Of a stretch of DNA of 64,000 bases, positions 1-64,000 are shown one piece after another. The notes under the pieces were generated by a model. It had not been told where the DNA came from. It saw only the letters and a list, made by a program, of their open reading frames with translations, and did no database searches. A program made the position numbers and the translations under genes. Origin of the DNA: Ammonifex degensii KC4. GTDB taxonomy: Bacteria; Bacillota; Desulfotomaculia; Desulfotomaculales; Ammonificaceae. Every line of letters begins with the position of its first letter. The stretch's first letter is position 1. Where the stretch lies: positions 1 through 64,000 of the forward strand of contig NC_013385.1 of assembly GCF_000024605.1 (NCBI RefSeq). Reading direction: 5' to 3'.

Positions 1-190
1 ATTATATCCCACCGTTTCTTGAAGGGTCAAGCTCATTACATTTTTTGGAAAAAGAATGGGCTGTTGATAACCTCCCGCCCCTCTGGTACGATAACAGAAA
101 GACCGGCTCTCACTTTTCCACAGGTTGTGGATAAAGTTGTGAACAAATTACTGTGGAAATCCCGCAGAGCCCTTGGGGGGGAGAGGGTTG
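1..190. other. oriC: oriC segment upstream of dnaA with DnaA boxes
   Basis: A perfect DnaA box lies on the minus strand at 126-134 (TGTGGATAA). One-mismatch boxes are visible at 62-70 (TGTTGATAA), 114-122 (TTTTCCACA) and 138-146 (TGTGAACAA), with a partial one at 152-159. Clustering just before dnaA is the usual Firmicutes origin arrangement and also the dnaA autoregulatory promoter zone. The window begins here, so more boxes may lie upstream. Confidence 0.75.
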
Positions 191-1522
191 GTGGCAACCG
201 AGCTCCAGCGGTGCTGGAAAGAGATACTGGCCAACTTAGAAAAGGTCGTGGCCAGGCACTCTTTTGAGCATTGGCTCAAACCCCTCCGCCCGGTAGCCTG
301 CGCGAACCAGACGGTCTACATAGCCGTCCCGAACCACTTTTCCAAAGACTGGCTTACCCAACGCTACGCGCCGATTCTCAAGCAAGCCTTCAGCGAAGCT
401 CTAGGAATGGACTTGGCCGTAAAGTTTATTCTGGCTGAGGAAGAGCCGCTTTACATTAACTTGGAGGCTAAGAATAACAGCGCCGTTATCACCCCACCGC
501 AGCTCAACCCCAAATACACCTTTGAGAACTTCGTGGTGGGTAACTCCAACCGCTTCGCCCATGCGGCGGCACTGGCCGTGGCCGAAGCGCCGGCACGAGC
601 TTACAACCCCCTTTTCATCTACGGGGGGGTTGGACTGGGTAAGACCCACCTCATGCACGCCATCGGCCACCACATCTTAAGCCGCCGACCGGACTTAAAG
701 GTGGCCTACGTAACCACCGAGAAGTTCACTAACGAGATGATAGATGCCCTGCAGATGAACCGGACCCAGCAGTTTCGCGAAAAGTATCGCAATGTGGATG
801 TTCTGTTGATAGACGATATTCAGTTCTTGGCGGGCAAGGAAAGAACCCAAGAAGAATTTTTCCACACTTTCAACACCTTATACGAAGCGGCGCGCCAAAT
901 CGTCATTTCCAGTGACCGCCCGCCCAAAGAGATACCTACCTTAGAAGAAAGGTTGCGCTCCCGCTTCGAGTGGGGGCTTATCACCGATATCCAGCCCCCG
1001 GACTTCGAGACCCGCGTGGCCATTTTGCGTAAAAAAGCACAATTGGAGAACGTAACTGTCCCTGACGAGACCCTGCTTTTCATCGCCGACCGGATACAGT
1101 CCAACATTCGAGAACTGGAAGGGGCCTTCATCCGGGTGGTGGCCTTCGCCGCCCTCACCAACAGCCCCATAACTCCAGAGACGGCCGCCACCGTGCTGAA
1201 AGACATCTTCCACGCGCCCCGTAAGAAAGAGGTAACGGTAGAGACCATCCAGGAAGTGGTGGCCAAATACTATAACCTTAAACCGGAAGATTTAAGAGGA
1301 AAGAAGCGCCACCGGGCGGTGGCCCTCCCGCGGCAAATAGCCATGTACCTTGCCCGCGAGCTCACCGATCTCTCCCTACCGAAGATAGGGGAACTTTTCG
1401 GCGGCCGCGACCATACTACCGTGCTGCACGCCTGCGAGAAGATCAGCGCTGCTTTAAAGGAAGACCTAAAGCTACAGGGAGTTGTGAGCGAGTTGATTAA
1501 CCGGATAAAAAACTCCGACTAA
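191..1522 (+). CDS. dnaA: Chromosomal replication initiator DnaA
   Basis: DnaA binds the oriC boxes as an ATP-dependent filament, opens the duplex and loads the helicase. I chose the GTG at 191 (reads MATELQ) because a purine-rich ribosome site (GGGGGGGAGAGG) ends a few bases before it; a TTG at 173 is the only longer in-frame alternative. From that start the Walker A motif GGVGLGKT is near residues 145-152 and Walker B LLIDD near 205-209. The C-terminal DNA-binding domain carries the signature [12 protein letters not shown]. Its length of 443 residues is normal. DnaA boxes on both sides confirm the origin context. Confidence 0.97.
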
Positions 1523-1662
1523 AATCAACAAGGCCCAAGCCTCTAGACAAGCGGGGACCGCAGACTTTTCCACAAATCAACAGCTTCTACGATGACTACT
1601 GAGGACTTCCCTTAAAAAGCACCCTAATACTAACCCTGATGAAGTTAAGGGGGAAGCAAGTC
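1523..1662. other. dnaA-dnaN intergenic, second oriC subregion
   Basis: The roughly 140-base gap between dnaA and dnaN contains a DnaA-box-like TTTTCCACA at 1566-1574, directly followed by an AT-richer stretch. Bipartite origins flanking dnaA are known from Bacillus. This segment is a candidate for the second box cluster and unwinding region, but only one clear box is visible. Confidence 0.45.
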
Positions 1663-2781
1663 TTGCAGTTTACCATAAGCCAAGAGGACCTGGAAAGAGT
1701 CTTGAGCGTCTGCCTGCGCTGCATCCCCTCCAAACCTTCCATGCCGCAGCTTGCCGGGATACTCTTCCGGAAGGAAGGAAGCAAGCTTACCGCCACCGCT
1801 ACCGACCTTGATGTTCAGGTAACGGTAGAGCTGCCTCGGGTTAACCTAGAGGAGGAAGGGGAGCTCTGGCTGCCGGCTAAAGAGACCTTTGACCTGGTGC
1901 GCCGCCTGCCGGAAGACGTCCTGGTAGAGCTCAGGCAGGCCGGATCGAACCAAGTTCTGCTTTCCTATCCCGGCGGGGAAGCCCGCCTTGCCGGCATGGA
2001 CCCCGGGGAGTTTCCTTTGATAGAGCAAAGTGTGGAGGAAGTCTTGGAGTTTCCAGGAGAGGGGTTGCTAGATGCCCTACGCTATGTCCTTTACGCTGCA
2101 GCTCCGGATGACCTGCGCCCCATCTTCACCGGTGTAGAGATAAGCTACTCTTCTCCTGAAGGGGAGCTGACCTTTGCAGCCACCGACGGGCACCGGCTGG
2201 CGGTTTTCCGCCGCGGGGAGGAGCCAAGGCTGGAGTCGCGAGTGGTACCTGCCCAGTACCTGAAGGAGGTCCTGGTGCTAGGGAGGCTTTTGGGGGAAGA
2301 GCCCAAAAGGATACGACTAGGCAAGACTACAGCTTCCTTCCACTGGGAGGAGGTAGAGCTTTACTCCCGATTAATCGAAGGCAAGTTTCCCGACTGGCAG
2401 CAGGCCTTGCCCAAGGATCCTCCCGCGACCTCCCTTTCCTTGACCGTCGGTACCTTACTTTCTTGCCTTGAGCGGGCGCGGGTCATAGCTCGGGCCCAAG
2501 CTTCCGGTGTCCCGGCGGTCTTTCTGGTCAAAGAGGGAGAAGGGGTCAGGATAGAAGCCCGCAGCGAGGCGGGAGAGTTCAAGGAGCATGTAGATGGCCG
2601 GGCGGAAGGAGAAGACCTCACCTTGGCTTTCAACGCCGACTATCTTATGGAGGCCCTGCGGGTGCTGGACCGGGAGGCGGAGGTACTGGTCTCCCTTTAT
2701 GGTCCCATGGCCCCGATAATCATAACCTCGGGCAGTTGTAAGGAGTACCTAGCTTTGGTACTGCCACTACGCTTGGTGTAA
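1663..2781 (+). CDS. dnaN: DNA polymerase III sliding clamp (beta subunit)
   Basis: DnaN is the ring-shaped processivity clamp that tethers the replicative polymerase to DNA. The TTG at 1663 gives the family-typical beginning MQFTISQEDL and sits nine bases after AAGGGGG. An upstream ATG at 1639 would add eight unusual residues. The product is about 372 residues, the normal clamp length, and ends in the typical MAPIIITSG...LVLPLRL region that forms the peptide-binding pocket. It lies between dnaA and recF in the conserved origin operon. Confidence 0.96.
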   Translation: MQFTISQEDLERVLSVCLRCIPSKPSMPQLAGILFRKEGSKLTATATDLDVQVTVELPRVNLEEEGELWLPAKETFDLVRRLPEDVLVELRQAGSNQVLLSYPGGEARLAGMDPGEFPLIEQSVEEVLEFPGEGLLDALRYVLYAAAPDDLRPIFTGVEISYSSPEGELTFAATDGHRLAVFRRGEEPRLESRVVPAQYLKEVLVLGRLLGEEPKRIRLGKTTASFHWEEVELYSRLIEGKFPDWQQALPKDPPATSLSLTVGTLLSCLERARVIARAQASGVPAVFLVKEGEGVRIEARSEAGEFKEHVDGRAEGEDLTLAFNADYLMEALRVLDREAEVLVSLYGPMAPIIITSGSCKEYLALVLPLRLV

Positions 2782-2799
2782 AATTCCAGGTGAAGGAGC

Positions 2800-3876
2800 T
2801 TGTGGATAAGGTCGCTTTTTCTACGCAACTTCCGCAACTACTGCGAGCTTGAGTGGGAGCCCTCCAGTGGGATAAACTTACTAAAGGGGCCCAACGCTGC
2901 GGGAAAAACCAACCTGCTGGAGGCTCTTTATTTTGTTTTGTGCGGTCGCTCCTTCCGCACCCTGCGGGAAGAAGAGATCGTCCGGACGGGGGAAACGACG
3001 ACACTCATCAAAGGGAAGATAGCAACTGCCTGGGGAGAAATAGAGACCGAAGTGAGATTTAAAAAGGGAACCAAGCTTCTCTTCTACCAGGGGAAGCCTG
3101 CTTCCCGCCGCGACTTTCCCGGGGAAAAGGTGGTATTACTCTTCCGTCCCGAGGATCTCTTGGTGGTTACGGGAACGCCGGCGGAGAGGAGAGGGTTCTT
3201 CAACCGGGTTTTGGCCAAGCTCGTGCCGGGTTACGAAGAGGTGCTTACCCGCTACCAGCGGGCGCTGGAGCAGCGCAATGCCCTTTTGCGCCTGCCAGAG
3301 AAGAAAGGGGAAGAGCTGGAGATATGGACCGAAGCTTTAGTTTCCGCGGGTGCTCTACTTTACCGGCTGCGGGTCGAGGGCCTGGGGTTGATAGGACCGC
3401 TTACTTCCTCCCTTTATCGGGAACTGGTGGGAAAGAAGCTAGTGCTTCGCTACGCGACCAACGCCGTCTCTCCTGCCAAGGAGAAGCCTTTGGCGGAGCA
3501 GTTTGCGGAAGCACTTTCTGCTTTGGCCGAGAAGGAGAAGGTTTTGGGACAGACCCTGGTGGGCCCGCACCGCGACGACTTCCTTTTTATAGTGGAGGGA
3601 GAAGACCTGCGCTACAAGGGCTCGCGCGGGGAGGTAAGGGCAGCGGTGTTGGCCTTGAAGCTGGCGGAAGCCAAGCTTTTAGAGAAGATGACCGGAGAGA
3701 GGACGATCTTCTTCTTAGACGACGTGTTCTCCGAGTTCGACCCTCAGCGCCGCCGAGCCTTGGCCCTTTATCTGGAAGAACGCCAGTCGTTTGTCACTTC
3801 GGCCGAGCCGGAGCTCAAGCTGCCCGGTCGGACCTTCCTCATAGAGCAGGGAAGACTCCGAGCCGCCGATTACTAG
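2800..3876 (+). CDS. recF: DNA replication and repair protein RecF
   Basis: RecF is an SMC-like ATPase that helps load RecA at single-strand gaps. The Walker A motif GPNAAGKTNLLEAL is near residues 30-43, and the signature/Walker B region TIFFLDDVFSEFD is near 304-316. The TTG start gives MWIRSLFLRNFRNY, the conserved N-terminal strand of the family. The length of 358 residues is normal. It is 18 bases downstream of dnaN and followed closely by remB, so it is probably in the same operon. Confidence 0.96.
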   Translation: MWIRSLFLRNFRNYCELEWEPSSGINLLKGPNAAGKTNLLEALYFVLCGRSFRTLREEEIVRTGETTTLIKGKIATAWGEIETEVRFKKGTKLLFYQGKPASRRDFPGEKVVLLFRPEDLLVVTGTPAERRGFFNRVLAKLVPGYEEVLTRYQRALEQRNALLRLPEKKGEELEIWTEALVSAGALLYRLRVEGLGLIGPLTSSLYRELVGKKLVLRYATNAVSPAKEKPLAEQFAEALSALAEKEKVLGQTLVGPHRDDFLFIVEGEDLRYKGSRGEVRAAVLALKLAEAKLLEKMTGERTIFFLDDVFSEFDPQRRRALALYLEERQSFVTSAEPELKLPGRTFLIEQGRLRAADY

Positions 3877-3897
3877 GCCTTTAGGGGTGAAAGGGAT

Positions 3898-4149
3898 ATG
3901 CTGGTTCACTTAGGCGGGGATGTCACCGTACACAAGAAGGAGATCGTGGCCATATTGAACAGCGAGGTAGGGGAGGCCCCTTCTACCAAAGAGTTTTTGC
4001 GGGCTATGCGCGATGAGGGACGTCTAATTAACCTGGCGGGCGAGAGCAAGCGCCGGTCGATAGTCATAACTTCCGACAAAGTGTACATCACCTATCTTTC
4101 CTGTAGCGCCCTCAAACGGCGGGCAGAAAATCTCCTTCTGGAGGATTAG
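3898..4149 (+). CDS. remB: RemB-like regulator (DUF370 family, YaaB)
   Basis: This 83-residue protein begins MLVHLGGDVTVHKKEIVAIL, matching the DUF370 proteins found between recF and gyrB in Firmicutes. In Bacillus subtilis the RemA/RemB family is linked to biofilm-matrix gene control, and RemA binds DNA as an oligomer. No catalytic motif is visible. The position 21 bases after recF and 18 before gyrB is the conserved one and supports the call. Its role in this organism is not shown by the sequence. Confidence 0.88.
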   Translation: MLVHLGGDVTVHKKEIVAILNSEVGEAPSTKEFLRAMRDEGRLINLAGESKRRSIVITSDKVYITYLSCSALKRRAENLLLED

Positions 4150-6078
<1,929 letters not shown>

Positions 6079-6100
6079 TTCTTTGAGGTGAAGGTCTGGC

Positions 6101-8509
6101 ATGGGCAAGGTAATTCCCATAGAAATAACGGAAGAGATGCGGCAGTCCTACCTCGATTACGCTATGAGCGTGATCGTGGGGAGGGCCCTGCCCGACGTGC
6201 GCGACGGGCTTAAGCCCGTGCACCGGCGCATTCTTTACGCCATGCACACCCTGGGCATGACCCCAGATAGGCCGCACCGCAAGTCAGCCTACATCGTCGG
6301 TGAGGTTTTGGCTCGCTACCACCCCCACGGCGATGCCCCGGTATACGACGCTCTGGTGCGGTTGGCCCAGGACTTCGCCTGCCGCTATCCCTTGGTGGAC
6401 GGACACGGAAACTTCGGTTCGATAGACGGGGACGCTCCGGCAGCCATGCGCTACACCGAAGCGCGGCTCTCCCGCTACGCCCTGGAAATGCTGCGCGACA
6501 TTAACAAAGACACGGTGGACTTCGTCCCCAACTACGACGGCACCACCCAGGAGCCTGCTGTTCTTCCCTCCCGTTTGCCCAACCTCCTGGTGAACGGCTC
6601 GGCGGGAATAGCTGTGGGCATGGCCACCAACATCCCCCCGCACAATCTGGGGGAGGTTATCGACGGCCTGCTGGCGCTTATCGACAACCCCGACCTCTCC
6701 TTAGAGGAACTCATGCGCTACGTTCCCGGGCCAGACTTTCCTACCGGCGGGATAATCCTGGGGAGAGAAGGGATCCGGACGGCCTACGCCACCGGGCGCG
6801 GCGGGATAGTGGTGCGGGGCAAGGCCACCATTGAACGCAAGGGGAACCGCAACCTCATCGTGATCACCGAAATCCCTTACCAGGTCAACAAGGCTCGGCT
6901 CCTGGAAAGGATAGCGGAGCTCGTCAAAGAGAAGCGGCTGGAAGGGGTAGCCGACCTGCGTGACGAGTCGGACCGGAGCGGCATACGGGTGGTAGTGGAA
7001 CTCAAGCGGGATGCCGATCCGCAGGTGATCCTCAACCGCCTCTACAAGCACACCCAGTTGGAAGAGACCTTCGGGGTGATCATGCTGGCCCTGGTGAACG
7101 GGCAGCCGGAGGTCTTGAGCCTCAAAGAGATGATGCGGCATTATCTCAACCACCAGAAAGAGGTGGTCGTCCGCCGCTGCCAGTATGAGCTCCGGGAGGC
7201 CCAGCTGAGGCTGGAGGTGGTGGAAGGTCTGGTGGTGGCGGTGGACAACATCGACGCCGTGGTTCAGCTCATCAAAACGGCTCCCGACGTACCGACGGCT
7301 AAAGAAAGGCTTATAAGTACCTTTGGGCTTACGGAAAAACAGGCCCAGGCCATCTTGGACATGCGCCTGCAGAGGCTAACCGCCCTCGAGCGCGAAAAGC
7401 TGGTGGCGGAGCTGAAGGAACTTAAGGAAAAGATAGCCTACCTGGAGGGAGTACTGGCGGACGAGGCTAAAGTCTGGGGGATCGTCAAGGAGGAGCTTAA
7501 GGCCCTGAAGGAAAGGTTTGCCGATCCCCGGCGCACCCTCATCGTAGACGAGGAGGTCACCTACCGGCCCGAGGACCTTATACCGGCGGAGCAGGTGGTG
7601 GTACTCCTCTCGCATCAGGGATATATTAAGCGCCAGGACAAGAGCCTTTACCGCAGCCAGCACCGGGGAGGCCGGGGGGTGACAGGGCTCAAGCTCAAAG
7701 ACGGCGATTTCGTGCGCCACCTCTACCTGGCCAATACCCATGATTACCTCCTTTTCTTCACCAGCGCCGGTCGCGTCCACCGTTTAAAGGTTTACGAGAT
7801 CCCGGAGGCGGAGCGCGCCGGTAGGGGGACGGCCCTTCCTAACCTCCTTCAACTTTCTCCCGAAGAGCAGGTGACGGCCATCATCCCGGTGGCCGACTTC
7901 TCCGAGGATAAGTACGTCCTGCTGGTGACGCGGCAGGGGGTGGTGAAGAAGCTTCCCTTGGGGGAGTTGGCCAACATCCGGCGAGTGGGGCTCAACGCTA
8001 TCTCCCTGGATCCCGGTGACGAACTGGTGGCGGCCGCCCTTCCCGGTCCGGAAGAGGAGGTGCTCCTGGTAACCGAAGGGGGGAAGGCCATCCGCTTCCG
8101 GGCGGCAGAGGTGCGCCCCATGGGGCGGGCGGCGCGCGGGGTGCGGGGAATGAAGTTGCGCCCCGGCGATCGGGTGGCGGGGCTGGCGGTCCTAGACGGT
8201 GCCGGTGAGGTTTTGCTGGTCACTGCTGGGGGTTACGGAAAACGGGTGAAGACGGCCGACTTCCCCCTCCAAGGAAGAGGCGGGATGGGGGTCACCGCTC
8301 TGGCCGTCTCGAAGACGAGCGGCCCTGTGGTGGGGGTAGAAGTGGTGCGGGACGAGGAAGAGATACTCCTAGCCAGCGCCGCCGGTTGGCTTACGCGCCT
8401 TAAAGTTAAAGAAGTTCCCGTCATGGGGCGGCAGGCGCGGGGAGTGGTACTCATGCGCCTGCAGCCGGAGGACCGGTTGGTGGCCTTGGCCAAGATCGGC
8501 GAGGATTGA
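6101..8509 (+). CDS. gyrA: DNA gyrase subunit A
   Basis: GyrA breaks and rejoins DNA in the gyrase A2B2 complex. The active-site tyrosine lies in [13 protein letters not shown] near residue 121. A GyrA-box-like HRGGRG (around residue 520) introduces the C-terminal beta-pinwheel that wraps DNA, indicating gyrase rather than topoisomerase IV. The protein is 802 residues long. The ATG start follows GAGGTGAAGG at normal spacing, and the gene is the last in the origin cluster. Confidence 0.97.
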
Positions 8510-8511
8510 CG

Positions 8512-8541
8512 TTGCTTTTGGGCGGTAAGAGGCGCTAAAAT
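8512..8541 (+). promoter_or_regulatory. Possible sigma-A promoter of pdxST
   Basis: TTGCTT at 8512-8517 and TAAAAT at 8536-8541 are separated by 18 bases, about 50 bases upstream of pdxS. The fit to the consensus is fair only. Confidence 0.35.
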
Positions 8542-8587
8542 TACCCTATGACCCGAAAGACTTGGTTTGAGGGCGGGGTAATGAACC

Positions 8588-9469
8588 ATGGTTAAGGGAA
8601 CCTGGACAGTTAAAAAAGGACTGGCAGAGATGCTGAAGGGCGGCGTGATCATGGATGTGACCACGCCGGAGCAGGCCAAGATAGCGGAGGAAGCGGGTGC
8701 CTGCGCCGTCATGGCGCTGGAGAGGGTGCCTGCCGACATCCGGGCAGCGGGCGGAGTGGCCCGCATGGCCGATCCGGAGATCATCCTGCGCATTATGGAT
8801 GCAGTGACCATCCCGGTGATGGCCAAGTGCCGGATCGGTCACTTCGTGGAGGCGCAGATTCTCGAGGCGCTGGGGGTCGACTTTATCGACGAAAGTGAAG
8901 TTTTGACCCCCGCCGACGAGGAGCACCACATCGACAAGCATGCCTTCAAAGTTCCCTTCGTCTGTGGTGCGCGGGACTTGGGAGAGGCCCTGCGGCGCAT
9001 CGCCGAGGGCGCAGCCATGATCCGCACCAAAGGAGAGGCGGGCACCGGCAACGTGGTGGAGGCGGTGCGCCACATGCGCCGCATAAACGCCGAGATAAAG
9101 CGCCTGCAGGGGATGCGGCGGGAGGAACTCATGAAGGCGGCCAAGGAGATGGGTGCCCCCTACGAACTGGTGCTGGAGGTGGCGGAGCTCGGCCGGCTGC
9201 CGGTAGTTAACTTCGCAGCAGGCGGCATCGCCACCCCGGCGGACGCGGCGCTCATGATGCAGCTCGGGGCGGACGGTATCTTCGTCGGCTCGGGTATCTT
9301 CAAGTCGAAGGATCCCATAAAGCGGGCGCGGGCCATAGTGGCCGCCACCACTTACTATGACGATCCCCAGGTGCTGGCCGAGATCTCACGCGATCTGGGG
9401 GAGCCCATGCCCGGTATCGACACCACCTCCCTGCTTCCCCACCAGCGCCTGCAGGAGCGGGGATGGTAG
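8588..9469 (+). CDS. pdxS: Pyridoxal 5'-phosphate synthase, PdxS subunit
   Basis: PdxS condenses ribose 5-phosphate, glyceraldehyde 3-phosphate and ammonia into pyridoxal 5'-phosphate (deoxyxylulose-independent route). Hallmark segments are [34 protein letters not shown] and [28 protein letters not shown], and the phosphate-binding region [16 protein letters not shown]. The length of 293 residues is exact for the family. The stop overlaps the pdxT start region, so ammonia-producing PdxT is co-expressed. Confidence 0.97.
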
Positions 9470-9474
9470 GACAC

Positions 9475-10047
9475 ATGCGGGTAGGGATACTGGCCCTGCA
9501 GGGGGCGTTTCGCGAGCACGCTCAGACTTTAGGACGGCTGGGGGTAGAGACCCGGCTGGTGCGGCGTCCAGCAGAACTGGAAGAAATAGAGGCGCTGGTG
9601 ATACCTGGGGGAGAAAGTACCACGATAGGGAGGCTGCTTTTCGAATTCAGCCTGGTGGATAAACTTCTGGCCAAGGCGAAAGAGGGCCTGCCGGTCTTCG
9701 GAACCTGTGCCGGTATGGTCCTCATGGCCCGGGAAATTGAGGGGATCGAGCAGAGGACTCTGGGCTTAATGGACATAACGGTGCGGCGCAATGCCTTCGG
9801 GCGCCAGGTGGAAAGCTTTGAAGCCGATCTTCAGATACCGGTTCTGGGGGACAAACCCTTCCGCGGCGTCTTCATCCGGGCGCCCTTCGTCACCCGGGTG
9901 GGCGCGGGAGTGGAGGTACTGGCCGAATTTGAGGGTAAGCCGGTGTTGGTAAGACAGGGGAAGCTCTTAGCCTGTGCCTTCCACCCGGAGCTCACGAATG
10001 ACCTGCGATTGCACCGCTACTTCCTGGAGGAGGTAGCGAAGGCTTGA
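9475..10047 (+). CDS. pdxT: Pyridoxal 5'-phosphate synthase, glutaminase subunit PdxT
   Basis: PdxT hydrolyses glutamine and channels ammonia to PdxS. It is a class I glutamine amidotransferase: the nucleophile is in FGTCAGMVLMA near residue 78 and the His-Glu pair is in AFHPELTND near 168. The start GGESTTIGRLL region forms the oxyanion side. I favour ATG 9475 (MRVGILALQG, the usual family start); ATG 9463 is in frame and overlaps the pdxS stop. Confidence 0.95.
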   Translation: MRVGILALQGAFREHAQTLGRLGVETRLVRRPAELEEIEALVIPGGESTTIGRLLFEFSLVDKLLAKAKEGLPVFGTCAGMVLMAREIEGIEQRTLGLMDITVRRNAFGRQVESFEADLQIPVLGDKPFRGVFIRAPFVTRVGAGVEVLAEFEGKPVLVRQGKLLACAFHPELTNDLRLHRYFLEEVAKA

Positions 10048-10068
10048 TTCTGCTCTTTTCTTTGGTTT

Positions 10069-10098
10069 CGTCCCTTGAAGGGGCGGATTTTATTTTTT
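10069..10098 (+). terminator. Possible intrinsic terminator after pdxT
   Basis: CGTCCC (10069-10074) can pair with GGGGCG (10080-10085) with one G-T pair, followed by a T-rich run GATTTTATTTTTT. The stem is short, so termination is uncertain. Confidence 0.45.
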
Positions 10099-10127
10099 CA
10101 ACTTTGTGATCTGGGGGTCTTAAAGCC

Positions 10128-11279
10128 ATGAAAAAAGAAACGCGCCTTTTTATTCCCGGCCCCACACCGGTGCCGCCGGCGGTGGCCGAGGCCATGGCCC
10201 GGCCCCTCATCGGGCATCGCACAGAAGATTTCGCCCGCCTCTACGCCCGTCTGGAGGAAAGGTTGCGGGTAGTCCTGGGGACCAAAAACGATATCGTCAT
10301 TCTCACCTCTTCGGGTACCGGGGGGATGGAGGCAGCGGTGGCCAACCTAGTATCCCCCGGCGATCCCGTCCTGGCCCTGGTCACCGGTAAGTTCGGCGAG
10401 CGCTTCGCCGAGTTGGCTAAAGTTTACGGCGGAGCCGTGGAAGTGATGGAGTTCGGCTGGGGCAAGGCCGTAGACTTGGAAGCGGTGGAGGAGAAGCTTA
10501 AAGCGCGGCGCTTCAAAGTCGTCCTGGCTACCCATAACGAGACTTCTACCACCGTGGTCAACGACATCCGGGGCCTGGGGGAACTCACCCGGCGCTACGG
10601 CGCTTTACTGGTGGTTGACGCCGTATCGAGCGCCGGCGGCATGGAGATACGCATGGATGATTGGGGAGTGGACGTACTGGTCACTGCCTCCCAGAAGGCC
10701 CTGATGGTGCCCCCGGGCCTGGCCATCGTGGCGGCAAGTGACGCAGCCTGGAAGGCGATGGAGGAGAACAAGAACCCTCGCTATTATCTTGACCTTCTGG
10801 CAGCCCGCAAGTCCAAGCAGAAGTACAACACTCCTTATACCCCTGCCGTCTCCCTCTTTGTGGGGCTAGACCGGGCGCTTGATCTCATCTTGGCTGAAGG
10901 CTTGGAGAAGGTTTACCGGAAGCATCGGCTTTTGGCACGGGCGGTGAGGGCGGCAATAAGGGCTTTGGGGCTTAAACTCATGATACCTGACGAGTATGCC
11001 TCCCCGGTGGTTACCGGCGTATGGGCGCCGGAGGGCATAGAGGTAGACCGGTTGCGCAAGGAGATCGCCTCTCGCTACGGAGTGCTGCTAGCGGGGGGGC
11101 AGGGTCCGCTCAAGGGCAAGATCTTCCGTATATCCCACATGGGCTACGTGGATGCGGTGGACATCTTGGGGGCCTTGGGTGCACTGGAGCTGGGGCTTTA
11201 CCGCTTCGGGTTTAAGTTTAAGCTGGGAGAGGGACTGGCCCAGGCCCAGGCCGTTTTGGCGGAGGAGGGAGAGGAGTAA
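10128..11279 (+). CDS. Class V aminotransferase (serine-pyruvate/alanine-glyoxylate type)
   Basis: A 383-residue fold-type I PLP enzyme. The probable Schiff-base lysine is in VTASQKALMVPPG near residue 189. FIPGPTPVPPAVAEAM at the start is typical of the serine-pyruvate/alanine-glyoxylate group. It abuts serA without a gap (TAAATG), as in many thermophilic Clostridia and archaea, where the enzyme is thought to stand in for phosphoserine aminotransferase. The product is therefore probably involved in serine/glycine interconversion, but the substrate cannot be read from the sequence. It may use PLP made by the adjacent pdxST. Confidence 0.88.
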   Translation: MKKETRLFIPGPTPVPPAVAEAMARPLIGHRTEDFARLYARLEERLRVVLGTKNDIVILTSSGTGGMEAAVANLVSPGDPVLALVTGKFGERFAELAKVYGGAVEVMEFGWGKAVDLEAVEEKLKARRFKVVLATHNETSTTVVNDIRGLGELTRRYGALLVVDAVSSAGGMEIRMDDWGVDVLVTASQKALMVPPGLAIVAASDAAWKAMEENKNPRYYLDLLAARKSKQKYNTPYTPAVSLFVGLDRALDLILAEGLEKVYRKHRLLARAVRAAIRALGLKLMIPDEYASPVVTGVWAPEGIEVDRLRKEIASRYGVLLAGGQGPLKGKIFRISHMGYVDAVDILGALGALELGLYRFGFKFKLGEGLAQAQAVLAEEGEE

Positions 11280-12863
11280 ATGTACCGGGTGCTGGTAACC
11301 GACGGCGTATCTCCCGAAGGGCTAAAAGCTTTAACGGAAGCGCCGGATGTGGAAGTAGATTTTCGCCCCACTCTCAATGAGGAAGAACTCAAGGAGATCA
11401 TTGGGGAATACGACGCCTTGATCGTGCGCAGTGCCACCAAAGTGACGGCGGCGGTGCTGGAGAAGGCTAGGCGGCTTAAGATCATAGGCCGGGCTGGCGT
11501 GGGAGTGGACAACATCGATGTCAAGGCAGCTACGGCCAAAGGGATCATTGTGGCCAACGCCCCCGGCGGGAACACCGTGGCGGCAGCCGAGCACACCATC
11601 GGGCTTATGCTAAGCCTGGCCCGCAATATACCCGAAGCTTGCGCCCGCACCAAGTCGGGAGTTTGGGATCGCAAGTCCTTTATGGGGGTGGAATTGCGGG
11701 GCAAGGTTCTAGGAATAATTGGTCTGGGCCGCATAGGTTCGGAGGTGGCCAAGCGGGCGCAGGCCATGGAGATGAAGATCATCGCCTACGATCCCTACAT
11801 CCCCGAGGAGCGGGCACGGGACCTGCGGGTGAAGCTCGTGCCCTTGGACACCCTGCTCCAAGAAGCGGACTTCATCACCATCCACATTCCTCTCAGCAAG
11901 GAGACTTATCATTTGATCGACCGCGAGGCCTTTGTCAAGATGAAGCCCGGCGTGCGCCTTATTAACTGCGCCCGGGGTGGGATCGTGGACGAGGAGGCCC
12001 TTTACGAGGCTTTGAAGGAAGGTAAAGTGGCCGGTGCGGCGCTCGACGTCTTCGAGAAGGAGCCCGTCACCTCACACCCCCTCTTCTCCCTGCCCAACGT
12101 AGTGGTGACCCCTCACCTGGGTGCTTCCACGGTGGAGGCCCAGCTGGCGGTGGCCGAGGTCATCGCCCAAGAGGTGCTCACCGCCCTGCGCGGGGGTTTT
12201 GTGCGCCACGCCGTCAACCTTCCCTATCTGCGGCCGGAGGTTCTCCCCGTCGTCGGCCCCTTCCTCCCGCTGGCGGAGAAGCTGGGTCTTTTTGCTGCCC
12301 AGTTGGTGAGCGGCCGGATAAACCAGGTGGAGGTCAACTACTCGGGAGAGATCGCCCGCTACGACACCAGCCTGCTCAACACCGCGGTACTCAAAGGGGT
12401 GCTGAGCGTGGCTTTGCAGGACACCATAAACTACGTCAATGCCCCAGAGGTGGCCAAGCAGCGAGGCATTAAGGTGAAGGAGACCAAGCAGGAGCGGGAA
12501 GAAGAGTACGTCAATCTCATAAGTGTCAAAGTGGAGGCTCCGGAGGGGGAGCACACCGTGGCCGGCACCCTGGTGCGGGGCAAGGAGCCGCGGGTGGTGG
12601 AGATAGATGGGTACCGCGTGGACGCTGTGCCCGAGGGGTACGTCCTCTTTATCCCGCACCTCGACCGGCCCCGCATCATAGGGCGCATAGGAACCCTCAT
12701 CGGGGCCCACGACATCAACATCGCCGCCATGCAGGTGGGGCGTAAGGAAATAGGGGGCAAGGCCATTATGCTCCTCTCGGTGGATAGCCCGGTGCCGGAG
12801 GAGACCTTGCGTGAGATCGCCAAGGTGGAGAACGTGCTGGACGTGAAGATGCTCTACCTTTAA
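11280..12863 (+). CDS. serA: D-3-phosphoglycerate dehydrogenase
   Basis: SerA oxidises 3-phosphoglycerate to 3-phosphohydroxypyruvate, the first step of serine synthesis. The NAD-binding Rossmann motif VLGIIGLGRIGSEVAKRA is near residues 142-159. Catalytic segments are INCARGGIVDEEAL and VVVTPHLGASTVEAQ (histidine near 279). The 527-residue length is that of the long form, with an intervening ASB domain and a C-terminal ACT domain (about 455-527), suggesting serine feedback control. It is directly joined to the aminotransferase and followed by serS. Confidence 0.96.
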   Translation: MYRVLVTDGVSPEGLKALTEAPDVEVDFRPTLNEEELKEIIGEYDALIVRSATKVTAAVLEKARRLKIIGRAGVGVDNIDVKAATAKGIIVANAPGGNTVAAAEHTIGLMLSLARNIPEACARTKSGVWDRKSFMGVELRGKVLGIIGLGRIGSEVAKRAQAMEMKIIAYDPYIPEERARDLRVKLVPLDTLLQEADFITIHIPLSKETYHLIDREAFVKMKPGVRLINCARGGIVDEEALYEALKEGKVAGAALDVFEKEPVTSHPLFSLPNVVVTPHLGASTVEAQLAVAEVIAQEVLTALRGGFVRHAVNLPYLRPEVLPVVGPFLPLAEKLGLFAAQLVSGRINQVEVNYSGEIARYDTSLLNTAVLKGVLSVALQDTINYVNAPEVAKQRGIKVKETKQEREEEYVNLISVKVEAPEGEHTVAGTLVRGKEPRVVEIDGYRVDAVPEGYVLFIPHLDRPRIIGRIGTLIGAHDINIAAMQVGRKEIGGKAIMLLSVDSPVPEETLREIAKVENVLDVKMLYL

Positions 12864-12875
12864 AAGTTTTGGTAA

Positions 12876-14183
<1,308 letters not shown>

Positions 14184-14212
14184 TTGACACTCGGCTGGTT
14201 TTCGGGTAAAAT
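14184..14212 (+). promoter_or_regulatory. Promoter of the tRNA-Glu/tRNA-Gly unit
   Basis: A perfect -35 TTGACA (14184-14189) and a near-perfect -10 TAAAAT (14207-14212) are separated by 17 bases. The tRNA-Glu gene starts 16 bases after the -10 box. This is the best vegetative promoter in the window. Confidence 0.85.
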
Positions 14213-14227
14213 AGGTATCGGTAGCGT

Positions 14228-14303
14228 GGCCCCATCGTCCAGAGGCCTAGGACACCGGTCTTTCAAGCCGGAAACCCGGGTTCGAATCCCGGTGGGGTCA
14301 CCA
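14228..14303 (+). tRNA. tRNA-Glu (anticodon TTC)
   Basis: The cloverleaf folds with a 7-bp acceptor stem (GGCCCCA with TGGGGTC, one G-T pair), anticodon loop CTTTCAA carrying TTC at 14262-14264, T-arm GGTTCGAATCC and an encoded CCA end at 14301-14303. Confidence 0.96.
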
Positions 14304-14310
14304 AGTAAAA

Positions 14311-14385
14311 GCGGGCGTAGCTCAAAGGTAGAGCACCAGCTTCCCAAGCTGGGGGTTGCGGGTTCGAGCCCCGTCGCCCGCTCCA
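14311..14385 (+). tRNA. tRNA-Gly (anticodon CCC), integration target
   Basis: The acceptor stem GCGGGCG pairs with CGCCCGC. The anticodon loop TTCCCAA gives CCC, and the T-loop is GGTTCGAGCC with an encoded CCA. The last 23 bases recur at 22740-22762, so this gene is the attachment site of the element that follows. The gene remains intact after integration. Confidence 0.96.
14363..14385 (+). repeat. attL: Left attachment repeat (within tRNA-Gly)
   Basis: The 23-base 3' end of tRNA-Gly, from the T-loop TTCGAGCC to the CCA end, is identical to 22740-22762. The bases on either side of the two copies differ, which fixes the repeat limits. Confidence 0.92.
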
Positions 14386-14403
14386 CTTTTCCCGCGCAAA
14401 ACC

Positions 14404-14433
14404 AAGCCTTCCCTCTTGCGGGAAGGCTTTTTT
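14404..14433 (+). terminator. Rho-independent terminator after the tRNAs
   Basis: AAGCCTTCCC (14404-14413) and GGGAAGGCTT (14420-14429) form a perfect 10-bp stem followed by a T run. It ends the tRNA transcript and lies just inside the integrated element. Confidence 0.85.
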
Positions 14434-14451
14434 GCTAACGAATTGCTAACG
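14432..14451. repeat. Left paired TTGCTAAC repeats (candidate integrase arm sites)
   Basis: TTGCTAAC occurs at 14432-14439 and 14443-14450, exactly 11 bases apart, overlapping the integrase stop codon. The same pair with the same 11-base phasing recurs at 22613-22631 beside the other attachment repeat. Such helically phased short repeats inside both ends are typical arm-type sites of lambda-like integrases. Confidence 0.6.
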
Positions 14452-15597
14452 TCCGTTAAGCTCCTCCTCCACGAGCTGGGCTGCTCCTCCCTGCATCCCC
14501 GGCAGCACGTGGGAGTACAGGTCGCCGGTGATGGCTACGGACGCATGCCCCAGCCTTTCCGAGACGATCTTCAGGTGAACTCCGGCCTTCAGGAGCATGG
14601 TGGCGTGGGTGTGCCTGAGCGCGTGGAAGTTGGCGTCGATGCCGAGTTTTGAGGCCAGCTTGCGGAAGGCGCTGGAGAACGCGTGAGGGTCGATGGGGCT
14701 TCCGTCCTCCCTTGTGCAGACCAGCCCTGTCTCCTGCCACGCCGAACCCGCCTTGAGCTTCCACTCGGCCTGTAGCTTTTTCTGCTTCCTGAGCGCCGCC
14801 AGGCAGGCGGGGCCTATCTCTATCCTCCGCCTGGATCTCGGCGTCTTGGGCTCGTCGAAGTAGAGCTCCCCTTTCAAGTTCCTCTTGAGCGCCTGGAGGA
14901 TGAAGATGCAACCGGCCTCGAAGTCCACGTCCCGCCACCTGAGCCCCAGGATCTCCCCCAGCCTCGCGCCGGTGTAGACGGCCAAGGTGATGGGCGCGTA
15001 GAGGTAGGTGCCCTCGGCGGCTGACATGAGCCTGCGCAGCTCCCCTTCCTTCAGGGCCGGTGGCTCCTTCCTCGCCTTACGCGGCTTGTCCACCGCCTCC
15101 ATGGGGTTGTAAGGTATGAGGCGCTTCTTCACCGCGTCGCGCAGGGCCTTGTTCAGAACCAGAGCGGCGTGCCTCACGGTGGTGGGAGAGATCTTCCCCT
15201 TACCGTCAAGCCGGTCCGCTTCCAGCATGGCACTTATGAACTTCTCCAGGTGGACCGGCGAGAGTTTGCGCAGGGGGATGCCCCCAAGGTGTGGGATGAG
15301 CCAGTGCTCGATGAGCTGCCCGTACCGCTCCCAGGTGCGCAGGGAAAGCTTGTGCTTGCGGGCAGCGTGCCACTCCTTCAGGTACTCCGCCAGGGTGACC
15401 TTCTCCGGGTCGATGTAAGTGCCCCTCTCCACCTCGGCTATGGCCTGGGCTAAGGCTGCTTCCGCTTCTTTCTTCGTCCTGAAGCCCCGCAGCCACTTCT
15501 GTTTGCGCTTCCCCGTCACCGGGTCTCTGCCGATGTCGAACACCACGTCGTAGTAGACTCCCCTCTTGCCCACCCGCTTGCGGATGCTCCCACGCAC
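14446..15597 (-). CDS. int: Tyrosine recombinase (phage-type integrase)
   Basis: The enzyme catalyses site-specific integration and excision, here at tRNA-Gly. The N-terminal arm-binding domain (about 1-55) begins MRGSIRKRVGKRGVYYDVV, followed by a SAM-like core-binding domain (about 65-160). The catalytic set is visible: the first arginine in YTGARLGEILGLRWRDV, HALRHTHATMLL as the HxxR box, and the nucleophile in GDLYSHVLPGMQ. The GTG start follows AAAGGAGGGG. At 383 residues it is full length and likely active. It is the first gene inside the tRNA-proximal end. Confidence 0.95.
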   Translation of the reverse strand: MRGSIRKRVGKRGVYYDVVFDIGRDPVTGKRKQKWLRGFRTKKEAEAALAQAIAEVERGTYIDPEKVTLAEYLKEWHAARKHKLSLRTWERYGQLIEHWLIPHLGGIPLRKLSPVHLEKFISAMLEADRLDGKGKISPTTVRHAALVLNKALRDAVKKRLIPYNPMEAVDKPRKARKEPPALKEGELRRLMSAAEGTYLYAPITLAVYTGARLGEILGLRWRDVDFEAGCIFILQALKRNLKGELYFDEPKTPRSRRRIEIGPACLAALRKQKKLQAEWKLKAGSAWQETGLVCTREDGSPIDPHAFSSAFRKLASKLGIDANFHALRHTHATMLLKAGVHLKIVSERLGHASVAITGDLYSHVLPGMQGGAAQLVEEELNGR

Positions 15598-15742
15598 GGC
15601 AACCCCTCCTTTGAGAGTCTTTCCCGGCTATTTGGTTGTCAAAGAGCGATCCTGTGGCCCTACAAGCCGCGCTTTTTGTGCCAGCAGGTCTTGAGATACT
15701 TACCGCTAGCCCTGCGGACCTCCTGCGGCCTCACAGTGGCCG

Positions 15743-15838
15743 TTAGCGGAGGAAGAGCTGGTAAAGCGCTATCCCGGTAGCTGCAGCGGCAATTGCCGGT
15801 GGCACAAGCCAGCCGTACTTTACAAACCAGCGCCTCAC
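15743..15838 (-). CDS. 31-residue single-pass membrane mini-protein
   Basis: The GTG start overlaps the TGA stop of the XRE gene upstream in the sequence GTGA, implying translational coupling. The peptide begins MRRWFVKYGW and continues with a hydrophobic stretch LVPPAIAAAATGIALYQLF, ending in LR. It has a positively charged N-terminus and one likely membrane helix. I recognise no family. Similar tiny membrane ORFs follow other genes of the element, which argues against chance. It could be a small toxin or regulator; translation is unproven. Confidence 0.5.
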   Translation of the reverse strand: MRRWFVKYGWLVPPAIAAAATGIALYQLFLR

Positions 15839-16056
15839 TTCTTTTCACCACCTTCATCCGGCACGCGAACCAGCAGGTCTCCGGGCTGGATGTCCAGGGC
15901 CTTGCAGATGCGGTCGAGCACGTCGAAGGTTACTCCCTTGGCCCTCTCGTGGTAAAGCGAAAGCAGCGTGTTGAGAGAAACCCCGCTACGCCTCTCCAGC
16001 TCCCGGATCTTTATCCGGCGCTCTCCGAGAATGGCCGATAGCTTGCAGCGAATCAC
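15835..16056 (-). CDS. XRE/Cro-type HTH regulator
   Basis: A 73-residue DNA-binding protein consisting of one lambda-Cro-type helix-turn-helix: IKIRELERRSGVSLNTLLSL forms the first helices and VTFDVLDRICKALDIQPGDLL the last. I take the GTG at 16056 (MIRCKLSAILG) because GGGAGG is eight bases upstream. It is divergent from the cargo gene at 16221, and palindromes with GAAG/CTTC half-sites lie in the shared intergenic region. It is therefore the likely master repressor of the element or of the cargo promoter. Confidence 0.85.
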   Translation of the reverse strand: MIRCKLSAILGERRIKIRELERRSGVSLNTLLSLYHERAKGVTFDVLDRICKALDIQPGDLLVRVPDEGGEKK

Positions 16057-16091
16057 TAACCCCACCTCCCTACGCAAAGGGTAGCACATCG

Positions 16092-16202
16092 GAAGCAACT
16101 TCGCAACCTATTACGGAAAAGCCAAAAAATTTTTCGTCAAAGATATTGACTTCTGCACCAAACCATGTTATCATTGACTCAGAAGTTTGAAGCAAAAACT
16201 TC
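16092..16202. promoter_or_regulatory. Divergent control region with promoter and two palindromic operators
   Basis: A strong promoter for the rightward cargo gene is TTGACT (16146-16151), 17-base spacer, TATCAT (16169-16174). GAAGTTT (16182-16188) and AAACTTC (16196-16202) form a perfect 7-bp inverted repeat just downstream of it. A second palindrome GAAGCAACTTC lies at 16092-16102, upstream of the repressor gene start. The shared GAAG/CTTC ends suggest one repressor, probably the XRE protein, binds both. Confidence 0.65.
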
Positions 16203-16220
16203 GCGAGGAGGTAGATGGTG

Positions 16221-16880
16221 ATGCTCAAGGGTCTGGTCATGGAGGCGGTGAGCCTGCCGGAGGAGCTGGAGAAGGTCCTGCTGGAAGTGGGGGAAGTCAG
16301 GAGCAGGCTGGCGGAACTCGAAGAAGCGAAGAAGGCGAAGGAGATCGAAGCCTTAAAGCACGCGGCGGGCAACGGGAAGAACGAGACCGAACGCAAGGCG
16401 GTGATGGCCGCCTACCTGGCGAACGATCCGGAGTACCAGCGTCTCAGCCAGGAGGAGAAGCAGGCCAAAGCCAGGCTCCAGGAGCTCGAAGCAAAAGTCG
16501 AAGTGGTGAAGGCCAGGGTGAAGCTCACGAGGGAACTCCTCCACCTGACGGCCAAGGCCATCGAAGCCAACCACGCGGGAGCGTTAGAAGCGCTCGAACT
16601 CGAAGCCACCGAAGCCAGGCAGGAGAAGCGGGAGAAGAAGAACGGTGAAGCGTGGCAGGCGGACTGGGTCTGGATTCGCGGGGAAGTGCTGGAGCTGGGC
16701 AAAGGGAAGAAGCCCGGCGTGGTCAAGGCGGTGGTCGAGACTCCGGAAGGTTCGAAGCACGTGGTCTACGCCAACGGGAACGGCACGGCGGAGAAGCTGG
16801 CAGCCAGGCTGGGAAGCAGAGTGGCGGTCAAGGCTAAGAAGCTCGAAAGCGGGAACTTCCTGGCGGTGGCGGTGGAGTAG
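16221..16880 (+). CDS. Coiled-coil cargo protein of unknown function
   Basis: About 219 residues, starting at ATG 16221 nine bases after AGGAGG (ATG 16215 is also in frame). Residues 10-140 are highly charged with heptads of Leu/Ala/Glu/Lys, predicting a long coiled coil. Residues 150-219 (WIRGEVLELGKGKKPGVVKAV to the end) look like a small beta-rich domain, possibly OB- or SH3-like. I recognise no family. It has its own strong promoter and operator and faces away from the integrase, so it behaves like regulated cargo. A structural or nucleic-acid-binding role is possible but unproven. Confidence 0.8.
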   Translation: MLKGLVMEAVSLPEELEKVLLEVGEVRSRLAELEEAKKAKEIEALKHAAGNGKNETERKAVMAAYLANDPEYQRLSQEEKQAKARLQELEAKVEVVKARVKLTRELLHLTAKAIEANHAGALEALELEATEARQEKREKKNGEAWQADWVWIRGEVLELGKGKKPGVVKAVVETPEGSKHVVYANGNGTAEKLAARLGSRVAVKAKKLESGNFLAVAVE

Positions 16881-16917
16881 GGTACCGGCCCTGCTCCACC
16901 ACCCACCTGGCCGGGGA

Positions 16918-16998
16918 GTGAGACCAGTGGACAGCCGGCGGAGAGAGTTCCCCGGCTCAAGTGGGGATTCGCCAGAAGGCGGGTGGATTCCTGCGTGA
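16918..16998 (+). CDS. Possible 26-residue ORF, coupled to next ORF
   Basis: GTG 16918 opens a 26-codon ORF (MRPVDSRRREFPGSSGD...) whose TGA overlaps the GTG start of the next ORF in GTGA. There is no strong ribosome site. The only support is the stop-start overlap pattern. Confidence 0.25.
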   Translation: MRPVDSRRREFPGSSGDSPEGGWIPA

Positions 16999-17105
16999 AG
17001 CGGTGGAGTTTTGAGAAGTTCCTCGACGGTCTCGGCGGGTGGCTGGTGGTGGCGGTCCTGCTCTCCCTGTGTGCCTGCGCTCAAGTGCTTCTAGAAAGGG
17101 GGTGA
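16995..17105 (+). CDS. 36-residue single-pass membrane mini-protein
   Basis: From GTG 16995 the peptide reads MKRWSFEKFLDGLGG followed by the hydrophobic run WLVVAVLLSLCACAQVLL and ERG. It has one probable membrane helix and a basic N-terminus. Its stop precedes the start of the next small ORF, so 16.2-17.3 kb looks like a compact rightward operon ending in a terminator at 17271. No family is recognised. Confidence 0.45.
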   Translation: MKRWSFEKFLDGLGGWLVVAVLLSLCACAQVLLERG

Positions 17106-17110
17106 GCAAA

Positions 17111-17266
17111 GTGGAGTGGGACTTGCGGGAAGGGGAAGCGAAAGGAGTGCTCGCGGTGGTGAACCTCTACGACAACAGCATCAGCCTGTACGTGGAGGGA
17201 GACCCGGAACCGGTGGCGGTCATCAGGCTCGAAAAGATCATCATCCACGGGGAGCAAGAGGAGTGA
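17111..17266 (+). CDS. Small hypothetical protein (51 residues)
   Basis: GTG 17111 lies eight bases after AAGGGGG and gives MEWDLREGEAKGVLAVVNLY; GTG 17102 is an in-frame alternative. The acidic 51-residue product has two likely beta hairpins (VLAVVNLYDNSISLYVEG and PVAVIRLEKIIIHG). The good ribosome site and the terminator directly downstream support it as real. No function can be assigned. Confidence 0.6.
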   Translation: MEWDLREGEAKGVLAVVNLYDNSISLYVEGDPEPVAVIRLEKIIIHGEQEE

Positions 17267-17270
17267 ACGC

Positions 17271-17302
17271 GGCCAGGCGAAAAAGCCTGGCCCTCTTCTT
17301 TT
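17271..17302 (+). terminator. Terminator of the rightward cargo operon
   Basis: GGCCAGGC (17271-17278) and GCCTGGCC (17285-17292) form a perfect 8-bp stem, followed by the T-rich tail CTCTTCTTTT. Confidence 0.85.
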
Positions 17303-17380
17303 GATCTTCCCGCCCACCCTTCGCGGCATCGATGGCGACTCGCGGAACCCTGGGGAGTTAGATACTCTCCCGCTCCATAA

Positions 17381-17545
17381 AGTCCCCCGAAACCGCAGGT
17401 CGTACGGCAGTACCTGGCCTGCCACACCCAGGAGGAGATAGCGGAAGCGCTGGGAGTGGATCAGTCTACCATCTCTAGGTGGATCAGGGATATGCAAAAT
17501 GGTCACGTGACCAAAATGCATATCCCAGAATCCCTCCCGCTCTAG
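17381..17545 (+). pseudogene. Remnant of a ParB-like/HTH protein
   Basis: An open stretch between TAA (17378) and TAG (17543) encodes a clear helix-turn-helix: TQEEIAEALGVDQSTISRWI, then RDMQN...KMHIPESLPL. This matches the HTH part of ParB-like-nuclease or DNA-methylase-linked proteins common in clostridial mobile elements. There is no start codon or upstream domain, and the WIRDMQN..MHIP part is repeated downstream, so I read it as a decayed, partly duplicated fragment. Confidence 0.5.
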
Positions 17546-17593
17546 CTGGATCAGGGATATGCAAAATTCCGCCGACGGGAAAATGCATATCCC
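17480..17593 (+). repeat. Two copies of a palindromic unit with shared arms
   Basis: Unit 1 has arms GGGATATGCA (17487-17496) and TGCATATCCC (17517-17526) around GGTCACGTGACC, itself a perfect palindrome. Unit 2 has identical arms at 17554-17563 and 17584-17593 around a different core containing TTCC...GGAA. Both units are preceded by TGGATCA. The arms are conserved while the cores differ. Confidence 0.7.
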
Positions 17594-17768
17594 GCAGGCC
17601 GTACGGCGGTACCGGCTACGCTCCGGGTGTACAACCGTATGCGGGTTTTGCGGTCCCGCTCAAAAACGTAAACCCAGCTTCGCGGGCCTCGGTTTACGGA
17701 CTGTGACAGCGGCCACAGGGACACCAGGACTGCGGTACCGCGAGCCGGAGAGAAGCCCTGCTCGTTCT

Positions 17769-17874
17769 CTCCCCTTCGCGGCGGTGATCGCTCCCCGCGC
17801 GGACCGGCTTACCTATCAGACGGAGACTAAAGCCGCTCTTAGATTGGAATCATTCCAAACTACGCGAAGGGGAG
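17769..17874. repeat. Inverted repeat enclosing a 15-bp palindrome
   Basis: CTCCCCTTCGCG (17769-17780) is the exact reverse complement of CGCGAAGGGGAG (17863-17874). Inside lies TTGGAATCATTCCAA (17844-17858), a 7-bp palindrome with one central base. This may be a binding site or origin structure; no protein partner is identified. Confidence 0.6.
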
Positions 17875-18154
17875 GAAAAGAGAGGAGAGACCGGGGGAGA
17901 AGTGGCCTGTGCTCCCGTGAAAGACCGTAGCCTAGCGAACGGTGTTCGCTGGACTCAAGTCTCGCTTGCGGAGTCGGAAAGTATCTTCGGCCATCCTGAG
18001 GCTCTAGAGGCCACGCTTTCAGGTGAGGGGATGTGAGATATCCCCCCACCCGGAAAGCAGGCCTTCCAGGCCTTTCTGGAAGCCCGATCGATGGGTCGCG
18101 GGTGCCAAAAACCGCTTGGAGTCCCACGCGGCGGAATTTCGCTCGAAAACCGCG

Positions 18155-18190
18155 AAGAAGAAAAGACCGGGTGGCTGAGCTACCACCCGG
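18155..18190 (-). terminator. Terminator of the leftward operon
   Basis: Read on the minus strand, CCGGGTGGT and its complement (18167-18190) form an 8-bp stem followed by TCTTTTCTTCTT. It sits just after the 29-residue membrane ORF and ends the leftward gene train from 22.3 kb. Confidence 0.7.
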
Positions 18191-18221
18191 TGGGGAGGAG
18201 AGAGCATGACAGTGTGGTACG

Positions 18222-18311
18222 CTAGTGGGTGAAGCGTACCAAGAGCCACGTGGCGAGCCACACCAGGCCTGCCAGCAGGGTGAGTTGGAACTCGCTCAGC
18301 CTGGCGAGCAT
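18222..18311 (-). CDS. 29-residue single-pass membrane mini-protein
   Basis: The ATG overlaps the TGA of the preceding XRE-type gene in TGATG, a classic coupled junction. The peptide starts MLARLSEFQ and has one hydrophobic helix LTLLAGLVWLATWLLV, then RFTH. It is the second case in this element of an XRE regulator gene followed by a coupled tiny membrane ORF. A terminator follows directly. The family is unknown. Confidence 0.5.
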   Translation of the reverse strand: MLARLSEFQLTLLAGLVWLATWLLVRFTH

Positions 18312-18745
18312 CACTCGTTACCCCCTTTCCTGGCGTACCCTTCCGGGTCGAAGAGTTCGTGCTCGGGCACGTTGAAGTGCTGTGCCAGGAGTTCCCTCGT
18401 GGCGGGTGAAGCTCTCTTCTCCCCCCGCTCCAGCAAACCGAGGAAGGTGGCGGAGATTCCAACCCTGCGGGAAAGCTCTTTGAGTGTGAGACCGTAGCTC
18501 CGACGCAGTGCCTGAAGCTTAGTCTCGGGTCTCTCCTTTGGCGTGGTGCTGAGCTTTTTCACCACCCAGTCCCAGACCTTCTGGGGATCGATGCCCGCCA
18601 CTTCGAAGACGTAGCGTTCGTAACCGTCCTGGTCGCAGGCACGGGCCAGGAAGAGTAAGGCTCCTTGGTCGCCTTTCAGTGCGTCCAGGACCGCCTGCTC
18701 GATTATCCTCCTGGCCACGTGCCTTGTCTCACTCTGGCCTGGCAT
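18311..18745 (-). CDS. XRE-type HTH protein with N-terminal extension
   Basis: From ATG 18745 the product is about 144 residues. Residues 10-65 (RHVARRIIEQAVLDALKGDQ...VWDWVVKK) form an alpha-helical domain I do not recognise. A Cro/C1-type HTH follows: LRRSYGLTLKELSRRVGISATFLGLLERGEKRAS. The tail NVPEHELFDPEGYARKG resembles the end of the neighbouring small XRE protein (GEHELFDESGYARPE), so the two are probably paralogues. The start lies within the upstream gene's end, indicating coupling. Confidence 0.8.
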   Translation of the reverse strand: MPGQSETRHVARRIIEQAVLDALKGDQGALLFLARACDQDGYERYVFEVAGIDPQKVWDWVVKKLSTTPKERPETKLQALRRSYGLTLKELSRRVGISATFLGLLERGEKRASPATRELLAQHFNVPEHELFDPEGYARKGGNE

Positions 18746-18941
18746 ACCCGCTCTCGTCGAAGAGTTCGTGCTCCCCGCAGGCGAAGAAGTGAGCAAGCGT
18801 CTTGCGAAGCGCTTCTCCTGCTCTCACGCTGCCGTTTTCTATGGCGCTGAGGTAAGTTCTCTGGTAGCCGAGCTTCCTGGCCACCTCAGCGCAGGTCAAC
18901 CCTCTCCGCAAACGAAGAAGCTTGAGCCTGGTGAGCTTCAC
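18729..18941 (-). CDS. Small XRE-type HTH regulator
   Basis: A 70-residue protein from GTG 18941 (MKLTRLKLLRLRRGLT) behind GGAGGGGGG. The HTH is LTCAEVARKLGYQRTYLSAIENGSVRAG. Its start codon overlaps the TGA of the upstream gene, and its end overlaps the next XRE gene. The C-terminal HELFDESGYARPE motif recurs in that neighbour. It probably regulates the replication operon or the element switch. Confidence 0.82.
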   Translation of the reverse strand: MKLTRLKLLRLRRGLTCAEVARKLGYQRTYLSAIENGSVRAGEALRKTLAHFFACGEHELFDESGYARPE

Positions 18942-19294
18942 TTTCCCCCCTCCCTCTCGCGGCACCTCAGACACTCCCAGAAGCCCGCGTCGTTGCGCCT
19001 GTGCAGAGTCGCCTGCCTGCAGTCCAGGCAGTAGAGAAGCGTCCCGTAAGGAGAATAGGCCTTAGGAGCCACAGGCAGGTGCCGCAGGTACATCTCCTTA
19101 GGAGCTCCCTTCAGGACCTGCAGCCAGTACCACGCCTGCAGCGGCTCGAAGGATCGCGGGAAGCGCAATACCACGTCCCCTTCCACGCAGTAGACCTCGA
19201 AGCCTGAAACTGAAAGCCAGTTTAAGGCCGCGAGCACTTCCACGTAGGTGGGGCGGGTGGCGGAGGAGGGTCGCTTAGAAGTTAATGTCGCCAA
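18938..19294 (-). CDS. Small zinc-ribbon protein of the element
   Basis: 118 residues from TTG 19294, preceded by AAGGGGGA and overlapping the previous stop. The middle LNWLSVSGFEVYCVEGDVVL resembles the upstream neighbour's LLSRHGVEVYLRDGTVKV. Both look like the small TubC-type N-terminal fold often seen in phage and plasmid replication proteins. The C-terminus has two cysteine pairs, YCLDCRQ and ECLRCRE, likely binding zinc. No defined function; probably an accessory of the primase/ATPase cluster. Confidence 0.6.
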   Translation of the reverse strand: MATLTSKRPSSATRPTYVEVLAALNWLSVSGFEVYCVEGDVVLRFPRSFEPLQAWYWLQVLKGAPKEMYLRHLPVAPKAYSPYGTLLYCLDCRQATLHRRNDAGFWECLRCREREGGK

Positions 19295-19748
19295 GGCAAA
19301 TCCCCCTTTCTTCCAGAGCAGCGGGGTCTAGCTTCTCCCGGATTTCTGCGGCACACTCCGCGCAGTACCCGAACTCGACTGCGGGACACTTTTTGCACCT
19401 GCGGCACGCGTTCCTGGCCCCCGACGTGGCCACCGCTTCTCTCTCCGGTGGGGGCACTCTCTCCTCCGGCTCCCCAAGCGCCGCCAGGACGCGGGCTTCT
19501 TCTTCCGGGTCGCAGGGCTCCGTCCACGAGTAAAACTCGCGCCTGAAGAGCAGGTGGCGGCGGAGCTCTTCTCTTTGCGCCTTGAGTTGACGGAGTGCGT
19601 CCTTCACCGGCCCGGGAGCACCGTCCCAGGAAGGCCATGGCTTCCTGACCTTCACCGTCCCGTCCCGCAGGTAGACCTCGACGCCGTGGCGGGAGAGGAG
19701 TTCCAGCAGGCCGGGGATTTCAGAACGGGATATCATCGAGATCGTCAT
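19275..19748 (-). CDS. TubC-fold/zinc-ribbon protein of the element
   Basis: 157 residues from ATG 19748, whose ribosome site AAGGAGGAGG lies in the overlapping end of the ATPase gene. Residues 8-65 (IPGLLELLSRHGVEVYLRDG...) match the TubC-type docking-like fold described for the next gene. The C-terminal part has cysteine pairs CRRCKKC and YCAEC. The two adjacent genes look like diverged paralogues. Role unknown; position suggests involvement with element replication. Confidence 0.6.
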   Translation of the reverse strand: MTISMISRSEIPGLLELLSRHGVEVYLRDGTVKVRKPWPSWDGAPGPVKDALRQLKAQREELRRHLLFRREFYSWTEPCDPEEEARVLAALGEPEERVPPPEREAVATSGARNACRRCKKCPAVEFGYCAECAAEIREKLDPAALEERGICLGDINF

Positions 19749-21450
19749 CCTCCTCCTTAAGAGTAGGGAAAATTGCGTCCGAAGCGTCAAATGCGTCCGA
19801 ACCCGCTTCACTGCTGGGTTCACCGTCGGACGGCTTTCGGACGCAATTGAGCCCTCCATAAAATTGCGTCCGAATTGCGACCGAACTCGAACCCGCTTCA
19901 CTGCTGGCTTCGGACTCTTCGGATACTTCGGACGCTTTTTGCGCTACTCTTCGGAGGGAGAGTAGCTTTGCGTTTTTCTTGTCCCCCGCCCTGCCGCGTA
20001 CCAATTCAACCCCCGCGTCGGCCAGGTTACTGGCGATCTCTTTCAGCCTGCGGCTCAGCGCGGCCGCGCTCTTGGGCCAGGTCTGCGCCCGCGTGTTGAT
20101 CTTCTCCTGCTCGGCGATTTCTTCTAACCGCTTAAGCAGCTCTGCGGTTGTTCCCACCCATTCGGGGGTCTGCTCCAGCAGCGCCATGACCGCCGCCGCT
20201 ACCGGGTGGCTTTCCAGCAGCCTCTCGTTGACCTGGCCTATGTTGCGCCAGTAGGCGGCCATGACTCTCTCCGCGCCGATCCCTAAGGCTTCCCCCGCCG
20301 CTGCGGCCCACAGGCTCCAGTCCGCCATGCGGGGGAGTTCCGTGAACTGGAGCCGGGGCTTTATCCGCATGGCCCGGGCCAGCGCGTCGAGCATGGCCCC
20401 GAAGAGCTTTGGCCGCAGGCGCTCGAACTCGGCCAGGATCTCCTGCTCCTGTCGCCGCTCCTCACGGTTTATCCGCTCCAACTCGATAGTCAGGAAACGA
20501 TCTTGAAGGTCGGTACCGCCGGTCAGCAAGTGAATGCCGTTAAGCCCCACCAGGCGCTTGATCGAGAAGACGCAGACTTCGTCGTCGGTGTAAAGCGCCC
20601 GGGTGGTGAACCCCGCGCCGGTAGCCGCCCGGCAGAGCATATCGGACAACGCGCCGCTCAGCCCGCTCACGTTGTCGAAGAAAGGGGCGTAATTCTGGTT
20701 CAGTTGAATGGCCAACTCGCGGTCGTCTCCTCGCAGGATCAACAGCGGCTCCACCGCCGGGTCGATGAGCATCCGCACCATGCGCATGAGGGTGGTCTTA
20801 CCCGCCCCCTTCTCGCCGAAAGGGTGGAAAATCGGCCTGGGGATTTCCGGCACCAGCGCCGCCACCAGGTAGACCAGCAACAGAATGCGGTCGTCTTCGC
20901 TCCTGATGTTCGTCAGCTTCAGCAGTTCCCTCAGGTCGCCGCCGGGTTCAGGCTCCACCTGCGCCGCCGTGTTCTGGTAGCGCCGGAAGAGTATCGGGGG
21001 CCTGTCCACCACTTCCCACCCGTCGGGAGTTATCCGCACCGCCCGCCACCGCCGGTCGGCCAGGTCGTACCAGATGGCGTTGTCGTGCCAGGCCACCCTG
21101 ACGCGCAACCCGCGCTCGGGTCCCTTAAACAGGGCAAAACCCTCCAGGGTCGTCCGCGCCTGGTTGATGGCGTCGGCGTTCGGGGCCCTGCCGTGCTCCT
21201 CGAAGAAGCGCTGCGCCAGCCAGTTCTTGAAAGCCCGGCTCCTCGTAGGCCAGACTTCCCGGTGGCCGTTCACCGCGAAAGCCGCGTAGGTCTCCTGCTG
21301 GGGGTCGTGGAAGAGTTCACATTCCCGCAGCGCCAGCTTTACAAGGACATCCGCCTGCGATTCACGCTTCCCTTCCGGCCTGCTCGCGGCCTGGTGCTCG
21401 GCCTCCAGCGCGTCGGCCACCGCCTCGGAGATCAAGCGCTTCAGATCCAT
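19720..21450 (-). CDS. P-loop ATPase, helicase-like replication protein of the element
   Basis: 576 residues. The Walker A motif GEKGAGKTTLMRMVRML is near residue 216, and APFFDNVSGLSGALSDMLC is a likely Walker B/sensor region. This architecture matches D5/phage-primase-type ATPases paired with a separate CHC2 protein in clostridial mobile elements. The last 75 residues are low complexity, rich in Ser/Glu/Ala, with repeated SSEAGS and a strongly acidic end EEDDDLDDIPF, resembling SSB-like interaction tails. It overlaps the upstream CHC2 gene by 10 bases. It probably unwinds DNA during element replication. Confidence 0.8.
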   Translation of the reverse strand: MDLKRLISEAVADALEAEHQAASRPEGKRESQADVLVKLALRECELFHDPQQETYAAFAVNGHREVWPTRSRAFKNWLAQRFFEEHGRAPNADAINQARTTLEGFALFKGPERGLRVRVAWHDNAIWYDLADRRWRAVRITPDGWEVVDRPPILFRRYQNTAAQVEPEPGGDLRELLKLTNIRSEDDRILLLVYLVAALVPEIPRPIFHPFGEKGAGKTTLMRMVRMLIDPAVEPLLILRGDDRELAIQLNQNYAPFFDNVSGLSGALSDMLCRAATGAGFTTRALYTDDEVCVFSIKRLVGLNGIHLLTGGTDLQDRFLTIELERINREERRQEQEILAEFERLRPKLFGAMLDALARAMRIKPRLQFTELPRMADWSLWAAAAGEALGIGAERVMAAYWRNIGQVNERLLESHPVAAAVMALLEQTPEWVGTTAELLKRLEEIAEQEKINTRAQTWPKSAAALSRRLKEIASNLADAGVELVRGRAGDKKNAKLLSLRRVAQKASEVSEESEASSEAGSSSVAIRTQFYGGLNCVRKPSDGEPSSEAGSDAFDASDAIFPTLKEEDDDLDDIPF

Positions 21451-22043
21451 CTTCTCGCCTCCTCCAGGGCGGCCAGCCGCTCTTCGGGGTCGTTGCTGTA
21501 GAGCAGGTCAGCCACGTGCGTGAGCCAAGGAAGGGACTTCACCAGCTCGGCCAGGTTCTCGACGGTCTTTACATCCTTCTCGGCAAGCGCCCGGGCCAGG
21601 GTTTTCTCGGTCGTGCGGATTATCAGGCATAAGTCCCGGTATGCGTCCGCGATCTCGCGCTCCAGCCGGTCGGCAACCGCCTTGGCGATCCTGGCCCGGC
21701 GGAGGCCCGCCGCCGACTCCCGCCGCGCCCCGCACCGCGAACCTGCCACCAGGCCGAATTCTTGAACGATGGCCCTGGCCGCCTCCAGCCGCCCCAGCCC
21801 AAGGGTGCGGGCCACGAACTCAACGCCGTCGCCCCCCGCGCCGCAGCCGAAGCAGAAAAAGACGTTCTTGGCGGGGTTGACGTAGAAGGAAGGTTCGCGG
21901 TCCGGGTGGAAGGGGCAACACGCTACCAGCTCCCGGCCCTTCCTGGTGAGTTCCAGGCCGGGGGCGAAGTGGCGAATTACTTCTAGAAGGGAAACCTCGC
22001 GTGCTAGTTGAAAAAGATCAATACTGCATGCTACACTGGCCAT
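21441..22043 (-). CDS. CHC2 zinc-finger primase-like protein
   Basis: About 200 residues from ATG 22043 (MASVACSIDLFQ), nine bases after AGGAGG. The DnaG-type CHC2 zinc finger is CCPFHPDREPSFYVNPAKNVFFCFGCGAGGD split over residues 43-73. No TOPRIM catalytic core follows; the remainder is helical. Such stand-alone CHC2 proteins usually work with a downstream ATPase, here overlapping by 10 bases. It probably recognises primer or origin DNA for element replication. Confidence 0.85.
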   Translation of the reverse strand: MASVACSIDLFQLAREVSLLEVIRHFAPGLELTRKGRELVACCPFHPDREPSFYVNPAKNVFFCFGCGAGGDGVEFVARTLGLGRLEAARAIVQEFGLVAGSRCGARRESAAGLRRARIAKAVADRLEREIADAYRDLCLIIRTTEKTLARALAEKDVKTVENLAELVKSLPWLTHVADLLYSNDPEERLAALEEARRWI

Positions 22044-22090
22044 AAGGACCAACCTCCTGCCGCTTCTCTACCGCCCGGTGAAGCCGGGCT

Positions 22091-22273
22091 TTATTTTTGC
22101 TCCTCCATTTTGCGCCGCAACCACTCTTCAGCCGCGCTTCGCGGGATGAGGATTCTTCTGCCGACACGTATCGAGGGGATCTCGCCGCGCTTCACAAGTT
22201 CATAGATCAAGCTTTTCCCCAACCCAACCGCCGCTGCGAACTCGGGAATTGAGTATGCGATGCGGTCTGCCAT
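22091..22273 (-). CDS. AlpA/excisionase-family HTH protein
   Basis: 60 residues from ATG 22273 behind GGGAGGTG. The MerR-like winged HTH is YSIPEFAAAVGLGKSLIYELVKRGEIPSIRVGRRILIPRSAAEEWL, in three short runs typical of DNA-binding excisionase domains. It is the first gene of the leftward operon and nearest the right attachment repeat. It therefore either directs integrase toward excision or activates the operon. Confidence 0.82.
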   Translation of the reverse strand: MADRIAYSIPEFAAAVGLGKSLIYELVKRGEIPSIRVGRRILIPRSAAEEWLRRKMEEQK

Positions 22274-22739
22274 AGAGAGCACCTCCCTGAACTTTTCCGT
22301 TGTCTTTGTTCTAGCCTGTTTGGTAAACTACATAAGGAGCCAGTTCCACGTGGAAGAAGCGCTTCTTCTGTTAGGTGGCCGGTCTGTAACCTTAGTGAGC
22401 TGAGCTGGCGTCGCGAAGCGCTGCCCGGCAGTGGCACTGCAAGGCGTTGCACAGCGATGGTGACGCGTCGCGTGGGAAGAGCGCTTCTTCCACTCCCACC
22501 CGGAGGGCACCACAGCTTCTGAGAGCGGGCCAAAGGAGCCGAGGGTGCCAGCGAAACTGAGCGAGAATAAACGGGCTTTGCGGGCCTCCTTTCGCGGGGG
22601 CCCGCAGGCTTTTTGCTAACACCTTGCTAACGAACCAGGCGGGAAAAGGCGGTACCCGGCGGATGGAAACGGAAGGAAAGTGCCCGGGAGTCAAGGCTCT
22701 GCGGTACCGGGTGGAAGCGGGTGGAAAGTTTTAGGCGAA
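22274..22739. other. Right-end non-coding region with palindromes
   Basis: No gene is seen. The segment contains TTCCACGTGGAA (22344-22355) overlapping a perfect 16-bp palindrome GAAGAAGCGCTTCTTC (22353-22368). A near copy GAAGAGCGCTTCTTC is around 22476-22490. A hairpin with GCGGGCC/GGCCCGC arms precedes a T run near 22578-22614. The palindromes are plausible Xis or repressor sites and the leftward operon promoter probably lies here. Confidence 0.5.
22613..22632. repeat. Right paired TTGCTAAC repeats (candidate integrase arm sites)
   Basis: TTGCTAAC at 22613-22620 and 22624-22631, 11 bases apart, mirror the pair at 14432-14450 near the left end and share the following G. Confidence 0.6.
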
Positions 22740-22762
22740 TTCGAGCCCCGTCGCCCGCTCCA
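22740..22762 (+). repeat. attR: Right attachment repeat (tRNA-Gly 3' end copy)
   Basis: Exact 23-base copy of the tRNA-Gly 3' end, including the CCA. The sequence before it does not form a tRNA, so this is the recombination scar rather than a second gene. Confidence 0.92.
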
Positions 22763-22770
22763 TTTAAAGT

Positions 22771-22809
22771 GGAAAAGCAAACGGCCTCCCACTGGGCGGG
22801 AGGCCGTTT
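22771..22809 (-). terminator. Terminator hairpin, probably of the leftward mini-protein gene
   Basis: AAACGGCCTCCC (22779-22790) and GGGAGGCCGTTT (22798-22809) form a perfect 12-bp stem. On the minus strand it directly follows the small membrane ORF and is trailed by GCTTTTCC. Confidence 0.7.
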
Positions 22810-22813
22810 GTAG

Positions 22814-22921
22814 TTAAGCGTTCTTCTTGGTTCCTGCAGCGATGACGCTTGCTATAATGATTACAGGGAGGATTCCCCAGAGCAGAAGCCTCAAGGCCCA
22901 AGCGGTCAGCTCCTGATCCAT
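22814..22921 (-). CDS. 35-residue single-pass membrane mini-protein
   Basis: ATG 22921 follows AAGGGGGTGAGG at good spacing. The peptide MDQELTAWALRLLLWGILPV begins with an amphipathic segment, continues as a membrane helix (IIIASVIAAG) and ends in TKKNA. The terminator directly behind the stop supports it as a real monocistronic gene. It lies outside the integrated element. No family is recognised. Confidence 0.6.
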   Translation of the reverse strand: MDQELTAWALRLLLWGILPVIIIASVIAAGTKKNA

Positions 22922-23003
22922 CAAGCCTCACCCCCTTGCCAAAAGTATAAGCCAAGTCGGCCCTGGTTGGAAGTAGAAATCAATTACTTTCCAATATTTG
23001 CCG

Positions 23004-23032
23004 TTGCCTTCGTCGCGGAAGAAAAGTATAAT
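23004..23032 (+). promoter_or_regulatory. Promoter of the CBS-ACT gene
   Basis: TTGCCT (23004-23009), 17-base spacer, and a perfect TATAAT (23027-23032) lie 51 bases before the start codon. Confidence 0.7.
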
Positions 23033-23082
23033 GGGGAAAGAAATTGGCTTTGGGCCGCCGGGGAAAGGAGTTGGGTGGCTGA

Positions 23083-23715
23083 ATGTTCGTGCGCGACTGC
23101 ATGACGGCCAACCCCATAACCATTACCAAGGATACTCCTATTTTTCAAGCACTGGAGATCATCAACAAGCACAAAATCCGCCACCTCCCTGTGGTACAGG
23201 ACGGCAAGCTCATCGGTATAGTCACCGAGCGGGGACTCTTACGCATCTCCCCGTCGCCTGCTTCTACCTTAAGCGTCTACGAGCTCAATTACATCCTGGC
23301 TAAACTCACTGTGGCCGAAGCCATGGTAAAAAACCCCATAACCACCACGCCGGACACCCCCATCGAAGAAGCAGCTTTAGTCATGCGGGAGCACAAGATA
23401 GGCTGCCTTCCAGTTCTGGAGAAGGGGCAGCTGGTGGGCATCATCACCCAGACGGACATGGTAGAAGCTCTGGTGCGCCTCTTCAACTTGCGTAAGGCGG
23501 GTTCGCGCCTAGTGATAGAGGCCACCGACCGCATAGGGGTGCTGGCGGAAATAACTTCCTTCTTCCGGGAGAAGGGGATCAGTATCCGTAGCCTGGCTAC
23601 CTTGGAGCGGGAGCCAGGGGTTTACCACCTGACCTTGAGGCTTAATATTCCCGACGCGCGGGACTTGGCGCGGGAGCTGGAAAGCATGGGCTACAAGATA
23701 ATCTCCGTAAGCTAA
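23083..23715 (+). CDS. CBS-pair and ACT domain protein (AcuB-like)
   Basis: 210 residues. Two CBS repeats (about 1-60 and 75-130, starting MFVRDCMTANPITITKDTPI and VAEAMVKNPITTTPDTPIEE) form a Bateman adenosyl-ligand module. An ACT domain follows (about 140-210, VIEATDRIGVLAEITSFFRE). The arrangement matches the AcuB group associated with acetate metabolism in Firmicutes, but the partner here is unknown. It probably senses an adenine nucleotide and an amino acid. Confidence 0.85.
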   Translation: MFVRDCMTANPITITKDTPIFQALEIINKHKIRHLPVVQDGKLIGIVTERGLLRISPSPASTLSVYELNYILAKLTVAEAMVKNPITTTPDTPIEEAALVMREHKIGCLPVLEKGQLVGIITQTDMVEALVRLFNLRKAGSRLVIEATDRIGVLAEITSFFREKGISIRSLATLEREPGVYHLTLRLNIPDARDLARELESMGYKIISVS

Positions 23716-23731
23716 AGGGGGTTAAAAGAGT

Positions 23732-23869
23732 ATGAAGCGGCACGTCAAGACTTTAATCATGGGAAGCAAGCCTCGCTTGGGCGGTTGCGGCGAGTGCCAG
23801 GCCTCTTGCCAGTCGGCCTGCAAGACCTCCTGCACGGTGGGCAACCAGAGCTGCAAGCAGGTCAAGTAA
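23732..23869 (+). CDS. scfA: SCIFF peptide precursor (six cysteines in forty-five residues)
   Basis: A 45-residue peptide starting MKRHVKTLIMGSKPRLGG and followed by the cysteine-rich core CGECQASCQSACKTSC and TVGNQSC. It is exactly the SCIFF ribosomally made peptide that is near-universal in Clostridia. Six cysteines are present. The adjacent radical-SAM SPASM enzyme is known in related bacteria to form a Cys-to-Thr thioether in it. The ATG follows AAAGGGGG. The mature role is unknown. Confidence 0.95.
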   Translation: MKRHVKTLIMGSKPRLGGCGECQASCQSACKTSCTVGNQSCKQVK

Positions 23870-23901
23870 GCCTTTTGTCTTGGGCAATTAAAAAACTGGA
23901 G

Positions 23902-23927
23902 AAAGGGCGGAATAAACCGCCCTTTTT
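23902..23927 (+). terminator. Terminator/attenuator between scfA and scfB
   Basis: AAAGGGCGG and CCGCCCTTT pair in a perfect 9-bp stem around AATAAA, followed by T residues. It probably makes the peptide transcript far more abundant than that of the maturase. Confidence 0.85.
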
Positions 23928-23949
23928 GTGTGGAAGGGGTGGAAAAAGA

Positions 23950-25308
23950 GTGGTTCACCTTTTCTGCCTGCGCGGGGAAAAGCTAGCCTTCGATCCGGTG
24001 AGCGGGTCGCTACACCAATTGGACGAGGCTGCCTGGCGGGTGGTCTCTTTACTGCTGGAGGGAAAGGACCCTCTGGCTGAAGGAAAGGAGCTGGAAGAGG
24101 CCTACCGGGAGGTAGAGGAGCTACGCTCGGAGGGGCTCCTTTTCACCCCTGACCGTTTTTCTTCCCTCTACGAGCCGCCCTCCTTTGCTCCTAAGTCTTT
24201 GTGCCTGATGGTGGCCCAGGCCTGCAATCTGCGCTGCAACTACTGCTTCGCCGGGGAAGGGGACTACGGCGCGGCAGGGATCATGTCGGAAGAAGTGGCA
24301 AGGTCTGCGGTGGACTTCCTGCTAGAATCTGCCGGACCCCGGCGCACGGTGGAGATAGACTTTTTCGGCGGCGAGCCCCTTTTAAACTTTCCTGTGGTGG
24401 TCGCCACCGTGCGCTACGGCAAGGAAAGGGCGCGGAAGCTGGGCAAGGAGATCAGCTTCACCCTCACCACCAACGCCGTCCTACTCGACGAAGAGAAGGA
24501 GCGCTTTCTCCTGGAGGAAGAGGTGAACTTGGTTTTAAGCCTCGACGGAAGGCCCGAGGTGCACGATCGTTTTCGCCGCTTCCCCGACGGTACGGGCTCC
24601 TACCGACAGGTTTTGGACAACATCCGCCGCTGCTACCATAACTGGGCTTTCCGTCCCCGTTCCTCTTACTGCTATCTGCGCGGGACCTTTACACGGATGA
24701 ATCTGGACTTCTCCCGCGACTTCAAGCACCTGGCAGACCAGGGGTTCCGCCACATTTCCCTAGAACCGGTGGTGGCCCCTCCCTCAGCCCCTTATGCCTT
24801 GAGAGAAGAGGATCTGCCACAGCTGCTGACCGAGTACGAGGAACTGCTGACAATCTACCTGGAGCGGTGGCAACAGGGAGAGGAAGTTTACTTCTTCCAC
24901 TTCGAGCTTGACCCAACTGGAGGCCCTTGCCTTAACAAGCGGCTCACCGGTTGTGGAGCAGGCTTTTCCTACGTGGCGGTGGACATCAAAGGTGACCTTT
25001 ACCCCTGCCACCAGTTCGTGGGAAGGGAAGAATTCCGCCTAGGTAGCCTGAAAGAGGGGCTTACCCGGCCCGATCTGGTGGATGAGTTTCGCCACGCCCA
25101 CGTTTACCGCAAGACCCCCTGCTCCTCCTGCTGGGCACGCTTCTTCTGCGGCGGGGGCTGCCACGCTGCCGCCTACTTCGTCAACGGCAGCCTGCTCGAA
25201 CCTTATTCTTTGGGGTGCGCGCTCATGCGGCGTCGCCTGGAATGCGCCCTTTACGCGCTAGCGCACAAAAAAGCTTCGGTCTTGCCAAATTCGGAAAAAG
25301 CCATATAA
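23950..25308 (+). CDS. scfB: SCIFF maturase, radical SAM/SPASM enzyme
   Basis: From GTG 23950 (MVHLFCLRGEKLAF), seven bases after GGAAGGGGTGG, the product has 452 residues. The N-terminal 90 residues form the peptide-recognition domain. The radical SAM cluster motif is QACNLRCNYCFAGEG near residue 92-106. The SPASM region holds the auxiliary cluster cysteines: CGAGFSYVAVDIKGDLYPC, CSSCWARFFCGGGC and GC near the end. It installs thioether crosslinks in ScfA. Its location straight after the peptide gene confirms the pairing. Confidence 0.95.
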   Translation: MVHLFCLRGEKLAFDPVSGSLHQLDEAAWRVVSLLLEGKDPLAEGKELEEAYREVEELRSEGLLFTPDRFSSLYEPPSFAPKSLCLMVAQACNLRCNYCFAGEGDYGAAGIMSEEVARSAVDFLLESAGPRRTVEIDFFGGEPLLNFPVVVATVRYGKERARKLGKEISFTLTTNAVLLDEEKERFLLEEEVNLVLSLDGRPEVHDRFRRFPDGTGSYRQVLDNIRRCYHNWAFRPRSSYCYLRGTFTRMNLDFSRDFKHLADQGFRHISLEPVVAPPSAPYALREEDLPQLLTEYEELLTIYLERWQQGEEVYFFHFELDPTGGPCLNKRLTGCGAGFSYVAVDIKGDLYPCHQFVGREEFRLGSLKEGLTRPDLVDEFRHAHVYRKTPCSSCWARFFCGGGCHAAAYFVNGSLLEPYSLGCALMRRRLECALYALAHKKASVLPNSEKAI

Positions 25309-25421
25309 TAAACTAAGTAAGGCTTGAACAAGCGCTGATTAGCTCCTTCTGACACCGAGCGACAAAAAGCGATAAAGATAAACAGACCTTCGCCGACCAA
25401 TTTAGGGGATGGGGTGGGAGT

Positions 25422-26759
25422 TTGCGGTTAGCGTGCCTGAAGTCGTTTTTGGAGGAGCGGAGATTAGCGGTAGCGATTCTGTTAGGCGTGGCCGGTGCTC
25501 TATTCCTCTGGTGGTGGTCAGGAAGGGGATGGCTCCTGGAGGTTAACGGCAGCCCGGTAGGAGCGGTGGCTTCACCCGCTATAGTTAACGCGGCGGTTGC
25601 CGAACTCGCCAAGACCACGCGGCTACCGGAGAAGGTAAAGCTGAAGGATAAAATTACTTACCGGCGCCTGTGGTGGCCGTGCCGCCAGGTTCTTTCCTTG
25701 GCGGAGCTAAAAGAGAGGCTGCGCGGGCGCCTTTCCTTTTGTGCCGAAGCGGTGGCGGTGGGGGTAAACGGCAGGCCTTGCTTCTTCTTCCCTGACGAGG
25801 CTACGGCCAAAGCTTTCTTGGAGGAAGTGCGCAAGCTTTACACGGTAAAACCCGGTGTACCCGCCTCTTTTGCCGAGAAGATAAGGCTTGTCAAGAAAGA
25901 GGTGCCGTTGGGGAAGCTCATGACCCTGGCGGAGGCTTTGAAGCTGGTAAAGCAAGGGGAGCGGGTGGAGGAGAAGTACACGATCAAGGAAGGGGATACC
26001 TTCTGGGATCTGGCCAATTCTTTGGGACTGAGCGTGGAGGACATCATCGCCTGCAACCCGAACCTTGATCCCTGGCACCTGCAACCAGGGCAGGAAATAA
26101 AGCTTGTACGGGAGCGCCCCTACCTCACGGTGGTGCAGACTTACACCGAACGCCGTGAGGAAGAGGTGCCCTTCCCAGTGCAAAGAGAGTATACCGACCA
26201 GCTGCCCCCGGGCAAGGTAGAGGTGGTCCAGCCAGGGGTTCCGGGTAAGTGCGAGAAAGTTTACGAAGTGGTGGCCCAGAACGGCCGGGAGATCAGCCGG
26301 CGTCTGGTAGAAACCAAGGAGATTACCCCTCCTCAGGCCCAGGTGAAAAAGCTGGGGCGGCGCATTCTCCTGGCCTCGCGTGGCGGCGGGCACTCCGGCT
26401 TCATCTGGCCAGCCAGCGGCTCCATTACCTCTCCTTTTGGTCCCCGCTGGGGAGGTTTTCACACCGGCATCGACATAGGCGCCCCTTACGGAGCGCCAGT
26501 AATAGCGGCGGCGAGCGGTAGAGTAATTAGAGCGGGATGGTACGCCGGCTACGGGGAAACGGTAGATATCGATCACGGCGGCGGAGTAGTCACCCGTTAC
26601 GCTCACCTCAGTGCCATCTACGTGGGCGTAGGGGAATGGGTAGTCCAGGGACAGCGGATAGGTTCCATCGGCATGACGGGGCGGGCTACGGGATCCCACC
26701 TACACTTCGAAGTGATCATCGGCGGAGTACCCCGCGACCCGCAGCGCTACCTACCGTAA
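25422..26759 (+). CDS. M23 peptidoglycan endopeptidase with LysM and G5 domains
   Basis: 445 residues with a hydrophobic anchor near 18-35 (VAILLGVAGALFLWWW). A LysM domain is at about 183-230 (YTIKEGDTFWDLANSLG), a G5 domain at about 235-310, and a LytM/M23 zinc peptidase at about 330-445. Metal ligands are HTGIDIG, with HLHFEV near 425. The TTG start is preceded by GGGATGGGGTGGGAG. It probably cleaves peptide crosslinks in the wall, possibly during sporulation or growth. Confidence 0.9.
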   Translation: MRLACLKSFLEERRLAVAILLGVAGALFLWWWSGRGWLLEVNGSPVGAVASPAIVNAAVAELAKTTRLPEKVKLKDKITYRRLWWPCRQVLSLAELKERLRGRLSFCAEAVAVGVNGRPCFFFPDEATAKAFLEEVRKLYTVKPGVPASFAEKIRLVKKEVPLGKLMTLAEALKLVKQGERVEEKYTIKEGDTFWDLANSLGLSVEDIIACNPNLDPWHLQPGQEIKLVRERPYLTVVQTYTERREEEVPFPVQREYTDQLPPGKVEVVQPGVPGKCEKVYEVVAQNGREISRRLVETKEITPPQAQVKKLGRRILLASRGGGHSGFIWPASGSITSPFGPRWGGFHTGIDIGAPYGAPVIAAASGRVIRAGWYAGYGETVDIDHGGGVVTRYAHLSAIYVGVGEWVVQGQRIGSIGMTGRATGSHLHFEVIIGGVPRDPQRYLP

Positions 26760-26830
26760 ACATTTCCCGCCTTCCCTGCCCCCTGCCGGAATACTATACT
26801 GTGGGTAGGGAGCTTATTTGAGGTGGGAAA

Positions 26831-27409
26831 ATGTTCTGGCTCAAGCTTCGCGGGCGGGGAAGTAAGCTGATTTTGGGTCTGCTCGCTCTGGTTCTGTCGG
26901 CAGGCTTGGTGATTTCTACCTTTACCTGGTTTTCTCCCCCTCTGCCTAAGTCCATGGAGCCTCCTCCTTCCTCCGAAGAAGCCGCGCAGGCCTCGCAGGC
27001 TTCTTCCTCCTGGCGGGAGGAATTTAATCGGGCGGTGGCCCAGAAGGATCTGGCCAAGCTCTTGGAGTTAGGGGCAAAGGCGCGGGAGGAAGGGAAGCTA
27101 GCGGAAGCTACCCGCACCTACGAAGAAGTGCTGAAGCTTTATCCGGATAACACCAACGCCAGGCTGAGCTTAGCGGAGATCTACCTGGCGGAGGAGAAGT
27201 ACGACGCCGCCTACCAGCAGGTGGAGGCGATTCTGCAGAAGAACCCCAATCACCAGCTGGCTCTGTTCTACCGGGGATTGATTCTGGGATACGGGAAAAA
27301 GGACTACCCGGCTGCTGTGAAGGACTTAGAAAAGTTCCTTAAGCTGGCGCCCGACGCTCCTGAGGCTTCCCAGGCCCGGATCCTCATTGAGGAGTGGTCC
27401 AAGCACTAA
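26831..27409 (+). CDS. Membrane-anchored TPR protein
   Basis: 192 residues. A signal anchor spans about 12-34 (LILGLLALVLSAGLVIST), then a Pro/Ser-rich linker. TPR repeats lie at about 65-185 (for example KLAEATRTYEEVLKLYPDNT and EKYDAAYQQVEAILQKNPNH). TPRs mediate protein contacts; the partner is unknown. The gene is 71 bases after the M23 gene, so the two may act together at the envelope. Confidence 0.85.
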   Translation: MFWLKLRGRGSKLILGLLALVLSAGLVISTFTWFSPPLPKSMEPPPSSEEAAQASQASSSWREEFNRAVAQKDLAKLLELGAKAREEGKLAEATRTYEEVLKLYPDNTNARLSLAEIYLAEEKYDAAYQQVEAILQKNPNHQLALFYRGLILGYGKKDYPAAVKDLEKFLKLAPDAPEASQARILIEEWSKH

Positions 27410-27614
27410 AGCGATTCTCATTTTGTCGGGAAAAAGTCTGGTTTTTCGAGCAGGAATATAGGCAGATTAGCCGAATAAGAGGTATAGAATTAGCCTTGTT
27501 TAATCCGCTGGAAAGAGCGGGAGGTGAAAAGGGAAGGGAGAGCGGTCAAGCTGTAAGGTGGTGGGTTTTTTCTAGCCGGAAGTCCAAATATTTAACGAGG
27601 AGGTTGGTTTTGCG

Positions 27615-27800
27615 ATGTTCATGGTAAGCATCGACGAAGAGAAGTGCGAAGGCTGCGGCGAGTGCACGGAGGCCTGTCCGGCAGGAATCCTGGTACTTGA
27701 GGGGGGCAAGGCGCGGGTGACCGACCCCACGGCCTGTATGGGGTGCGAGACCTGCGTGACGGTTTGCCCCACGGGTGCTCCTTCGATTCAGGAGGTATAG
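27615..27800 (+). CDS. Ferredoxin, 2[4Fe-4S]
   Basis: 61 residues carrying two complete cluster motifs: CEGCGECTEACPAG near residues 11-22 and CMGCETCVTVCP near 42-53. It carries low-potential electrons. It stands 65 bases ahead of dsrM, so it may belong to the sulfite-reduction module as an electron donor or acceptor. A ribosome site GAGGAGG is present a little upstream. Confidence 0.93.
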   Translation: MFMVSIDEEKCEGCGECTEACPAGILVLEGGKARVTDPTACMGCETCVTVCPTGAPSIQEV

Positions 27801-27865
27801 GCGTTTAAAGAAGAGAACTTCTGTCGAGCTTTAATGGGGGCAGCGGGCCCAAAGGGGGTGCAAGA

Positions 27866-28630
27866 ATGAAATATTTCCTGGTGCAGATCCTTCCCTATTT
27901 CACGGTGGCCCTTTTCTTGGGCGGCATCGTCTGGCGCATCTGGCGCTGGATGATCGCCCGCATTGTGCACAACATTACCCTTTCGCCCTTCCCTTCCAAC
28001 TGGGTGGCGGCCATCTTGTGGATCCTGTGGCAGATGGTGGCTTTCTGGAACGTCCTGAAGTTTGATCCCTGGCTCTGGGTAGGGGCGTGGCCCATGCACG
28101 TGGCGCTCTTCTCCATCCTGGGCGGGCACGTCTTGGGCATCTACACGCTGGGAACCCAGTTTCACTTGCTTTTCCCTTGGCTGGTCACTGAAGCGCAGAG
28201 CGAGCGCGCCTCGGAGTTCCTGGGAACCTTCTTCGGTATCATCTTCTTCGTGGCGCTTCTCTACCTGCTCATTAGGCGCCTGACCCTTACCCGGATGAAG
28301 GTTATCTCGTCCACCAGCGACTACCTGCACCTCTTGCTGTTGCTGGCCATCTCTGGGGTCGGCAACTACATGCGCCTGGTGGAAGGGGCGGGAATAACTT
28401 ACGCTGAGGCCAAGACCTTCTTGGCGGGGCTTTTCACCTTCAATCCCCAGCCCTTCCCGGATAACTGGTTCTTCTTCACCCACTTCCTGCTGGTGCAGAT
28501 TCTGATGATCGTTTTCCCCTTCTCCAAGCTCATGCACTCCTTCGGCATCATGTGGGAGCGCTGGATTGTGAACCGTCCTTACAAGGAGGCTCCCATTGGG
28601 CTTCCTGGCGTAAAGCTGCGCCTCGACTAA
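27866..28630 (+). CDS. dsrM: DsrM-like membrane cytochrome b subunit
   Basis: 254 residues with five to six hydrophobic segments (for example PYFTVALFLGGIVWRI, MHVALFSILGGHVLGIY and FLLVQILMIVFPFSKLMHSF). Several histidines lie in helices, as in NarI-like di-heme b proteins. In sulfate reducers DsrM oxidises menaquinol and passes electrons to DsrK. It is 18 bases ahead of dsrK. No DsrJ, DsrO or DsrP partner is present, consistent with the minimal Gram-positive DsrMK type. Confidence 0.9.
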   Translation: MKYFLVQILPYFTVALFLGGIVWRIWRWMIARIVHNITLSPFPSNWVAAILWILWQMVAFWNVLKFDPWLWVGAWPMHVALFSILGGHVLGIYTLGTQFHLLFPWLVTEAQSERASEFLGTFFGIIFFVALLYLLIRRLTLTRMKVISSTSDYLHLLLLLAISGVGNYMRLVEGAGITYAEAKTFLAGLFTFNPQPFPDNWFFFTHFLLVQILMIVFPFSKLMHSFGIMWERWIVNRPYKEAPIGLPGVKLRLD

Positions 28631-28648
28631 AGGAGGTGAAATGGCAGT

Positions 28649-30049
28649 ATGCCGGTAGTAGACGGGTTGAAGCAGCCGGTAAAGGCGGGGCCTAAAGAGT
28701 TTGAAGGGCTTCACTTGGTGCCCGTGCCCGACGAGGAAAAGCCCGCTGAAGCTTTGAAGTGGCTCGACTATTACCGCAAAGAGCGGCGCTCGCTGGTCAT
28801 GGCCATGGAGTCCTGCGTCAAGTGCGGGCTCTGCGCCGAGCAGTGCCACACTTATTTGGGTACCAGAGACCCCAACAACATCCCAGCGGGCCGCGCCGAC
28901 CTCATGCGCAAGGTTTACAAGCGCTACTTCACAGTGCAGGGGAAGCTCTTCGGCAAGCTGGTGGGCGCCGAGGAGATCACCATGCGCACTCTGGAGGAGT
29001 GGTTCAGCTACTACTACCAGTGCACGGAGTGCCGCCGCTGCGGCCACGTCTGCCCCTTCGGCATCGACACCTGTGAAGTCACCATGATCGGGCGCCAGAT
29101 CCTCTACAACATCGGCATGGTTCCTAAACTTCACGCCGCTACCGACGTGGCTATCCTCAAGACCGGCAACCACATGGCCCTGACCCCTTCGGGAATCGTC
29201 GACACCCTGGAGTTCCTCTCGGATGAAATTGAGGAAGAGCGGGGCTTCCGCATCGAGTTCCCGGTGGATAAGCCCAACTCCGACATCCTCTACGTTCCCT
29301 CTTCGGCCGACTTCTTCCTCAACCCGGACACCTTGAAAGGAGCGGCTGAGTTCTTCGAGTACATCGGGGCCAACTGGACCATCTCCACCCGCATAACCGA
29401 GGCGGGCAACTTCGGCTACCTCTCCGACCAGACCCGCATCCAGCGCGAGCTAGTTAACCGGGTGTGGGAAGAGGTGGCGCGCCTGGGGGTAAAGAAGGTG
29501 GTGTGGGGCGAGTGCGGGCACGGCTGGCGGGCGGCTAAGATGTACATCCCCACCATGTCCGACTACCCGACCAAGATGCGGGTGCCCATCACCCACATCC
29601 ACGACGAGGTGGCGGCCTACATCAAGGCGGGCAAGCTCAAGCTCAACCCGAAGGACAACTTCCGGGCCCAGGGATTGCCGGTAACGCTGCACGACCCCTG
29701 CAACTACGCGCGGGCCTGCGGGTTGGTGGAAAACTTGCGGGTCAACCTCTACGCCTCCGTCACCGAGGTACGGGAGATGAACCCCAACCGCGAGAAGACC
29801 TTCTGTTGCGGTGGCGGTTCTGGCGTGCTCTTCGACGACCCGGAGATGTACCAGCTGCGCATCAAGTTCTCGCAGAAGAAGGCGGACATGATCCGGGCCA
29901 CGGGGGCCAAGGTGCTCTGCGCTCCTTGCTCCATCTGCAAGGCGCAGTTCCACGCCATGATCCCCGAGCACAAGCTCGACGTGAAGCTTTACGGGCTCAT
30001 CGACCTGGTGGGCGCGGCGCTAGACTTCAAGGGTCATCGCCAGGTATAA
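28649..30049 (+). CDS. dsrK: DsrK-like iron-sulfur protein (HdrD-type)
   Basis: 466 residues. Two ferredoxin-like clusters are bound by CVKCGLCAEQCH (near 56) and CTECRRCGHVCPFGIDTC (near 125). The C-terminal cysteine-rich CCG region includes ECGHGW, CCGGGSGVLF (near 386) and CAPCSIC (near 427), as in the heterodisulfide-reductase catalytic subunit HdrD. Known DsrK reduces the DsrC trisulfide using electrons from DsrM. The order dsrM-dsrK-dsrC supports this. Confidence 0.93.
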   Translation: MPVVDGLKQPVKAGPKEFEGLHLVPVPDEEKPAEALKWLDYYRKERRSLVMAMESCVKCGLCAEQCHTYLGTRDPNNIPAGRADLMRKVYKRYFTVQGKLFGKLVGAEEITMRTLEEWFSYYYQCTECRRCGHVCPFGIDTCEVTMIGRQILYNIGMVPKLHAATDVAILKTGNHMALTPSGIVDTLEFLSDEIEEERGFRIEFPVDKPNSDILYVPSSADFFLNPDTLKGAAEFFEYIGANWTISTRITEAGNFGYLSDQTRIQRELVNRVWEEVARLGVKKVVWGECGHGWRAAKMYIPTMSDYPTKMRVPITHIHDEVAAYIKAGKLKLNPKDNFRAQGLPVTLHDPCNYARACGLVENLRVNLYASVTEVREMNPNREKTFCCGGGSGVLFDDPEMYQLRIKFSQKKADMIRATGAKVLCAPCSICKAQFHAMIPEHKLDVKLYGLIDLVGAALDFKGHRQV

Positions 30050-30098
30050 TTGCGGTAGGAAACAAAACCCCAAAAATCTTTATTGGAGGTGGAAAGGT

Positions 30099-30416
30099 AT
30101 GCCGTACATCGAGGTGCTGGGCCAGAAGATTGAGGTGGACGAGGACGGGTTCATTCAGGATCCCTCCATCTGGACTCCCGAGCTGGCCAAGGAGCTGGCC
30201 AAGATGGAGGAAGTGCCGGAAATGACCGAGGACCACTGGAAGGTGGTCAACTACATCCGCGACTACTACCTCAAGCACGGCATCGCCCCCATGATCCGCA
30301 AGCTTTGTAAGGACACGGGCTTCAGCCTCAAGCAGATTTACGAACTCTTCCCCACCGGTCCGGCTAAGGGGGCCTGCAAGATCGCGGGACTGCCCAAGCC
30401 CACCGGTTGCGTGTAA
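30099..30416 (+). CDS. dsrC: DsrC sulfur-carrier protein
   Basis: 105 residues with the DsrC/TusE fold (MPYIEVLGQKIEVDEDGFI at the start). Both redox cysteines of genuine DsrC are present in the flexible C-terminal arm, Cys93 and the penultimate Cys104 (GACKIAG...PTGCV), 11 residues apart. DsrC carries sulfur from sulfite reductase as a trisulfide. A ribosome site TGGAGGTGG lies before the ATG. The presence of both cysteines rules out a TusE-only role. Confidence 0.96.
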   Translation: MPYIEVLGQKIEVDEDGFIQDPSIWTPELAKELAKMEEVPEMTEDHWKVVNYIRDYYLKHGIAPMIRKLCKDTGFSLKQIYELFPTGPAKGACKIAGLPKPTGCV

Positions 30417-30452
30417 AGGCGGGGTTGCTAACAACCGAAAAGCGAATCTTAG

Positions 30453-30491
30453 CCTTACCCGGGTGCAGAGCTTGTACCCGGGTAAGGTTTT
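30453..30491 (+). terminator. Strong terminator between dsrC and dsrN
   Basis: CCTTACCCGGGT (30453-30464) and ACCCGGGTAAGG (30476-30487) form a perfect 12-bp stem followed by TTTT. It may give high dsrC output with limited readthrough into dsrN. Confidence 0.88.
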
Positions 30492-30513
30492 AAAGTGAGG
30501 AAGGTTTTGGCTT

Positions 30514-31896
30514 ATGCCGGAAGTCTGCACGGTACCGCGCCTGTTGGTGGCGGCCCCGCAGGGGCGCTCGGGCAAGACCACCATCACTTTGGGTCTGGTG
30601 GCTGCCCTGCGGGCGCGGGGATTGACGGTACAGCCCTTCAAAAAGGGCCCGGATTTTATCGATCCCGGCTGGCTGGGCCGGGCGGCGGGGCGCCCCTGCC
30701 GCAACCTAGACGCTTTCTTCTTTCCCCGGGAAACTTTGGCCCAGGTCTTTGTCCGCGGCGTGCAAGGGGCCGATGTGGCGGTAGTGGAAGGGGCCATGGG
30801 GCTCTTCGACGGGGTGGACCTAGAAGGAAGCGGCAGCACGGCAGAGATAGCCAAGATCATCCGCTCTCCTGTCGTCCTGGTAATCAACGCCACGCGCATG
30901 ACCCGCAGTGCGGCGGCGGTAGTTTTGGGCTTTAAAGCTTTCGACCCGGAGCTGGAGCTTGCCGGAGTCATACTCAACCATGTGGCCCGACCCCGGCACG
31001 AGCGGGTGCTGCGCGAGGCCATAAAGCGCTTCTGCAACCTCCCGGTGCTGGGGGTTTTCCCTAAGTGCGCCCTGGCCGCCATTCCCGACCGGCACTTGGG
31101 GCTGGTACCGGTCGGAGAGGAGGAGCGGGAAGCTGAGATCCTGGAGGTTTTGCGGGAGCTGGCCGAGAAGTACCTGGACATCGAAGGGATCTTGGCCCTG
31201 GCACGCCGGGCTGCACCTTTGACAGTTTCCTTGCCGGACGATTCTCCCGTGGTCAAAAAAGAGGTGCGCCTGGGGGTTTTTCGCGACCGGGCCTTCAGCT
31301 TCTACTACCCGGAAAACCTAGAGGCTTTAGAGGCGGCAGGGGCGGAGCTTTGTTTTATCAACGCCCTGGAAGACGACCTTCCTCCGGTGGACGGGCTTTA
31401 CATCGGCGGGGGCTTCCCGGAAATTTTTGCTGCTTGCCTGGAGGCGAACGAGGGCTTGCGCCGGCGAGTACGGGAGGCGGCAGAAGCAGGTATGCCCATT
31501 TACGCCGAGTGCGGGGGGTTGATGTATTTGAGCCGCTCGCTCCTTTTCCGGGGACATCGCTACGCCATGGCGGGAGTATTCCCCTTCGACGTCACCTTCG
31601 GTGACCAGCCGAGCGGGCACGGCTATATGCGCCTTAAGGCCTTGGGAGGCAACCCCTTCTTCCCGGCCGGGGAGCGGCTTCTGGGGCACGAGTTTCACCA
31701 CTCCCGGCCGCTTAATCTCTCTCCCAGCACGCTCTTCGGCTTCGCGGTGGAGCGGGGCTACGGCATAAACGGTGCCTTCGACGGAGCGATCTACCGCTCG
31801 ACTTTGGCTGCCTACTGCCACCTGCACGCCTTGGCGGCACCGGGCTGGGCTCCTGCCTTGGTGGCCAAGGCACGGGAATTTCGCAAAGGGGGGTGA
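30514..31896 (+). CDS. dsrN: DsrN/CbiA-type siroheme or cobyrinate amidase
   Basis: 460 residues. The ATP-binding amidoligase half starts RLLVAAPQGRSGKTTITLG, and the C-terminal class I glutaminase half has its nucleophile in YAECGGLMYLSRSL near residue 332 and a His in LGHEFHHS. The family makes cobyrinic acid a,c-diamide (CbiA); the DsrN branch amidates siroheme for dissimilatory sulfite reductase. The location straight after dsrMKC, with no cobalamin genes nearby, favours DsrN. Sequence alone does not exclude CbiA. Confidence 0.85.
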   Translation: MPEVCTVPRLLVAAPQGRSGKTTITLGLVAALRARGLTVQPFKKGPDFIDPGWLGRAAGRPCRNLDAFFFPRETLAQVFVRGVQGADVAVVEGAMGLFDGVDLEGSGSTAEIAKIIRSPVVLVINATRMTRSAAAVVLGFKAFDPELELAGVILNHVARPRHERVLREAIKRFCNLPVLGVFPKCALAAIPDRHLGLVPVGEEEREAEILEVLRELAEKYLDIEGILALARRAAPLTVSLPDDSPVVKKEVRLGVFRDRAFSFYYPENLEALEAAGAELCFINALEDDLPPVDGLYIGGGFPEIFAACLEANEGLRRRVREAAEAGMPIYAECGGLMYLSRSLLFRGHRYAMAGVFPFDVTFGDQPSGHGYMRLKALGGNPFFPAGERLLGHEFHHSRPLNLSPSTLFGFAVERGYGINGAFDGAIYRSTLAAYCHLHALAAPGWAPALVAKAREFRKGG

Positions 31897-31900
31897 AGCT

Positions 31901-32227
31901 TTGGCCGAGCTCGTCTGGGTTTACGTGACCTGTGCCGACGAAGACGAGGCGAGAAGGCTAGCGCGGGAACTGGTGGAGGAGCGCCTGGCGGCCTGCGCCA
32001 ATGTCATCCCCGGCCTTTTTTCCACCTACTGGTGGGAAGGAAAGCGGGAGGAAGCGCGGGAAGCGGCGCTTATCCTCAAGAGCACCGCGGCACGGGTGGA
32101 GAAGCTGATGGCGGAGATAAGGGCGCGGCACAGCTACTCCACCCCGGCCATCCTAGTGCTGCCGGTCCTGGCCGCCAACCCCGAATTTGCCCGCTGGGTT
32201 AAGGAGACGGTGGGGGATGAGGCCTAA
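31901..32227 (+). CDS. cutA: CutA1 divalent-cation-tolerance protein
   Basis: 108 residues from TTG 31901 (MAELVWVYVTCADED). Family hallmarks are ARELVEERLAACANVIPGL and TYWWEGKREEAREAALILK, and the trimer segment HSYSTPAILVLPV. CutA1 forms very stable trimers and is linked to metal tolerance, though its exact function is unsettled. The end overlaps the start of the endonuclease V gene. Confidence 0.93.
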   Translation: MAELVWVYVTCADEDEARRLARELVEERLAACANVIPGLFSTYWWEGKREEAREAALILKSTAARVEKLMAEIRARHSYSTPAILVLPVLAANPEFARWVKETVGDEA

Positions 32228-32897
32228 AAAAGAGTGCCCCTGGAACCTCACACCGCAGGAAGCAGTAGAGCTTCAGGAGGAGTGGCGGAGGGAAGTGAAA
32301 GTGGAAGACGGCCCCCGCCCGGAGGACTTGCGGCTGGTCGCGGGGTGCGACGTATCCTTCTCCCAAGCCCGAGGCATGCTCTACGCCGCGGTGGTGGTGC
32401 TGAAAGTACCCGATTTTGAGGTGGCGGAGGAAAGCACTGCCTGCCTTCCCGCCACCTTTCCTTACATTCCCGGCCTTTTGGCTTTCCGTGAGATACCGGC
32501 TCTTCTCTCTGCCCTGGAGAAAATAAAGAGCACTCCCGACCTCATCCTGTGTGACGGGCAGGGGATCGCCCATCCCCGGGGAATGGGAATCGCCAGCCAT
32601 CTGGGAGTGCTTTTCGACCTGCCGACCATAGGCGTGGCCAAAACCTGCCTGGTGGGGAGGTGGAAAACGCCAGGTCCCGAGCGGGGAAGCTTTTCCTACC
32701 TCCGCTACCGGGGCCGGGTGGTAGGGACGGTCCTGCGTACCCGCACGGGTGTGAAGCCTGTCTTCGTCTCTCCCGGGCACCGGGTGAGCGTGGATCTGGC
32801 TCGCGAGATCGCCCTCTACCTCGCCCCCCGCTACCGCCTCCCCGAACCCTTGCGCCTGGCCCACCTCCTAAGCTACCGTCTCAACCGTCAGGGCTAG
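32217..32897 (+). CDS. nfi: Endonuclease V (deoxyinosine-specific)
   Basis: 226 residues from ATG 32217, overlapping cutA by 11 bases. Endonuclease V nicks DNA one base 3' of deoxyinosine. Conserved catalytic parts are VAGCDVSF (metal-binding Asp), FPYIPGLLAFRE and ILCDGQGIAHPRGMGIASHL, and the lysine in GVAKTCLVG. Repair of adenine deamination would be useful to a thermophile. It is convergent with and overlaps the next gene by 17 bases. Confidence 0.94.
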   Translation: MRPKKECPWNLTPQEAVELQEEWRREVKVEDGPRPEDLRLVAGCDVSFSQARGMLYAAVVVLKVPDFEVAEESTACLPATFPYIPGLLAFREIPALLSALEKIKSTPDLILCDGQGIAHPRGMGIASHLGVLFDLPTIGVAKTCLVGRWKTPGPERGSFSYLRYRGRVVGTVLRTRTGVKPVFVSPGHRVSVDLAREIALYLAPRYRLPEPLRLAHLLSYRLNRQG

Positions 32898-33684
32898 ATT
32901 TAAAATATTCCTGCCATTCTTTCTTGGCCAGAAAGCTCTCCTCCGCCCATCCTTCCATTTCGCGGAACATCTTAAAAGGCACAGCGAAGGTGAAGACCTC
33001 GCGCCCCAGCTGCTTGGCCACGTTGCGGCGGGCAGAGAGGTCGATGAGCCCTACTACCGCCCGCGGCTGCTCGGCCTGCGCCTCCCGGTAAGGGAGGATT
33101 CCTATGGCCTGGCAGCCGGCGGCGAAGGGGATGAGCACGTTGTCGCCGGTAGGCCGCCCGAAGTTGGCCAGCACGGTGAGGGCGGCTAGCTGGTCGGGGC
33201 TGGCGGTGAAGATCACCACCACCGGCCTTTCCCTTTCCTCCACCATTCCCAGCGGCTTGAAGACCACGTAGCGGGCCGGTATGTCGGTCATGGGGAGCTG
33301 CTGCACGAAGTGCCGGGCCACCTCCGGCGAGCGCAGATAGCGCTCCCCCTCCAGCATGTACCTTGCCGCTTCCCGGCGTAACCCCCCTTCAGAAGCGTCC
33401 CAGTCCGGCTTGCCCGTGGAGAGGAAGCAGTAAAAGTTTTCTATCCCGCCGGGCCAGTTGAGGTACTGGTTGCCGAAGCCCAGCCCCGTGCCTCCTCCCA
33501 GGCAGCCGAAAGTTTCCCGGTCACAGACGGCCACCTCCCCGCGGGCAGCAGCAGCGAAAAGCCACATAACGCAGCCCCACTTGCCGGGTGAGAACTGCCT
33601 AGCCCCTTCAGGCTTTTCGTCAGACCACAAGAGCGCCACCGGCTGAAAGCGCATTCCCAATCCACGGGCGATCTTGCTCTCCAC
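32881..33684 (-). CDS. DUF169 family protein
   Basis: 267 residues from GTG 33684. PVALLWSDEKPEGARQF and GKWGCVMWLFAAAARGEVAV are typical of the DUF169 proteins widespread in anaerobes. Conserved cysteines include WGCVM, VCDRETFGCLGGG and the cysteine in FAAGCQAI. Some relatives occur beside redox or one-carbon genes, but the biochemical function is unknown. It overlaps convergently with endonuclease V. Confidence 0.85.
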   Translation of the reverse strand: MESKIARGLGMRFQPVALLWSDEKPEGARQFSPGKWGCVMWLFAAAARGEVAVCDRETFGCLGGGTGLGFGNQYLNWPGGIENFYCFLSTGKPDWDASEGGLRREAARYMLEGERYLRSPEVARHFVQQLPMTDIPARYVVFKPLGMVEERERPVVVIFTASPDQLAALTVLANFGRPTGDNVLIPFAAGCQAIGILPYREAQAEQPRAVVGLIDLSARRNVAKQLGREVFTFAVPFKMFREMEGWAEESFLAKKEWQEYFKSSPDG

Positions 33685-33713
33685 GATAGCACCACCTTTG
33701 CGGAAATTTATCT

Positions 33714-34118
33714 TTACGCCAGCCTATCCCGGACGAAAGCTACCACTTCCTCCGCCAGGCGTACGGCCTCCTGAGCGGCCTCTTCCGTGTACACTCTGGC
33801 TGGGATACTGTCAGGCAGACCGTTGGGGTAACGGGTGGGGACATAGTAGCCGTCGAGGATAGCCCAGCGCTTCACTTTCTCGGCGAAAAGAGGCTCCCAC
33901 CGGGCTGCTTGGTGGCAGAGACGCTCGATGGAGTGTCCCAGCACGATCTCTTCTCCCTGCGCATAAAGGAAACCTTTAATGGCCTTTTCGCCAATTTGCT
34001 GGGATAAGAAGCAAGCTAAGTAGTAACCACCTTGCTGGGTCAGGTGCTTCGCCCAGCGCAGGTCTTCTTCCGCCTGCTCCAGCCAGCGCCGGCCTTCCTC
34101 AAGAGGGCTTCTTCTCAT
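33714..34118 (-). CDS. HEPN-domain protein (toxin partner candidate)
   Basis: 134 residues of all-helical HEPN type: [41 protein letters not shown] and [10 protein letters not shown]. The segment [14 protein letters not shown] is typical of the branch found in thermophiles. No clear RNase Rx4-6H motif is evident, so ribonuclease activity is uncertain. It overlaps the nucleotidyltransferase gene by 20 bases in the classical HEPN/MNT pair order. Confidence 0.88.
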
Positions 34119-34452
34119 ACAGTACCACTTCCTCTTTCAGGACGTGCCGGAGGAACCCGTGTTCCTTGAGGGAGGCGAATTCCTCCGGAGTATAGCAGAG
34201 AAGATCCAGATCTACCGGCAGGGAGAGAAGAGGATAAAGGAAACGCAGCCTTTCGAGAAAGTCGAGTTCGGTGCGCATCACCACCACCAGATCCAGATCG
34301 GTGCCGAGATCGGAGCGGCCCCGGGCATAAGAACCCACCAAACTCACCCGCTCCACTTCTGGCAAGGAGGAGAGAACGACAACGGCCTTATCCAGCGCTT
34401 CGCGCAGAAGCTGCCGGTACTCTTCCCTCCGGGCGGCCAGCTTATCCCCCAC
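34099..34452 (-). CDS. Minimal nucleotidyltransferase (MNT, antitoxin candidate)
   Basis: 117 residues from GTG 34452. The polymerase-beta-like motif [19 protein letters not shown] keeps the GS and DxD metal ligands. In studied MNT/HEPN systems this enzyme adenylylates the HEPN toxin at a tyrosine. It is the first gene of the pair, with three direct repeats TCCTTATAA just upstream that may be its operator. Confidence 0.9.
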
Positions 34453-34480
34453 CGAACTCCACCGCCTTTCAAGCGCCTGT

Positions 34481-34511
34481 TCCTTATAATCCTTATAAGT
34501 TCCTTATAAGG
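34481..34511. promoter_or_regulatory. Three tandem TCCTTATAA repeats, candidate operator of the MNT/HEPN pair
   Basis: TCCTTATAA occurs at 34481-34489, 34490-34498 and 34501-34509; the last forms the palindrome CCTTATAAGG. On the minus strand they read as TTATAAGGA upstream of the GTG at 34452, so they would overlap the promoter -10 area. Confidence 0.6.
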
Positions 34512-34612
34512 ATAACATAGGTTCGCCCCGGCGCACCACAGGCGGTAATAGAGAAGGGGCGGCAGCGGGAAACTAGGGGGAGAGGAGCTTTTGGCGGGAG
34601 GGACGTTTTGCC

Positions 34613-35299
34613 GTGCGGCGAAGTGGGAAAGTTGCCTTTATGGTTCTCCTTTTGCTCCTCCCTCTGGCCTTCTGGGGGGCGGAGCGGGCGCGGGCGCAGA
34701 ATCCCACCCTTTACTGGGGAAGTACCGGGTGGCACGTGATGCGGGTGCAGCAGCGCCTGGCCCAGTGGGGGTACTACGACGGCCCCATCGACGGTGTCTT
34801 CGGCTACAAGACCTGGAAGGCGGTGCGCTACTTCCAGTGGAAGAACGGGCTGGCGGTGGATGGGGTGGTGGGCCCGGCTACCTGGGCGGCCCTGGGCTTC
34901 CCCAGCTACACTCCTACCCCAACCGTCTCCCGCGGCTACACCACCGACCGTGACGCAGTGTTGCTTTTAGCCCGGCTCATCATGGGGGAGGCGGCGGACG
35001 AGCCTTTCGAGGGGAAAGTAGCAGTAGGGGCGGTGGTCCTCAACCGCATGCGCCACCCTAGCTTCCCCAAGACCATACCCGGGGTGATCTTCCAGCCGGG
35101 AGCCTTTGAGTCGGTCTCCAACGGGCAGATCTGGCGCCCCCTCTCCCCCGAGGCAGTGCGAGCGGCGGGACTGGCCCTGGCGGGTTGGGATCCCACTGGC
35201 GGCGCCCTTTACTTCTGGAACCCGGCCAAGACCGTATCTCCCTGGGTGTGGACGCGAACCATCATCACCCGCATAGGCAACCACGTCTTTGCCCGCTGA
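34613..35299 (+). CDS. sleB: Spore cortex-lytic enzyme SleB
   Basis: 228 residues. A signal peptide spans about 1-28 (VAFMVLLLLLPLAFWGAERA, cut after ARA). A PG_binding_1 domain is at about 35-95 (GWHVMRVQQRLAQWGYYDG) and a CwlJ/SleB hydrolase domain at about 110-228. The catalytic glutamate is in RLIMGEAADEPFEGKVAVGA. SleB degrades spore cortex muramic-lactam peptidoglycan during germination. It overlaps the ypeB start, the conserved bicistronic order. Confidence 0.94.
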   Translation: MRRSGKVAFMVLLLLLPLAFWGAERARAQNPTLYWGSTGWHVMRVQQRLAQWGYYDGPIDGVFGYKTWKAVRYFQWKNGLAVDGVVGPATWAALGFPSYTPTPTVSRGYTTDRDAVLLLARLIMGEAADEPFEGKVAVGAVVLNRMRHPSFPKTIPGVIFQPGAFESVSNGQIWRPLSPEAVRAAGLALAGWDPTGGALYFWNPAKTVSPWVWTRTIITRIGNHVFAR

Positions 35300-36047
35300 A
35301 GGAGGGTTTACTTTGCGCAGCTATCGCCTGGCTTTGACTCTTCTGGGCCTGGTCATGGTGGCGGTGGCGGCCTGGGGCACAAAGGAGCATCAGGGGCGCC
35401 GCTACCTGGAGCTCGAACTTAACAACCGCTACCAGCAGACCTTCTACGACCTTCTAACCCACGTGCAGAACGTCGAGGTTTTGCTGGGCAAGTGCCTGGT
35501 GGCGGGCGGCCGGCAGCAGTCTGTGGGTCTGCTTTCCTCCGTCTGGCAGCAGGCCATGATGGCCCAGGCCGATCTTTCCTCCTTACCCGTTTCCCCGCAG
35601 TACACCGAGCGCACGGCCAAGTTTTTAGCCCAGGTGGCCGACTACGCCAACTCCCTCTGCCGGCAGGCGGGGACCGGTTCCCCTTTAACCGAGGAAAATT
35701 GGAAGACCCTAAATCGCCTTTACCAGCAGGCTTCTTCCCTCAACCGGGAGCTGCACCGGATAGAGGCGGAGATCCTGGCCCGCGGCCCCAACTTTTGGGA
35801 GCTGGGACAGAGGCTTAAAGCCCGGCAGGCCAGGACCACCGAGGCTTCGGCCTCCCCCTTCCGGGCGCTCAACCGGGAGATCCAGAACTACCCCACCCTG
35901 GTCTATGACGGTCCCTTCTCCGACCATCTGGAAAAGCAGAAGCCCGAGGGATTGACTGGCGGGGTGGTGGGCCGGAGCCAGGCGGAGGCTAAGGTGCGGG
36001 ATTTGGTGGAGCCGACGCCCACCAGGGTGCGGGTGACGGGGAAGTGA
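35289..36047 (+). CDS. ypeB: Germination protein YpeB, N-terminal portion
   Basis: 252 residues: an N-terminal membrane anchor (LALTLLGLVMVAVAAWG) then a helical domain. YpeB is needed to keep SleB stable in the spore. Normal YpeB is about 450 residues, and here translation stops at TGA 36045 after VRVTGK. The rest of the protein continues in another frame from 36044, so this is either a frameshifted gene or a true split into two coupled ORFs. Confidence 0.85.
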   Translation: MPAEGGFTLRSYRLALTLLGLVMVAVAAWGTKEHQGRRYLELELNNRYQQTFYDLLTHVQNVEVLLGKCLVAGGRQQSVGLLSSVWQQAMMAQADLSSLPVSPQYTERTAKFLAQVADYANSLCRQAGTGSPLTEENWKTLNRLYQQASSLNRELHRIEAEILARGPNFWELGQRLKARQARTTEASASPFRALNREIQNYPTLVYDGPFSDHLEKQKPEGLTGGVVGRSQAEAKVRDLVEPTPTRVRVTGK

Positions 36048-36649
36048 AGGGGCGCATTCCGGCCTACCGGGTGGAGGCCGATACCTCGGCGGGAAAAGTG
36101 GTGGCTCTGATCACCCGGCAGGGAGGGCACCTGCTCCTTTTGCTGGCAGAGAGATATCCTGGCAAGCCCCGGCTTAAGGTGGAGGAGGCGCGAAGCCGGG
36201 CGGAGAGCTACCTGCGGGATAAGCTGGGGCTTAAGAACATGCACTTGAGCTACAGCGTGCAGAAGGGCGCTTTGGCCATCTTCAATTTCATACCGGAGGA
36301 GGGCGGGGTGGCCCTCTATCCTGACATGGTCAAGGTCACCGTGGCGCTGGACGACGGGCGCGTGGTGGGGGTTGATACCTACTCCTACCTGATGTTTCAC
36401 CGTCCTCGCTTCCTGCCCCAGCCGCGACTGACGGCGGCAGAGGCACGCGGGTTGCTTAACCCCCGGCTCAAAATAGAAAACCAGCGCCTGGCCCTTATTC
36501 CCACCGACGGAGGGAAGGAAAAGCTCTGCTATGAGTTCAAAACGCGCCTGGGCGAGGATATCTACCTTATTTACCTTGACGCTGAGCGCGGCGAGGAAGA
36601 AAAGATTCTGAAACTTGTGCCCACCACCGGCGGGGAGCTGGCCCTCTGA
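36044..36649 (+). CDS. ypeB: YpeB, C-terminal (YPEB/PepSY-like) portion
   Basis: 201 residues beginning MKGRIPAYRVEADTSAGKVV and containing PepSY-type repeats (about 45-115 and 125-200, for example VEEARSRAESYLRDKLGL and LTAAEARGLLNPRL). GTG 36044 overlaps the TGA of the first part as GTGA. One added G in the run GGGAAGTGAAG would fuse the two frames into a full-length YpeB. Reinitiation at the overlap is the alternative. Confidence 0.8.
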   Translation: MKGRIPAYRVEADTSAGKVVALITRQGGHLLLLLAERYPGKPRLKVEEARSRAESYLRDKLGLKNMHLSYSVQKGALAIFNFIPEEGGVALYPDMVKVTVALDDGRVVGVDTYSYLMFHRPRFLPQPRLTAAEARGLLNPRLKIENQRLALIPTDGGKEKLCYEFKTRLGEDIYLIYLDAERGEEEKILKLVPTTGGELAL

Positions 36650-36940
36650 GCTCCCCCCAACCGCGCCCCGAATTCCGCTCCCCCTCGAAAGTTCTTCTGG
36701 CGGCCCTGTGGCCGCAAAAAAATTTTCCCTCCCCGATGGGAACCTTTCAGTCCCTTACGGTGTCTAACTAAGGTGGATGAAGGGGGAGCTAGGCGCCGAA
36801 GAGGTGCCCGGCTTGCCTGAAAAGTTTCCGGGACAAGGGGGTGAAGAGAGGAAGGGCTGAGAGCTTGCTAGTTGGCGAATCGGTTGACTGGCACCCGAAA
36901 TCCAGACTCCAGAAAAACCACTTAAGGGGAGGGAAAGAGT
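36650..36940 (+). promoter_or_regulatory. 290-base leader of the surface-protein gene, structured
   Basis: No ORF is credible. GCGGCC and GGCCGC (about 36701-36716) form a hairpin followed by seven A. Downstream segments GCGCCGAAGAGG, AGGGGGTGAAGAG and GGCACCCGAAATCC faintly resemble pieces of the ydaO-type c-di-AMP riboswitch, but the order and spacing are not convincing. A long 5' leader is common for strongly expressed S-layer genes. Confidence 0.35.
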
Positions 36941-39205
36941 TTGATAAAGGCGCGCAAGAAGTGGCTTTCCGTACTGCTGACCGTAGCCATGCTGGCGGCG
37001 CTGCTGGTACCGCTGGCCACACCGGCCCAGGCGGCAGCGACCTACACGGTTAGTAATGTTCCTTTGTTGGAAGCGGGCAAAACTTACACAACTGATTTGC
37101 CCACGATAACGATTGACCTTAAGGCCTTAACGACGACGGGATATGTATACCTAAGCCTGCCGACTACTCCGAGCGGATGGGCAATAGGGGCAAACCGGAA
37201 TGTACCAGCGAATGTTGGAAGTGTGCCGAATGCACTTGCATCTAGTGATGTAGATGTCGTGGCTGGCGACCCCCAACATCCGGACGAGATTTTCATCAAC
37301 ATCAAGAATGTAACTAATCCTGGAAACGATGGGCGCATTATCCTTACACTTACTAGCTTGACCATACCCAGTGGCTTTTCCGGAGACGTCAAGCTGTCCG
37401 CTGAGGCGCCTGATACTTCGCCGTTTAGCAGCGGGGATATTATCATCGCGCGCGTAGGTGCGGGTGATGTCAGCGTAGCGGTAGACGACGTGAAGACCAT
37501 AACGGCGGGCGGAACGAATGAGGTGTACCTAAATATCAGGGAGAATGCACCGAATGCTTTGAAGGGCCTGAAGCTTACCCTTCCTCCGGGCTTCAGGTGG
37601 AAGAGTGTGCAGACAGATAGGCTTTACTGGGGAGATATTAACCTCGGAGCGAATCCTTATAGCTACGGTCCGAGCTTAAACGATGGTCGTGACCTAAAGA
37701 TCACGCCGCAGACAACTTCTACGAAGGCAAGCTACTTCAAGGTCAAGGCGGTAATCGATATAGATGAGACGGTAGCGAAGTATGGCGATGTTGTCGTAAC
37801 TGTGAGCGGTGAAAATGGTACTTCAGTTGCTACTTCCTCGGTGACTGTCGCTAAGTATGGTGAGTACGGTGCAAAGGTTTACACCGAGAATGTAGGTACC
37901 ATTACTGCTGGAAAAGCTGAGGAGCATCTAGACACTTACTTGGTCATCGAGGAGTCAGTGCCTGGTAGCCTGGTTGCGAATCGAACCATTACTTTGACGC
38001 TGCCTGAAAATGCGCGGTGGTCCAAGGACAAACCTACGCGTGACGATAGCCGCAGCAAGAACCGGGGTTCCTTGGACATTCAGTGGAGTTTCATTGGCTC
38101 GGATGGCCGCACGTTGAAGGGCACGATTAGTGGTACCTCGAGTGGTCAGAGTGAAGGTGCGAAGCTTGTGTTCAAGGATTTCTATGTCACAACAGCTCCT
38201 GACTTTGTCGGGGACTTGAAGGTAGAGGTGGGAGGCAGCGCAGGGCTGAGTGGTTCCGTGGTACTGGCTAAAGTCAATGCTCCTGTTAAGGCTTCTGCTG
38301 AAGGGACAATTCCCGAAGTGAAGATAGGTTTGCCTGGTCAGGCGGTAGCCGACTTCACCATAACTGAGACAGGGAAAGAGGCTGTAGTAGCTAACGTCGT
38401 CTACTGCACAGCAGACAGTTATGGAGTGCTTACGAAGGTAACGCTTAGCAACAGGGCACGCATCACCATTAAAGCACCGGCTGGTGTAACTTTCAGCGGT
38501 ATACCAAAAGTCGAAGTTGTATCGGGCGATCTGGTAGTTGACACGGCTGCCGTGGCTACAGATACGAGCCCCAACAATGAAGGACTGCTGTACATCCCGA
38601 TAAAGAGCGCTAGCACTGTTCCGAGCACGATAAAGATCAGTGGTGTGAAGGTGACGCTTGACAGAACAGTACCGGAAGGAGACCTAGTATTCAAAGTACG
38701 TGATACTGCGGTTAACCAGACGCTGGACAAGGACGGAAAGGACACCTTCTTCCCCGGCCACAAGGATGCTGCGTCGGTCGTGGTAGCCAAGTGCGTGACG
38801 CCCGCGCCTACTCAGACCTTGGGTAAGGCGGTCTTCAAGATCGGCGAGGCCAAGTACACCATCGGTGACAAGGAGTACACCATGGACGCTGCTGCCTACA
38901 TTGAGAATGACCGTGCCTTCGCTCCGATGCGCTATGTGGCCTACGCCGCGGGCGTGACGCAGGACAACATCCTGTGGAACCCGGCTACCCGGACTGCCAC
39001 CTTCATCAAGGGTGACCGGGTGGTCCAGGTGACTGCCGACTCCAACATCCTGGTGGTCAACGGCACCCAGATCGCCATGGATGTTAAGGCGGTGATCAAG
39101 GACGGGCGCTTCTTCCTGCCGGTCAGGTGGCTGAGCGTGGCGCTCGGTTGCCAGGTCGACTGGGACGCCCAGAACCAGCAGGTGATCGTGACCCGCACGC
39201 AGTAA
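36941..39205 (+). CDS. Large secreted surface (S-layer-like) protein with copper-amine-oxidase-like stalk domain
   Basis: 754 residues from TTG 36941 after GGGAGGGAAAG. A signal peptide spans about 1-31 (KKWLSVLLTVAMLAALLVPL..PAQAA). Residues 35-610 are beta-rich, repetitive, and rich in Thr/Val/Ser/Gly. The C-terminal 125 residues (AVFKIGEAKYTIGDKEYTM to the end) are the copper amine oxidase N-terminal-like domain that anchors many surface proteins in this group. The first 1.8 kb is clearly more AT-rich and uses different codons from the last 0.4 kb and neighbouring genes. It is probably a major cell-surface protein. Confidence 0.8.
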   Translation: MIKARKKWLSVLLTVAMLAALLVPLATPAQAAATYTVSNVPLLEAGKTYTTDLPTITIDLKALTTTGYVYLSLPTTPSGWAIGANRNVPANVGSVPNALASSDVDVVAGDPQHPDEIFINIKNVTNPGNDGRIILTLTSLTIPSGFSGDVKLSAEAPDTSPFSSGDIIIARVGAGDVSVAVDDVKTITAGGTNEVYLNIRENAPNALKGLKLTLPPGFRWKSVQTDRLYWGDINLGANPYSYGPSLNDGRDLKITPQTTSTKASYFKVKAVIDIDETVAKYGDVVVTVSGENGTSVATSSVTVAKYGEYGAKVYTENVGTITAGKAEEHLDTYLVIEESVPGSLVANRTITLTLPENARWSKDKPTRDDSRSKNRGSLDIQWSFIGSDGRTLKGTISGTSSGQSEGAKLVFKDFYVTTAPDFVGDLKVEVGGSAGLSGSVVLAKVNAPVKASAEGTIPEVKIGLPGQAVADFTITETGKEAVVANVVYCTADSYGVLTKVTLSNRARITIKAPAGVTFSGIPKVEVVSGDLVVDTAAVATDTSPNNEGLLYIPIKSASTVPSTIKISGVKVTLDRTVPEGDLVFKVRDTAVNQTLDKDGKDTFFPGHKDAASVVVAKCVTPAPTQTLGKAVFKIGEAKYTIGDKEYTMDAAAYIENDRAFAPMRYVAYAAGVTQDNILWNPATRTATFIKGDRVVQVTADSNILVVNGTQIAMDVKAVIKDGRFFLPVRWLSVALGCQVDWDAQNQQVIVTRTQ

Positions 39206-39221
39206 GGGTCGAGCTCTAGCC

Positions 39222-39255
39222 AAGGCCCCGGGGATTTCTCCCGGGGCCTTGTTTA
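39222..39255 (+). terminator. Terminator of the surface-protein gene
   Basis: AAGGCCCCGGG (39222-39232) pairs with CCCGGGGCCTT (39240-39250) around GATTTCT, then TTGTTTATT. Confidence 0.88.
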
Positions 39256-39323
39256 TTAGCTGGCGTCGTGATATGATCCTTAAAAAGGTTAACTAACCAA
39301 CTGGAGGAGGTAGGAGCTTCTCT

Positions 39324-40436
39324 ATGCGGCGCTGGCGATTAACTGCCCTGGGGACCCTGCTCCTGTTCGTCGCCTCTCTTTTCGCGCCCTTTCCGTCCTG
39401 GGCTGACGAGAGTCCCCGGATGACCTTGAGCCTGGCCCAGGCGGTACAGCTCGCCTGGCAGAACTCCCCCGACGTCCGCGCCGCCCAGGCCGAAGTGGAT
39501 AAGGCTTGGGAGCAGCGCAAGGACGCGGCCGACGTAGTAGAGAAAATGAGCTACATTCCTGCCACCGGCCCTAACGTGGTGCCATACGCCGATCAGGCCT
39601 GGGTAGGCCTTCTGATGGCCGATGCCAACTGGCAGATAGCCAAGAAAGACCTGGAAGACAAAAAGCAGTACCTGGCCATGCAGGTGGCGCAGGCTTACTA
39701 CGATGTGCTGGCGGCTCAGGCAGAGTATGATAGGCAGCAACAGCAGTTGCGCTTGGCCGAGCAGGACCTCACCGTAGCCCGGGCTGGGTACTGGGCCGGC
39801 ACCGCCACCCTTTTCGACCTCAGCCCCAAGGAGGCCCAGGTGGAAGGGAGCCGCAAAGCCGTAGCGGCAGCCAAGGAAGCACTGGACAAAGCCTACGTTG
39901 TCTTAAATCGCCTGGTGGGTCTCCCTTCCGATGCCCGTCCCGTCTTGACCGACCAGCCGCCGCGTGAGAACCTGGTGGTCTATAGCTTGGATGCCGAAGT
40001 GGCCCGAGCGATAGACTCTTCTGCCGCCCTTTTCAAGGCTAAAAAGGCAGTGGACATAGCCCGCTGGCAAGTGGACTACCCCTATGCCACAGGCAAGTAC
40101 CTCAAGTACAACATCGCCACCGCTGATCTGACGGTAAGCGAGCAGAACCTCCAGTCGGCCCAGGACCAGCTGAAAGAGAGGGTGCTCACCACTTACCGGG
40201 ATATCCGAGCTCTGGAGGAGCAAATCCAGAGGATGGAGGCGCAGGTGAAGGCGGCAGAGGATCAGGTGAAGAAGGCTAGGCTCTTCTACGAAGTGGGTAT
40301 GGCCACCAAGCTGGATCTAGAAAAGGCCGAGACTGCCTTGGTCGACGCCCGCGCTCAACTCGAAAACCTCTACTGCCAGCACGCCAGTGCCCTGGCCGGG
40401 TGGAACTACCTCACCGGCCGCCCGGTAGTGAGTTAG
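39324..40436 (+). CDS. TolC-family protein
   Basis: 370 residues with a signal peptide (LTALGTLLLFVASLFAPFPSWA). Two helical-hairpin repeats begin LSLAQAVQLAWQNSPDVRAA and VEGSRKAVAAAKEALDKAYV, as in the outer-membrane efflux family. The C-terminus LAGWNYLTGRPVVS is the usual end. Such proteins occur in some Peptococcaceae-type Clostridia next to stalk-domain surface proteins. In a one-membrane cell it cannot be a classical outer-membrane channel; its role is unclear. It stops eight bases before an inserted IS. Confidence 0.82.
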   Translation: MRRWRLTALGTLLLFVASLFAPFPSWADESPRMTLSLAQAVQLAWQNSPDVRAAQAEVDKAWEQRKDAADVVEKMSYIPATGPNVVPYADQAWVGLLMADANWQIAKKDLEDKKQYLAMQVAQAYYDVLAAQAEYDRQQQQLRLAEQDLTVARAGYWAGTATLFDLSPKEAQVEGSRKAVAAAKEALDKAYVVLNRLVGLPSDARPVLTDQPPRENLVVYSLDAEVARAIDSSAALFKAKKAVDIARWQVDYPYATGKYLKYNIATADLTVSEQNLQSAQDQLKERVLTTYRDIRALEEQIQRMEAQVKAAEDQVKKARLFYEVGMATKLDLEKAETALVDARAQLENLYCQHASALAGWNYLTGRPVVS

Positions 40437-40487
40437 TGTAAAGTTACTGTAGGAATTTTGCAGGAGCTAAGGAAGGGGAGAAAGAAG

Positions 40488-40556
40488 AGAGACCTCACCG
40501 TCCTTGCAACGGACGAGTAGCTGCTCAAACAACTACTCAAGAGAGGTGAGGTCTCT
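40488..40556 (+). promoter_or_regulatory. Hairpin covering the transposase ribosome site
   Basis: AGAGACCTCAC (40488-40498) is the exact reverse complement of GTGAGGTCTCT (40546-40556). The right arm overlaps the GAGGTGAGG ribosome site just before TTG 40558, so transcripts entering from outside would hide it. Confidence 0.6.
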
Positions 40557-40557
40557 A

Positions 40558-41961
40558 TTGCAGATTATAAAACAGATTTGGGAGAAGTTCCAGAGGGTAG
40601 CGGAGCTAATGTTTGAGGTATTAGAGAACGGGATTGATTTTATAAGCTTTCAGGAGAGGCTCCGGCGGGAACTCGACAGCTTAGGGCAAGAGATCCTGAG
40701 GGAAGTTCTGGAGGCAAAAGACGCTTATTTACGGGAGCACCGGGAAAAGCGGCCTGGCTGGCAAGTAGAGCGGAGGAATGATCCCAAGGAAGTGCTCACC
40801 CTTTTCGGTCTGGTCAGCTACAAGCGGACCTATTACCGGCACAAAGAGACTGGGGAGCGGGCATACTTAATAGACCGTTTGGTGGGTTACGGGCCGCATA
40901 CGCGGGTTGACCCTCTGGTCAAGGCACAAGTTTTAGAAGAAGCAGTAGAGCTTTCTTACCGGAAAAGTGGGGAAAGGGCAGGAAAAGGCAACCCGGAGGT
41001 TGTGCTGAGTGGTGAGGCTGTGAAAAAGGTAGTTCACAACTTCACCCCTGCAGAACTGCCCGAACCACCCAAAGAGAAGCGCCGGGTGAAGGTCCTTTAC
41101 GTAGAAGCGGACGAAGACCACGTAGCTGGCCAGGACAAGAAGAGCCACCTACCTCGTCTTGTTTACATACACGAAGGGAAAGAAGAGGTGGGGAAAGGGC
41201 GGTATAAGCTTAAGCGGCCTTACTACCTGGGAGGGCTATATCCGGACACGGATGAACTGTGGCTGGACGTTCTAACCTACATTGAGGAGCATTATGAGCT
41301 ACACGATATTGAGCGGATCTATCTTTGTGGAGACGGGGACAGGTGGATAAAGAGGGGTCTGGAGTTTTTACCGAAGAGCGTATTTGTTCTGGACCTTTTC
41401 CACCTGGATAAATACCTCGTGGCCGCTTTAGGAAAGGACAAAGAGGCATATGGAGAGATTTGGGCAGCCTTGAGGCGTGGTGATCGGGTGGGGGTAGAGA
41501 AGGTACTGAAGGGAGCGGCGAGGCAGGCGGAGACACCTGGCCGGAGGAAGGCGGTGCGTGATTGTCGGCGCTACATAAATCAGAACTGGGAGGGGATAAC
41601 GGCATACCGGCTTTACCCGGAGGCGCAGTTAGGGGTGAGCGCGGAGGCTCACGTAAGCCACCTGTACTCGGCGCGGTTGTCGTCGCGGCCGATGGCCTGG
41701 AGTGCTTGTGGGGTAGACCGGATGGCCCGGTTGCGGGTGGCGAAGGCGAATGGTGTTTCCTTGCGGGAACAATATGTGGCCCGATGGAGGGAGGGCTTAA
41801 AGGCTTTAGAGATCGATAAGGCAGCCATTGAGGAAGAGAGGCAGAGGCTAAGGAAAGTATCGGGTGAGGTGTTCGAGAATATTCCCGCTTTGCGGGGTCC
41901 GGTAACGTCATTAACCAGAGCCCTCAAAGCTTTGAGCCGGAACATCGGTCTTCTCTGGTAG
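40558..41961 (+). CDS. ISLre2-family transposase (UPF0236)
   Basis: From TTG 40558 (MQIIKQIWEKFQRVAELMF) the protein is 467 residues. Family-typical segments are VLTLFGLVSYKRTYYRH, VKVLYVEADEDHVAGQ, IYLCGDGDRWIKRG and VLDLFHLDKYLVAALG, with acidic residues forming the probable DDE site. The frame is uninterrupted and the ends are recognisable, so the IS may still be active. A later in-frame reading from an upstream ATG would add residues across the hairpin and is unlikely. Confidence 0.9.
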   Translation: MQIIKQIWEKFQRVAELMFEVLENGIDFISFQERLRRELDSLGQEILREVLEAKDAYLREHREKRPGWQVERRNDPKEVLTLFGLVSYKRTYYRHKETGERAYLIDRLVGYGPHTRVDPLVKAQVLEEAVELSYRKSGERAGKGNPEVVLSGEAVKKVVHNFTPAELPEPPKEKRRVKVLYVEADEDHVAGQDKKSHLPRLVYIHEGKEEVGKGRYKLKRPYYLGGLYPDTDELWLDVLTYIEEHYELHDIERIYLCGDGDRWIKRGLEFLPKSVFVLDLFHLDKYLVAALGKDKEAYGEIWAALRRGDRVGVEKVLKGAARQAETPGRRKAVRDCRRYINQNWEGITAYRLYPEAQLGVSAEAHVSHLYSARLSSRPMAWSACGVDRMARLRVAKANGVSLREQYVARWREGLKALEIDKAAIEEERQRLRKVSGEVFENIPALRGPVTSLTRALKALSRNIGLLW

Positions 41962-42086
41962 TTCGTCCTGGCTCAGGGACGGTGGGGATCGAGACTCCTA
42001 CAGTAGGTTGACACGATCCGGTAGTGAACGGTACTTGACCAGAGGCTGCTGGGTGTGCTACTAATTAGGCTAAGCCTGCATATAGT

Positions 42087-42340
42087 GTTACAAAGGCGAG
42101 GAAGGGGAAGAGGAGCGGGAAGGCAGCCCCAGCGAGCCGGGGAGCGGTGGAAGCCCGGCGGCCAAGCGCCCGTTCCGGCCACCCTGGAGCTGGAAGTCGA
42201 AAGGGGTGCGACACCCGAGTAGGCTTTCCCGGAAGCCCGCCGTTACCGGGTAAAGAGGGGGCGTCGGGGCTTTACCCTGGCGTCAATTAAGGTGGTACCG
42301 CGGGATTTTCACCCCGTCCTTAAGTTGGGACGGGGTTTTT
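42087..42340 (+). promoter_or_regulatory. T-box leader with terminator
   Basis: The T-box antiterminator core AATTAAGGTGGTACCGCG is at 42285-42302. Stem I with a GAGGAAGGGGAAGAGGAGC-type 5' strand starts near 42096, and AGTAGGC is in the linker near 42217. The terminator ACCCCGTCC/GGACGGGGT with T5 is at 42311-42340. Uncharged tRNA would allow readthrough into the Lrp/aminotransferase genes and perhaps argS. I could not place the specifier codon with certainty, so the amino acid sensed is open. A weak promoter TTGACC-18-TACTAA precedes it at 42035-42064. Confidence 0.88.
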
Positions 42341-42368
42341 GGCTTAGATTAAGGGGGTGCTTGGGCAG

Positions 42369-42857
42369 GTGGAAAAGGAGAAGGAGCTTTTGCGGCTTTT
42401 GAGCCAGAACGCCCGCTACTCGGTGGAGGAGCTCGCTGCCATGCTGGACCTCACGCCGCAGGAGGTCTCCTCCCTCATAGAGGATCTGGAGCGGCGGCGG
42501 GTGATCCTGGGCTACCGGGCCCTCATCGATTGGCGGAAAGTAGGGGAGGAGAAGGTGACCGCTTTTATCGAGGTGAAGGTGACCCCGCAGCGGGAAGTGG
42601 GGTTCGACGCGGTGGCGAAGCGCATAGCGCGCTTCCCGGAGGTGAAGAACATACGTCTGGTCTCCGGCACCTACGACCTGGCGGTGGAGGTGGAGGGGCG
42701 GCGCCTAGAGGAGGTAGCCTCCTTCGTGGCTACCCGGCTGGCTCCCATGGAGGGCGTGGTTAGCACCACCACCCACTTCATGCTGAAGCCCTACAAGATC
42801 GACGGGGAGCTGGTAGAGGACGTCGAGGAGGTACAGAGGCTGGTGGTGTCGCCATGA
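42369..42857 (+). CDS. Lrp/AsnC-family transcription regulator
   Basis: 162 residues from GTG 42369 (MEKEKELLRLLSQNARYS); GTG 42357 overlaps the AAGGGGG ribosome site and is less likely. An N-terminal HTH (YSVEELAAMLDLTPQEVSSL) is followed by a RAM effector domain at about 70-150. It overlaps the aminotransferase start, so it probably tunes amino-acid metabolism with that enzyme. It is directly controlled by the T-box. Confidence 0.9.
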   Translation: MEKEKELLRLLSQNARYSVEELAAMLDLTPQEVSSLIEDLERRRVILGYRALIDWRKVGEEKVTAFIEVKVTPQREVGFDAVAKRIARFPEVKNIRLVSGTYDLAVEVEGRRLEEVASFVATRLAPMEGVVSTTTHFMLKPYKIDGELVEDVEEVQRLVVSP

Positions 42858-44059
42858 AGAGCTGGGAAGAGTACTTGAATCCCCAGGTGGCTTCCCTTCC
42901 CCCTTCGGGCATCCGCCGCTTCTTCGACCTGGCGGCAGAGATGACAGGGGTGATCTCCTTGGGCGTGGGGGAGCCCGACTTTGTCACCCCCTGGCGCATA
43001 AGGGAAGCTTGCATCTACGCCCTGGAGCGGGGCTACACCATGTACACCTCCAACCGGGGGATGAAGGAGCTGCGGGTGGCCATCGCGCGTTACCTGGAGG
43101 ACGCCTTCAAGCTCCGCTATGATCCGGAAAAAGAGATCCTGGTCACCGTGGGAGTGAGCGAAGCCCTGGACCTGGCCCTGCGGGCCTTGCTTAAGCCCGG
43201 AGACGAGGTTCTGATCCCCGACCCGGCCTATGTCTCCTATGTTCCCTGCACCGTGCTGGCCGGGGGGGTGCCGGTCCTGCTCCCCACCCGCATGGAGGAA
43301 GGGTTCAAGATCACCGCCGAGCAGGTGGAAAAGGCCGTAACTTCCCGCACTAAAGTGCTTTTGCTGGCCTATCCCAACAACCCTACTGGGGCAGTGCTGA
43401 ACCGGCGGGAGCTGGGGGAGATAGCCGAGGTGGTCAAAGCACGTGACCTCCTGGTCATCTCGGACGAGATTTACGCGCAGCTCACTTACGAGGGGGAGCA
43501 TGTCTCCATCGCCTCTCTCCCTGGTATGAGGGAGCGCACCGTGGTGCTCCAAGGATTCTCCAAGGCCTTTGCCATGACCGGCTGGCGTCTGGGGTATGCT
43601 GTCGGAAACGAGACCTTTATCGGGGCCATGACCAAGATCCACCAGTACACCATGCTCTGCGCCCCCATAACCGCCCAGATGGCCGCCCTGGAGGCGCTCA
43701 AAAACGGCCTGGAGGACATGCGGCAGATGGTGGCCCAGTACGCCTACCGCCGTCGTCTGGTGGTGAACGCCTTTAAAGAGATGGGGCTTCCCTGCCCCGA
43801 GCCTAAAGGTGCTTTCTACGCCTTCCCCTATGTGGGGGGAACGGGGATGAGTGAAGAAGAGTTTTGCGAGAAACTACTCTTGGAGGAGAAGGTAGCAGTG
43901 GTGCCGGGTACAGCCTTCGGCCCCTCCGGCCGGGGGCACATCCGCTGTTCCTTCGCCGCCTCGGTAAAGGATCTCACGGAGGCCTTCCGCCGCATGAAGG
44001 AGTTTCTCCGGCGGCACGGGGTAAAAGGGCGCCCCTCGGTGGTGGTCCTGGGCAAGTGA
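42854..44059 (+). CDS. Class I/II aminotransferase (aspartate-aminotransferase superfamily)
   Basis: 401 residues, PLP fold-type I. The PLP lysine is in LQGFSKAFAMTGWRLGYAVG near residue 238. Other hallmarks are SLGVGEPDFVTP, YPNNPTGAVLNR and ISDEIYAQLTYEG. The exact amino-acid substrate is not evident. Being joined to an Lrp regulator and a T-box, it probably serves synthesis or salvage of the sensed amino acid. It overlaps both neighbours (ATG and GTGA junctions). Confidence 0.9.
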   Translation: MKSWEEYLNPQVASLPPSGIRRFFDLAAEMTGVISLGVGEPDFVTPWRIREACIYALERGYTMYTSNRGMKELRVAIARYLEDAFKLRYDPEKEILVTVGVSEALDLALRALLKPGDEVLIPDPAYVSYVPCTVLAGGVPVLLPTRMEEGFKITAEQVEKAVTSRTKVLLLAYPNNPTGAVLNRRELGEIAEVVKARDLLVISDEIYAQLTYEGEHVSIASLPGMRERTVVLQGFSKAFAMTGWRLGYAVGNETFIGAMTKIHQYTMLCAPITAQMAALEALKNGLEDMRQMVAQYAYRRRLVVNAFKEMGLPCPEPKGAFYAFPYVGGTGMSEEEFCEKLLLEEKVAVVPGTAFGPSGRGHIRCSFAASVKDLTEAFRRMKEFLRRHGVKGRPSVVVLGK

Positions 44060-44484
44060 AGGGAACCGAGGTCTGGATAAAGGTAGAGGGGACGCGCACG
44101 GACGAGACCGGCGAGCGGGAAACCATTGTCTTTGAGACCCAGGGGAGGCTTTACCGGCGGGGAGAGGCGTACTACCTCTTTTACCAGGAGTCGGAGCTGG
44201 CGGGGATGGAGGGAACCACCACCACTTTAAAGCTTGAGCCCGGGCGGGTCACGCTCAACCGCATGGGCAGCGTGAGCCAGAAGCAGGTCTTCGAAGAGGG
44301 GAAGGTCGACCGAGGAGAGTACACCACCCCCTTTGGCCGTATGCCGTGCGAGGTCAGGCCCAGCCGGGTGGAAGTCAGCTTGACAGCCAACGGTGGGCAC
44401 ATTAACCTAGAATATGAATTGCTGCTGGCCTACCAGTCCTTAGGTTTCCAGGTGCTGCGTATCACCATAAGGGAGGCAAGATAG
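44056..44484 (+). CDS. DUF1934 beta-barrel protein (YwiB-like)
   Basis: 142 residues from GTG 44056, overlapping the aminotransferase stop as GTGA. The calycin-like segments GTEVWIKVEGTRTDETGER, FETQGRLYRRGEAYYLFYQE and INLEYELLLAYQSLG match the YwiB family, which precedes argS in many Bacilli and Clostridia. Function unknown. It sits two bases before argS. Confidence 0.88.
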   Translation: MKGTEVWIKVEGTRTDETGERETIVFETQGRLYRRGEAYYLFYQESELAGMEGTTTTLKLEPGRVTLNRMGSVSQKQVFEEGKVDRGEYTTPFGRMPCEVRPSRVEVSLTANGGHINLEYELLLAYQSLGFQVLRITIREAR

Positions 44485-44485
44485 A

Positions 44486-48694
<4,209 letters not shown>

Positions 48695-48698
<4 letters not shown>

Positions 48699-49318
48699 CC
48701 GAAGAACGGGTGGGTGTCTTGGAGCTTCTCCCGGGCATGCTTTTCTCTCCCTTTCAGACGCTCAAGCGTGCCTCTGCTCGGCGCAGCTTCAGGTCCGCCT
48801 TTTTGCTTTACCTTCTGGTCATCCTGATAAACGGGCTTTCTGAGTTCCTCACCTTGCGCACTTCTCCCGCGGCCGAACTCCCTGCGTCCATAGGTTTGGT
48901 CATTTTCTTCCTGGTGGCCGTACCCGTGGCCCTGATCCTGTGGTTTTTGCAGGCTGGTTTCTTCTACCTGGCGGGTCATCTCATGGGTGGGCGGGGAGTG
49001 CCCCTCGGCATCCTCTCAGTGTGCGCCCTAGTAGTGACTCCCCAACTTTTTCTGGTGCCCCTCAACGTGTTGCTGGTCTTAGCCAAGGTTGCCGAGCCGG
49101 TAGTAACAGGCGTGGGGCTGGTTGCCGGCTTGGCGGTGGCCATCTGGATGCTGGTACTCCTAGTGGTGGGGTTGCGGGAGGAGCACGAACTGGCTACGGG
49201 GCAGGCGGTTCTTTTGGTACTGATTCCTATACTGGCCATCATACTTCTGGTCTTTCTTTTCGCAGCCATGGTAGGTATAATAGCGGCAACGGGTTTAGGA
49301 GGATTTGTAAAACCTTGA
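48695..49318 (+). CDS. Yip1-domain membrane protein
   Basis: 207 residues from TTG 48695 (MTEERVGVLELLPGMLFSPF). It has five hydrophobic segments, for example FLLYLLVILINGLSEFL, GLVIFFLVAVPVALILWF and LLVLIPILAIILLVFLF. FSPFQTLKRA near the start is typical of Yip1/DUF1282 proteins. Function unknown. It overlaps sppA and the next gene by four bases each, so the three are translated together. Confidence 0.8.
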
Positions 49319-49644
49319 GCTATGTGCTGGTGATCGATGACGAGCCGCTAGTACGGCTGGTGGTGCGGGAGGCTCTGGCCGCTTCCGGCTGGCGGGTGGC
49401 CGAGGCGACCGGCGGGGAGGAGGCGTGGGAATTGATCTCCCGGGAGCGGCCGGATCTGGTGTTACTCGACTTGAGCTGCCCCGGCGGGGAGGAACTCTTG
49501 GCCCGGCTGAAAGGGGAAGTACCAGTGGTGGTCATGACCGGGGATGAGGGGGCGGCGGAAGAGCTGGGGGTAGAGGTGTTACTTAAACCCTTCGACCTGG
49601 ACAAGCTTAGGAAACTTGTTGAGAGCAAGCTTGCCGGCATTTGA
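49315..49644 (+). CDS. Stand-alone receiver-domain response regulator
   Basis: 109 residues from TTG 49315, overlapping the preceding TGA and following TTAGGAGGA. The phosphoacceptor aspartate is in PDLVLLDLSCPGGEELL near residue 48, acidic DDE is in VIDDEPLVR, the Thr switch is in VVMTGDEG, and the Lys is in LLKPFDLDKL. There is no output domain, as in CheY or Spo0F. The partner kinase is not in this window. Confidence 0.9.
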   Translation: MSYVLVIDDEPLVRLVVREALAASGWRVAEATGGEEAWELISRERPDLVLLDLSCPGGEELLARLKGEVPVVVMTGDEGAAEELGVEVLLKPFDLDKLRKLVESKLAGI

Positions 49645-49735
49645 CTGCAGGAATTGTGCGGGTTGTAGCGAAATAATTAAAGCCGAATTTAAACGTACGA
49701 TTCATCCTTGCACCGTCTTTAGGAGGCTTTGGAGC

Positions 49736-50407
49736 ATGGTTGTGCGCACTGATACTTGTCTTCTCTTGTCCTGTTCCTTCTGCTCCCGCGAGGAATTTTC
49801 TCCTCTTTCTCGCTTTGCCGTCTCCCCTGAACGGCCGCTACACATTTTCTGCTCCTGCGGGGAGGAAAAGGCCAGGATTTCTACGCGGGACCGGGTGACC
49901 TATACGGTGGAGGTTCACTGCCCTTACTGCGACTACCCGCACTTATTCCGGCTGAAGGGGAAAAAGATCTGGAATGGCTTAGAGGTGACCCGCCTTTTCT
50001 GCTCCCAAACGGGGCTGGAGATCGGCTATATCGGTCCTTACGAGAAGGTCCGGCACATCTCGCGTACGATGCGGGAGGAGCTGGAGGCGCTCATAGAGGA
50101 GCTGGGCGGGGCCGACTACTTCGTCAACCCGGAAGTGATGTTCGAAGTCCTTTACTTGGTGGAGGAACTGGCGGAAGAAGGAGGAATCTACTGCCCCTGC
50201 GGGCGCGAGGAAGTGGAGGTTGAGATCCTCCCCGACCGGTTGGTTTTGCGTTGCCGGTTTTGCGGGCGCAAATTGGTGGTGCCGGCACAAAGCCGGTCCG
50301 ATCTTCAGGCTCTAGAGGAGATGGGGCATCTTCTGCTTTCCCGGTCGGGGCGGGCGGAGACCACCTCCTTGGCGCGGCGGAAAAAGGGAGCGAAGCGGAG
50401 AAAATAA
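49736..50407 (+). CDS. Cysteine-rich zinc-binding protein of unknown function
   Basis: 223 residues from ATG 49736 behind TAGGAGG. It has several cysteine pairs: SCSFCSRE, FCSCGEE, HCPYCDYPH, YCPCGRE and RCRFCGRK, suggesting at least two zinc ribbons. A helical middle section (EELEALIEELGGADYFVNPE) separates them, and the tail is strongly basic (ARRKKGAKRRK), suggesting nucleic-acid contact. It directly precedes fba. I do not recognise a named family. Confidence 0.75.
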   Translation: MVVRTDTCLLLSCSFCSREEFSPLSRFAVSPERPLHIFCSCGEEKARISTRDRVTYTVEVHCPYCDYPHLFRLKGKKIWNGLEVTRLFCSQTGLEIGYIGPYEKVRHISRTMREELEALIEELGGADYFVNPEVMFEVLYLVEELAEEGGIYCPCGREEVEVEILPDRLVLRCRFCGRKLVVPAQSRSDLQALEEMGHLLLSRSGRAETTSLARRKKGAKRRK

Positions 50408-50437
50408 AGCCGGATAAAATTTCGGGAGGTGGTTTTC

Positions 50438-51301
50438 TTGCCGCTGGTAACCCTGCGGGAAGTGTTGGGCGCGGCCGCGGCGGGAGGCTACGCGGTAGGA
50501 GCCTTCAACTGCAATAATATGGAGATCCTGCAGGCTATCGTGACGGCGGCTGAAGCGGAGAGGTCGCCGGTGATCGTCCAGGCCAGCCAGGGAGCCATCA
50601 AGTATGCAGGCCTGGACTACATAGCGGCCATGGCCAAAACGGCCCTGGCTTCTGCCACCGTCCCGGTGGTCCTGCACCTGGACCACGGCACGAGCTACGA
50701 GCAGGTGATAAGGTGCTTGGCCGCCGGCTTTTCCTCGGTGATGATCGATGCCTCGCGCCTTCCCCTGGAGGAGAACATCGCCCTCACCAAGGAGGTGGTG
50801 AAGGCGGCACGGGCAGTAGGGGCTTCGGTGGAGGCGGAGCTCGGCCGCATAGGGGGTACAGAGGACGACATCTCGGTGGCGGAGCGGGAGGCCTTCTTCA
50901 CCGACCCTGATGAGGCAGCCTATTTCGTGGAGCAGACTGGCGTAGATGCCCTGGCGGTGGCCATCGGTACCGCCCATGGCCCTTACCGCTGGGAGCCCAA
51001 GCTCGACTTCGAGCGGCTAAGCCGGATAGCGGCCAAGGTAAAAGTACCCCTGGTGCTGCACGGATCTTCGGGTGTACCGGCGGAGGACATAAAGGAGGCC
51101 ATAAGGCGGGGCATCCGCAAGATCAACATCGATACCGACATCCGCATCGCTTTCGTCAACCGGATGCGGGAGGTGCTTATGGCCAATCCGGACGAGATCG
51201 ACCCGCGTAAGATCCTGGGGCCGGCGCGCGAGGCGGCCACGGAGGTAATCCGCGAGAAGATGCGCATTTTCGGTAGCTCTGGTAAAGCTATCGGCGTATA
51301 A
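50438..51301 (+). CDS. fba: Class II fructose-bisphosphate aldolase
   Basis: 287 residues from TTG 50438 (MPLVTLREVLGAAAAGGYAV), eight bases after GGGAGGT. Zinc-binding and catalytic segments are VVLHLDHGTSYEQ, EAELGRIGGTEDD, GTAHGPYRW and LHGSSGVPAEDIKEAI, and the phosphate loop KINIDTDIRIAF. It interconverts fructose 1,6-bisphosphate with the triose phosphates. A transaldolase-like gene follows, as is common in Clostridia. Confidence 0.95.
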   Translation: MPLVTLREVLGAAAAGGYAVGAFNCNNMEILQAIVTAAEAERSPVIVQASQGAIKYAGLDYIAAMAKTALASATVPVVLHLDHGTSYEQVIRCLAAGFSSVMIDASRLPLEENIALTKEVVKAARAVGASVEAELGRIGGTEDDISVAEREAFFTDPDEAAYFVEQTGVDALAVAIGTAHGPYRWEPKLDFERLSRIAAKVKVPLVLHGSSGVPAEDIKEAIRRGIRKINIDTDIRIAFVNRMREVLMANPDEIDPRKILGPAREAATEVIREKMRIFGSSGKAIGV

Positions 51302-51327
51302 TTCTTAAGTAAAGGGGGAATGCAGCC

Positions 51328-51984
51328 ATCAAGCTCTTTCTCGATACTGCCAACCTGGAGGAGATCCGCACCGCCGTTTCTTGGGGAGTAATCCAGGGCG
51401 TGACCACCAACCCTACCTTGGTGGCACGGGAAGGTCGGGAGTTTAAATCCCTCATTAAGGAGATAGCCGAGTTGGTCGACGGTCCGGTGAGTGCCGAGGT
51501 GATAAGCACCGAGGCGGAGGGGATGATCGCGGAGGCAGAGGAGCTAAGCCGCCTTCACCCCAACGTGGTAATAAAGATCCCCATAACGCCAGAGGGCTTA
51601 AAGGCTGTAAAGGCGCTGAAAGCCCGGGGTATCAGGACCAACGTCACTCTGATCTTTTCCGCTAACCAGGCGTTGCTGGCAGCTTTGGCGGGGGCGAGTT
51701 ACGTCAGCCCCTTTGTGGGACGACTGGACGATGCCGGTCACGACGGCATAGCCCTGGTGCGTGAGATTGCCGAGATCTTCTCCCTGCACGGTATTTCTAC
51801 CGAAATAATCGCGGCCAGCATCCGCCATCCCCTGCACGTGGTGGCCGCGGCGCGGGCGGGAGCGCACATCGCTACCGTTCCCTTCCGCGTGCTGGACCAG
51901 ATGGTGCGCCATCCTCTTACCGACATCGGCATCGAGCGCTTCTTGGCCGACTGGGCCAAAGTGCAGAACCTTCCCCAAAAGTAA
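51328..51984 (+). CDS. fsa: Fructose-6-phosphate aldolase/transaldolase (TalC/Fsa type)
   Basis: The family start [19 protein letters not shown] is encoded from 51331, but the preceding codon is ATC (51328), nine bases after AAAGGGGG. No ATG, GTG or TTG exists in frame between the stop at about 51310 and a GTG at 51400 that would delete the first strand. The ATC start gives 218 residues, the normal length. The Schiff-base lysine is in [15 protein letters not shown] near residue 83. It performs dihydroxyacetone or glycerone transfer in sugar-phosphate metabolism. Confidence 0.88.
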
Positions 51985-52089
51985 AGGCCATTCTTTCAAC
52001 GTCAAGTGAGGTAGATCATCTTGACCCCACTGGTGTGGTACAAGGTTCCCCGAAGACAAGTGGATCAAGGCGGGAAAGGGGTGAGTCAG

Positions 52090-53457
52090 GTGACCCCGGC
52101 TAACGATTTGGAAAGCAAGACCGTGCTGGAGCTGAGATCCATAGCCAAAGAACTGGGAGTTAAGGACTACTACCGTTTGCGCAAGCAGGAACTAGTCGAG
52201 GCTATAAGGGCCCGGTACGCAGCGGAAAAGGAAGAGGTTAAAGAGCCTGAAGTGGCGGTTGAAATCAAGGCACCCGAGCCAGAGAAAGAGCCGGAGCCAT
52301 CTGCCCTCCCGCGTGCCCGGGGCGTGCTGGAGATCCTGCCGGACGGCTACGGTTTTTTGCGCCCGCATAAATACCTGCCCTCTCCCGACGACATCTACGT
52401 TTCTGCCTCCCAGATCCGGAAGTTCGACCTGCGCACGGGCGATCTGGTTGAGGGAGTGGTACGCCGGCCTAAGGAGAACGAAAAGTACTTTGCTTTATTA
52501 CGGGTGGAGCGGGTGAATGGACAGCCTGCCGACGAACTTCCCTCTCGTCCCCACTTCGACAACCTCACCCCGCTTTACCCCTGCGAGCGCATCCGTCTGG
52601 AGACCACTCCCGACCGCATAGCGCCGCGCATCATCGATCTCATAGCCCCTCTAGGCAAGGGGCAGCGGGGCTTGATCGTGGCTCCTCCCAAGGCGGGTAA
52701 GACCACGCTCCTGAAGGAGATAGCCAACAGCATAACAGCCAACCACCCGGAGATTTACCTCATCATCCTGCTCATCGACGAGCGCCCGGAGGAGGTAACC
52801 GACATAAGCCGCTCGGTCAAGGCAGAGGTGGTGAGCTCCACTTTCGATGAGCCGCCGGAGAACCACGTGAAGGTGGCGGAGATGGTGCTGGAGCGGGCCA
52901 AGCGTCTGGTGGAGCACGGGCGTGACGTGGCTATACTGCTTGACAGCATCACCCGCCTGGCGAGGGCCCACAACCTGGTAATCCCTCCCAGCGGCCGTAC
53001 TCTTTCCGGCGGTGTGGACCCGGCGGCTTTACACAAGCCCAAGCGCTTCTTCGGCGCGGCCCGCAAGCTAGAGGAAGGTGGGAGCCTCACCATCCTGGCA
53101 ACGGCCCTTATCGAAACGGGGAGCCGTATGGACGAGGTGATTTTCGAGGAGTTCAAGGGCACTGGGAACATGGAGCTGGTGCTGTCGAGATCCTTGGCCG
53201 AGCGCCGGATCTTCCCCGCCATCGACGTCAAGCGCTCCGGCACCCGCAAGGAGGAGCTGCTGTTGAGCCGAGAGGAGCTGGAGCTGGTCTGGTACTTCCG
53301 GCGGGCCACTAACGAGATGACCCCCTGGGAGGCTATGGAGCACCTGCTGGAGGAGATTCGCCGCACCCGCTCGAACGAGGAGTTGGTGCGCAACTTCCAG
53401 GCCTTCAAGCAGGCCAGCGGTGAAGAGGTTCTGGGCCTTTCCCCCCACTACCGGTAG
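52090..53457 (+). CDS. rho: Transcription termination factor Rho
   Basis: 455 residues from GTG 52090 ([19 protein letters not shown]), nine bases after AAAGGGG; an in-frame TTG at 52021 would add 23 residues. The Rho_N domain is followed by a Glu/Pro-rich linker, then the RNA-binding cold-shock fold ([13 protein letters not shown]) and the ATPase with Walker [11 protein letters not shown] (near 200), Walker [15 protein letters not shown] and the R-loop/Q-loop region. It unwinds RNA to end transcription. Confidence 0.96.
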
Positions 53458-54023
53458 GTGACCGGGGCGAAGTTTGTTTGGTCGTCCCACATCCGCTCGA
53501 ACTCCCGGCTGCATGCCTGGCTAAGTTCAGCCGATTTTATCACCAAGAACATTTCGTCGTTTTTCTCGCTGGCGCTACGGGTGAAGTTGTAGCTGCCGGT
53601 AGTGACTATCTTGCCGTCGATCACGACCATCTTGAGGTGCATGAGCCCCGCGTGCCGGTTCTCCTTCACAGGTATGCCCGCCAGCAGGAGTACGTTTATG
53701 GCGTGGCGCTGGGAGTCGTTCTGTCGCCAGTCTTTATTGGTGATGACCCTGACCTTTACCCCTCGCTTGTGGGCCTGAACCAGGGCCTTCACAATGTCGG
53801 GGTGGGTAAAGCTGTAGATGGCCACGTCGCATGAGGACTGTGCCTGCCCGATCAAGCTGCAAAGAGCAGGGGCCGGGTCCTGACCTGCCCGGGGAAAGTA
53901 AAGGGCCCAGCTTCCTTCCTCCAGCCGGCCGGTGGCTGTCGGACCTGTATTTAGGCAGCTGGAGGCGAAAAAGGCCAAAAAAAGGAGCAGGAAAAGGGAG
54001 AGAACTCTTGGCTTTAGGCGCAT
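53448..54023 (-). CDS. Phospholipase-D-like nuclease lipoprotein
   Basis: 191 residues from ATG 54023. A lipoprotein signal ends in FFASSC. The single PLD active-site motif is [20 protein letters not shown], with an [14 protein letters not shown] segment as in Nuc-type endonucleases that act as dimers. It is therefore probably a cell-surface nuclease for DNA degradation or uptake. It converges on rho, overlapping by 10 bases. Confidence 0.87.
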
Positions 54024-54027
54024 GGTC

Positions 54028-54357
54028 TTAGAAGCCAAAAGTCGCTATGGGTTCCTTGAGCCGGTAAAGCCAACCGGCTAGGTTTTCCTGTTCACCTGCT
54101 CCCTCTTCCTGCCCGCTCTTCTGGAAGTAGCTCACGGTCATGTGGGAGATAATGGCCTCGTTCAGGCGGTCGAGCTCTTCCTCCCGGTAACCCACTCGGC
54201 CGCAGCGGGGGCACTCCAGGTAGTGCAGCCACCCCAGCCAGGCTGCTCCCGCCCTCAGAGGCAGAGGTAGAAGGGAGGACACCTCAGAGGCAAAAGAGCC
54301 GCAGAAAGGACAACGAAGGCTCGCCTCTTCGCCCATCGCCGACTCTACCCTCCTCAT
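54028..54357 (-). CDS. Small zinc-ribbon protein
   Basis: 109 residues with cysteine pairs RCPFCGSF and ECPRCGRV that form a zinc ribbon. The rest is helical. It overlaps the start region of the PLD lipoprotein gene, suggesting one transcript. No family is recognised. A GTG/ATG ambiguity exists at the N-terminus (MRRVESAMGEE). Confidence 0.6.
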   Translation of the reverse strand: MRRVESAMGEEASLRCPFCGSFASEVSSLLPLPLRAGAAWLGWLHYLECPRCGRVGYREEELDRLNEAIISHMTVSYFQKSGQEEGAGEQENLAGWLYRLKEPIATFGF

Positions 54358-54420
54358 GCTCGAAGGGGTTCATTACTAGGATTAGATATTCGCCGACTTT
54401 GCCCCTTAATCCTGCTGCAA

Positions 54421-54449
54421 TTGCGGGGAGAAAGGGCCTGTGTTATAAT
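54421..54449 (+). promoter_or_regulatory. Promoter of rpmE
   Basis: TTGCGG (54421-54426), 17 bases, then a perfect TATAAT (54444-54449) lie 38 bases before the rpmE ATG. Confidence 0.65.
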
Positions 54450-54486
54450 AGCAAGCGGTTTCTTGGAGAAAGAGAGGTGACAGAAG

Positions 54487-54687
54487 ATGAAGAAGGGGAT
54501 CCATCCGGAGTACGGCCCGGCGCGAGTCATTTGCGCCTGCGGTGCCACTTTCGAGACCATGTCTACCAAGAAAGAACTGCGGGTGGAGGTCTGCTCCCAG
54601 TGCCATCCCTTTTACACGGGACAGCGGCAGATGATCGTGGAGCGCCGGGGGCGTGTAGAGCGCTTCAAGAAGAAGTACGGTCTATAA
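54487..54687 (+). CDS. rpmE: Ribosomal protein L31
   Basis: 66 residues ([20 protein letters not shown]...). It is the zinc-containing C+ form, with CAC in VICACGATF and [10 protein letters not shown] as metal ligands. It starts after GAGAGGTGAC. It stands ahead of the DUF1385-prfA-prmC group, the standard Firmicutes order. Confidence 0.96.
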
Positions 54688-54698
54688 ACCGGAGGAGC

Positions 54699-55586
54699 GT
54701 GCCCCGCTACGGCGGCCAAGCGGTCATCGAAGGAGTGATGATGCGCGGGCCGAGGGCGTGGGCAGTGGCGGTTCGCCGTCCCGACGGTTCCATTGCAGTA
54801 AAGCGCGAGGAGCTTCCCGACCGGCCGGGCGGGTGGCGCTTTCCCTTCCTGCGCGGGGTGGTGCTTCTTTACGAGGCGCTGGTCCTGGGAGTAAAGGCCC
54901 TGAGCATTTCCGCTGCCGAGGCAGCGGGAGAGGAAGAGAAGCTGGGCCGCGGGGAAATAGCGGCCACCATTATCTTCGGCCTGGGAGCGGGAGTAGTGCT
55001 CTTCGTGCTTTTTCCGGCAGGGGCGGCTTATTTCTTCCGCCACCAGGTACCCGCTTACTGGTTGCAGAACTTGCTGGAGGGCCTGGTGAGGCTGGGGGTT
55101 TTCCTGGCCTATCTCTGGCTCATTGGGCTTTTGCCCGACATCAAGCGGGTTTTTGCCTATCACGGCGCGGAGCACCGGGTGATCAACGCCTACGAGGCGG
55201 GGGCGCCCCTTACCTTAGAGGGAGTAAGGGGCTACCCGATTATTCACTTACGCTGTGGCACGAGCTTTCTTCTCCTGGTACTGCTTTTGAGCATCTTCTT
55301 CTTTTCGCTGGTGGGTCAGGGGCCGCTGTGGTGGCGGTTTCTCTCGCGGCTTCTGCTGTTGCCGGTCATAGCCGGGGTAAGCTATGAACTTTTACGCTTA
55401 TCCAGCGGAGTTCAGCACCTCTGGCTTAAAATTTTAGTTGCTCCCGGCCTGTGGCTGCAGCGACTCACCACGCGGGAGCCCGATGAAGAACAGGTGGAAG
55501 TGGCCATAACTGCCTTACAAGCTGTTTTACCGGAAGGAGGTGAGGGTGATGTGGGAAAAGCTAGCAGAACTGGAGACTCAGTTTGA
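54699..55586 (+). CDS. DUF1385 membrane protein (YqhQ-like)
   Basis: 295 residues from GTG 54699 behind GGAGGAG ([20 protein letters not shown]). Conserved parts are [14 protein letters not shown] and [20 protein letters not shown]. Four or more membrane helices follow, e.g. [19 protein letters not shown] and [17 protein letters not shown]. The family is universal in this operon position in Clostridia, but its function is unknown. Its end overlaps prfA by 38 bases. Confidence 0.9.
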
Positions 55587-56616
55587 AGATCTCACGCTGA
55601 AGATAGCCGATCCGGAAGTGATGGCCGATCAAAAGCGCTGGCGGGAGTATGTCAAGCGCCACGCGGAACTCGAGCCCATCGTCAGCACCTACCGGGAATA
55701 CAAGCGGGTGCTGGAGGGGATCGAGGAGGCCGAGATGCTGCTCGACCAGGAGCAGGACGAGGAACTGCGGGAGTTGGCCGAGGAGGAGCTCGAAACGCTT
55801 AAAGAGCGGCGGGAAGAGCTGGAGAAGGAGCTCAAGATATTGCTTTTGCCCAAGGACCCCAACGACGAGAAGAACGTGATCCTGGAAATAAGGGCCGGCA
55901 CCGGTGGCGAGGAGGCGGCCTTGTTCGCGGCCGATCTTCTGCGTATGTACCTCCGCTACGCCGAGAAGCGCGGCTGGAAGACGGAGCTCTTGAGTGCCAG
56001 CCCCACCGACCTGGGGGGGTTTAAGGAGGTCGTCGTCTTGATCGAAGGGCGGGGGGCTTACAGCTTTCTCAAGTACGAGAGCGGCGTGCACCGGGTGCAG
56101 CGGGTGCCGGTGACTGAGGCGAGCGGGCGCATTCACACCTCGGCGGCCACGGTGGCGGTGCTGCCCGAGGCGGAGGAAGTGGACGTGGAGATAGATCCCA
56201 AAGATATCCGGGTGGATACCTTCTGCTCCTCCGGGCACGGTGGGCAGTCGGTAAACACCACCTATTCTGCCGTCCGCATCACCCACCTGCCTACGGGAAT
56301 CGTGGTCACCTGCCAAGACGAGCGCTCGCAGCTGAAGAACCGTGAGAAGGCCATGAAGGTCCTGCGGGCCAGGCTTCTAGATCTCAAGCGGCGGGAGCAG
56401 GAGGCGGCTATAGCTGCCGAGCGCCGGGCACAGGTGAAAAGCGGCGACCGCAGCGAGCGGGTGCGCACCTACAACTTCCCCCAGAACCGCGTGACCGATC
56501 ACCGCATAAACTTGACCCTGTACCGTCTGGAAGAGATCCTGGAAGGAGATCTGGACGAGTTGATAACTGCCCTGGCGGCGGCGGACCAGGCGGAGCGCCT
56601 ACGCCAGATAAGCTAA
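55549..56616 (+). CDS. prfA: Peptide chain release factor 1
   Basis: 355 residues from ATG 55549, eight bases after AAGGAGG; a GTG at 55540 is in frame. RF1 reads UAA/UAG. The catalytic GGQ is in [20 protein letters not shown] near residue 230. The codon-recognition motif is close to [18 protein letters not shown]. prmC, whose product methylates the GGQ glutamine, follows nine bases later. Confidence 0.96.
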
Positions 56617-56624
56617 AGGGTTTT

Positions 56625-57488
56625 ATGCAGGTAAAGAAGCTCTTGGCGGCGGGTACGCGAAGGCTTCTGGAAGCGGGGATCAAAGAGGCGCGCCTGGAGG
56701 CGGAGGTCTTACTGGCGCATCTCACAAAGCGTGACCGCCTCTTTTTGTATGGTGCGGCCGATTTGTCGGTGCCTTTTCTTACGAAACTCCGCTTCTGGGA
56801 GCTGGTAGGACGCCGGCTGGCCGGGGAACCCTTAGCTTACCTCATCGGGAAAAAGGAGTTTTGGGGGCTGGAACTGGAGGTTACCCCGGCTGTACTTGTT
56901 CCCCGCCCGGAGACCGAGCTCCTGGTGGAGACCGGTTTGGAGAAGGTAAAGGGAAAGGGAAGCCCTATCTTGGTGGACGTGGGGACCGGCAGCGGGGCGG
57001 TAGCGGTGAGTTGGGCGGTGTCCTTACCGCAAGCCCGCCTTTTAGCTCTGGATATAAGTCCGGAGGCCCTGGCCTGCGCGCAGCGTAATGCCCGGCGCCA
57101 CGGGGTAGAGGAAAGAATAACTTTCATGGCGGGCGACCTTCTCTCTCCCTTGAAAGAGACGCCGGTGGCGGGAAAGGTGGATGTGGTAGGGGCCAATCTT
57201 CCCTATATCCCCCGCGCCTTTCTTCCTGCTTTAAGCCGGGAAGTGCGGCGGGAGCCCCGGCAGGCGCTGGACGGCGGCACGGACGGGTTGGCCTTCTACC
57301 GGCGCCTGGTGCTCCAGGCCAAGCAGGTGCTGCGCCCAGGAGGATATCTTCTTTGTGAGATAGCTCCCTGGCAGCGCTCGGGAGCACTTGAGCTTTTCGA
57401 TGAGGATTGGGATGAGCTCGAGGTAAAGCGCGATCTGGCAGGCAGGGCGCGGCTCGTGCTAGCCCGCCTTCGTAGCAAAAGGGCCTGA
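56625..57488 (+). CDS. prmC: Release factor glutamine methyltransferase PrmC
   Basis: 287 residues. The SAM-binding motif VDVGTGSGAVAVSWAVSL is near 116-133. The active-site motif, usually NPPY, reads NLPYIP here (VVGANLPYIPRAFL, near 190), a substitution seen in some relatives. It N5-methylates the GGQ glutamine of RF1, encoded just upstream. Length and context are normal. Confidence 0.93.
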   Translation: MQVKKLLAAGTRRLLEAGIKEARLEAEVLLAHLTKRDRLFLYGAADLSVPFLTKLRFWELVGRRLAGEPLAYLIGKKEFWGLELEVTPAVLVPRPETELLVETGLEKVKGKGSPILVDVGTGSGAVAVSWAVSLPQARLLALDISPEALACAQRNARRHGVEERITFMAGDLLSPLKETPVAGKVDVVGANLPYIPRAFLPALSREVRREPRQALDGGTDGLAFYRRLVLQAKQVLRPGGYLLCEIAPWQRSGALELFDEDWDELEVKRDLAGRARLVLARLRSKRA

Positions 57489-57503
57489 GGAAAGGGTGAA
57501 AAT

Positions 57504-58712
57504 GTGTTGGTTGCTAGGGTCAATAAGCTTTTCCGGCCTTTTGAAACCTTCTTTAAAGACGAGGCGGCCAGTGGTATTGTCCTCCTTGTCGCCACCGTAA
57601 TGGCCCTGATCTTGGCCAACTCGTCCCTTTCCTCTTTTTATTACCAGGTGTTGGAACATCCGGTATCTGTTGGTATCGGCCCTTTTGTCCTTACCGAGTC
57701 GGTACAGCAGTGGATCAACGACGGCTTGATGGCCGTCTTTTTCTTTACCGTGGGCATGGAAATTAAGAGGGAAATCTTGCGGGGAGAATTGAGCGCCCCG
57801 GGTAAAGCCACCTTACCCGTGGTGGCTGCCCTCGGTGGAATGGTGCTTCCTGCCATCATTTACTTGGCCATCAACTGGGGCGCTCCCACTGCCCACGGCT
57901 GGGGAATTCCAATAGCCACTGACATCGCCTTTGCCCTGGGGGTGCTGACCCTGGCGGGCCGCAATGTTCCCCGGGGGCTGGCCGTGTTTCTGACCGCTCT
58001 GGCCATTGCCGACGACCTGGGCGCCATTATCGTCATTGCTCTGTTCCTCACCGAGAAGCTATTTTACCCGGCCCTGCTGGCCGCGGGCTTAGTCTTTCTG
58101 GCACTTCTTCTTCTGAATAAGCTTGGAGTTAGGTGGATACCGGCTTATCTCCTCCTCGGGATTGCTCTGTGGATAGCCGTCTTTGAATCGGGAGTGCACG
58201 CTACCTTGGCCGGTGTTCTCCTGGGCATGGCCATTCCCGCCGAGCCCAGGTCCGGCGAGCAGCATTCTCCTCTGGAAAAACTGGAGTGCCGCCTGGTTCC
58301 GTGGGTGTCCTTTGGCATTCTTCCCATCTTTGCTTTGGCCAACGCCGGTATTACCCTGCAGATGGAGTACTTTAAAGAGATAGTTAATACTCCTGTTTTC
58401 TGGGGCGTGGTGCTGGGCTTGTTCTTGGGGAAACAGCTAGGGGTCTTTCTCTTTTCCTACGCCCTGGTGCGCGCCGGGATGGCCACTCTTCCGGACGAAG
58501 TTAGTTGGGGCAAGCTCTACGGGGCAGGAATTTTGTGCGGGATCGGTTTTACCATGTCGATCTTCATAGCCGGGCTTTCTCTGAAAGACCCGGTATCTCT
58601 GGAAGCTGCCAAGCTGGGGATCATCTGCGCCTCCCTGGTCAGTGGGATAGTGGGAGTCGGAGTGTTAAGATTAATGGAAACCTTGAAGAAAGAGGTGTCT
58701 GCGCGGAGCTAG
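57504..58712 (+). CDS. nhaA: Na+/H+ antiporter NhaA
   Basis: 402 residues with about 12 membrane helices. The ion-binding aspartate pair is in LAIADDLGAIIVIALF. Other family marks are GMEIKREILRGELS, WGIPIATDIAFALG and MSIFIAGLSL. It exchanges sodium for protons. NhaA is uncommon in Clostridia, so acquisition by transfer is possible. It follows prmC by 15 bases. Two hairpins (58752-58770 and 58779-58795) follow its stop without a clear T run. Confidence 0.94.
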   Translation: MLVARVNKLFRPFETFFKDEAASGIVLLVATVMALILANSSLSSFYYQVLEHPVSVGIGPFVLTESVQQWINDGLMAVFFFTVGMEIKREILRGELSAPGKATLPVVAALGGMVLPAIIYLAINWGAPTAHGWGIPIATDIAFALGVLTLAGRNVPRGLAVFLTALAIADDLGAIIVIALFLTEKLFYPALLAAGLVFLALLLLNKLGVRWIPAYLLLGIALWIAVFESGVHATLAGVLLGMAIPAEPRSGEQHSPLEKLECRLVPWVSFGILPIFALANAGITLQMEYFKEIVNTPVFWGVVLGLFLGKQLGVFLFSYALVRAGMATLPDEVSWGKLYGAGILCGIGFTMSIFIAGLSLKDPVSLEAAKLGIICASLVSGIVGVGVLRLMETLKKEVSARS

Positions 58713-58844
58713 AGGCGACATACCTTTCGCTGCCGTCATGATACTCTTATTGAAAGAGCGGGTCTCTTTCCGAGGAGGTTCGTAGCAGCTACGAAAAAGA
58801 AAACTGTCGTTGACTATTTGTGACTAATTTACTATCGTGAAGGC

Positions 58845-58993
58845 ATGGAGCTTTTATCTATTGGGAAAGCGGCGAAGATGCTGGGCGTACGCCCGAACAG
58901 GCTGCGGGCGTGGGGAAAGTACGACAAAAAGTCCGGCAGGGTTTCCGGGAGCTGATCGAGGGTGCGGAGAAAGCACAAAAGGGAGAAGTTTAG
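58845..58993 (+). pseudogene. MerR-like HTH ORF, apparently frameshifted (IS607 TnpA-like)
   Basis: From ATG 58845 a DNA-binding head reads MELLSIGKAAKMLGVRPNRL, then RAWGKYDKKSGRV, stopping at TGA 58953. One extra T in GTTTCC would continue as FRELIEGAEKAQKGE to TAG 58991. The head resembles the MerR-type N-terminus of IS607 serine recombinases, whose catalytic part is absent. A promoter TTGACT-17-TATCGT lies at 58810-58838. It overlaps the TnpB-related start. Confidence 0.5.
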
Positions 58994-60647
58994 CATTACA
59001 GTCTGCGGGGAGTTCTTCCCGGAAGTTTATCCTGCCTTCCGGTCGGCAAAGTGGAGCCGTGGTGAGGAAGACCCGCTGGAAACGGAGATGCGGCTCTTCT
59101 GTGCCTGCGAACGGTGGGCCTACAACCGGCTCTTGGAAGGCACCTCCCGGGACGAAATTAAGAAGCGCGGCCAGGAGCTTTTCGGGCTCAACTCCCGGTA
59201 CGTGGACGACGCGTGCTTAAAAGCCCAGGCCCTGCTTCACTCCCAGAAAGAGCTCCTGGCACAGGAAGTAGAGGAGACGGAAAAGAAGCTGGGCCGCGCC
59301 AGGAAGAAGCTCGGCTTAGCCATGAAGAAGCTGGCCAGGGCCGAAAAGAAGGGCGCCGCCCCTGCCGTGCTGGAAAAGCTGCGCCTGGCGGTCAAGGGCC
59401 GCGCTTCACGCGTAGCCTCCTTGGAAAAGAAACTGACCGAACTCAACTCCCACCTGGAAAACGGCACCCTTCCCAAGCTGGTCTTCGGCGGCAGGAAGCT
59501 CTGGAAGAGGGTTTGCAAAGGCCGGGCCACGCGGGAGGAGTGGCGGCACGCCCGCAAAAACCGCCTCTACTCCCGTGGGGACGAAGAGAAAGGCGGCAAC
59601 CCGAACATCAAAGTCTTCCACCGGAACGGGGAGTTCTACCTGTCGGTGGCCATCTCCCACCTCTCGGAGAAGATAGGTGAGGACAAGCTTGGCCGCCCGA
59701 AGATGAGCCGCGCCCCGAGAGTGGAGGGCAGGCTCTGGCTGCCGGAGAAGCACCGTGGCCTGGTCAGGATCTGGCTGGCCATGAAACTGCCCTACACGGC
59801 GGAGCTGATGCACACTCCAGAGGGGCGGTACCTGGTCCACCTGACGTTTGACCTGGGCGGGCTCAAGGAGCCTGACTTCGTGAGGGGCTGCCTTGCCCTG
59901 GACACCAACCCCGACGGGGTGGCTTTGTGCAACGTCGGCACCACGGGCCTGCCGGAGCCCTGGCCGGAAGGCCTCCAAGCCGTCCCCTACCCGGGCAACC
60001 TGGGCAAGTACGAAGGGGAGTTCCAGGTCATAACCTACCCCTCGGGCTTCATGTACATTAGGGTGCCCGACCTGGCTTACACTTCCGGCTTCCGGCGGGA
60101 CTACCTGATAGGCGTGCTGGCCAAGGTAGTGGTGGGCGTAGCCTTTTTCCTGGGCAAACCTGTAGTCCTGGAGGACTTAGACTTCGGCAAGGACCGGCTG
60201 GACACTAGCAGAAAGTTTAACCGCATGGCTTCCAACTTCCCCTACGCCAAGATGGTGGAGGCGGTGTGCAGGAGGGCGGCCAAGGAAGGTGTGCCCTTTA
60301 AGCTGGTACCGCCGCGGCACACCTCCACCATCGGGTACTGGAAGTACATGAGGCGCTATGCGGTCCCGGTGCACTGTGCGGCGGCACTAAGTGCAGGCCG
60401 CCGGGTCATGGGCTTCAAAGAGAAGATCACGCGGGAAGTTAAGGAGTTCGTGCTCCGGGTCAAGCAGAGACTTACTTCCGGTGATTCCTTGCCTGGGGAA
60501 GGAAGAGGGATGACCCGGGAGGTCAGGGCCCTGCTTGCCCGGCTGGAAAAGAAGCTTTCCCTGCACAACGGGCTTGCCCGCTGGCAGCAGGAAAGCTTCG
60601 GTTCCTGCTGGCGCGAGCTTAAAGAGCTGGCTCTGGCTTTCCGGTGA
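58962..60647 (+). CDS. TnpB-related RuvC-fold protein (IS200/IS605/IS607 accessory type)
   Basis: 561 residues from GTG 58962. A lysine-rich coiled region spans about 95-165 (QEVEETEKKLGRARKKLGLA). RuvC-I is CLALDTNPDGVAL (Asp near 311) and RuvC-II is VVLEDLDFGKD (Glu near 406). The third motif, normally DxNAA, reads HCAAALSAGRRVMGF near 477, with His where Asp is expected. The CxxC zinc ribbon of canonical TnpB is missing. It belongs to the TnpB-related branch common in thermophilic Firmicutes. It could be an RNA-guided nuclease with altered chemistry or a nuclease-dead binder. No transposase TnpA is intact nearby. Confidence 0.82.
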   Translation: MRRKHKREKFSITVCGEFFPEVYPAFRSAKWSRGEEDPLETEMRLFCACERWAYNRLLEGTSRDEIKKRGQELFGLNSRYVDDACLKAQALLHSQKELLAQEVEETEKKLGRARKKLGLAMKKLARAEKKGAAPAVLEKLRLAVKGRASRVASLEKKLTELNSHLENGTLPKLVFGGRKLWKRVCKGRATREEWRHARKNRLYSRGDEEKGGNPNIKVFHRNGEFYLSVAISHLSEKIGEDKLGRPKMSRAPRVEGRLWLPEKHRGLVRIWLAMKLPYTAELMHTPEGRYLVHLTFDLGGLKEPDFVRGCLALDTNPDGVALCNVGTTGLPEPWPEGLQAVPYPGNLGKYEGEFQVITYPSGFMYIRVPDLAYTSGFRRDYLIGVLAKVVVGVAFFLGKPVVLEDLDFGKDRLDTSRKFNRMASNFPYAKMVEAVCRRAAKEGVPFKLVPPRHTSTIGYWKYMRRYAVPVHCAAALSAGRRVMGFKEKITREVKEFVLRVKQRLTSGDSLPGEGRGMTREVRALLARLEKKLSLHNGLARWQQESFGSCWRELKELALAFR

Positions 60648-60929
60648 CCCCGTTTAGCCGGTGTCGGACAAACCGGTAGGCGTCCTAACAGGACGGTGCC
60701 CGCGGTGGCGAACTGACGCCACCCCTATCCCGGCAAACTCCGACCTGCGGGTGCAGAAGCACCCCGTGAAGTCCGTGCAGGCGAGTCCGGGGTACGGGAG
60801 GAGAGAACTCTTCCGCGGGCACTCCGGGTGGGACTCCCGGGCCGAGGTCCCCTGTCGCCCTGCTGTCCTCCCCAGGGGACAGCAAATCAAGTATCCGGAA
60901 AGGAGGCGAACACCTGGTCTGGGGGCCGG
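60648..60929 (+). ncRNA. Hairpin-rich segment, candidate omega/guide RNA of the TnpB-related protein
   Basis: The 280 bases after the stop hold no gene but at least four perfect stems: CGTCCT/AGGACG (60681-60695), GGTGGCG/CGCCACC (60704-60723), GGGTGC/GCACCC around AGAA (60749-60764) and GTCCCCTG/CAGGGGAC (60847-60880). A CCGGT/ACCGG stem begins near 60659. The GGGTGCAGAAGCACCC loop resembles the right-end hairpin of IS605/IS607 omega RNAs. Exact 5' and guide ends cannot be set by eye. Confidence 0.5.
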
Positions 60930-60955
60930 CTTGACTGGAAACAGTCAAGTTTTTT
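60930..60955 (+). terminator. Intrinsic terminator after the structured RNA region
   Basis: CTTGACTG and CAGTCAAG pair in a perfect 8-bp stem around GAAA, followed by six T. Confidence 0.9.
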
Positions 60956-60970
60956 GAACCAGGTAGATGG

Positions 60971-61987
60971 ATGTTTACCAAGGTGTGGCGGGTCGACCCC
61001 TTACGACCCGAAAGCCTGGCACTGGAGGAAGCGGGGGAGCTCTTGAGACGAGGGGAACTGGTAGCCTTCCCCACGGAGACGGTATACGGCCTGGGAGCAG
61101 CGGCGACCCAGGATGAGGCCCTGCGCCGGGTCTTCGCGGTAAAAGGACGCCCGGCTCGCAAGCCCCTCACCCTGCACCTGGCAGACCCTGAGGAGGTTTT
61201 CCGGTACGTGAAAGAGGTTCCCTCTACGGCCCGCCGGCTCATCTCCTCCTTCTGGCCCGGGCCCCTCACTCTGATACTTCCTGCTGCTTCCGGGCTGCCA
61301 CCGAGCCTTACGGCCGGGGGGGAGACCGTGGGGATTCGGGTGCCCGATCATGCAGTGGCGCAGGAACTCATCCGGATGGCCGGCCTTCCCCTGGCGGCAC
61401 CCAGCGCCAACCTCTCTGGGCGGCCTGCTCCCACCAAGGCTGCGCACGTGCTCGCCGAACTGGGGGGAAAGATAGCGGGGGTGCTGGACGGTGGTCCTAC
61501 TCCCTTAGGGATAGAGTCCACGGTGGTGGAGGTAAGGGGGGAAGAGCTCGTCGTCCGGCGGGTGGGAGCCCTTCTGCCGGAGGAGATAGAGGAGAGGACG
61601 GGAATTAAGCCCTTGGTGGCTCCGGCCGAAGGGGAAGGGCGGTGGTGGCTAAAAGCGCCGCTTGTCTTGGTGGAGGGGGAAGTGCCTGAGCAGGTAGTGG
61701 CGCGGGTTCTGGCCGAAGCCTCCCGGCAAGACCGGGTGGGCCGGCGGGTAGGGGTGCTCACCCGTGAAGAGAGGGTGGGGCTTTATCAGCCCTTCACGGC
61801 CCTGGCCTGTGGCCGGGTGGAGGACGGGCCCCGTAGCGTGGCCGCTGCCTTTTACGCCGCCTTGCGGGATATAGAGGAGCGGGTGGAGATCATAGTGGCG
61901 GAAGCGGTGGTGGCGGAGGTAGGGAAGGTGGTGCTCCTGCGGCTGCGGGAGATGGCTGCCGAGAGGTACGAGGCAGGTAGGAGTTAA
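60971..61987 (+). CDS. ywlC: L-threonylcarbamoyladenylate synthase (Sua5/YwlC type)
   Basis: 338 residues. The YrdC domain covers about 15-205 (GELVAFPTETVYGLGAAATQ, KGRPARKPLTLHL, FWPGPLTLIL, SANLSGRPAPTKAAHV). The C-terminal Sua5 domain spans about 225-338, as in the long two-domain form. It makes threonylcarbamoyl-AMP for t6A at tRNA position 37. ATG 60971 is close to the preceding terminator. Confidence 0.95.
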   Translation: MFTKVWRVDPLRPESLALEEAGELLRRGELVAFPTETVYGLGAAATQDEALRRVFAVKGRPARKPLTLHLADPEEVFRYVKEVPSTARRLISSFWPGPLTLILPAASGLPPSLTAGGETVGIRVPDHAVAQELIRMAGLPLAAPSANLSGRPAPTKAAHVLAELGGKIAGVLDGGPTPLGIESTVVEVRGEELVVRRVGALLPEEIEERTGIKPLVAPAEGEGRWWLKAPLVLVEGEVPEQVVARVLAEASRQDRVGRRVGVLTREERVGLYQPFTALACGRVEDGPRSVAAAFYAALRDIEERVEIIVAEAVVAEVGKVVLLRLREMAAERYEAGRS

Positions 61988-61992
61988 ACCCT

Positions 61993-62544
61993 ATGGAGTG
62001 GTTGACCTTATTTCTGCTGGCGGTGGTGCTGGGTACCGATGCCTTCTCGGTAGCGGTGGGGCTGGGGCTGGGTGCTTTTTTGGGTCGGAGGCAGGTGCTG
62101 GGGCTGGTCTTCACCGTGGCGGCCTACCACGTCTTCATGCCCCTGGCGGGCTGGTGGACGGGAAGGGTGGTGGAGTTCTTCTTGGGCAGGCTGGCCTCTT
62201 TTCTGGGAGCAGCCGTGCTGATTTACCTGGGGCTGCGTCTGGTCTGGAGCAACTTTCGCCTGGCCGAAGAGGAACCCCCTGTCCTGCGCTCCGGCTTTTG
62301 GGGTACATTGCTCTTGGGAGCTTCGGTGAGCCTCGACGCCTTAAGCGTAGGTTTCTCTTTAGGGGTTTACCATTTTCCCCCCTTGCTCGTGGCCTTGGTC
62401 TGCGGAGCGATAGCGGGCCTCATGACCGCTCTGGGGCTGGGGCTTGGGCGCTTGGCGGGGGTTCTGGTCGGCCGCCGGGCGCAGCTGGTAGGGGGATTGG
62501 TGCTCATAGGAGTAGGGCTTCACTTTCTGCAAGGAGTGGGATAG
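61993..62544 (+). CDS. mntP: Manganese efflux pump MntP
   Basis: 183 residues in six membrane helices arranged as two repeats, each with an acidic motif: VVLGTDAFSVAVGLGL and GASVSLDALSVGFSLG. The aspartates are the metal-binding residues of the DUF204/MntP family. It exports Mn2+ to limit toxicity. It lies five bases after ywlC and ends against the next ATG. Confidence 0.92.
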   Translation: MEWLTLFLLAVVLGTDAFSVAVGLGLGAFLGRRQVLGLVFTVAAYHVFMPLAGWWTGRVVEFFLGRLASFLGAAVLIYLGLRLVWSNFRLAEEEPPVLRSGFWGTLLLGASVSLDALSVGFSLGVYHFPPLLVALVCGAIAGLMTALGLGLGRLAGVLVGRRAQLVGGLVLIGVGLHFLQGVG

Positions 62545-63009
62545 ATGGCGCGTAAAGTACTTTTCGTGTGCAGCGGCAATACCTGTCGTTCCCCCATGGC
62601 CGAGGGAATCTTCCGGCAACTGCTGGGGGCTTATGGAGTGGACGACGTGGAGGTCTCTTCCGCCGGGCTTTACGCCCTGGAGGGCATGCCGGCTTCCGAA
62701 GAAGCGGTGACGGCCTTGGCCGAATGGGGGATAGATATAAGCGGGCACCGGGCACGCCGGGTGACTCAAGAGATGCTGACGGAGGCCGATCTGGTGCTGG
62801 CCATGACCGAACGACACAAGGCCCACCTCCTGGAGCTGGCGCCCGAGGCTAAGGAGAAAATCTTTACTTTGGGTGAGTACGCGGGCCAGCCTAAAGATGT
62901 AGACGATCCTATCGGCCTTCCCCTGCACTACTACCGGCAGTACGCCGAAGAAATAAGGCAGCTTTGCCGGCTGGCCTTAGAAAGATTCTTAGGGGGGCAG
63001 GAACGCTGA
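62545..63009 (+). CDS. ywlE: Low-molecular-weight protein-arginine/tyrosine phosphatase (YwlE-like)
   Basis: 154 residues. The active-site P-loop is VCSGNTCRSPMAEG near residues 8-21 (CX5R with Thr, as in arginine phosphatase YwlE). The general-acid aspartate is in VDDPIGLPLHYYRQ near 115. Neighbours ywlC-mntP-ywlE-rpiB-glyA follow the Bacillus order, supporting YwlE. Substrate preference, Arg-P or Tyr-P, is inferred. Confidence 0.9.
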   Translation: MARKVLFVCSGNTCRSPMAEGIFRQLLGAYGVDDVEVSSAGLYALEGMPASEEAVTALAEWGIDISGHRARRVTQEMLTEADLVLAMTERHKAHLLELAPEAKEKIFTLGEYAGQPKDVDDPIGLPLHYYRQYAEEIRQLCRLALERFLGGQER

Positions 63010-63054
63010 AGCTTGCCTGCGAATTAACTCCTTTTTAAGGAAGGTGAGCAGCAA

Positions 63055-63504
63055 GTGAAAATAGCCATAGGTTCGGATCACGGCGGCTTTCAGCTCAAAA
63101 AAACCATCTGCCGCTTCCTCGAGGAGGAGGGTATAGCCTACCAGGATTTCGGCACCTACTCCTCCGAGTCTTGCGACTATCCGGACATAGCCTTCGCTGT
63201 GGCGGAGGCGGTGGCGCGCGGGGAGTTCGATCGGGGGATTTTGATTTGCGGCACCGGCATAGGGATGGCTATTGCGGCCAATAAGGTGCCGGGGATAAGG
63301 GCAGCTTTGTGTCACGATACCTATTCAGCCCGCATGTCCCGGGAGCATAACGATGCCAACGTGTTAACCTTAGGAGAGCGGGTAGTAGGACCAGGCCTGG
63401 CCGTGGAAATAGTTAAGGCCTGGCTCTCTTCTTCCTTTGCAGGAGAGCGGCACAGCCGCCGCGTGGAGAAAATCAAGGCGCGCGAAAGAGGAGGTTCGAA
63501 GTAG
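63055..63504 (+). CDS. rpiB: Ribose-5-phosphate isomerase B
   Basis: 149 residues from GTG 63055 behind AAGGTGAG (MKIAIGSDHGGFQLK). Active-site parts are GSDHGGF, CGTGIGMAIAANKVPGIRAA (catalytic Cys near 66) and SREHNDANVLTLGER. It interconverts ribulose 5-phosphate and ribose 5-phosphate, a substrate of the PdxS encoded upstream. The stop is adjacent to the glyA start. Confidence 0.96.
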   Translation: MKIAIGSDHGGFQLKKTICRFLEEEGIAYQDFGTYSSESCDYPDIAFAVAEAVARGEFDRGILICGTGIGMAIAANKVPGIRAALCHDTYSARMSREHNDANVLTLGERVVGPGLAVEIVKAWLSSSFAGERHSRRVEKIKARERGGSK

Positions 63505-64000
63505 TTGCGCAGGATTTTGCAACCTTTGGAGGAAGTCGATCCGGAAGTTTTTCAGGCTATAGAAGAAGAAAAGCGGCGGCAGGAAGAGAAGCTGGTACTC
63601 ATCGCCTCCGAGAACTTCGCCAGCCGCGCCGTGATGGCGGCCCAGGGTTCGGTCTTAACCAACAAATACGCCGAGGGCTACCCGGGGAAGCGCTATTACG
63701 GGGGCTGCGAGCTCGTGGACGTGGTGGAGGAGCTGGCCATAGAGCGGGCCAAGGCACTTTTCGGGGCAGAACACGCCAACGTTCAGCCGCATTCAGGAAC
63801 ACAAGCCAACTTTGCCGTCTACTTCGCCTTGCTTAAGCCAGGCGACGTCATCATGGGCATGGACCTGGCCCACGGGGGCCATCTCACCCACGGTAGCCCG
63901 GTCAATATGTCGGGTGTTTACTTCCGCTTCGTCCCTTACGGGGTAAGACGAGACACCGGTACCATCGACTACGATGAAGTGGCGGAGCTGGCCAGGCGCC
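63505..64000 (+). CDS. glyA: Serine hydroxymethyltransferase, 5' part (cut by window end)
   Basis: From TTG 63505, after GAGGAGG, 165 residues are visible: [53 protein letters not shown] and [12 protein letters not shown]. These are standard SHMT N-terminal motifs; the PLP lysine lies beyond the window. It converts serine to glycine and methylene-tetrahydrofolate, complementing the serine genes near 11 kb. Confidence 0.95.

Follow-up and report, generated by a model that had tools for sequence, protein, structure and literature searches.

A mobile IS607-family element of Ammonifex degensii carries a TnpB-related protein with a conserved histidine at the RuvC-III position and a covarying 3' RNA region

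The window analysed here was the 64,000-nucleotide stretch at positions 1 to 64,000 of contig NC_013385.1 of Ammonifex degensii KC4, read on the forward strand. At 58779-60963 of this strand lies a tnpA-deleted, non-autonomous IS607-family element of 2,185 bp (one crossover GG counted), defined by the ends common to four genomic copies and by an empty site in Ammonifex thiophilus. It comprises, all on the plus strand, a left end GGAGGTTCGTAGCAGCTACGAA (58777-58798, the first GG being the crossover GG), a tnpA remnant (58845-58955), a tnpB-related gene (58962-60647), and a putative guide-RNA (omega/reRNA) scaffold (60643-60963) that extends from the stop codon of tnpB as far as the right end TTTTTTGAACCAGG. 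The left end was identical or nearly identical in 4/4 own copies and could be recognised in about 40 relatives, and the right end showed small variations among the four own copies when these were aligned with their flanks. Since the element is bounded by the GGs at 58777-58778 and 60962-60963, the span of 58845-60929 given in an earlier sequence-only reading of this DNA was too short.

The tnpB-related gene begins with GTG and encodes a 561-aa protein with a long helical insert at about residues 78-167 and a split RuvC domain. The RuvC-I Asp (D314, codon 59901-59903, LALDTNPDG) and the RuvC-II Glu (E404, codon 60171-60173, VVLEDLDF) are present, and the RuvC-III Asp of the D-E-D triad is replaced by H471 (codon 60372-60374, VPVHCAAAL). 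In general, D-E-D is the triad given for TnpB and Cas12 nucleases, and a C4 zinc ribbon between RuvC-II and RuvC-III is a feature of many, not all, TnpBs. No Cys pair was found between RuvC-II and RuvC-III, where residues 453-475 hold one Cys only, and the protein therefore has no zinc ribbon; the ribbon was missing across the whole branch. On all of these points, namely the visible Asp and Glu, the His in place of DxNAA and the absent ribbon, the sequence-only reading was confirmed. The protein scored 37.5 bits against NCBIfam TIGR01766, above the cutoff of 32, and matched guided_TnpB with E 2.6e-23, yet at 82.9 bits, under the cutoff of 100; Pfam gave no match within E 0.01. A single-sequence search of solved structures returned nothing relevant, and a profile search returned chains of Cas12f, of TnpB and of further Cas12 proteins at E 4e-5 to 4e-3, chiefly across the RuvC-II region. 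The 561-aa protein is a His variant related to TnpB, not a canonical D-E-D TnpB.

The His was conserved throughout the family. Among 62 long non-redundant members, 54 were D-E-H, 7 were cut before the third site, and 1 was K-E-P, and the close relatives that reach the third site with an intact RuvC-I Asp carried His in 54/54. A wider set of 44 representatives contained 36 D-E-H, 4 D-E-D and 1 K-E-P, with 3 not reaching or not aligning at the site; in the same column, the 40 diverse representatives that retain both D and E thus had His in 36 cases and Asp in 4. The column is secure because the His-type and Asp-type proteins have the same surrounding motif (THQAAALVIARR; SKDVAAAYVIARR). In a tree of unknown root, the Asp-type proteins formed one clade among His-type branches, with a single exchange between the two states. 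Every His-type (36/36) and Asp-type (4/4) representative had D314, E404 was invariant in all representatives, and N316 was invariant along with D, E and His across very divergent relatives.

The sequence-only reading had allowed that another Asp might occupy the active site, and no acid conserved so as to stand in for the RuvC-III Asp was found in the 36 His-type representatives. The invariant acids of this set were D314, E404 and E487. E487 was rejected as a substitute third ligand because the Asp-type relatives have it without exception too and the K-E-P homologue retains it, and D318, present in 34/36, was rejected since the same homologue still has it. This solitary homologue (L048; L115, 2423-4132) comes from the Ammonifex sp. 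MAG Tomsk_66_11. Its RuvC-I Asp is changed to Lys and its RuvC-III His to Pro, so that the equivalents of D314, N316 and H471 are lost together while E404 and E487 are kept. It also has a 13-residue gap after RuvC-II, no tnpA was seen nearby, and its guide-RNA scaffold is conserved with the T run lost. Judged from its sequence, it is a candidate for an independently evolved nuclease-dead TnpB, and the joint loss of D314, N316 and H471 is what one would expect to see if His471 acted in concert with the catalytic Asp. Because the His is kept throughout the family, His471 is more likely a working variant than the mark of a dead or tamed gene.

An AF2 model was built from 19 relatives (pLDDT 79, pTM 0.66). 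Its RuvC part, residues 308-486, aligned to residues 1-158 of Thermus thermophilus RuvC (Z about 12, 126-136 residues) and to residues 1-154 of Deinococcus radiodurans RuvC (Z about 12, 134-135 residues). In the modelled fold, D314 falls on Asp7, and H471 falls on His143 of Thermus or His139 of Deinococcus if the last helix is ungapped; these equivalences come from the end offsets of the fold alignments together with sequence motifs, not from measured distances. The motif reads PVHCAAALVIG here, PSHLADALAIA and NNHAADALALA in the PDB sequences, and QADAADALAIA in E. coli. DrRuvC has His139 in place of EcRuvC Asp138, and mutating residues of the site abolishes activity, for which this His is needed (PMC9228767). 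The two resolvases (4ld0, 4ep4, 7w8d; PMC9228767) have the same RNase H fold as the present protein and, like it, carry His where E. coli RuvC has Asp138, but they are dimers that work without guide RNA, and the resolvases with His have a further Asp three residues later (D146/D142), which is Ala in the His-type TnpB family. The likeness is one of analogy and not of membership. The different chemistry proposed by the sequence-only reading is possible and is better put as a RuvC-resolvase-like D-E-H site, and on its structural question, which residue occupies the third site, the fold alignment of the model puts H471 on the resolvase His.

A missing third Asp could also mean that the His makes the RuvC domain inert and that the protein is an RNA-guided binder, like the TldR repressors, which represses the gene whose start it targets. 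Such a role would suit the insertion sites and presumptive guides, which overlap translation starts of genes, and the L048/L115 homologue, which stands without tnpA; as this homologue has clearly lost D314 and H471, the branch can become dead. However, D, E and N316 are invariant along with the His over very divergent relatives, the His is lost only where the RuvC-I Asp is lost, the gene is still multicopy and mobile, and the same His is used by RuvC resolvases. TldR proteins (PMC13418256) resemble the present one in being TnpB-derived, in having lost a canonical catalytic residue and in the RNA adjoining the gene. They differ, since D, E and His are conserved here and the element is mobile; the degenerate triad typical of TldRs is seen in L048/L115 and not in the 561-aa protein. 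Since the His has been kept in step with D and E and disappears with D in the only apparently dead homologue, the binder-only role raised by the sequence-only reading is disfavoured, and we consider it improbable.

The region downstream of tnpB was found to be structured, as the hairpin-rich tail of the sequence-only reading had implied (316 nt, z = -5.4, 0/100 shuffles as stable), and it could be aligned in 39 relatives, whose proteins were as little as 52% identical. RNAalifold gave 33 pairs for these 39 relatives, of which 14 had changes on both sides. The cells were paired in 95.6% versus 87.5% in shuffles, and the covariation score was 0.242 versus 0.093, with 0/500 shuffles as high; when the partners were slid, the score fell to 0.083 or less. 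The downstream RNA thus covaries in homologous loci, a check that the sequence-only reading had itself put forward. A long-range stem is formed by a 5' arm GGTCCCC (60846-60852) and a 3' arm GGGGGCC (60921-60927), with at least 6 gapless pairs in 34/35 relatives scored and 10 different arm pairs, and this stem (GGYCYCCC/GGGRGGCC) encloses the 5' strand of a predicted pseudoknot. That strand, CCTGGT (60913-60918), pairs with ACCAGG (60958-60963) in 39/39 relatives, with one compensatory change (L116). The 3' strand is itself the right end of the element, with the GG crossover at 60962-60963, and on the predicted fold it stops at the element edge, as described for IS607 reRNAs (PMC10711439, PMC11061315). 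An Rfam search of the region gave chance-level matches only up to E 5 and none to RAGATH-18. The omega-RNA-like loop of the sequence-only reading is present as the hairpin GGGTGC-AGAA-GCACCC at 60750-60765, but it occurs in a subgroup of relatives only and is not part of the conserved core.

Between the long-range stem and the pseudoknot 3' strand, and so inside the pseudoknot, lies a terminator-like hairpin (60930-60955), in which the arms CTTGACTG and CAGTCAAG form an 8-bp stem with a GAAA loop at 60930-60949, followed by T6 at 60950-60955. A hairpin near the right end was found in 38/39 relatives by a lenient search, with 25 different stems and a T run after most. It is the only hairpin of the tail with a T run behind it and lies just beyond the end at 60929 where the sequence-only reading had placed a strong terminator; the hairpin within the noted tail, at about 60862-60884, has no T run. 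An automated terminator scan did not list the hairpin and T6 at 60930-60955, probably due to G-T pairs that extend the stem into the T run. The T6 run ends 8 nt before the presumptive guide. Either transcription reads past it to make guides, or the U run belongs to the folded scaffold.

With the hairpin and T6 just before the right end, and with a CCTGGT/ACCAGG pair that could act as DNA, the conserved 3' region might be no guide RNA but a mere 3' UTR that holds a terminator and the ends bound by the transposase. Against this stand the strong covariation of internal helices over about 320 nt, the pseudoknot layout, which agrees with that of IS607 TnpB reRNAs (PMC10711439, PMC11061315), and the Asp-type element of the same genome, whose RNA has the same layout. 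We regard a plain 3' UTR as very unlikely, and the region is read below as a guide-RNA scaffold.

A whole-genome search of A. degensii KC4 found three further full-length copies elsewhere on the chromosome, with about 89% protein identity. The frame, about 561 aa long, is open in all four own copies, each of which has the same His motif, and when they were aligned with their flanks, the boundaries were common and the outside sequence was unrelated. The adjoining genes differ from copy to copy, and the tnpA deletion is different in each, with tnpB, the RNA and both ends kept in all. The family was then searched with the joined left and right flanks of the present copy, and the empty site AGGAGGTAGGGAAATG was found in A. 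thiophilus, a species of the same genus, where both flanking genes are contiguous and the sequence across their junction is GCAGGAGGTAGGGAAATGACC. The GG at both junctions and the single GG in the empty site showed that the ends were joined at GG, without target duplication. These comparisons show the mobility, the ends and the empty site of the element. In its way of life the locus at 58779-60963 is an ordinary mobile element, and its active site is unusual and conserved.

Pairwise dN/dS among the own copies was 0.26-0.35, which indicates purifying selection on the tnpB gene. A decaying remnant without function, which the deletion of tnpA and the fragmentation of other family members might suggest, is hardly credible against these ratios, the open frame of about 561 aa in 4/4 own copies, and an RNA and two ends that are intact. 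Domestication as a host gene, which the sequence-only reading had proposed and for which this copy's lack of tnpA and intact ORF and RNA could speak, was rejected on the dispersed copies and the A. thiophilus empty site: four copies with precise ends lie at unrelated sites beside different neighbour genes, each with its own tnpA deletion, many copies occur in other genera, and relatives carry tnpA.

The MerR-like head at 58845 was correctly recognised as broken in the sequence-only reading. Alignment with the own copy L002 and with the intact TnpA of L031 identified it as the start of an IS607 tnpA, whose first 36 codons, for the MerR-like DNA-binding head (58845-58955), are joined out of frame to the tnpA 3' end. 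L002 keeps both the tnpA head and the C-terminal end, the tnpA remnants of the other own copies match NF033518, and in L031, from another genus, a whole 221-aa tnpA open frame adjoins the same tnpB. An intact serine-recombinase TnpA is absent at the 58779-60963 copy and present in L031, L036, L037, L040 and other relatives; the present copy is to be classed as a deletion derivative and not as an autonomous IS607. That no transposase is left holds for this copy, but not for its relatives, and other IS607 subfamilies of the A. degensii KC4 genome account for at least 15 intact tnpA genes. Elements L026-L030 of the same genome belong to a second family of IS607 TnpBs, in which the RuvC-III column holds Asp. 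Their ends (right end TTTTTAAAACCAGG, left end GGAGG) and RNA layout are similar to those of the His-type element. The intact TnpA of this family may mobilise the His-type element.

Relatives of the element were carried by 71 loci in named genomes, with a multicopy expansion in Carboxydocella. In Carboxydocella thermautotrophica strain 41 (L079, L083-L086, L119 and others), many copies have in common a short left end that lies about 125 nt ahead of tnpB. This suggests one tnpA-less derivative that was multiplied, which points to transposition in trans.

The target of the present copy, GAGGAGG (58772-58778), is the Shine-Dalgarno sequence of the downstream gene, contains the crossover GG at 58777-58778, and holds the presumptive target-adjacent motif (AGGAG). 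Right of the element, the flank that would be a 20-nt guide, TAGATGGATGTTTACCAAGG (60964-60983), includes the start codon (60971) of the gene that follows, Sua5/YwlC-like by sequence; the position of this flank relative to the right end is that of the guide in IS607 TnpB reRNAs (PMC10711439, PMC11061315). The 44 left flanks examined were purine-rich, followed by G in 44/44, G in 41/44 and A in 42/44 before the crossover GG. Among 50 right-end flanks, a start codon with an ORF lay 3-13 nt away in 41, compared with a background of 17% at shifted positions, and the distance peaked at 7-8 nt. From these left-flank counts and the start codons 7-8 nt on, the insertions of the family sit at AGGA|GG, the ribosome-binding site. 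For IS607 itself a (G)GG preference has been reported, with no further relationship described (PMC6188088), and the TAM of ISXfa1 TnpB is GGG (PMC10711439). Ren et al. found the TAM 5'-AGGAG in 18/22 strains with IS607 TnpBs tested (PMC11061315), and the insertion motif here equals this TAM; the words "Shine" and "ribosome" do not occur in that paper. We infer that the 561-aa protein uses AGGAG as its TAM. The insertion statistics suggest a reason why IS607 TnpBs read AGGAG, namely that it is the ribosome-binding site, and therefore that these elements target gene starts. In a genome search with the presumptive guide of the present copy, two sites came up besides its own junction, one at two mismatches and the other at three, and a reversed control gave a similar chance level; matches to the L115 guide were no commoner than for its reversed control.

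Taken as a whole, the 561-aa protein is probably an active RNA-guided nuclease with a D-E-H active site, a reading to which we assign a probability of about 0.75. The non-autonomous element would retain this nuclease together with its guide RNA, and a serine recombinase supplied in trans by a related element would recombine the GG dinucleotides and so insert the element into the Shine-Dalgarno sequences (AGGA|GG) that immediately precede genes. The tnpB transcript would fold in its 3' part as a pseudoknotted scaffold that ends exactly at the right end, and therefore the host sequence beyond would become the guide. The TnpB-RNA complex would then recognise AGGAG plus guide, which is the empty site, and cut there, and repair from the element-bearing copy after the cut would preserve the element. 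The RuvC site would be Asp-Glu-His and not Asp-Glu-Asp, with His471 as the third metal ligand, as His143/His139 of Thermus and Deinococcus RuvC. Several points count against such a nuclease. The fourth acid of the resolvases (D146/D142) is Ala here, the guided_TnpB score is under its cutoff, and the hairpin and T6 would cut guide synthesis unless read through. To our knowledge, no D-E-H TnpB has so far been shown to cut. The activity of the D-E-D IS607 TnpB of ISFba1 depends on the predicted RuvC site including D371 (PMC11061315).

The ISFba1 system (Ren et al. 2024, RAGATH-18 reRNA, PMC11061315) resembles the present one as a Bacillota IS607 element with a pseudoknotted RNA directly downstream and a guide position past the right end, and its TAM, AGGAG, equals the insertion motif of the present family. 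Its TnpB is 387 aa with D194-E290-D371, whereas the present protein has 561 aa, D-E-H, a long helical insert, no zinc ribbon and an RNA without a RAGATH-18 match. ISXfa1 TnpB (Yoon et al. 2023, PMC10711439) shares the GG crossover, a G-rich TAM (GGG; presumptive in the present system) and a pseudoknotted reRNA past the transposon end, in which the pseudoknot is required, but it has a canonical triad, GGG instead of AGGAG and a short reRNA of about 150 nt. Triad variation in IS607 elements is also seen in Fanzor and related TnpBs with a moved RuvC-II Glu (PMC10711439); there the Glu has moved elsewhere in the fold, whereas here His occupies the very position of the Asp.

If a conserved mobile D-E-H branch is real, the third metal ligand would be exchangeable as in RuvC resolvases, and caution is due in calling such proteins dead from sequence alone; the branch would also offer thermophilic nucleases. 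A PNAS 2023 survey of TnpB diversity reportedly found rearranged catalytic sites in several branches. A further-reaching proposal, speculative and on balance doubtful, is that of a broad, previously unremarked TnpB branch, specialised on Shine-Dalgarno sequences, whose resolvase-like D-E-H centre has altered metal use or an altered cut pattern (e.g. Mn-dependent, nicking), and whose guide is made only on read-through of the internal terminator, so that guide supply is regulated. With Asp-type and His-type elements of similar ends and the same target type in one genome, a direct comparison is possible. The 2.16 Mb A. degensii KC4 genome as a whole carries roughly 25-30 tnpB genes of four subfamilies.
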